From Ectocarpus siliculosus (lineage: Eukaryota; Sar; Phaeophyceae; Ectocarpales; Ectocarpaceae), in contig FN648812.1 in assembly GCA_000310025.1 (NCBI GenBank), forward strand, positions 2,103 to 38,435: a stretch of DNA of 36,333 bases, written 5' to 3'. A program made the position numbers and the translations under genes. Shown here piece after piece: positions 1 to 36,333 of this stretch. The notes beneath the pieces were generated by a model. That model was not told the DNA's origin, made no database searches, and was given only the letters and a program-made list of their open reading frames with translations. Position 1 is the first letter of the stretch, and each line of letters starts with the position of its first letter.

Positions 1-28
1 AAACTGGGTACGGACGAACTCTGTTTCG
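1..28 (+). CDS. Gene 1, tail of exon 8 (partial)
   Basis: This is the 3' end of the exon that is complete at 12951-13067 in gene 2. It reads NWVRTNSVS and ends at the donor gtatga. The one change from gene 2 is alanine to serine. The rest of gene 1 lies to the left of the window. Confidence 0.45.
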
Positions 29-162
29 GTATGAGTTTCGCCGTTTGTTTATGGAGCTCTCATCGATGCGCATTTACATATTCGACCGTGACTACTGCTG
101 TAGACTTGATACTGCTGCCACCGGTGTGCGTATTGTTTCAACATTCATGACGGCTGATCCAG

Positions 163-294
163 GGACTGGTCGATGACGGCGCTGTGCAGCGGGCTGAGCT
201 GCTGCTGGCTGGTGATGACCCTCTGCCGACGTTCGCGGCTGTTCGCCGGAGCTGTGTCCAACCACGAGGAGGAGAGGAGGAGGTGGCAGACTGA
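163..294 (+). CDS. Gene 1, candidate exon 9 in the phase-0 frame
   Basis: After the acceptor ending gatccag, the frame in phase with exon 8 is open for 43 codons and closes at TGA 292-294. It begins GLVDDGAVQRAELLLAGDDP and looks protein-like. It overlaps the start of the coiled-coil ORF (ATG at 173), which is in the +1 frame. Either this is the true C-terminus of the upstream protein, or the two frames are joined in a way the DNA does not show. Confidence 0.35.
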   Translation, partial: GLVDDGAVQRAELLLAGDDPLPTFAAVRRSCVQPRGGEEEVAD

Positions 295-1051
295 GGCCGA
301 TATTGCCACCGCCGCCGCCGTCGCCGCGTCCGGGGAGAAGATGGAAAAGAAGATGCAGCTGGTCTTCCAGAGCCAGCTCGAGGAGGAGAGGGCGAGGTGG
401 CAGACTGAGGCCGAGATCGCCACCGCCGCCGCCATCGCCGCGTCAGAGGAGAAGATGAAGCTCGTCTTCCACAGCCAGCTCGAAATGGGGCAAGCCAAGC
501 TGGCTGACGAGATGGCAACAGTGCAGCAGGAGATCCAGGACATCCAGGAGGGCCTCACGGGCAAGCTCAACGACCTCAAGAACAACGCGGACGCCCTCGG
601 AGCTGGCCTCTTGAATGTCCAGAGCGAGAACTTGCCTGACCGCCAGTTGACGAAAGTCCTGCACAAGATGAACGAGAGGGCGGAGGAGTCCGCCAGGGTG
701 TGGGGCAAAGAGTCCGAGCTAGGCTCACACTTCGCCCATTGGAAGGTCGGCAAGAATCTACCCAAGGCAGGCGGGGGTGGCGACGACGACGAGCGCGAGG
801 AGGAGGCGGGCGGAAAACTCTCGGGGCCGTCCCAGCAGGAGGGGGAGCAGAAGGAGGAGGCGGGCGGCCAACCCTCAGGGCCGCCGCAAGAGGGGGAGGG
901 GGGGGGGAAGGGCAGGAAGAACAGGAGGGGAAAACGCGGGGGCAAGGCAAAGAAGGAGAAGAAGCCGGTGGGAGAGGGAGAGGGAGGTGACAGCAGTGAC
1001 GGGATGTCCGGGGGAGGGGAGGGGGGACAGGGCTTCTCCGCCGGCACCTAG
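173..1051 (+). CDS. Gene 1, coiled-coil WQTEA-repeat ORF (292 aa)
   Basis: This is a 292-residue open frame. Residues 1-30 are hydrophobic and Cys-containing. Two 38-residue repeats begin WQTEA at residues 38 and 76 and are rich in Ala, Glu, Lys and Gln. A helical segment with EIQDIQEGL and KLNDLKNNADAL follows, then a conserved block around KVLHKMNERAEESARVWGKE. The last 90 residues are Gly/Glu/Lys-rich with a basic RKNRRGKRGGKAKKEKK stretch that could bind nucleic acid or act in nuclear targeting. It may be the last exon of the modular gene or a separate gene starting at this ATG. I do not recognise the family; similarity to generic coiled coils would be uninformative. It differs from the gene 2 copy at ten residues. 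Confidence 0.6.
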   Translation: MTALCSGLSCCWLVMTLCRRSRLFAGAVSNHEEERRRWQTEADIATAAAVAASGEKMEKKMQLVFQSQLEEERARWQTEAEIATAAAIAASEEKMKLVFHSQLEMGQAKLADEMATVQQEIQDIQEGLTGKLNDLKNNADALGAGLLNVQSENLPDRQLTKVLHKMNERAEESARVWGKESELGSHFAHWKVGKNLPKAGGGGDDDEREEEAGGKLSGPSQQEGEQKEEAGGQPSGPPQEGEGGGKGRKNRRGKRGGKAKKEKKPVGEGEGGDSSDGMSGGGEGGQGFSAGT

Positions 1052-2468
1052 AGTGGCAGCGGGTTATTGTTGTTGTTGTTTTTTTTGTTCTTGGCAGTCA
1101 TCTTGCTCTCGAAGGCGTTGAGCGAGGTGTCGGTTCATCCGACCCTTTGCCCGCCTGAGGTGATGCGGTGTACTGTCAAGCCGTGGAAACGAAACAGTTG
1201 TACAGCTATGGCACGGGTCCACTAGTGGGTTTGCTTTCGACGGATGTGGCACGGATTCCTATGTACTTCGTACTTTAGTGGTCCTTGTTGCCTATCCCCG
1301 ATGGTGTATTCCCATGAACGGCAAAAACTCGAGCCCATGTACAGCTAGATTATTTCCACGATCAACGGCTGTTTCCCTCGTTGCCCGGTTTGCGCTTTTT
1401 TTTGTGGGCAAATCGGGCCAATCGGGCAAACGTGTTTTTTTTTTTCATGCCTCGCTTCTCGCTGAAGGGCGTAGCGGCGAGAGGAGCATTGCGGTTCCAG
1501 CTTGCGTCTGTTCTTGACTCGATCTCAACAATTTAATTGTGGGGAGGCGTGCCTGCGGGCTCCTTCTTGTGTGCCTGGTTGATGCTGCATTTCGTGCCAA
1601 ACCGCAGGGGTCACGTGGCGTTGGCTTGCTTTTTGCTTGCGCGCATGGATTGTAGCAGAGGTAGTCTACCCGACTGTTGTGCTGCCAGAATTTTGTGGTA
1701 ATTTCGTTTTGCTCCGGCCCTTGGTCGGCAGTGTGACAAGGAATGCAATCTGAGTGTGTCGCATGAAACATTCAAGGAAACAAGAATGACGACCAAAGTA
1801 ATCATCCAGGCCAAATAAATGCATGTACATACTTCAAGCGAGCTGCTCGAAGATTGAGTGGACAGTACTCACGGACCAAGCTTGCGATGGAACTGGCGTG
1901 CAATGTCCGTGCTGCCTCTGCAGGGCGTGCGTGCTGTCGCCCACTAGACCTGGGCTTCACCGTTGTGGCGCCGGTGATTCATGACCGCTGTGTGCCAAGA
2001 ATGGTGACTGTCGTGTGATCCCAAGGTTGTCCTTGACCTGTCTCATGATGGTACGATGAGGTGACCCCGAGGAAAACATAAGTGCTGATACTTCGAGTTT
2101 GTCTCCCTCCCAGTCCCTGTCGCGATTAGTTCACCCTTTCCATTACACTTTCAACGAGGCCACCACGGGCAGGCACCGCAAGCGCAAAATGACACCGGAA
2201 GAACAAAAAAAAAAAAAAAGACAGGGCGGCCCTGAAGCCTTCGGCAAACATACCCCTGCAACGGTAGACTGAAACAATTCATACGTGGCTACTCTTCAAA
2301 GATCGTGCCGGATCAGTTACTGGTATCACTGCCGAAATGACTCTGTCAAATCGCCCACCTCCTCCAGGCTTATCTACGCCCCGTAGGCGACCACACGAAC
2401 ATGCACGCCGAAACGAACGCCACAACAGCTACACACGAACATCAACACCCCGAGAAGGAAGCACGTTC

Positions 2469-2945
2469 CTAGCAGCGGAATACTCCAGACCTAGATTGAG
2501 CACGGCAAACAGCAACCAGTCTCTGCCTTCCTACTTTTCCGTCCGCAAGTTGGGGGATCCCTGGGCCGTGGCAGCTGAACTTGCAATGCTGAGCGTACAC
2601 GTCGGGATCCCGGCCGCAGTACCCCCTCCGCGAGTCGAACTCCCGCGCCGAGAGCACCGACATCCTCCCCAGCAGGAACGCATCGGCGGCCTCCACCTCC
2701 TGCCACCCCTGCCCGCCGACGGTGCGCGTTCCAGCGGCGGCGCCTCCCCTTTCCTCCGCGAGCGCGACCTTCTTGAGCTCTCGCGCGCGCCTCGCCCTGC
2801 CCCCTGGAGACGGAGCTGGCCGACGACGGGCTGGCGAAATAACCGCCGCTTCCGCGAACGACGACGTGCAGAACGCCTCCGCCCAAAGCGCCGCTCCCGC
2901 CGCCGGCGCGCGAGGTGGAAGAGGAAGGAGTAGCCTCACGACCAC
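2469..2945 (-). pseudogene. Possible decayed minus-strand coding region, unit A
   Basis: A minus-strand frame of 158 residues contains protein-like text such as WQEVEAADAFLLGR and YCGRDPDVYAQHCKFSCHG. A second frame just upstream (2947-3216) ends RQLCSDLRRDMWAGV before a TGA. In unit C the two parts are continuous, so A may carry a break here. Differences between the copies mostly change residues in this frame, which argues against active constraint. The opposite strand is also open, so this may be chance in GC-rich DNA. The function is unknown. Confidence 0.2.
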
Positions 2946-4830
2946 TTCAGACTCCGGCCCACATGTCTCTCCTCAGATCGGAGCACAGCTGCCGGACCGA
3001 CGCCCTCTCCTCCTCGGCGGCGTTCCGGGAGGCGTCGGGGACCCTGGCTTGCGGCTGGGGTCGTGCCGAGGGCCTTGCTGAAACTGCAGGCACCGCACCT
3101 CCGACAGCTTCCGCAGCACACACACCAGCGGAACACGATGCTCTTGGTCCGTTGCAGCTGGGCTTGAAGCTTGGGTCCTTTTCGTTTTCTCGCCTGCTGT
3201 TGGGACGTAAAGCCAAGCGCAGTATGGGGAGGGGGGGGGGTGCTGACCATTGAGGGGCATCAACATCATCTCAGGGCCGCGGGGACGTTGTTGCTTGGTA
3301 GGTGGTGCAAGGAACGGGGGTGCGGCGGGGACAACGTGCGCCTACGCCTATGAGACCTGGGTCCATGGTCACTATCATAAGCAACAGGGATCGGTGGGCA
3401 CGTGCAAGCAAACGACAACGTTACACCTTTACGCAATAATACGAGAACGTGGGGGAACCTTTCGAACTTCAGCTTCGAGCCCAACACGCCAAGCCCCCCC
3501 GCGGGACAAGAAAAAAATGGCAAAGGTGGCGCGAGAGAGTGAGATAGGCAGTGACCCCGTGAATGATACAAGACCTATGCGCCGAAGGATAGCACAGTGT
3601 GTCGAGAGGATGCAATCACGGGAGACCAGGGGTAGGGGGCTAGATCGCTCAACGCCGGCATATGCTGTACACGTCTCCGGGCCGTAGTCGTATGAATGCG
3701 GTCATGAGAACCGAACCAAACCAATAAACATACCACGGTAGAACCAATATGCACTCTTGGGTTTGTGCGCGACACAGACAAGCATCAAATGTTGATCTTC
3801 GATGATTTCTTGCTGCCAACCGGTTCGTGAGAGACAAACGCTCACATTGTTCCATCGCACCCATGCCCCAAGCCAACATGCGTGCGCCCACTCCCGCCTT
3901 CTTCGAGCCAAACTCTGCTCAATCCTGGCCAGGTGCCAGACGATCAAACAGGTCACCGGCAGACTGCGTGCGCGGCGGTGCGCAGACAACGAGCACGCGC
4001 AGAGAGAAACAAAGAAGGCTAGCTTCGACATATTCGGGCAGATGGTGGTCTGTGCCTCAAAGTTTTCCCGGGACACGACGGCGGGCGGTCGCCAGGGCAA
4101 GTCAAATCCGCGAAGCACGGTCATTTCTCGCAGAAACAGTCTTCTTGTTTTCATCGTTGTCCTTGTTGCCGTAATCGAAACCTTCACACAAAAGCAAACG
4201 GGTCTCTCTCTGCTCCGTACCTTCTGACACTAGTACCGATCCAACCCTTCTGTGGTCACAGGCCTCCTATCCCACAAAAGGGTGGATACACACTTCCATG
4301 CGGTATTTGGGGTGTACGGCCTCCGACGGCTATTTTGTAACGTACGTTACGAGGCATACGTAGTTCGACCTCAGGGTGACGATGAACAAAAATGAACGGC
4401 CAGGGCTTGCTCGACTGGAGAGTTGAAGAGTGACAAATGACAACAAAATGGCGCTGCTGGTGCTCACCCGCTGCCGTGCCGGCCATGCATTTGTTAGGCT
4501 GGTCCATGCTGCCCATCAGCGACCCTAAGAATCCTCCTAGCGATGCCGCTGCCTCCTCTTCTCCGCCGCCACCGCCACCACCACCATCATTATTACAAAA
4601 CCTGATTTCACTCCTCTACGCAGGGCGTGGCCGTGGAGGCGTTGGCACATCCGAAGTATTGCTGCATGCTGAAGAATATAAGACTGCGGCGGCAGCGGCG
4701 GCGGTACCTGTGTCCGGAGGCACCCAACGAACATTGCAGCGCCGTGGCAATGAGCGTAGTGGCGGGCAAATGGAAGGTCGAGGCCAAAGATCCTAAAATA
4801 CTACAATACAACAGTGATGAACGGCATACC

Positions 4831-4860
4831 GTACTGTACTGTACTGTACCGTACCGTACG
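4831..4860. repeat. TGTAC pentanucleotide microsatellite, unit A
   Basis: This is a run of TGTAC and CGTAC units containing self-complementary GTAC. The equivalent runs in B (about 17829-17869) and C (about 28814-28854) are longer and differ in the order of T and C variants, consistent with slippage. Confidence 0.7.
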
Positions 4861-5472
4861 CTTGCATGATGCATTGGTACGAATAAACAGATGAACCACA
4901 TTGAGGCGACGAAGGGACAGAGGCATTGCACTGAAGAAGTGGCGCTATAACTAAACTAGTGTAGTGCCATCACCCGGAGGCAGACAACATGGAGGCTAGT
5001 ATAGCAGTGAGTCGGGAGTTAAAAGCCCGAATGGATGCCTGACCAATCTTTAGTGCCCGGGAGGCGCACGAGCGAGTTACCTGAACATACACTACCGGTG
5101 AATGCGATGCCCTCAAGCAACATCTCGACAAAGACAACACTCTTGTGAGTGAAAGATGACAAGAAGCGGGAGAAGAAAGCGATTAGTCCCCCAGCCAACC
5201 GGCCACAGAAACAAAAACAAAACACACACACCCGCAACGTGCCCCAAACATAAACACGCCAGGGTAACTCGGCTAAATAGCGTACGGCAGCAGCAGGATA
5301 CCCAGCGAGGACCGAGCCACCTCCACCCTGTTGTTGTTGATGTTGTGCCAACCTAACGATGCTCTCACCCTCGGGATCCGCTGCTGTGGGCATCAGCATG
5401 AGGCGCCCACCCCCCGGCAGATTGACGACCCCCGCCTCCTTCGTCCCTGCCAGGTACCATCCAAAGGATCTG

Positions 5473-5495
5473 CAGCAGCAGCAGCAGCAGCAGCA
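5473..5495. repeat. CAG microsatellite, about 7-8 units, unit A
   Basis: This is a CAG run in the spacer. The same locus has about 13-14 units in B (18481-18521) and 12-13 in C (29466-29503). It creates poly-leucine and poly-alanine or glutamine frames that should not be mistaken for genes. Confidence 0.9.
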
Positions 5496-8400
5496 AGCGG
5501 AAGTGTGAACAAGTGAATGGAGGAGGCACAGGATTCACAGCAGCGGCTCTCCTGCTACATACACACATTAGTTCCGTAGCGCTGTGGTGCAAATATCCCC
5601 CAAGTAGCAGCGCTGCTGGTTCGTAATAGGGGAAGCTGAAGGGGTGACCATCGTGGAGATGTAGACTGTGGCACAGCGGTAGCAAACGGGGGTTGAGCAA
5701 TGGCAGCGGCAGCACCGGCAGCAGCAGCTGGAGCGCAACATAAGCGGGTGTGGCATCTGTGATTGAGTGAATTTAGCAGGGAAGGCAGACACAAACCAAC
5801 CAACGACAAGTTCCCTGGGGGCGTTTGACAGATGATGCAGGCAGGAAAAAGAGCAAAACGAGCGGCAGGCATACGGAGAGCCATGCGGAAATCGGCCCTG
5901 CCTCGCGTGTGACTCCGCAGCCTGATCGCGAAAATATCAAGAAGCATGTCGAAAGGTGTAGACAGAAGAGGAGGTGGGATAAAAATATACACACCCTCAA
6001 AACATGCTCCCGGTCGTGTGATTCTCGATAAACAGCGATATGAGCGTAGCGTACATGGTCTCATGGTTCGCGGAGGCGACCAAGTGCTGCGTTGTCAAAG
6101 CCAGTTCCACCTGCAGTGGCATAGGCAAAGCATTTTATTGGGAAAAATTGCACTTGTTGTTGACCCATCACCGAACCAATATTCAGGCCAGCGGGTGTAA
6201 ACGCCATGTTTACTGGGACTGCAGCAGTGTGGAGTGGTGCTCATGTCAAGCAACTCTGCGCATGCTTTTGGCTGATTCCCATGAATCAAACCCACGCCGA
6301 TATGAATGGCAATGGCCGTGAACATGCCACCGTTGTCAGATCTTGGTATCCTTACCAATGAGGTTTTGTTCGATTATTCTGTTGAACCCTTGGGAGACTT
6401 TCGTGCATGACCAGCTGTTGTGATGGTCACCGGAAATCAATGTGATGCGATGCTGTCTTTCACGAACACAAATCAAGAACAAATCGACAACACAAGTGCA
6501 TTGGACTTTCAGAAGAAGACTCTTGCTGTACTGTATTCTTCTAGCCCTTATACTCTGAAAAGCAGTACATGGCTTGTCCTCTTTGGGGTATAGTTTCGTG
6601 ATTGCGTCACAGATGACAATGTCTCCCCCCAGAGAGAAGAGTAACTCTCACGATGCCCCAACCGTGAGCCAACTCTAAGTAACTCAAACCTTAGGGAAAA
6701 TAAATATACAAACAGAAAAGCTACCCATTCGAGATACACCCACAGTCGAACGGGATGTGGTGGAGTCTTTGCAGCGAGTGGGGGGAAAACCGGCTGGGTA
6801 CTGGAGGCATTTCGAGCCGAGTTATGTCTAAAATTTACAAATGATTTATATCAGTGATACCAGCTGGTGCCAAGTACAAAGACATCTGTAAAGGTAGCCT
6901 ACATCTTGCAATACATCCCCTGTAGTTCTCTACACTGGGTCAACGACAAAGGTATCGGGGAGAAACCCTCCGTCATGTCGCGTGTTGTAAAATGTAACCT
7001 TCAACCTTCACAGGGAACACGGCGCAGTGTCTTTGTGACAACTTGCTACTCCGTTAGATACGATAAGATTTTAACCTGCAACTTTGGAAGTGGAGTTGAT
7101 GGACGGGGACCTGCCTTAGAATTGCCTCGTCGGTCTAGAGTAACGAAGAACCTTGCTCCTGTAGACAGTGTATGACCCATAAAATATATCGACAGCAAAG
7201 GTGATCAACCCCCGTGGCCAGCTCACCTGACTCGGCCTGGCTCATGGTCGTCCCCGGGGTGCTTCACAGCTCGCGTCGATCAGCAACGCCTGGCTCTCTT
7301 GCCGCGCTGCAGCAGCGCGGATGAAGCTGCGGAACAATTGATAGTTTCCCGGAGAGGGACGTTGAGTCATAAATCAGGGAAGATGACGACAGGTACACCG
7401 AACAACACAAATACGAACGCTGTACACAGCAGTAGGGTCGCGGTGCTGTCAGCAGTCAGCAATCACAACACACCCACATACGAACGAGCTGGGTGTTTTG
7501 AAATCTTCGGAGATTGCGGAGATCAGGCAGGGGCCCTCAGATGGTGCGGGCAGACGGGGGGGGTACAAGACGGCGGGGGTACAACAGGTCAAAACATCGA
7601 TAGCTTCCGCAGGGCCCCGTCCGGTCAAGCTTGCCAAAAGACGCACGACCTCCACCATCACCACATCGTAGCGCCCGTGCTGGTGGGAGCGATGGAACCA
7701 GATCACGGGATACGCCCCGCCAACGACAGCATGCTGGAAGGGAGAATCGACAACGGAATGAATGCAGAATGCCGGACCTCATCTGATCGGAGATATGGTC
7801 GTGCGGATGGATACATGTCTTCTCAAGTTGCTCGTTGTGGGCGTGCCTTTTCATGCTACCGGCTGCCGAAGCGTAACAGATTCGAAACCCCTTGGAAGCG
7901 TTAAGAGAAAGCCGGGACGCATCCTGTAGAGGACTGAACCCGTGTCACTCCCATCTCTTCCCGCCTTTTTTTGCTGGAGTCGCAAGTTGAGCGGAGAGAG
8001 GGAAAGCTGGTGGTTTTGGAAGAGGGCACAACCGGATCGTACCTCGGCTGCTGGCTCTTTTCGGAGAACGGCCGCCGATCGATCCTGCTGTTGAGTGAGA
8101 GGACAAGAAGCAAGATCGTGCGCGAGAGAGGAGCGAAAGCGGAGCACAGCGAGAGGGGCAAGAAGCAGGTACGGGAGTGTGTGTTTGTTTGTGTGGACAG
8201 AGAAGTGTGCTGTTGTGAGGGGAGGAGGGAAGTGCACACACCCAACAGATAGACTCGATGGAGAGGAGCGCGCCCGGGCGTTTGGAGTTTGCCGGTATAC
8301 GCAGTGCTTGTCCATCAACATGTACGGCGACGGGCCACGCCGTGGATGCGCTCTGCTCGCACACAAGGCCGCTGGCGGAAAGAGCATGATCATCCCACAA

Positions 8401-8833
8401 AGCATGCTTGCTGTTTGATCTGGAGCCAAGTCGACCCTCGGATTCTCTCTCGTTGTGGCTACGGTACACGCACAGATGAGTATCCCTTGCTCCATGCAGC
8501 TGCTGCTCAGGCTGGTCACACTCGAAAGAGAGATAGACAGATCGATCGCCGCGTGAGCCGTGAAAGCTCTTGGCCTCCAAGGGACAGCTTTATTGCCCGA
8601 CCCGATTTTCCCTCCTTGGATCGTGTGAGTCAAATTATTCAAGACCCAGACACAGGATTTGCGCCACGGCACTCTGTGGTTTTCCCTCTAGCCAAGAGCT
8701 TCCAACAAGCAGCATAGCTGCCGATTGTGGGGCAACTCCGTTGGGGACATGTGGGCAACGAAGAAATGTGCATTGGCCAGTCACTAAAGCCGCGCCTCCT
8801 ACCGCTTTCATGCCCTACACAGGCGAGAGAATA

Positions 8834-9082
8834 ATGAGGTGGTTTCCGGCGTGGCCGATGCTGCTTCTACTGGTGGCTATCACGCTGCTGCCTTTGGCGG
8901 ACGCCTTCAAGGGCCAGGGGATGCTGCGGCGAGCCAAGACCGTAGTCAAGGGCATCCCCGCCGCGCTGCGGATCATCGTTAACGACATCGATGTCCGGGT
9001 GATCCTCGAGGAGAGCACCGCAGAGCCCGCCCCCGAGGTGTTTTGGACGGCAACCCAGCCTGAAAAAGAGCCGGTTTTGGAG
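8834..9082 (+). CDS. Gene 2, exon 1: signal peptide and basic N-terminal region
   Basis: These are 83 codons from ATG to the donor GAG/gtacta, ending in phase 0. Residues 1-24 form a signal peptide: MRWFPAWP, then a leucine-rich core, then LLPLADA. Cleavage is expected after A24, leaving phenylalanine at +1 (ADA/FKGQGMLRRAKTVVKG). In heterokont algae, F at +1 followed by a basic stretch is the hallmark of bipartite plastid targeting, so plastid import is possible; simple secretion is the alternative. The ATG was chosen because it directly precedes the hydrophobic core. An in-frame ATG at 8810 is possible, but a single-base deletion in unit B breaks the frame further upstream. The exon is identical to 33036-33284, which suggests constraint or recent homogenisation. 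Confidence 0.65.
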
Positions 9083-9482
9083 GTACTACAAATATGCACA
9101 CGCACGTCATTATCGATTGGCAAAGGGGGGGAATGGCGGGTTCGAAAATGGATACGGAGCGAGGAAACTGGTATTTCATGTGGTTGACTGCCTCTGCGTG
9201 GGGAGGGGGCGGCATGGATGACAAGTGTTTCTCATCTTTTCCCCCTGAGGTTTTTACCTGCGTTATATTTTCGGGAGAGTCTCCGGCATGCGGAAAAAAA
9301 AGGTGCGTTTTGAGTACCACCACAATACATCAACACCGCTGTGATTTCAAGCCAAAGGGCCCAACCCCATGGCCGTGCTTTGTATCAAAGCACCAGCGAT
9401 CCGTTCGACTGCCACATCCAGTCGTTCTTCTCGCGCCTATTTGTGCACACTTTTCCCGCCCCGCCGCCCCGGCTCCCGGCAG

Positions 9483-9584
9483 CGTGTCGTCCGCTCCCGA
9501 GCGGCGATGGCGGTGGAAGCGCCTCCTCAACCAATCGTGCCGGAAGCCGTGCACTGGTCTCCGGTGGTCTTCGGCGATTGGCCG
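9483..9584 (+). CDS. Gene 2, candidate exon 2 (34 codons)
   Basis: The acceptor ends in a pyrimidine-rich tract with cccggcag and the donor is CCG/gtacga; both are in phase 0. The product contains VEAPPQPIVPEAVHW and ends VVFGDWP. The sequence is unchanged in gene 4 (33685-33786), whereas the flanking intron has substitutions. No domain is recognised. The exon call rests on splice signals, phase and conservation only. Confidence 0.45.
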
Positions 9585-9895
9585 GTACGATCGACATCTT
9601 GTAATGGTGGTATTGCGCTGGCAGCGTCTTGTGTGGTTGGAGCGTTTTGCACGTTGAATTTCCTGGAATTTCCTGAGTGTAGCGCGTCCCGAGCGGGGAT
9701 CAAAAGTGTTGCTGCATTTTTTGCCGAAGTGCGGTCGCCAATGTGTAGCAGATTGATGAGGCAGAGCTGATGCGTGTGTGCATGGCCATGGTTCTCATGT
9801 TGATAGTCCCTTTTGGGCTAGAAATGGCGTACACCGTTGCTGATTTGTGGCATGCACGTTACGATCGGTTGCATATCGCACCCCTACAGTATACC

Positions 9896-10174
9896 GAACC
9901 ACACAGAAGTGGTCTCGTTTTTGCTGAACTGCTCCCCTTGTCCGCCTTACTCGAACAAGTGTCCGCAACACTTGGCCGATTTGACCGCGTGGGGTCCAGC
10001 TGTTGCAGACGACAGATATAGGTAGGTAGGTGCGTGCTCGTGGTGAGGGAGAATGAGAGGAGCAGTCATGAAAGCGGAGCACGTGGTCAAATCGGCGAAG
10101 CGTTGCGGACAGATTTTTTCGAGTAAGGCGGACGAGGGAACAGTTCAGCAACGAGAGCACTGCTGTGTGGTTTC
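9896..10174. repeat. Inverted repeat 1 in intron 2 (arms about 95 bp)
   Basis: The arm at 9896-9991 (gaaccacacag ... gaccgcgtg) is the imperfect reverse complement of 10080-10174. The two are separated by about 88 bp. The right arm and spacer, read on the minus strand, resemble the pre-exon intron sequence and acceptor at 11570-11667, including cgcacctacctac and tctgcaacag. The structure is therefore probably an inverted copy of an exon module rather than a transposon. The same structure is at 34098-34374 in unit C. Confidence 0.7.
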
Positions 10175-10583
10175 TTAAGCGACGGGTACGAGAGCTGAAA
10201 TACTTTTTCCCAAACGGAACACTGCTGCTGTTGGCAACAATTAGCATTTCACAACAACGAAAAAAAAAACACCTCTGAAGCCCGGGAACGGAGGCCAAAG
10301 GCACGATGGAAGATCGTCGCTACGTCCGTTGTGGACATCGCGGTAGCCGGCAGGGTCAGGTGGCGAGTGGTGCCGACCCTTCGAAGTTTCAAGCTCGGTA
10401 CCACACCCCACGCGACCCTGCCGGCTTCCGCGACGTCCACCACGGACGTAGCGGCATTCTTTCATCGTGCATTTGGCATCCGTTCTTGGGCTTGGCGTTT
10501 TTTTTTTAAATGTTTTTTTGCCAACGGCAGCGGTGCTCCGTTTGGAAAATATGCTCTTTTGTCTCTTGCACGTTTGCCACACA
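10175..10583. repeat. Inverted repeat 2 in intron 2 (arms about 200 bp, almost no loop)
   Basis: A long imperfect palindrome is centred near 10385 (tggtgccgaccc / aagctcggtacca). Its arms run to about 10175 and 10583. The plus-strand arm ends in gttcttgggcttggcg followed by T-rich sequence, which matches the 3' ends and donors of exon 3 (tccttgggctttccg/gt) and exon 4 (gttcttgggcgtggcg/gt). The palindrome therefore looks like two degenerate exon modules facing away from each other. It is present in unit C at about 34375-34780. Confidence 0.75.
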
Positions 10584-10620
10584 TGGTGAATCGATCCATT
10601 GTGGTGCTTTTAGAAACGAT

Positions 10621-10622
<2 letters not shown>

Positions 10623-10665
<43 letters not shown>
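10623..10665. repeat. CTG microsatellite, about 14 units, intron 2 of gene 2
   Basis: This CTG run is about 43 bases long. The matching locus in gene 4 (34821-34839) has only about 6 units. It lies about 115 bases before exon 3, and a single ctgctg(cc) at the equivalent place before exon 4 (near 11527) suggests the seed was present before the module duplicated. Confidence 0.9.
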
Positions 10666-10667
<2 letters not shown>

Positions 10668-10778
10668 CGCGTCTGATGAATCATCAGCTATGCCTGACAC
10701 GGTCAAAACAGTCTTGTCCGTCTTACACCCCCTTCGCTACCCCCCGCCCACAAACACACTTCCCGTAACGTGCTGCAG

Positions 10779-10940
10779 GTTGTGGACGAGACCGTTGTTG
10801 TGACAGACGGCACGCCCGTTTGTCAGGAGCCTGGAGCGTGCGCGGTTGCGACCTTGTCGTCTGTGGCACCGCTCGACGTGGCCGCATTCCGCGTGGATCA
10901 TGTTCTATCGTGCCCTTGGTCTCCGTCCTTGGGCTTTCCG
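10779..10940 (+). CDS. Gene 2, exon 3: EPGAC-motif exon (54 codons)
   Basis: The acceptor is gtgctgcag and the donor is CCG/gtaagcg, a strong consensus; the phase is 0 at both ends. It begins VVDETVVVTD and contains CQEPGACAVATLSSV, then APLDVAAFRVDH, and ends CPWSPSLGFP. Its first 35-40 residues align with exon 5 (EIEQTSPMPLC ... CNEPGACAVASLS), and its last part aligns with exon 4 (MAPFDDGGALCVWPPFLGVA). These exons therefore look like members of one internal family. Gene 4 carries the same exon at 34953-35114 with one leucine-to-proline change. I do not know the domain. The paired cysteines in and before EPGAC could form a disulfide or a metal site; this is inference. Confidence 0.65.
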
Positions 10941-11014
10941 GTAAGCGTGGGAAATGTTTTTTTTCTATCTTGTGAAACGCGTTTGCTCCAAATATTTTTT
11001 TCTGTTGTATATGG

Positions 11015-11092
11015 TCGCCCCGGTGGTCCGTTATTGTGGTACCCGAAAACCGTTAGTCGTAATGGTCGTGAGTTTGAATCCCCTTGGGGTGA
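11015..11092 (+). tRNA. tRNA-like sequence in intron 3 (probably non-functional)
   Basis: TCGCCCC and GGGGTGA, 78 bases apart, can pair over seven positions like an acceptor stem (one G-U pair). GTGAGTTTGAATCCC near the 3' end resembles a tRNA B box. The T arm pairs poorly and the D loop is long, so this is more likely a tRNA-derived remnant or SINE head than a working tRNA. It is also present at 35188-35265. Confidence 0.25.
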
Positions 11093-11667
11093 AAACATGT
11101 ACAACATTTGCAGGTGAAAGCGAAATACAGGTGGAAAAGCTCTCGTGAGTACCAAACTTCGACGTTAGTTAGCACCGTTGACGAGGGAAAGGGACGGCTG
11201 GACCCTTCTCGCGATAAATATATATTTCAGCCCGCACCGCAGGAGAAAGGTGGAGCACGAAAATACATGAAAAGAAGAAAAGAGCCCTTGTGTTTACCCC
11301 CTCCTGTGTGGCCCTGGATGGTTGTAGTTGTACGAAAATATGTGTAGTACGGTACACACACTGAAAAGAGTAGTACACGTCTCACCATGAAAAATGGGGG
11401 ACTGTCGCCATAATAAACGGGACGAAAACAACACACATATGTGCCAGACACCTTGATTGGTATGAATCGATTCAAATGCGGTGCGTTGCAGACATTTCCC
11501 GACGCTGCCGGTGCTCATGCAGGTGGTGCTGCTGCCAAGTGTCTCACGAATGATCGGCTAGCTATGAGTGACACCGACGAAACAGTGTTGGCTCACATAG
11601 TCTACCCCTCTCCCCCCATGACGGTGCACGCACCTACCTACTATGCTGTGTCTGTCTGCAACAGCAG

Positions 11668-11781
11668 GACCTGGAACCTGCAAGCGTCGGTACCGCTCGC
11701 CACCCGACCTCGCCGGCTACCATGGCACCCTTCGATGACGGTGGCGCCTTGTGCGTATGGCCCCCGTTCTTGGGCGTGGCG
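11668..11781 (+). CDS. Gene 2, candidate exon 4 (38 codons)
   Basis: The acceptor is ctgcaacagcag and the donor is GCG/gtgagc; both ends are phase 0. The product begins DLEPASVGTARHP and ends CVWPPFLGVA. The intron before it is a diverged copy of the intron before exon 3: tgaatcgat, then tgctgctgcc, then gctatg.. tgacac, then the acceptor. The exon lacks the EPGAC part and so resembles a shortened exon 3. Gene 4 has it at 35842-35955 with a methionine-to-valine change. It may be skipped or decayed in transcripts. Confidence 0.45.
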
Positions 11782-12053
11782 GTGAGCAAGCGCTTTTTGT
11801 ATATTGTTGTTGTTGTTGTTGTCAAATATGTGTGTACGGCCAGCAGCTCATGTGTCGCACACCTATCGATTTGATTCGCTGTGGCGTTTACTTTGCGGAA
11901 ATCTCCCGCTTACGCTATTGATGCTGCCCATGCTGCTCATGCTACTGCTGCTGCTGCTAGTGAATGGGGAGATACGGTTGACACGAGTGGCCTGTGTTTA
12001 TTGCTCTAACACCCCCATTCGCTATTTTCCCCCGATGCCATCACGTGCTACAG

Positions 12054-12287
12054 GAAATAGAGCAGACGAGTCCCATGCCCTTGTGCAACGAGCCTGGGGC
12101 GTGTGCAGTGGCGAGCTTGTCGTTGATGAAGCCTCTGGACCTCGTCCAGATGGTTCAACGAGCTCTGCTGGCGGAGACTGGCCGGGCGGCCCTCCAGCAG
12201 CTCATCAGAGTGTCGCAGACGCAACGCATGTTGCGCGACTGGGACCTCTCGATGGTCTGTTTCGCCGGTCGCAACAGCACGCAGCAC
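12054..12287 (+). CDS. Gene 2, exon 5: EPGAC-motif exon with helical tail (78 codons)
   Basis: The acceptor is acgtgctacag and the donor is CAC/gtgaga, phase 0 at both ends. It begins EIEQTSPMPLCNEPGACAVA, continues SLSLMKPLDLVQMVQRALLA, and has a long amphipathic-looking stretch with LQQLIRVSQTQRMLRDWD. A paralogous exon of 74 codons lies in gene 3 (22510-22731); the EPGAC core and the PxDLxQMVxRAxLAET segment are kept while the C-terminal third diverges, which supports real coding. Gene 4 starts the same exon at 36233, where the only change in the visible 101 bases is synonymous. Confidence 0.7.
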
Positions 12288-12615
12288 GTGAGAGTCATAA
12301 CTAGCGTCTTGTCTCCCCCCCCCTCCTCGGCGATTCCTTTCAGCGGTTCGGGAGAAGTATCGATCGGGGGCGATATCCAGTGTCTTAAACGGCTGGGGTA
12401 GGTGGGCGTGGGGGGGGGGGCCCTTGGCGACATTCCTGGAGCATGGGAAACACGGTTGACGTTGCCCATATCCGGGACTCACTGGTGTCGAACACACACT
12501 CACGCATCGTCTCGTGACAAAAACAGACGAGGACTGCACCACTCCTTTGCAGCGTTTTCGCTCAGCTGAACCTTCCCCTCCCTGCCCCTCCGACCCCACC
12601 CTTTTTTTATACCAG

Positions 12616-12701
12616 TTCGGGTTCTGGAGCCTCATGTTCTTGGTCCAGAAGGCAGGGTGGCGTTCGTGGAACTACAGCGTGCCTGCTGCCATGCCTGTCA
12701 G
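12616..12701 (+). CDS. Gene 2, candidate exon 6 (aromatic-rich, 86 nt)
   Basis: A pyrimidine-rich acceptor (tttttttataccag) opens a frame reading FGFWSLMFLVQKAGWRSWNY, then SVPAAMPV. The donor cag/gtatgc leaves two bases of a codon. The aromatic, hydrophobic composition suggests a membrane-associated or buried segment. If this donor is not used, the frame stays open to a TGA at 12952-12954, giving a different C-terminus. It is present in gene 3 at 23183-23268 with one alanine-to-valine change. Confidence 0.45.
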
Positions 12702-12783
12702 GTATGCTTCGGTCATGTGCTTTGTGCATGGCAGTGTTCTTCTTCGGAAGGTCGTTTCTTCGGACGATACGTTTCCCCGTCAG

Positions 12784-12815
12784 CTCAGAGTTCATCGCGT
12801 TTGCCCAACTGTTGG
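12784..12815 (+). CDS. Gene 2, candidate micro-exon 7 (32 nt)
   Basis: After the acceptor gtttccccgtcag, the two bases carried from exon 6 complete a serine codon and the frame reads SSEFIAFAQLLG to a weak donor g/gtggat. The fit of phases on both sides and the plausible peptide are the only support. Unit B has a leucine-to-arginine change here that is silent in another frame, so the call is weak. Confidence 0.25.
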
Positions 12816-12950
12816 GTGGATGGCGAGAGCCATGCCATTGGTGTTGACGTTACCCGCGATTTTGGAAAAATCGGTGCTCAGCCATCATTCAGGGAGAAGA
12901 TTACCTGCCATCACAGGAGTTCCGTTTCAACAGTATTTTCTGTTCTGCAG

Positions 12951-13067
12951 ATGAGCGATTGCTTGATTCATTCTCAGCGCTGCTGCCAAAAATGTCCTCA
13001 TGACCTTCTGTGGGTTGACGTGTGGCACAGCGTGTTCGTAAACTGGGTACGGACGAATGCTGTTTCG
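12951..13067 (+). CDS. Gene 2, candidate exon 8 (39 codons, Cys-rich start)
   Basis: A good acceptor (tattttctgttctgcag) and the donor TCG/gtatga frame a phase-0 exon that begins MSDCLIHSQRCCQKCPHD and continues LLWVDVWHSVFVNWVRTNAV. If micro-exon 7 is used, an acceptor 17 bases earlier (caacag, exon from 12934) keeps the reading frame. The other two frames contain stops. Gene 3 has it at 23518-23634 with two changes in the Cys-rich part. Confidence 0.45.
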
Positions 13068-13201
13068 GTATGAGTTTCGCCGTTTGTTTATGGAGCTCTC
13101 ATCGATGCGCATTTACATATTCGACCGTGACTACTGCTGTAGACTTGATACTGCTGCCACCGGTGTGCGTATTGTTTCAACATTCATGACGGCTGATCCA
13201 G

Positions 13202-13333
13202 GGACTGGTCGATGACGGCGCTGTGCAGCGGGCTGAGCTGCTGCTGGCTGGTGATGACCCTCTGCCGACGTTCGCGGCTGTTCGCCGGAGCTGTGTCCAA
13301 CCACGAGGAGGAGAGGAGGAGGTGGCAGACTGA
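13202..13333 (+). CDS. Gene 2, candidate exon 9 in the phase-0 frame
   Basis: From the acceptor gatccag, the frame in phase with exon 8 reads GLVDDGAVQRAELLLAGDDP, then LPTFAAVRRSC, and stops at TGA 13331-13333. The coiled-coil ORF runs in the +1 frame over the same bases. No intron of usable size fits between the two frames. The exon therefore either ends the upstream protein at about 414 residues (summing the candidate exons) or is joined to the coil by an unseen route. Confidence 0.35.
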   Translation, partial: GLVDDGAVQRAELLLAGDDPLPTFAAVRRSCVQPRGGEEEVAD

Positions 13334-14090
13334 GGCCGATATTGCCACCGCCGCCGCCGTCGCCGCGTCCGGGGAGAAGATGGAAAAGAAGATGCAGCTG
13401 GTCTTCCAGAGCCAGCTCGAGGAGGAGAGGGCGAGGTGGCAGACTGAGGCCGAGATCGCCACCGCCGCCGCCATCGCCGCGTCAGAGGAGAAGATGAAGC
13501 TCGTCTTCCACAGCCAGCTCGAAATGGGGCAAGCCAAGCTGGCTGACGAGATGGCAACAGTGCAGCAGGAGATCCAGGGCATCCAGGAGGGCCTCACGGG
13601 CAAGCTCAACGACCTCAAGAACAACGCGGGCGCCCTCGGAGCTGGCCTCTTGAATGTCCAGAGCAAGAACTTGCCTGACCGCCAGTTGACGAAAGTCCTG
13701 CACAAGATGAACGAGAGGGCGGAGGAGTCCGCCAGGGTGTGGGGCAAAGAGTCCGAGCTAGGCTCACACTTCGCCCATTGGAAGGCCGGCAAGAATCTAC
13801 CCAAGGCAGGCGGGGGTGGCGACGACGACGGGCGCGAGGAGGAGGCGGGCGGAAACCTCTCGGGGCCGTCCCAGCAGGAGGGGGAGCAGAAGGAGGAGGC
13901 GGGCGGCCAACCCTCAGGGCCGCCGCAAGAGGAGGAGGGGGGGGGGAAGCGCAGGAAGACCAGGAGGGGAAAACGCGGGGGCAAGGCAAAGAAGGAGAAG
14001 AAGCCGGTGGGAGAGGGAGAGGGAGATGACAGCAGTGACGGGATGTCCGGGGGAGGGGAGGGGGGACAGGGCTTCTCCGCCGGCACCTAG
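13212..14090 (+). CDS. Gene 2, coiled-coil WQTEA-repeat ORF (292 aa)
   Basis: Its architecture matches 173-1051: a hydrophobic Cys-rich start, WQTEA repeats at residues 38 and 76, a predicted coiled coil to about residue 150, the conserved block HKMNERAEESARVWGKE, and an acidic Gly-rich tail ending in a basic RKTRRGKRGGKAKKEKK segment and GQGFSAGT. The end of the repeat region (SQLEMGQ) matches a deletion of 312 bp relative to gene 3 between two cagctcga octamers. All ten differences I see from gene 1 alter the residue. It may be the final exon, or an independent gene from this ATG. Confidence 0.6.
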   Translation: MTALCSGLSCCWLVMTLCRRSRLFAGAVSNHEEERRRWQTEADIATAAAVAASGEKMEKKMQLVFQSQLEEERARWQTEAEIATAAAIAASEEKMKLVFHSQLEMGQAKLADEMATVQQEIQGIQEGLTGKLNDLKNNAGALGAGLLNVQSKNLPDRQLTKVLHKMNERAEESARVWGKESELGSHFAHWKAGKNLPKAGGGGDDDGREEEAGGNLSGPSQQEGEQKEEAGGQPSGPPQEEEGGGKRRKTRRGKRGGKAKKEKKPVGEGEGDDSSDGMSGGGEGGQGFSAGT

Positions 14091-15537
14091 AGCGGCAGCG
14101 GGTTATTGTTGTTGTTGTTTTTTTTGTTCTTGGCAGTCATCTTGCTCTCAAAGGCGTTGAGCGAGGTGTCGGTTCATCCGACCCTTTGCCCGCCTGAGGT
14201 GTTGCGGTGTACTGTCAAGCCGTGGAAACGAAACAGTTGTACAGCTATGGCTCGGGTCCACTAATGGGTTTGCTTTCGACGGATGTGGCACGGATTACTA
14301 TGTACTTCGTACTTTAGTGGTCCTTGTTGCCTATCCCCGATGGTGTATTCCCATGAACGGCAAAAACTCGAGCCCATGTACAGCTAGATTATTTCCACGA
14401 TCAACGGCTGTTTCCCTCGTTGCCCGGTTTGCGCTTTTTTTTTGGGCCAATCGGGCCAATCGGGCAAATGTGTATTTTTTTTCATGCTTCGCTTCTCGCT
14501 GAAGGGCGTAGCGGCGAGAGGAGCATTGCGGTTCCAGCTTGCGTCTGTTCTTGACTCGATCTCAACAATTTAATTGTGGGGAGGCGTGCCTGCGGGCTCC
14601 TTCTTGTGTGCCTGGTTGATGCTGCATTTCGTGCCAAACCGCAGGGGTCACGTGGTGTTGGCTTGCTTTTTGCTTGCGCGCATGGATTGTAGCAGAGGTA
14701 GTCTACCCGACTGTTGTGCTGCCAGAATTTTGTGGTAATTGTTTTTTGCTCCGGCCCTTGGTCGGCAGTGTGACAAGGAATGCAATCTGAGTGTGTCTCA
14801 TGAAACATTCAAGGAAACAAGAATGATGACCAAAGTAATCATCCAGGCCAAATAAATGCATGTACATACTTCAAGCGAGCGGCTCGAAGATTGAGTGGAC
14901 AGTACTCACGGACCAAGCTTGCGATGGAACTGGCGTGCAATGTCCGTGCTGCCTCTGCAGGGCGTGCGTGCTGTCGCCCACTAGACCTGGGCTTCACCGT
15001 TGTGGCGCCGGTGATTCATGACCGCTGTGTGCCAAGAATGGCGACTGTCGTGTGATCCCAAGGTTGTCCTTGACCTGTCTCATGATGGTACGATGAGGTG
15101 ACCCCGAGAAAAACATAAGTGCTGATACTTTGAGTTTGTCTCCCTCCCAGTCCCTTGCGCTAATCACGACAGGTTGGTTACATTTGGACCAGTTTTAGTT
15201 TGCTCTTTCCATTACACTTTCAACGAGGCCACCACAGGCAGGCACCGCAAGCGCAAAATGACACCGGAAGAATGAAAAAAACAAAAGGGCGGTCCTGAAG
15301 CCTTCGGCAAACATATCCCTGCAACGGTAGACTGAAAAATACATACCATGGTATATATTACCCTTCAAAGATCGCGCCGGATCAGTTACTGGTATCACTG
15401 CCGAAATGACTCTGTCAAATCACCCACCTCCTCCAGGCTTATCTACGCCCCGTAGGCGACCACACGAACATGCACGCCGAAACGAACGCCGCAATACCTA
15501 CACACGAACATCAACACCCCGAGAAGGAAGCACGTTC

Positions 15538-16014
15538 CTAGCAGCGGAATACTCCAGACCTAGATTGAGCACGGCAAACAGCAACCAGTCTCTGCCTTCC
15601 TACTTTTCCGTCCGCAAGTTGGGGGATCCCTGGGCCGTGGCAGCTGAACTTGCAATGCTGAGCGTACACGTCGGGATCCCGGCCGCAGTACCCCCTCCGC
15701 GAGCCGAACTCCCGCGCCGAGAGCACCGACACCCTCCCCAGCAGGAACGCATCGGCGGCCTCCACCTCCTGCCACCCCTGCCCGCCGACGGTGCGCGTCC
15801 CAGCGGCGGTGCCTCCCCTCTCCTCCGCGAGCGCGACCTTCTTGAGCTCTCGCGCGCGCCTCGCCCTGCCCCCTGGAGACGGAGCTGGCCGACGACAGGC
15901 TCGTGAAATAACCGCCGCTTCCGCGAACGACGACGTGCAGAACGCCTCCGCCCAAAGCGCCGCCCCCGCCGCCGGCGCGCGAGGTGGAAGAGGAAGGAGT
16001 AGCCTCACTACCAC
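15538..16014 (-). pseudogene. Possible decayed minus-strand coding region, unit B
   Basis: This is the unit B equivalent of 2469-2945. It has the same WQEVEAADAFLLGR and YCGRDPDVYAQHCKFSCHG text and the same TGA separating it from the upstream frame ending RQLCSDLRRDMWAGV-like sequence (16016-16318; GQLCSDL here). Several residues differ from A and C, with no sign of constraint. Confidence 0.2.
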
Positions 16015-18479
16015 TTCAGACTCCGGCCCACATGTCTCTCCTCAGATCGGAGCACAGCTGCCCGACCGACGCCCGCTCCTCCTCGGCGGCGTTCCGGGAG
16101 GCGTCGGGGACCCTGGCTTGCGTCTGGGGTCGTGCCGAGGGCCTTGCTGAAACTGCAGGCACCGCACCTCCGACAGCTTCCGCAGCACACACACCAGCGG
16201 AACACGATGCTCTTGGTCCGTTGCAGCTGGGCTTGAAGCTTGGGTCCTCTTCGTTTTCTCGCCTGCTGTTGGGACGGAAAGCCAAGCGCAGTATGGGGGG
16301 TGGGGTGGTGTTGACCATTGAGGGGCATCAACATCATCTCAGGGCCGCGGGGACGTTGTTGCTTGGTAGGTGGTGCAAGGAACGGGGGTGCGGCGGGGAC
16401 AACGTGCGCCTACGTCTCTGGGACCTGGGTCCATGGTCACCATCATAAGCAACAGGGATCGGTGGGCACGTGCAAGCAAACGACAACGTTACACCTTTAC
16501 GCAAGAATACGAGAACGTGGGGGAACCTTTCGAACTTCAGCTTCGAGCCCAACACGCCAAGCCCCCCCGCGGGACAAGAAAAATATGGCAAAGGTGGCGC
16601 GCGAGAGAGAGGAAGGCAGTGACCCCGTGACATAAACAAGACAACTAGATACCTATGCGCCGAAGGATAGCACAGTGTGTCGAGAGGATACGATCACGGG
16701 AGACCAGGGGTAGGGGGCTAGATCGCTCAACGCCGGCATATGCTGTACACGTCTCCGGGCCGTAGTCGTATGAATGCGGTCATGAGGACCGAACCAAACC
16801 AATAAACATGCCACGGTAGAACCAATGTGCACTCTTGGGTTTGTGCGCGACACAGACAAGCATCGAATCCTGATCTTCGATGATTCTTGCGGCCAACCGG
16901 TTCGTGAGAGACAAACTCTCACATTTTTCCATCGTATCCATGCCCCAAGCCACCATGCGTGCGCCCACTCCCGCCTTCTTCGAGCCAAACTCTGCTCAAT
17001 CCTGGCCAGGTGCCAGACAATCAAACAGGTCACCGGCAGACTGCGTGCGCGGCGGTGCGCAGACAACGAGCACGCGCAGAGAGAAACAAAGAAGGTTAGC
17101 TTCGACATATTCGGGCAGATGGTGGTCTGTGCCTCAAGGTATTCCCCGGTCATTTCTCGCAGAAACAGTCTTCTTGTTTTCATCGTTGTCCTTGTTGCCG
17201 TAATCGAAACCTTCACACAAAAGCAAACGGGTCTCTCTCTGCTCCGTACCTTCTGACACCAGTACCGATCCAACCCTCCTGTGGTCACAGGCCTCCTATC
17301 CCACAAAAGGGTGGGTACACACTTTCATGCGGTATTTGGGGTGTACGGCCTCCGACGGCTATTTTGTAACGTAGGTTACGAGGCATACGTAGTTCGACCT
17401 CAGGGTGACGATGAACAAATGTGAACGGCCAGGGCTTGCTCGACTGGAGAGCTGAAGAGTGACAAATGACAACAAAATGGTGCTGCTGGTGCTCACCCGC
17501 TGCCGTGCCGGCCACGCATTTGTTAGTCTGGTCCATGCTGCCCGTCAGCGACCCTAAGAATCCTCCTAGCGATGCCGTTGCCTCCTCTTCTCCGCCGCCA
17601 CCACCACCACCACCATCACTATTACAAAACCTGATTTCACTCCTCTACGCAGGGCGTGGCCGTGGAGGCGTTGGCACATCCGAAGTATTGCTGCATGCCG
17701 AAGAATATAAGACTGCGGCGGCAGCGGCGGCGGTACCTGTGTCCGGAGGCACCCGACAAATGGAAAAGGCAAATGGAGGATCGAGGCCAAAGATCCTAAA
17801 ATACGACAATACAACAGTGAAGAACAGCGTACTGTACTGTACTGTACCGTACTGTACCGTACCGTACGCTTGCATGATCCATTGGTCCGAATGAACCGAT
17901 GAACCGCATTGAGGCGACGAAGGGACAGAGGCATTGCGCTCAAGAAGTGGCGCTGAAACTAAACTAGTGTAGTGCCATCACCCGGAGGCCGACAACATGG
18001 AGGCTAGTATAGCAGTGAGTCGGGACTTAAAAGCCCGAGTCGATGCCTGACCAATCTTTAGTGCCCGGGAGGCGTACCAGTAAATTACCTGGATATACAC
18101 CACCGGTGCATGCAATGCCCTCAAGCAACATCTCGACAAAGACAACACTCTTGTGAGTGAAAGATGACAAGAAGCGGGAGAAGGAAGCGATCAGGCCCCC
18201 AGCCAACCGGCCACAGAAAAAAAACAAAACACACACACACACCCGCAACGTGCCCCAAACATAAACACGCTAGCGTAACTCGGCTAAATAGCTTACGGCA
18301 GCAACAGGATACCCAGCGAGGACCGAGCCACCTCCACCCTGTTGTTGTTGATGTTGTGCCAACCTAACGATGCTCTCACCTGGATCCGCTGCTGTGGGCA
18401 TCAGCATGAGGCGCCCACCCCCCGGCAGATTGACGACCCCCGCCTCCTTCGTCCCTGCCAGGTACCATCCAAAGGATCT

Positions 18480-18480
<1 letters not shown>

Positions 18481-18521
<41 letters not shown>
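18481..18521. repeat. CAG microsatellite, about 13-14 units, unit B
   Basis: This is the same locus as 5473-5495, nearly doubled in length. On the minus strand it gives a poly-leucine run inside a 236-residue open frame that is not conserved in unit A. Confidence 0.9.
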
Positions 18522-18522
<1 letters not shown>

Positions 18523-19745
18523 GCGGAAGTGTGAACAAGTGAATGGAGGAGGCACAGGATTCACAGCAGCGGCTCTCCTGCTACGTACAATAGTTCCGTA
18601 GCGCTGTGGTGCAAATATCCCCCAAGTAGCAGTGCTGCTGGTTCGTAATAGGGAAAGCTCAAGGGGTGACCATGGTGGAGATATAGACTGTCGCACAGCG
18701 GTAGCAAACGGGGGTTGAGCAATGGCAGCGGCAGCACCGGCAGCAGCAGCTGGAGCGGGACATGAGCGGGTGTGGCATCTGTGAGTGAGTGAGTTTAGCA
18801 GGGAAGGCAGACACAAACCAACCAACGACAAGTTCCCTGGGGGCGTTCGACAGATAATGCAGGCAGGAAAGAGAGCAAAACGAGCGGCAGGCATACGGAG
18901 AGCCATGCGGAAATCGGCCCTGCCTCGCGTGCGACTCCGCAGCCTGGTCGCGAAAATATCAAGAAGCATGTCGAAAGGTGTAGACAGAAGAGGAGGGGGG
19001 ATAAAAATATACACACCCTCAAAACATGCTTCCGGTCGTGTGATTGTCGATAAACAGCGGTAAGAGCGTAGCGTAAATGGTCTCATGGTTCACGGAGGCG
19101 ACCAAGTGCTGCGTTGTCAAAGCCAGCTCCACCTGCAGTGGCATAGGCAAAGCAATATACTGGGAAAAATTGCACTTGTTGTTGACCCCATCACCGAACC
19201 AATATTCAGGCCAGCGGGTGTAAACGCCATGTTTACTGGGACTGCAGCAGTGTGGAGTGGTGCTCATGTCAAGCAACTCTGCGCATGCTTTTGGCTGATT
19301 CCCATGAATCAAACCCACGCCGATATGAATGGCAATGGCCGTGAACATGCCACCGTTGTCAGATCTTGGTATCCTTACCAATGAGGTTTTGTTCGATTAT
19401 TCTGAACCCTTGGGAGACTTTCGTGCATGACCAGCTGTTGTGATGATCACCGGAAATCAATGTGATGCGATGCTGTCTTTCACGAACACAAATCAAGAAC
19501 AAATCGACAACACAAGTACATTGGACTTTCAGAAGAAGACTACTGCTGTACTGTAGTCTTCTAGCCCTTATACTCTGCAAAGCAGTACATGGGTTGTCCT
19601 CTTTGGGTATAGTTTCGTAATTGCGTCACAGATGGCAATGTCTCCCCCCAGAGAGAAGAGTAACTCTCACGATGCCCCAACCGTGAGCCAGCTCTATGTA
19701 ACTCAAACCTTAGGGAAAATAAATATACAAACAGAAAAGCTACCC

Positions 19746-20075
19746 TGTTTGTGGTACTTGGATATGAGTCCGATCTGTGCATCCTCTGTGGGGGATACGC
19801 GTATGGGAAGTATGGGTGTGAGGGTATGTACGCGGTTGTGGTCCAAGTGCGGGGCCCCCGGGAGCACACAGCGGTGTGCTCCCGGCACTTGCCTGAGGGG
19901 ATTGCGTGTCGAATACCAGCTTGCCTGAGGGGCTTGCGTGACCAATACCAGCTTGCCTGAGGGGCTTGCGTGACGAATATATACCATGCATGGTCCTTTT
20001 TTATCAGCTGTTCCTGGGATAACGTAGTCCCCAGTCTCAACACCACAGACCGCTGAGGGCGGCAGTGCACTAACA
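19746..20075. mobile_element. Solo LTR, 330 bp, with 5-bp target duplication TACCC
   Basis: The insert begins TGTTTGTGG and ends GCACTAACA, so it has the TGTT...AACA ends typical of retrotransposon LTRs. It is flanked by TACCC on both sides (19741-19745 and 20076-20080). Unit A has a single TACCC at 6722-6726 with no insert, which proves insertion at this point. Inside are three copies of a 32-bp direct repeat (cttgcctgaggggcttgcg...) and a gggagcacacag/cggtgtgctccc hairpin. There is no internal coding sequence, so LTR-LTR recombination is the usual explanation. The orientation cannot be fixed. Confidence 0.85.
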
Positions 20076-21970
20076 TACCCATTCGAGATACACCCACAGT
20101 CGAACGGGATGTGGTGGAGTCTTTGCAGTGAGTGGGGGGAAAACCGGCTGGGTACTGGACGCATTTCGAGTCGAGCTATGTCTATACACAGATGATTTAT
20201 ATCAGTGATACCAGCTGGTGCCAAGTACAAAAACATCTGTAAGCTAGCCTACATCTTGCAATACATCCCCTGTAGTTCTCTACACTGGGTCAACGACAAA
20301 GGTATCGGGGAGAAACCCTCCGTCATGTCGCGTGTTGTAAAATGTAACCTTCAACCTTCACAGGGAACACGGCGCAGTGTCTTTGTGACAACTTGCTAAT
20401 AGTCCGTTAGATAAGATTTTAACCTGCAACTTTGGAAGTGGCGTTGATGGACGGGGACCTGCCTTAGAATTGCCTCGTCGGTCTAGAGTAACGAAGAACC
20501 TTGCTCCTGTAGACAGTGTATGACCCATAAAATATATCGACAGCAAAGGTGATCAACCCCCGTGGCCAACTCACCTGACTCGGCCTGGCTCATGGTCGTC
20601 CCCGGGGTGCTTCACAGCTCGCGTGGATGAGCAACGCCTGATGGCTCTCTTGCAGCGCTGCAGCAGCGCGGATGAAGCTGCGGAACAATTGATAGTTTCC
20701 CGGAGAGGGACGTTGAGTCGAAAATCAGGGAAGATGGCGACAGGTACACCGCACAACACAAATACGAACGCTGTACACAGCAGTAGGGTCGCGGTGCTGT
20801 CAGCAATCACAACACACACATACACGAACGAGCTGGGTGTTTTGAAATCTTCGGAGATTGCGGAGATCAGGCAGGGGCCCTCAGATGGTGAGGGCAGACG
20901 GGGGGGGTACAAGACGGCGGGGGTACAACAGGTCAAAACATCGATAGCTTCCGCAGGGCCCCGTTCGGTCAAGCTTGCCAAGACGCACGACCTCCACCAT
21001 CACCACATCGTAGCGCCCGTGCTGGTGGGAGCGATGGAACCAGATCACGGGATACGTCCCGCCAACGACAGCATGCTGGAAGGGAGAATCGACAACGGAA
21101 TGAATGCAGAATGCCGGACCTAATCTGATCGGAGATATGGTCGTGCGGACGGATACATGTCTTCTAAAGTTGCTCGTTGTGGGCGTGCCTTTTCATCTTT
21201 TCATGCTACCGGCTGCCGAAGCGTAACAGATTCGAAACCCCTTGGAAGCGTTAAGAGAAAGCCGGGACGGATCCTGTAGAGGACTGAACCCGTGTCACTC
21301 CCATCTCTTCCCGCCTTTTTTTGCTGGAGTCGCAAGTTGAGCGGAGAGAGGGAAAGCTGGTGGTTTTGGAAGAGGGCACAAACGGATCGTACCTCGGCTG
21401 CTGGCTCTTTTCGGAGAACGGCCGCCGATCGATCCTGCTGTTGACTGAGAGGACAAGAAGCAAGATCGTGCGCGAGAGAGGAGCGAAAGCGAGAGGGGCA
21501 AGAAGCAGGTACGGGAGTGCGTGTTTGTTTGTGCTGTTGTGAGGGGAGGAGGGAAGTGCACACACCCAACAGATAGACTCGATGGGGAGGAGCGCGCCCG
21601 GGCGTTTGGAGTTTGCCGGTGTGCGCAGTGCATGTCTATCAACATGTTCGGCGACGGGCCACGCCGTGGATGCGCTCTGCTCGCACACAAGGCCGCTGGC
21701 GGAAAGAGCATGATCATCCCACAAAGCATGGTTGCTGTTTGATCTGGAGCCAAGTCGACCCTCGGATTCTCTCTCGTTGTGGCTACGGTACACGCACAGA
21801 TGAGTATCCCTTGCTCCATGCAGCTGCTGCTCAGGCTGGTCACACGCGAAAGAGAGGTAGATAGATAGATCACCGCGTGAGCCATGAAAGCTCTTGGCCT
21901 CCAAGGGACAGCTTTATTGCCCGACCCGATTTTCCCTCCTTGGGTCGTGTGAGTCAGATTATTCAAGACC

Positions 21971-22395
21971 CAGACACAGGATTTGCGCCACGGCACTCTG
22001 TGGTTTTCCCTCTAGCCAAGAGCTTCCAACAGCGGCATAGCTGCCGATTGTGGGGCAACTCCGTTGGGGACATGTGGGCAACGAAGAAATGTGCATTGGC
22101 CAGCCACTAAAGCCGCGCCTCCTACCGCTTTCATGCCCTACACAGGCGAGAGAATAATGAGGTGGTTTCCGGCGTGGCCGATGCTGCTTCTACTGGTGGC
22201 TATCACGCTGCTGCCTTTTGCGGACGCCTTCAAGGGCCACGGGATGCTGCGGCTTTAGTGGCTGGGCAATGTACATTTCTTCGTTGCCCACATGTCCCCA
22301 CCGGAGTTGCCCCACAATCGGCAGCTGTGCCGCTTGTTGGAAGCTCTTGGCTAGAGGGAAAACCACAGAGTGCCGTGGCGCAAATCCTGTGTCTG
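21971..22395. repeat. Fold-back inverted repeat around the start of gene 3 (arms about 145-148 bp)
   Basis: The arm 21971-22117 (cagacacagg ... taaagccgc) recurs as its reverse complement at 22248-22395 with only a few mismatches. The 130-bp loop between them carries the ATG and signal peptide of gene 3. The left arm is the normal upstream sequence present in every unit; the right arm is new and replaces the rest of exon 1. The junction shows a shared gcggc, consistent with microhomology-mediated template switching. Confidence 0.9.
22157..22258 (+). pseudogene. Gene 3, exon 1 truncated after the signal peptide
   Basis: The frame keeps the signal peptide with ADA/FKGHGMLR, then runs into the inverted arm and stops at TAG 22256-22258 after 33 codons. 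Leucine to phenylalanine and glutamine to histidine changes are present. The normal donor and the following 50 codons are gone. Unless an unseen splice rescues it, gene 3 makes at most a signal peptide from this start. Confidence 0.75.
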
Positions 22396-22509
22396 CCAGT
22401 TTCTCGTGGGTGATCAACGATGGTTGGCGCGGACTACCCATTGTTTTGCTCTCTTACACCGCCTTCGCCATGTTCGCCCGCTGCGTCACCTTCCCATTGC
22501 GTGCTACAG

Positions 22510-22731
22510 GCAATCGACGAGGCGAGTCCCATGCCCTTGTGCGACGAGCCTGGAGCATGCGTGGTGGCGACCTTGTCGTCCGTGACCCCCGTCGACCTCA
22601 CCCAGATGGTCGATCGCGCTTTTCTGGCCGAGACTAACATGGTCCGGCAGGTATCCCAACTGCACCGCATCGTGCGCGAGTGGGAAGCCGAGCAGGCTTC
22701 GATAGTGGACGTTGCGGACGACAAGAAGCAC
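22510..22731 (+). CDS. Gene 3, divergent exon 5: EPGAC-motif exon (74 codons)
   Basis: The acceptor gcgtgctacag and donor CAC/gtgaga match those of exon 5 in gene 2, and the phase is 0 at both ends. It begins AIDEASPMPLCDEPGACVVA, then TLSSVTPVDLTQMVDRAFLA, and ends EQASIVDVADDKKH. The C-terminal third is unlike gene 2, and the surrounding introns are also divergent, whereas sequence beyond about 23090 returns to near identity. The open frame and splice sites survive although the 5' exons are missing, so it may still be used from another promoter or may be recently orphaned. Confidence 0.55.
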
Positions 22732-22902
22732 GTGAGAGCCGGAATATCCGCGGTGTACATTTTGTTTTTCTAGAAAGGTGCATCCCCTTTTGGGAGGTAG
22801 TTGGGCTGTGAACACGGAAGGCGTTCGCGTTAGTTGGCCCAGTACGGATGCTAGAAGGTAATGAGCGGAAACCGGGACGGTTTTTCATGCGAAGGCAAAC
22901 AA

Positions 22903-22904
22903 CC

Positions 22905-22960
<56 letters not shown>
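22903..22960. repeat. CAA microsatellite with CAT interruptions in gene 3
   Basis: This is a run of about 19 triplets, mostly CAA, followed by a C tract. It lies in the divergent block after exon 5 and has no counterpart in gene 2. Confidence 0.9.
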
Positions 22961-23182
22961 CCCCCCCGGCGATTCGAGTTTGTTGAACGGCATAGGCGGT
23001 GCTATTCGTTGGCGAAATTTCCGGAGCATCATAGGCACGGTTGATGTTGCCCAGAACTGCTGTCGAACACGCATCGTCTCGTGACAGAGACAGACGAGAA
23101 CTGCACCACTCCTTTGCAGCGTTTTCGCTCAGCTAACCCTTCCCCTCCCTGCCCCTCCGACCCCACCCTTTTTTGATACCAG

Positions 23183-23268
23183 TTCGGGTTCTGGAGCCTC
23201 ATGTTCTTGGTCCAGAAGGCAGGGTGGCGTTCGTGGAACTACAGCGTGCCTGTTGCCATGCCTGTCAG
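23183..23268 (+). CDS. Gene 3, candidate exon 6
   Basis: It matches 12616-12701: same acceptor and donor, reading FGFWSLMFLVQKAGWRSWNY, then SVPVAMPV. A possible micro-exon 7 follows at 23351-23382, with arginine replacing leucine. Confidence 0.4.
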
Positions 23269-23517
23269 GTATGCTTCGGTCATGTTCTTTGTGCATGGCA
23301 GTGTTCTTCTTCGGAAGGTCGTTTCTTCGGACGATACGTTTCCCCGTCAGCTCAGAGTTCATCGCGTTTGCCCAACGGTTGGGTGGATGGCGAGAGCCAT
23401 GCCATTGGTGTTGACGTTACCCGCGATTTTGGAAAAATCGGTGCTCAGCCATCATTCAGGGAGAAGATTACCTGCCATCACAGGAGTTCCGTTTCAACAG
23501 TATTTTCTGTTCTGCAG

Positions 23518-23634
23518 ATGAGCGATTGCTTGATTCATTCTCAGCGTCGCTGCCAAATATGTCCTCATGACCTTCTGTGGGTTGACGTGTGGCACAGCGT
23601 GTTCGTAAACTGGGTACGGACGAACGCTGTTTCG
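23518..23634 (+). CDS. Gene 3, candidate exon 8
   Basis: It matches 12951-13067, beginning MSDCLIHSQRRCQICPHD. One of the clustered cysteines is lost (C to R) and a lysine becomes isoleucine. The donor gtatga is intact. Confidence 0.4.
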
Positions 23635-23765
23635 GTATGAGTTTCGCCGTTTGTTTATGGAGCTCTCATCGATGCGCATTTACATATTCGACCGTGACTA
23701 CTGTAGACTTGATTCTGCTGCCACCGGTGTGCGTATTGTTTCAACATTCATGACGGCTGATCCAG

Positions 23766-23897
23766 GAACTGGTCGATGACGGCGCTGTGCAGCGGGCTGA
23801 GCTGCTGCTGGCTGGTGATGACCCTCTGCCGGCGTTCGCGGCTGTTCGCCGGAGCTGTGTCCAACCACGAGGAGGAGAGGAGGAGGTGGCAGACTGA
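23766..23897 (+). CDS. Gene 3, candidate exon 9 in the phase-0 frame
   Basis: It equals 13202-13333 with G to E at the first residue and T to A in the LPTFAAV segment. The TGA at 23895-23897 is in the same place. The overlap with the coiled-coil frame is the same. Confidence 0.3.
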   Translation, partial: ELVDDGAVQRAELLLAGDDPLPAFAAVRRSCVQPRGGEEEVAD

Positions 23898-25080
23898 GGC
23901 CGATATTGCCACCGCCGCCGCCGTCGCCGCGTCAGGGAAGAAGATGGAGGACAAGATGCAGCTGGTCTTCCAGAGCCAGCTCGAGGAGGAGATGGGGAGG
24001 TGGCAGACTGAGGCCGATATTGCCACCACCGCCGCCGCCGCCGCGTCCGGGGAGAAGATGGAAAAGAAGATGCAGCTGGTCGTCCAGAGCCAGCTCGAGG
24101 AGGAGAGGAGGAGGTGGCAGACAGAGGCCGATATTGCCACCGCCGCCGCCATCGCCGCGTCAGAGGAGAAGATGAAGCTCGTCTTCCAGAGCCAGCTCGA
24201 CGAGGAGAGGGGAAAGGCCAAGCAGTTGTTCGAGAGCGTCATCGCGGACTCCCAAAAGGAGGCGGTTCTGGCCATCGGGAAGATGGTCCAGGACAACAGG
24301 GAGGCAAAGGACGGCAAGTGAAAAAATATGCTCGACGGCGTTGAGGCCAGGCTTCTCGGTCGCGTGGAGCACGAGCTTGGTGACACGCCTTCCACCATCG
24401 CCTCCCTCCGCGCAGGCGTCCTCCAGCTGAAGAAGCAAGCTGCCGACATGCCTACTGCCATGGAGAAGGCGGTGATGGACGAGATATTCCGCCTCGGCAC
24501 CGAACAGCTCGAAATGGGGCAAGTCAAGCTGGCTGACGAGATGGCAACAGTGCAGCAGGATATCCAGGACATCCAGGAGGGTCTCACGGCCAAGCTCAAC
24601 GACCTCAAGAACAACGCGGACGCCCTCGGAGCTGGCCTCTTGAAGGTCCAGAACAAGACCTTGGCTGACCGCCAGTTGCCGAAAGTCCTGCACAAGATGA
24701 ACGAGAGGGCGGAGGAGTCCGCCAGGGTGTGGGGCAAAGAGTCCGAGCTAGGCCCACACTTCGCCCATTGGAAGGTCGGCAAGCAGCTACCCAAGGCAGG
24801 CGGGGGTGGCGACGACGACGGGCGCGAGGAGGAGGCGGGCGGAAACCTCTCGGGGCCGTCCCAGCAGGAGGGGGAGCAGAAGGAGGAGGCGGGCGGCCAA
24901 CCCTCAGGGCCGCCGCAAGAGGAGGAGGGGGGGGGGGAGCGCAGGAAGACCAGGAGGGGAAAACGCGGGGTCAAGGCAAAGAAGGAAAAGAAGCCGGTGG
25001 GAGAGGGAGAGGGAGATGACAGCAGTGACGGGATGTCCGGGGGAGGGGAGGGGGGACAGGGCTTCTCCGCGGGCACCTAG
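23776..25080 (+). pseudogene. Gene 3, long coiled-coil ORF interrupted by an in-frame TGA
   Basis: The frame is open for 181 codons, hits TGA at 24319-24321, and continues in the same frame to TAG at 25078-25080. It has three WQTEA repeats instead of two. It also has a 104-codon block absent from genes 1 and 2 that includes ERGKAKQLFESVIADS before the stop and LDGVEARLLGRVEHELGD after it. An ATG at 24328, seven bases after the stop, could start a separate 250-residue product. The C-terminal part (KVLHKMNERAEESARVWGKE and the acidic/basic tail) is as well kept as in genes 1 and 2. It is either a nonsense-mutated copy, a readthrough case, or two products. Confidence 0.65.
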
Positions 25081-26530
25081 AGCGGCAGCGGGTTGTTGTT
25101 GTTGTTGTTTTTTTTTTTGTTCTTGGCAGTAATCTTGCTCTCGAAGGCGTTGAGCGATGTGTCGGTTCATCCGACCCTTTGCCCGCCTGAGGTGATGCGG
25201 TTTACTGTCAAGCCGTGGAAACGAAACAGTTGTACAGCTATGGCTCGGGTCCACTAATGGGTTTGCTTTCGACGGATGTGGCACGGATTACTATGTACTT
25301 CGTACTTTAGATGTCCTTGGTGCCTATCCCCGATGGTGCATTCCCATGAACGGCAAAAACTCGAGCCCATGTACAACTAGATTGTTTCCACGATCAACGA
25401 CTTTTTTTCCTCGTTGCCCGGTTTGCGTTTTTTTTCTCGGGCAAATCGGGCCAATCGGGCAAATGCATATATTTTTTTCATGCCTCGCTTCTCGCTGAAG
25501 GGTGTAGCGGCGAGAGGAGCATTGCGGTTCCAGCGTGCGTCTATGAGTCGATCTCAACAATTTAATTGTGGGGAGGCGTGCCTGCGGGCTCCTTCTTGTG
25601 TGCCTCGTTGATGCTGCATTTCGTGCCAAACCGCAGGGGTCACGTGGTGTTGGCTTGCTTTTTGCTTGCACGCATGGGTTTTAGCAGAGGTAGTCTACCC
25701 GATTGTTGTGCTGCCAGAATTTTGTGGTAATTGTTTTTTGCTCCGGCCCTTGGTCGGCAGTGTGACAAGGAATACAATCTAAGTGTGTCTCATGAAACAT
25801 TCAAGGAAACAAGAATGATGACCAAAGTAATCATCCAGGCCAAATAAATGCATGTACATACTTCAAGCGAGCGGCTCGAAGATTGAGTGGACAGTACTCA
25901 CGGACCAAGCTTGCGATGGAACTGGCGTGCAATGTCCGTGCTGCCTCTGCAGGGCGTGCGTGCTGTCGCCCACTAGACCTGGGCTTCACCGTTGTGGCGC
26001 CGGTGATTCATGATCGCTGTGTGCCAAGAATGGTGACTGTCGTGTGATCCCAAGGTTGTCCTTGACCTGTCTCATGATGGTACAATGAGGTGACCCCGAG
26101 GAAAACATAAGTGCTGATACTTCGAGTTTGTCTCCCTCCCAGTCCCTTGCGCTAATCACGACAGGTTGGTTACATTTGGACCAGTTTTAGTTTGCTCTTT
26201 CCATTACACTTTCAACGAGGCCACCACAGGCAGGCACCGCAAGCGCAAAATGACACCGGAAGAATGAAAAAAACAAAAGGGCGGTCCTGAAGCCTTCGGC
26301 AAACATATCCCTGCAACGGTAGACTGAAAAATACATACCATGGTATATGATTACCCTTCAAAGATCGCGCCGGATCAGTTACTGGTATCACTGCCGAAAT
26401 GACTCTGTCAAATCACCCACCTCCTCCAGGCTTATCTACGCCCCGTAGGCGACCACACGAACATGCACGCCGAAACGAACGCCGCAATACCTACACACGA
26501 ACATCAACACCCCGAGAAGGAAGCACGTTC

Positions 26531-27016
26531 CTAGCAGCGGAATACTCCAGACCTAGATTGAGCACGGCAAACAGCAACCAGTCTCTGCCTTCCTACGTTT
26601 CCGTCCGCAAGTTGGGGGATCCCTGGGCCGTGGCAGCTGAACTTGCAATGCTGAGCGTACACGTCGGGATCCCGGCCGCAGTACCCCCTCCGCGAGTCGA
26701 ACTCCCGCGCCGAGAGCACCGACACCCTCCCCAGCAGGAACGCATCGGAAGCCTCCACCTTCTGCCACCCCTGCCCGCCGACGGTGCGCGTTCCAGCGGC
26801 GGTGCCTCCCCTCTCCTCCGCGAGCACGACCTTCTTGAGCTCTCGCGCGCGCCTCGCCCTGCCCCCTGGAGACGGAGCTGGCCGACGACGGGCTGGCGAA
26901 ATAACCGCCGCTTCCGCGAACGACGACGTGCAGAACGCCTCCGCCCAAAGCGCCGCCCCCGCCGCCGGCGCGCGAGGTGGAAGAGGAAGGATACCACCCC
27001 CGACTCCGGCCCACAT
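26531..27016 (-). pseudogene. Possible decayed minus-strand coding region, unit C (most continuous copy)
   Basis: Here the stop seen in A and B is absent, and the frame runs from RNAAEEERASVRQLCSDLRR through MWAGVGGGILPLPPRAPAAG to WQKVEASDAFLLGR and YCGRDPDVYAQHCKFSCHG. Upstream on the minus strand a TAG closes the frame near 27110. The difference arises from a short replacement near 26990-27005. No family is recognised, and coding status is uncertain because GC-rich DNA here is open on both strands. Confidence 0.25.
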
Positions 27017-29464
27017 GTCTCTCCTCAGATCGGAGCACAGCTGCCGGACCGACGCCCTCTCTTCCTCGGCGGCGTTCCGGGGGGCGTCGGGGACCCTGGC
27101 TCGCGTCTAGGGTCGTGCCGAGGGCCTTGCTGAAACTGCAGGCACCGCACCTCCGACAGCTTCCCCAGCACACACACCAGCGGAACACGATGCTCTTGGT
27201 CCGTTGCAGCTGGGCTTGAAGCTTGGTTCCTCTTCGTTTTCTCGCCTGCTTTTGGGACGGAAAGCCAAGCGCAGTCTGGGGGAGGGGGGGGGTGTTGACC
27301 ATTGAGGGGCATCAACATCATCTCAGGGCCGCGGGGACGTTGTTGCTTGGTAGGTTGTGCAAGGAACGGAGGTGCGGTGGGGACAACGTGCGCCTACGCC
27401 TATGGGACCTGGACTGTGGACGGTCCATCATAAGCAACAGGGATCGGTGGGCACGTGCAAGCAAACGACAACGTTACACCTTTACGCAAGAATACGAGAA
27501 CGTGGGGGAACCTTTCGAACTTCAGCTTCGAGCCCAACACGCCAAGCCCCCCCGCGAGACAAGAAAAAGATTGCAAAGGTGGCGCGCGAGAGAGAGGAAG
27601 GCAGTGACCCCGTGACATAAACAAGACAACTAGATACCTATGCACCGAAGGATAGCACAGTGTGTCGAGAGGATACGATCACGGGAGACCAGGGGTAGGG
27701 GGCTAGATCGCTCAACGCCGGCATATGCTGTACACGTCTCCGGGCCGTAGTCGTATGAATGCGGTCATGAGAACCGAACCAAACCAATAAACATGCCATG
27801 GTAGAACCAATGTGAACTCTTGGGTTTGTGCGCGACACAGACAAGCATCGAATCCTGATCTTCGATGATTCTTGCCGCCAACCGGTTCGTGAGAGACAAA
27901 CTCTCACATTGTTCCATCGTATCCATGCCCCAAGCCACCATACGTGCGCCCACTCCCGCCTTCTTCGAGCCAAACTCTGCTCAATCCTGGCCAGGTGCCA
28001 GACAATCAAACAGGTCACCGGCAGACTGCGTGCGCGGCGGTGCGCAGACAACGAGCACGCGCAGAGAGAAACAAAGAAGGTTAGCTTCGACATATTCGGG
28101 CAGATGGTGGTCTGTGCCTCAAGGTATTCCCCGGTCATTTCTCGCAGAAACAGTCTTCTTGTTTTCATCGTTGTCCTTGTTGCCGTAATCGAAACCTTCA
28201 CACAAAAGCAAGCGGGTCTCTCTCTGCTCCGTACCTTCTGACACCAGTACCGATCCAACCCTCCTGTGGTCACAGGCCTCCTATCCCACAAAAGGGTGGG
28301 TACACACTTTCATGCGGTATTTGGGGTGTACGGCCTCCGACGGCTATTTTGTAACGTAGGTTACGAGGCATACGTAGTTCGACCTCAGGGTGACGATGAA
28401 CAAATGTGAACGGCCAGGGCTTGCTCGACTGGAGAGCTGAAGAGTGACAAATGACAACAAAATGGTGCTGCTGGTGCTCACCCACTGCCGTGCCGGCCAC
28501 GCATTTGTTAGTCTGGTCCATGCTGCCCGTCAGCGACCCTAAGAATCCTCCTAGCGATGCCGCTGCCTCCTCTTCTCCGCCGCCACCACCACCACCACCA
28601 TCACTATTACAAAACCTGATTTCACTCCTCTACGCAGGGCGTGGCCGTGGAGGCGTTGGCACATCCGAAGTATTGCTGCATGCCGAAGAATATAAGACTG
28701 CGGCGGCAGCGGCGGCGGTACCTGTGTCCGGAGGCACCCGACAAATGGAAAAGGCAAATGGAGGATCGAGGCCAAAGATCCTAAAATACGACAATACAAC
28801 AGTGAAGAACAGCGTACTGTACTGTACTGTACCGTACTGTACCGTACCGTACGCTTGCATGATCCATTGGTCCGAATGAACCGATGAACCGCATTGAGGC
28901 GACGAAGGGACAGAGGCATTGCGCTCAAGAAGTGGCGCTGAAACTAAACTAGTGTAGTGCCATCACCCGGAGGCCGACAACATGGAGGCTAGTATAGCAG
29001 TGAGTCGGGACTTAAAAGCCCGAGTCGATGCCTGACCAATCTTTAGTGCCCGGGAGGCGTACCAGTAAATTACCTGGATATACACCACCGGTGCATGCAA
29101 TGCCCTCAAGCAACATCTCGACAAAGACAACACTCTTGTGAGTGAAAGATGACAAGAAGCGGGAGAAGAACGCGATCAGGCCCCCAGCCAACCGGCCACA
29201 GAAAAAAAACAAAACACACACACACACCCGCAACGTGCCCCAAACATAAACACGCCAGCGTAACTCGGCTAAATAGCTTACGGCAGCAACAGGATACCCA
29301 GCGAGGACCGAGCCACCTCCACCCTGTTGTTGTTGATGTTGTGCCAACCTAACGATGCTCTCACCTGGATCCGCTGCTGTGGGCATCAGCATGAGGCGCC
29401 CACCCCCCGGCAGATTGACGACCCCCGCCTCCTTCGTCCCTGCCAGGTACCATCCAAAGGATCT

Positions 29465-29465
<1 letters not shown>

Positions 29466-29503
<38 letters not shown>
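29466..29503. repeat. CAG microsatellite, about 12-13 units, unit C
   Basis: This is the same locus as 5473-5495 and 18481-18521, with intermediate length. Confidence 0.9.
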
Positions 29504-29504
<1 letters not shown>

Positions 29505-30726
29505 GCGGAAGTGTGAACAAGTGAATGGAGGAGCACAGGATTCACAGCAGCGGCTCTCCTGCTACGTACAATAGTTCCGTAGCGCTGTGGTGCAAATATC
29601 CCCCAAGTAGCAGTGCTGCTGGTTCGTAATAGGGAAAGCTCAAGGGGTGACCATGGTGGAGATGTAGACTGTCGCACAGCGGTAGCAAACGGGGGTTGAG
29701 CAATGGCAGCGGCAGCACCGGCAGCAGCAGCTGGAGCGGGACATGAGCGGGTGTGGCATCTGTGAGTGAGTGAGTTTAGCAGGGAAGGCAGACACAAACC
29801 AACCAACGACAAGTTCCCTGGGGGCGTTCGACCGATAATGCAGGCAGGAAAGAGAGCAAAACGAGCGGCAGGCATACGGAGAGCCATGCGGAAATCGGCC
29901 CTGCCTCGCGTGCGACTCCGCAGCCTGGTCGCGAAAATATCAAGAAGCACGTCGAAAGGTGTAGACAGAAGAGGAGGCGGGATAAAAATATACACACCCT
30001 CAAAACATGCTTCCGGTCGTGTGATTGTCGATAAACAGCGGTAAGAGCGTAGCGTAAATGGTCTCATGGTTCACGGAGGCGACCAAGTGCTGCGTTGTCA
30101 AAGCCAGTTCCACCTGCAGTGGCATAGGCAAAGCATTTTATTGGGAAAAATTGCACTTGTTGTTGACCCATCACCGAACCAATATTCAGGCCAGCGGGTG
30201 TAAACGCCATGTTTACTGGGACTGCAGCAGTGTGGAGTGGTGCTTATGTCAAGCAACTCTGCGCCTGCTTTTGGCTGATTCCCATGAATCAAACCCACGC
30301 CGATATGAATGGCAATGGCCGTGAACATGCCACCGTTGTCAGATCTTGGTATCCTTACCAATGAGGTTTTGTTCGATTATTCTGAACCCTTGGGAGACTT
30401 TCGTGCATGACCAGCTGTTGTGATGATCACCGGAAATCAATGTGATGCGATGCTATCTTTCACGAACACAAATCAAGAACAAATCGACAACACAAGTACA
30501 TTGGACTTTCAGAAGAAGACTACTGCTGTACTGTAGTCTTCTAGCCCTTATACTCTGCAAAGCAGTACATGGGTTGTCCTCTTTGGGGTATAGTTTCGTA
30601 ATTGCGTCACAGATGGCAATGTCTCCCCCCAGAGAGAAGAGTAACTCTCACGATGCCCCAACCGTGAGCCAGCTCTATGTAACTCAAACCTTAGGGAAAA
30701 TAAATATACAGACAGAAAAGCTACCC

Positions 30727-31020
30727 TGTTTGTGGTACTTGGATATGAGTCCGATCTGTGCATCCTCTGTGGGGGATACGCGGATGGGAAGTATGGGTGT
30801 GAGGGTATGTACACAGCGGTGTGCTCCCGGCACTTGCCTGAGGGGCTTGCGTGTTGAATACCAGCTTGCCTGAGGGGCTTGCGTGTCGAATACCAGCTTG
30901 CCTGAGGGGCTTGCGTGACGAATATATACAATACATGGTCCTTTTTTATCAGCTGTTCCTGGGATAACATAGTCCCCAGTCTCAACACCACAGACCGCTG
31001 AGGGCGGCAGTGCACTAACA
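30727..31020. mobile_element. Solo LTR, 294 bp, unit C copy
   Basis: It is the same insertion as 19746-20075, with TGTT...AACA ends. The left target site is TACCC (30722-30726) and the right one is TGCCC (31021-31025), one substitution from a perfect duplication. It lacks 36 bp present in the B copy and keeps three 32-bp subrepeats. The shared site shows that it was inserted once and then copied with the unit. Confidence 0.85.
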
Positions 31021-33035
31021 TGCCCATTCGAGATACACCCACAGTCGAACGGGATGTGGTGGAGTCTTTGCAGTGAGTGGGGGGAAAACCGGCTGGGTAC
31101 TGGACGCATTTCGAGTCGAGCTATGTCTATACACAGATGATTATGATATACTACATCCCCTGTAGTTCTCTACACTGGGTCAACGACAAAGGTATCGGGG
31201 AGAAACCCTCCGTCATGTCGCGCGTTGTAAAATGTAACCTTCAACCTTCACAGGAAACACGGCGCAGTGTCTTTGTGACAATTTGCTAGTCCGTTAGATA
31301 AGATTTTAACCTGCAACTTTGGAAGTGGCGTTGATGGACGGGGACCTGCCTTAGAATTGCCTCGTCGGTCTAGAGTAACGAAGAACCTTGCTCCTGTAGA
31401 CAGTGTATGACCCATAAAATATATCGACAGCAAAGGTGATCAACCCCCGTGGCCAGCTCACCTGACTCGGCCTGGCTCATGGTCGTCCCCGGGGTGCTTC
31501 ACAGCTCGCGTCGATCAGCAACGCCTGGCTCTCTTGCAGCGCTGCAGCAGCGCGGATGAAGCTGCGGAACAATTGATAGTTTCCCGGAGAGGGACGTTGA
31601 GTCATAAATCAGGGAAGATGACGACAGGTACACCGCACAACACAAATACGAACGCTGTACACAGCAGTAGGGTCGCGGCGCTGTCAGCAACCACAACACA
31701 CACATATACGAACGAGCTGGGTGTTTTGAAATCTTCGGAGATTGCGGAGATCAGGCAGGGGCCCTCAGATGGTGCGGGCAGACGGGGGGGGTACAAGACG
31801 GCGGGGGTACAACAGGTCAAAACATCGATAGCTTCCGCAGGGCCCCGTCCGGTCAAGCTTGCCAAAAGACGCACGACCTCCACCATCACCACATCGTAGC
31901 GCCCGTGCTGGTGGGAGCGATGGAACCAGATCACGGGATACGCCCCGCCAACGACAGCATGCTGGAAGGGAGAATCGACAACGGAATGAATGCAGAATGC
32001 CGGACCTCATCTGATCGGAGATATGGTCGTGCGGATGGATACATGTCTTCTCAAGTTGCTCGTTGTGGGCGTGCCTTTTCATGCTACCGGCTGCCGAAGC
32101 GTAACAGATTCGAAACCCCTTGGAAGCGTTAAGAGAAAGCCGGGACGCATCCTGTAGAGGACTGAACCCGTGTCACTCCCATCTCTTCCCGCCTTTTTTT
32201 GCTGGAGTCGCAAGTTGAGCGGAGAGAGGGAAAGCTGGTGGTTTTGGAAGAGGGCACAAACGGATCGTACCTCGGCTGCTGGCTCTTTTCGGAGAACGGC
32301 CGCCGATCGATCCTGCTGTTGACTGAGAGGACAAGAAGCAAGATCGTGCGCGAGAGAGGAGCGAAAGCGAGAGGGGCAAGAAGCAGGTACGGGAGTGCGT
32401 GTTTGTTTGTGCTGTTGTGAGGGTAGGAGGGAAGTGCACACACCCAACAGATAGACTCGATGGGGAGGAGCGCGCCCGGGCGTTTGGAGTTTGCCGGTGT
32501 GCGCAGTGCATGCCTATCAACATGTTCGGCGACGGGCCACGCCGTGGATGCGCTCTGCTCGCACACAAGGCCGCTGGCGGAAAGAGCATGATCATCCCAC
32601 AAAGTATGCTTGCTGTTTGATCTGGAGCCAAGTCGACCCTCGGATTCTCTCTCGTTGTGGCTACGGTACACGCACAGATGAATATCCCTTGCTCCATGCA
32701 GCTGCTGCTCAGGCTGGTCACACGCGAAAGAGAGATAGATAGATCGATCGCCGCGTGAGCCGTGAAAGCTCTTGGCCTCCAAGGGACAGCTTTATTGCCC
32801 GACCCGATTTCCCCTCCTTGGATCGTGTGAGTCAGATTATTCAAGACCCAGACACAGGATTTGCGCCACGGCACTCTGTGGTTTTCCCTCTAGCCAAGAG
32901 CTTCCAACAAGCGGCATAGCTGCCGATTGTGGGGCAACTCCGTTGGGGACATGTGGGCAACGAAGAAATGTGCATTGGCCAGCCACTAAAGCCGCGCCTC
33001 CTACCGCTTTCATGCCCTACACAGGCGAGAGAATA

Positions 33036-33284
33036 ATGAGGTGGTTTCCGGCGTGGCCGATGCTGCTTCTACTGGTGGCTATCACGCTGCTGCCTTTGGC
33101 GGACGCCTTCAAGGGCCAGGGGATGCTGCGGCGAGCCAAGACCGTAGTCAAGGGCATCCCCGCCGCGCTGCGGATCATCGTTAACGACATCGATGTCCGG
33201 GTGATCCTCGAGGAGAGCACCGCAGAGCCCGCCCCCGAGGTGTTTTGGACGGCAACCCAGCCTGAAAAAGAGCCGGTTTTGGAG
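33036..33284 (+). CDS. Gene 4, exon 1: signal peptide and basic N-terminal region
   Basis: This exon has 83 codons and is identical in product to gene 2 exon 1, with ADA/FKGQGMLRRAKTVVKG after the signal peptide and the donor GAG/gtacta in phase 0. The upstream region differs from unit A at scattered sites, so the invariance of the exon itself is notable. Confidence 0.65.
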
Positions 33285-33684
33285 GTACTACAAATATGCA
33301 CACGCACGTCATTATCGATTGGCAAAGGGGGGGAATGGCGGGTTCGAAAATGGATACGGAGCGAGGAAACTGGTATTTCATGTGGTTGACTGCCTCTGCG
33401 TGGGGAGGGGGCGGCATGGATGACAAGTGTTTCTCATCTTTTCCCCCTGAGGTTTTTACCTGCGTTATATTTTCGGGAGAGTCTCCTGCATGCGGAAAAA
33501 AAAGGTGCGTTTTGAGTACCACCACAATACATCAACACCGCTGTGATTTCAAGCCAAAGGGCCCAACCCCATGGCCGTGCTTTGTATCAAAGCACCAGCG
33601 ATCCGTTCGACTGCCACATCCAGTCGTTCTTCTCGCGCCTATTTGTGCACACTTTTCCCGCCCCGCCGCCCCGGCTCCCGGCAG

Positions 33685-33786
33685 CGTGTCGTCCGCTCCC
33701 GAGCGGCGATGGCGGTGGAAGCGCCTCCTCAACCAATCGTGCCGGAAGCCGTGCACTGGTCTCCGGTGGTCTTCGGCGATTGGCCG
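33685..33786 (+). CDS. Gene 4, candidate exon 2
   Basis: It is identical in product to 9483-9584, with the same acceptor and the donor gtacga. Confidence 0.45.
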
Positions 33787-34097
33787 GTACGATCGACATC
33801 TTGTAATGGTGGTGTTGCGCTGGCAGCGTCTTGTGTGGTTGGAGCGTTTTGCACGTTGAATTTCCTGGAATTTCCTGAGTGTAGCGCGTCCCGAGCGGGG
33901 ATCAAAAGTGTTGCTGCATTTTTTGCCGAAGTGCGGTCGCCAATGTGTAGCAGATTGATGAGGCAGAGCTGATGCGTGTGTTCATGGCCATGGTTCTCAT
34001 GTTGATAGTCCCTTTTGGGCTAGAAATGGCGTACACCGTCGCTGGTTTGTGTCATGCACGTTACGATCGGTTGCATATCGCACCCCTACAGTATACC

Positions 34098-34780
34098 GAA
34101 CCGCACAGAAGTGGTCTCGTTTTGCTGAACTGCTCCCTTGTCCGCCTTACTCGAACAAGTGTCCGCAACACTTGGCCGATTTGACCGCGTGGGGTCCAGC
34201 TGTTGCAGACGACAGATATAGGTAGGTAGGTGCGTGCTCGTGGTGAGGGAGAATGAGAGGAGCAGTCATGGAAGCGGAGCACGTGGTCAAATCGGCGAAG
34301 CGTTGCGGACAGATTTTTTCGAGTAAGGCGGACGAGGGAACAGTTCAGCAACGAGAGCACTGCTGTGTGGTTTCTTAAGCGACGGGTACGAGAGCTGAAA
34401 TACTTTTTCCCAAACGGAACACTGCTGCTGTTGGCAACAATAGCATTTCACAACAACGAAAAAAAAAACACCTCTGAAGCCCGGGAACGGAGGCCAAAGG
34501 CACGATGGAAGATCGTCGCTACGTCCGTTGTGGACATCGCGGTAGCCGGCAGGGTCAGGTGGCGAGTGGTGCCGACCCTTCGAAGTTTCAAGCTCGGTAC
34601 CACACCCCACGCGACCCTTCCGGCTTCCGCGACGTCCACCTCGGACGTAGCGGCAATCTTTCATCGTGCATTTGGCATCCGTTCTTGGGCTTGGCGGGGT
34701 TTTTTTAAATGTTTTTTTACCAACGGCAGCAGTGTTCCGTTTGGAAAATATGCTCTTTTTTCTCTTGCACGTTTGCCACA
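34098..34780. repeat. Paired inverted repeats in intron 2 of gene 4
   Basis: This is the copy of the two adjacent inverted repeats at 9896-10583 (arms 34098-34191 / 34280-34374, then about 34375-34583 / 34587-34780). Small changes are present, but the arms still pair extensively. Confidence 0.7.
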
Positions 34781-34820
34781 CATGATGAATCGATCCATTG
34801 TGGTGCTTTACAAACGATTT

Positions 34821-34839
34821 CTGCTGCTGCTGCTGCTGC
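34821..34839. repeat. CTG microsatellite, about 6 units, intron 2 of gene 4
   Basis: This is the short allele of the tract at 10623-10665. Confidence 0.85.
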
Positions 34840-34952
34840 CACGCGTCTGATGAATCATCAGCTATGCCTGACACGGTCAAAACAGTCTTGTCCGTCTTAC
34901 ACCCCCTTCGCTACCCCCCGCCCACGAACACACTTCCCGTGACGTGCTACAG

Positions 34953-35114
34953 GTTGTGGACGAGACCGTTGTTGTGACAGACGGCACGCCCGTTTGTCAG
35001 GAGCCTGGAGCGTGCGCGGTTGCGACCTTGTCGTCTGTGGCACCGCTCGACGTGGCCGCATTCCGCGTGGATCATGTTCCATCGTGCCCTTGGTCTCCGT
35101 CCTTGGGCTTTCCG
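34953..35114 (+). CDS. Gene 4, exon 3: EPGAC-motif exon
   Basis: The acceptor is gtgctacag and the donor CCG/gtaagc, phase 0 at both ends, 54 codons with CQEPGACAVATLSSV. There is one L to P change from gene 2 near the end. Confidence 0.65.
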
Positions 35115-35187
35115 GTAAGCGTGGGAAATGTTTTTTTCTATCTTGTGAAACGTGTTTGCTCCAAATGTTTTTTTCTGTTGTATATGG

Positions 35188-35265
35188 TCGCCCCGGTGGT
35201 CCGTTATTGTGGTACCCGAAAACCGTTAGTCGTAATGGTCGTGAGTTTGAATCCCCTTGGGGTGA
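35188..35265 (+). tRNA. tRNA-like sequence in intron 3 of gene 4 (probably non-functional)
   Basis: It is the copy of 11015-11092 with the same acceptor-like pairing and B-box-like segment. The poor T arm is also the same. Confidence 0.25.
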
Positions 35266-35841
35266 AAACATGTACAACATTTGCAGGTGAAAGCGAAATA
35301 CAGGTGGAAAAGCTCTCGTGAGTACCAAACTTCGACGTTAGTTAGCACCGTTGACGAGGGAAAGGGACGGCTGGACCCTTCTCGCGATAAATATATATTT
35401 CAGCCCGCACCGCAGGAGAAAGGTGGAGCACGAAAATACATGAAAAGAAGAAAAGAGCCCTTGTGTTTACCCCCTCCTGTGTGGCCCTGGATGGTTGTAG
35501 TTGTACGAACAATATGTGTAGTACGGTGCACACACTGAAAAGAGTAGTACACGCCTCACCATGAAAAATGGGGGACTGTCGCCATAATAAACGGGACGAA
35601 AACAACGCACATATGTGCCAGACACCTTGATTGGTATGAATCGATTCAAATGCGGTGCGTTGCAGACATTTCCCGACGCCGCTGGTGCTCATGCAGGTGG
35701 TGCTGCTGCCAAGTGTCTCACGAATGATCGGCTAGCTATGAGTGACACCGACGAAACAGTGTTGGCTCGCATAGTCTACCCCTCTCCCCCCATGACGGTG
35801 CACGCACCTACCTACTATGCTATGTCTGTCTGCAACAGCAG

Positions 35842-35955
35842 GACCTGGAACCTGCAAGCGTCGGTACCGCTCGCCACCCGACCTCGCCGGCTACCGTGGC
35901 ACCCTTCGATGACGGTGGCGCCTTGTGCGTATGGCCCCCGTTCTTGGGCGTGGCG
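35842..35955 (+). CDS. Gene 4, candidate exon 4
   Basis: It equals 11668-11781 with M to V in the TMAPFDD segment. The acceptor aacagcag and donor gtgagc are intact. Confidence 0.45.
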
Positions 35956-36232
35956 GTGAGCAAGCGCTTTTGTATATTGTTGTTGTTGTTGTTGTTTTTG
36001 TCAAATATGTGTGTACTGCCAGCAGCTCATGTGTCGCACACCTATCGATTCGATTCGCTGTGGCGTTTACTTTGCGGAAATCTCCCGCTTACGCTATTGA
36101 TGCTGCCCATGCTGCTCATGCTACTGCTGCTGCTGCTAGTGAATGGGGAGATACGGTTGACACGAGTGGCGTGTGTTTATTGCTCTAACACCCCCATTCG
36201 CTATGTTCCCCCGATGCCATCACGTCCTACAG

Positions 36233-36333
36233 GAAATAGAGCAGACGAGTCCCATGCCCTTGTGCAACGAGCCTGGGGCGTGTGCAGTGGCGAGCTTGTC
36301 GTTGATGAAGCCCCTGGACCTCGTCCAGATGGT
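36233..36333 (+). CDS. Gene 4, exon 5 (partial, cut by window end)
   Basis: These are the first 101 bases of the EPGAC exon, reading EIEQTSPMPLCNEPGACAVA and onward to PLDLVQM. The only difference from gene 2 is a silent change in a proline codon. Confidence 0.65.

What the first reader, a model, noticed from the sequence alone, without database searches (positions are those of the whole stretch)
8834..12287. Gene grown from symmetric phase-0 exons sharing a C-x-EPGAC motif
Exons 1-5 all begin and end in phase 0, so any one can be lost, gained or duplicated without breaking the frame. Exons 3 and 5 share C-x-EPGAC-x-VA-[TS]-LS followed by P-[LV]-D-[LV], and exon 4 resembles the tail of exon 3. 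Exon shuffling in phase-0 repeat exons has been described for candidate immune receptor families in brown algae (LRR-ROCO and NB-ARC-TPR); this could be another family using the same logic, but no LRR or nucleotide-binding domain is present.
Basis: partly seen in the sequence, partly recalled or inferred. Interest (0 to 1): 0.75.

Follow-up and report, generated by a model that had tools for sequence, protein, structure and literature searches.

The report
Membrane gene built from tripled exons
A brown-alga-like genome carries a small tandem family of unnamed genes, probably for membrane-anchored surface proteins, whose cysteine-bearing outer part seems to have grown when a pair of exons was copied three times and two of the copies were fused into one exon.

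Summary
The exons are real and the five introns from e1 to e6 are phase 0, but the region given is only part of a longer gene (8834-14090, seven exons) encoding a signal peptide, short modules with C-x-E-P-G-A-C, a probable transmembrane segment, a long helix and a basic tail. The window is a tandem array; the genome holds at least 7 copies with two EPGAC exons, 4 with one, and two divergent relatives elsewhere. Among type-A copies e1-e5 carry no indels while introns carry many, and dN/dS between subfamilies is 0.17-0.52, so the exons are coding. Exon 3 is a chimera at DNA level: its head and upstream intron match exon e5, its tail and downstream intron match exon e4. The gene looks like three trimmed tandem copies of one e4+e5 block, not independently shuffled exons. 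The immune-receptor analogy is weak: no LRR, NB-ARC or ROC domain, and published LRR-ROCO exons are phase 2. Function is inferred from architecture only. Extra: intron 2 holds a long hairpin of dead e4 copies, partly complementary to the gene's own exons. An orphan family with an unusually legible growth history.

The parts
8834..9082 (+). exon 1: signal peptide and start of the mature protein; ends phase 0
   Evidence: ORF, GT donor; no indels in 7 type-A copies; hydropathy peak 2.05 at residues 4-22
9483..9584 (+). exon 2, 34 aa, phase 0-0
   Evidence: AG/GT bounds, no indels in 7 copies; no DNA match in the type-B gene
9897..10172 (+). intron-2 hairpin 1; both arms match one intron segment of the type-B gene
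   Evidence: -166 kcal/mol, z -16.4; 4 variable of 276 columns in 7 copies; B match
10206..10549 (+). intron-2 hairpin 2; arms are inverted copies of a dead exon-4 relative (e4', about 10383-10497)
   Evidence: -234 kcal/mol, z -19.7; in the genome DNA search found in the 7 type-A genes only; alignments
10779..10940 (+). exon 3, phase 0-0: e5-type EPGAC head fused to e4-type tail
   Evidence: 10615-10877 matches B e5 head plus intron, E 2.8e-30; 10908-10990 matches B e4 tail plus intron, E 6.3e-8
11668..11781 (+). exon 4, tail-type module, phase 0-0
12054..12287 (+). exon 5: EPGAC module plus long helix, phase 0-0
   Evidence: AlphaFold helix 27-76, mean pLDDT 71.5
12616..12701 (+). exon 6, phase 0 to 2
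   Evidence: the next exon of the C484 relative also ends in phase 2 (read)
13202..14090 (+). terminal exon: probable transmembrane segment, long helix, basic tail, stop
   Evidence: phase 2 start, open to stop; hydropathy 1.57; helix 3-156
163..1051 (+). terminal exon of the upstream copy (rest of that gene not readable)
22157..22253 (+). copy 3 (type B): exon-1 start, broken by a stop after 33 codons and followed by rearranged DNA
22510..22731 (+). copy 3: type-B EPGAC exon, phase 0-0
23183..25080 (+). copy 3: exon 6 (23183-23268) and terminal exon (23768-25080), the latter with extra repeat
33036..36333 (+). copy 4 (type A): exons 1-5, cut by the contig end

Best explanation
An orphan, tandemly repeated brown-algal gene for a secreted-then-anchored single-pass membrane protein. 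Outside the cell it would show a chain of short cysteine modules, one per phase-0 exon; inside, a long helix with a basic tail that probably oligomerises or binds partners. The outer chain grew when an ancestral two-exon block (e4+e5 with introns) was copied in tandem to three and trimmed by deletions: one deletion fused the head of one e5 to the tail of the next e4 in frame, making exon 3; another removed a whole e5; one e4 copy died and became a hairpin in intron 2. Shown: exons, phases, coding constraint, chimeric exon 3, copy-number differences. Inferred: order of events (two-module ancestor), membrane topology, surface display. Most likely role, unproven: a lineage-specific surface recognition, adhesion or wall-sensing protein.
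For: Gene model and splice sites; 0 gap events in e1-e5 (861 bp) against 55 in introns 1-4 (2593 bp) over six comparisons with the window copy, not independent; dN/dS A-B 0.40 (e5) and 0.52 (e1), B-C484 0.17, C484-C27 0.30; C484 and C27 keep the 0-0 borders of the EPGAC exon, and in C484 the next exon ends and the terminal exon opens in phase 2 (read); exon-3 chimera with intron flanks; repeated pre-e5 intron segments (10587-10716 and 11463-11590, 70%, E 9e-14, triplet runs included) and three e4-type stretches each matching B's e4 (E 1.7e-4, 6.3e-8, 8.9e-6); the protein searches found one EPGAC exon each in type B, C484 and C27; signal-peptide and transmembrane hydropathy peaks, the latter also in C484; helices.
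Against: No RNA data; exon 2 and the splice joins rest on consensus sites. Among near-identical A copies pN/pS is 0.77 for e1-e4 (13 nonsynonymous, 6 synonymous; exon 1 alone 7 and 1), 0.60 for e5 (2 and 1) and 0.41 for the first 195 codons of the terminal exon (15 and 10), so recent constraint on the outer part is not shown. Of five A copies readable to the end, only two (W2, L001) keep one frame to the stop: L009 has a frameshift in e6, L002 and L006 in the tail. The head of e3 is nearer B's e5 (dS 0.49, 22 codons) than A's own e5 (dS 1.23, 26 codons), which leaves open that B lost modules. Forced alignments of the repeat segments give 59-69% for five of six pairs (48% for the sixth) and 54-60% for the six e4 pairs, the low end close to what unrelated DNA might give (no control run). 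The window protein's transmembrane score is borderline (1.57). Heptad scoring: 7 of 200 shuffles reach A's score, 65 of 200 that of C484.
Confidence: 0.58

Rival explanations
1. A brown-algal candidate immune receptor that diversifies by shuffling symmetric exons.
For: Tandem array, module-number differences and cysteine modules behind a signal peptide; exon 1 has 7 nonsynonymous to 1 synonymous change among copies.
Against: No LRR, NB-ARC, TPR or ROC domain; LRR-ROCO exons are phase 2; the 7 A copies share one layout of e1-e5, with no shuffled variants (W4 cut in e5); the exon-1 numbers are too small to show positive selection.
Confidence: 0.15
2. A decaying array of pseudogenes or a repeat with chance open frames.
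For: Broken type-B copies, frameshifts in 3 of 5 A copies readable to the end, pN/pS near 0.8 in e1-e4.
Against: No indels in e1-e5 of 7 copies; dN/dS 0.17-0.52 between subfamilies and conserved exon borders at 38-45% protein identity to C484.
Confidence: 0.1
3. Type B is derived: the ancestor already had three units and B lost two.
For: e3 head is closer to B's e5 than to A's e5 at synonymous sites; C484 and C27 give no e4 match to root the count.
Against: One EPGAC exon each in C484 and C27; DNA with introns gives A e5-B 0.69, A e3-B 0.66, A e3-A e5 0.62, a small difference.
Confidence: 0.25
4. A structural membrane or cell-wall anchor, not a recognition protein.
For: No catalytic domain; long helix and basic tail; at two loci on C23 only the membrane-helix-tail exon was found, no outer exon upstream matching better than E 0.1.
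Against: Nothing decisive.
Confidence: 0.3

Closest known systems
Brown-algal LRR-ROCO genes (PMC11378527: abstract, section 11 and passages read)
   Same: Repeat modules coded by single exons of uniform phase; duplication within genes; brown algae
   Different: LRR exons are 72 bp and phase 2; ROC-COR GTPases (cytosolic: recalled); mostly dispersed in one species discussed there. Here phase 0, no LRR or ROC, signal peptide and probable transmembrane segment, fused exon, tandem array
Brown-algal NB-ARC-TPR genes (Teng 2023, seen only as cited in PMC11378527)
   Same: Tandem expansion and shuffled repeat exons, as stated there
   Different: No NB-ARC or TPR match here; exon phase not checked
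EsV-1-7 cysteine-motif proteins (PF19114)
   Same: Short cysteine motif in repeats; abundant in this genome
   Different: No PF19114 match in this protein; different motif
miRNA genes born by inverted duplication of target sequence (Allen 2004, recalled; seen as a reference in PMC4513859)
   Same: Hairpin 2 arms are inverted copies of the gene's own exon, in an intron, sense strand
   Different: No small-RNA data; the 2015 survey found no Ectocarpus miRNA precursor derived from protein-coding genes (PMC4513859 section 21 read)

Membership tests
LRR-ROCO exon-shuffled genes | LRR consensus and ROC-COR domain | tested here: not met
   Pfam scan of the 611-aa model at E up to 1: only DUF4156 at E 0.21, below cut-off
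LRR-ROCO exon-shuffled genes | 72-bp phase-2 repeat exons | tested here: not met
   Exons of 102, 162, 114 and 234 bp, phase 0-0
NB-ARC-TPR genes | NB-ARC and TPR domains | tested here: not met
NB-ARC-TPR genes | Exon phase of TPR repeats | not tested
   DOI tried for Zambounis 2012 not held; Teng 2023 seen only as a reference, not looked up
EsV-1-7 family | PF19114 motif | tested here: not met
   No match; the motif exists elsewhere in the genome
Single-pass membrane surface protein | N-terminal signal peptide | tested here: met
   Hydropathy only: 2.05 at residues 4-22; type B start is similar by eye; no dedicated predictor
Single-pass membrane surface protein | One transmembrane segment after the outer part | tested here: inconclusive
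   1.57 in the window protein, 2.15 in C484; no dedicated predictor
miRNA precursor (hairpin 2) | Pairing kept by selection (G-U over A-C mismatches) | tested here: not met
   8 G-U to 6 A-C, P 0.79
miRNA precursor (hairpin 2) | Precise small RNA with star strand | not testable with these tools
   No small-RNA reads
Immune receptor | Role in defence | not testable with these tools
   No expression or phenotype data

The most novel reading that the evidence does not exclude
Intron 2 is a young regulator: dead copies of exon 4 joined in opposite directions form a 344-nt sense-strand hairpin whose small RNAs would silence the gene and its relatives. It would be a self-targeting small-RNA locus born inside a tandem family by inverted duplication of its own exon, a route for which the 2015 survey of Ectocarpus miRNAs found no case (PMC4513859 section 21).
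Probability: 0.1. Interest if true: 0.7.

Novelty: new variant of a known kind. Interest (0 to 1): 0.4.

Why it matters
The copies and relatives preserve intermediates of how a lineage-specific protein grows: a phase-0 block copied with its introns, an in-frame fusion inside an exon, in-exon duplication in a relative, and exon death into a hairpin. It makes a testable case that uniform intron phase arises because one block was copied, rather than because single exons were shuffled. No function is known for the family.

Tried and rejected
Transposon origin of e4 and the hairpins: not supported. In the genome DNA searches hairpin 2 was found only in the 7 type-A genes and hairpin 1 in the same 7 plus a 57-bp match in the type-B gene L003; such searches can miss diverged copies.

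Selection on hairpin pairing: G-U against A-C counts are 8 to 6 and 3 to 2, no bias. Hairpin 1 is less variable than the other introns (4 of 276 against 93 of 1940 columns, P 0.007), hairpin 2 slightly more (25 of 326, P 0.04). These comparisons are post hoc, and gene conversion could explain them.

Other members by motif: 5 of 23 pattern hits lie outside the family, one with an in-frame stop, near the reversed-pattern level of 2; I did not fetch them.

Relatives elsewhere: pattern stretches matched (25, 88 and 190) but none was confirmed in viral contigs or prokaryote genomes; no phage DNA match to 10700-12300; best solved-structure match E 0.49; no Rfam family in the window. The word EPGAC is in 0 library papers. 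No eukaryote genome other than G000 was searched.

Candidate exon 12954-13056 was left out: its inclusion would give an immediate stop after e6 (read).

Spacer ORFs 14.1-22 kb: nine of the 28 listed were scanned (with the terminal exon as tenth protein); one weak hit below cut-off (PF23134, E 0.058).

Upstream of the two extra terminal-exon relatives on C23 no outer exon matched better than E 0.1.
Full report
Where it lies. The window is C264:2103-38435 of a 189-Mb genome. The 150 EsV-1-7 candidates that were scored (of 880) all passed the family's cut-off, and none of 14 control genomes had any; the link of that motif to brown algae is recalled, so the organism is brown-alga-like, species not established. 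The window is a tandem array: units of about 11-13 kb, long matches 94-98% identical.

The gene. The gene does not end at 12287. Exon 6 (12616-12701) ends in phase 2, and the terminal exon 13202-14090 opens in phase 2 and runs to a stop. The 611-residue product has a signal-peptide-like start (hydropathy 2.05) and a probable membrane segment (1.57; 2.15 in the C484 relative). A low-depth AlphaFold model gives a long helix, residues 3-156 of the terminal exon, and a disordered basic tail (mean pLDDT 65.7); exon 5 is predicted as a short helix plus a 50-residue helix (71.5). Pfam finds nothing above cut-off.

It is coding. Seven type-A copies were found (4 on C23, 2 on C264, 1 on C302). Against the window copy, e1-e5 show 0 gap events in 861 bp and introns 1-4 show 55 in 2593 bp, summed over six comparisons (not independent; W4's cut e5 left out). 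Substitutions per site are 0.8% in exons and 1.6% in introns. Between subfamilies dN/dS is 0.40 and 0.52 (A-B e5 and e1), 0.17 (B-C484 e5) and 0.30 (C484-C27); for A-C484 synonymous sites are saturated. Against this, recent changes among A copies are 13 nonsynonymous and 6 synonymous in e1-e4 (pN/pS 0.77; exon 1 alone 7 and 1), and 3 of 5 A copies readable to the end carry a frameshift in e6 or in the tail.

The family. Type B (4 copies) has one EPGAC exon. One copy (L003) has intact exons 1, e4-like, e5 and e6; its terminal exon is one base longer than the window's, which shifts the frame. Two (window copy 3 and L005) have exon 1 cut by a stop after 33 codons and a rearrangement; one (L007) cannot be read in full. 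C484 and C27 hold one divergent locus each, with the motif as C-x-E-A-G-A-C; in C27 it occurs twice inside one exon, the second time without the last cysteine. Both keep the phase-0 borders of the EPGAC exon; for C484 the following exon again ends in phase 2 and the terminal exon opens in phase 2 (read from the sequence). No search matched e4 there. Two further loci on C23 share only the terminal-exon type. All counts are lower bounds, since the genome search says so and several loci hold runs of N.

How it grew. Type-A DNA was compared with the type-B gene of L003. The 3' part of intron 2 plus the head of e3 (10615-10877) matches B's e5 head with its upstream intron (68.8%, E 2.8e-30). The tail of e3 plus the start of intron 3 (10908-10990) matches B's e4 tail with its downstream intron (70.9%, E 6.3e-8). 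Swapped comparisons score far lower: e3 head against B's e4 region 18 instead of 90, e3 tail against A's e5 tail 13 instead of 34. Exon 3 is thus an e5 head fused to an e4 tail, with the join inside the exon. Type A also has three stretches that match B's e4, one of them a dead copy inside intron 2, and repeated pre-e5 intron segments; some of the latter matches include triplet runs, and the pair of middle and last segment is only 48% alike. The simplest history is three tandem copies of one e4+e5 block, then deletions. Since e4 and e5 are both phase 0-0, copies stay in frame and the later introns inherit phase 0. That the two-module state is older is inferred from the single EPGAC exons of B, C484 and C27; synonymous distances of short stretches do not settle it.

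The hairpins. Intron 2 holds two inverted repeats. Hairpin 2 (10206-10549) folds at -234 kcal/mol (z -19.7) and its arms are e4 relatives. Windows of 21 nt on its 5' arm pair with e3 of the type-A mRNA at penalty 2.0 and with the e4-like exon of the type-B mRNA at 2.5; of five shuffles one reached 4.0 and four nothing up to 4; hairpin 1 gave no such pairing. This follows from homology and is not evidence of function. G-U to A-C mismatches show no bias. In Ectocarpus 75% of the miRNA loci of the 2015 survey lie within protein-coding genes, chiefly in introns, and none was found to derive from protein-coding sequence (PMC4513859, section 21 read), so a real small RNA here would be of an origin not reported there.

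Compared with the known. The LRR-ROCO parallel fails on domain and phase. What remains alike is a general logic: one module per exon, uniform phase, copying within the gene. Function is unproven; the architecture points to a surface protein with an inner helical tail.

Noticed in passing
window 10206-10549 and 9897-10172: Two long intronic inverted repeats; the second is built of dead exon-4 copies and is partly complementary to the gene's own exons. Hairpin 1 is unusually invariant among 7 copies (4 of 276 columns).
   Followed up: partly
window 22157-22510: Type-B copy 3 has a type-A upstream region and exon-1 start joined to an inverted piece of that upstream region, ending the frame after 33 codons; L005 has the same arrangement.
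   Followed up: partly
window 23768-25080: Terminal exon of copy 3 carries an extra repeat of the helical segment (open frame of 439 aa).
   Followed up: no
window 12954-13056: Splice-bounded candidate exon whose inclusion would stop the protein just before the membrane segment: a possible secreted form.
   Followed up: no
C23:1126848-1128197 and C23:2803520-2804815 (L014, L015, L017, L018): Two loci share only the membrane-helix-tail exon, ending in a similar C-terminus; their upstream exons were not identified.
   Followed up: partly
L016 (C23:2065562-2065636): Isolated stretch resembling an e4-type tail (SCLWPPFFGLP) without a donor site.
   Followed up: partly
window 10620-10665, 11917-11960: CTG-type triplet runs sit in the intron before the EPGAC exons, also in type B.
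   Followed up: no
several fetched loci: Runs of N lie in or beside some copies; gene counts are lower bounds and some frameshifts may be assembly errors.
   Followed up: no
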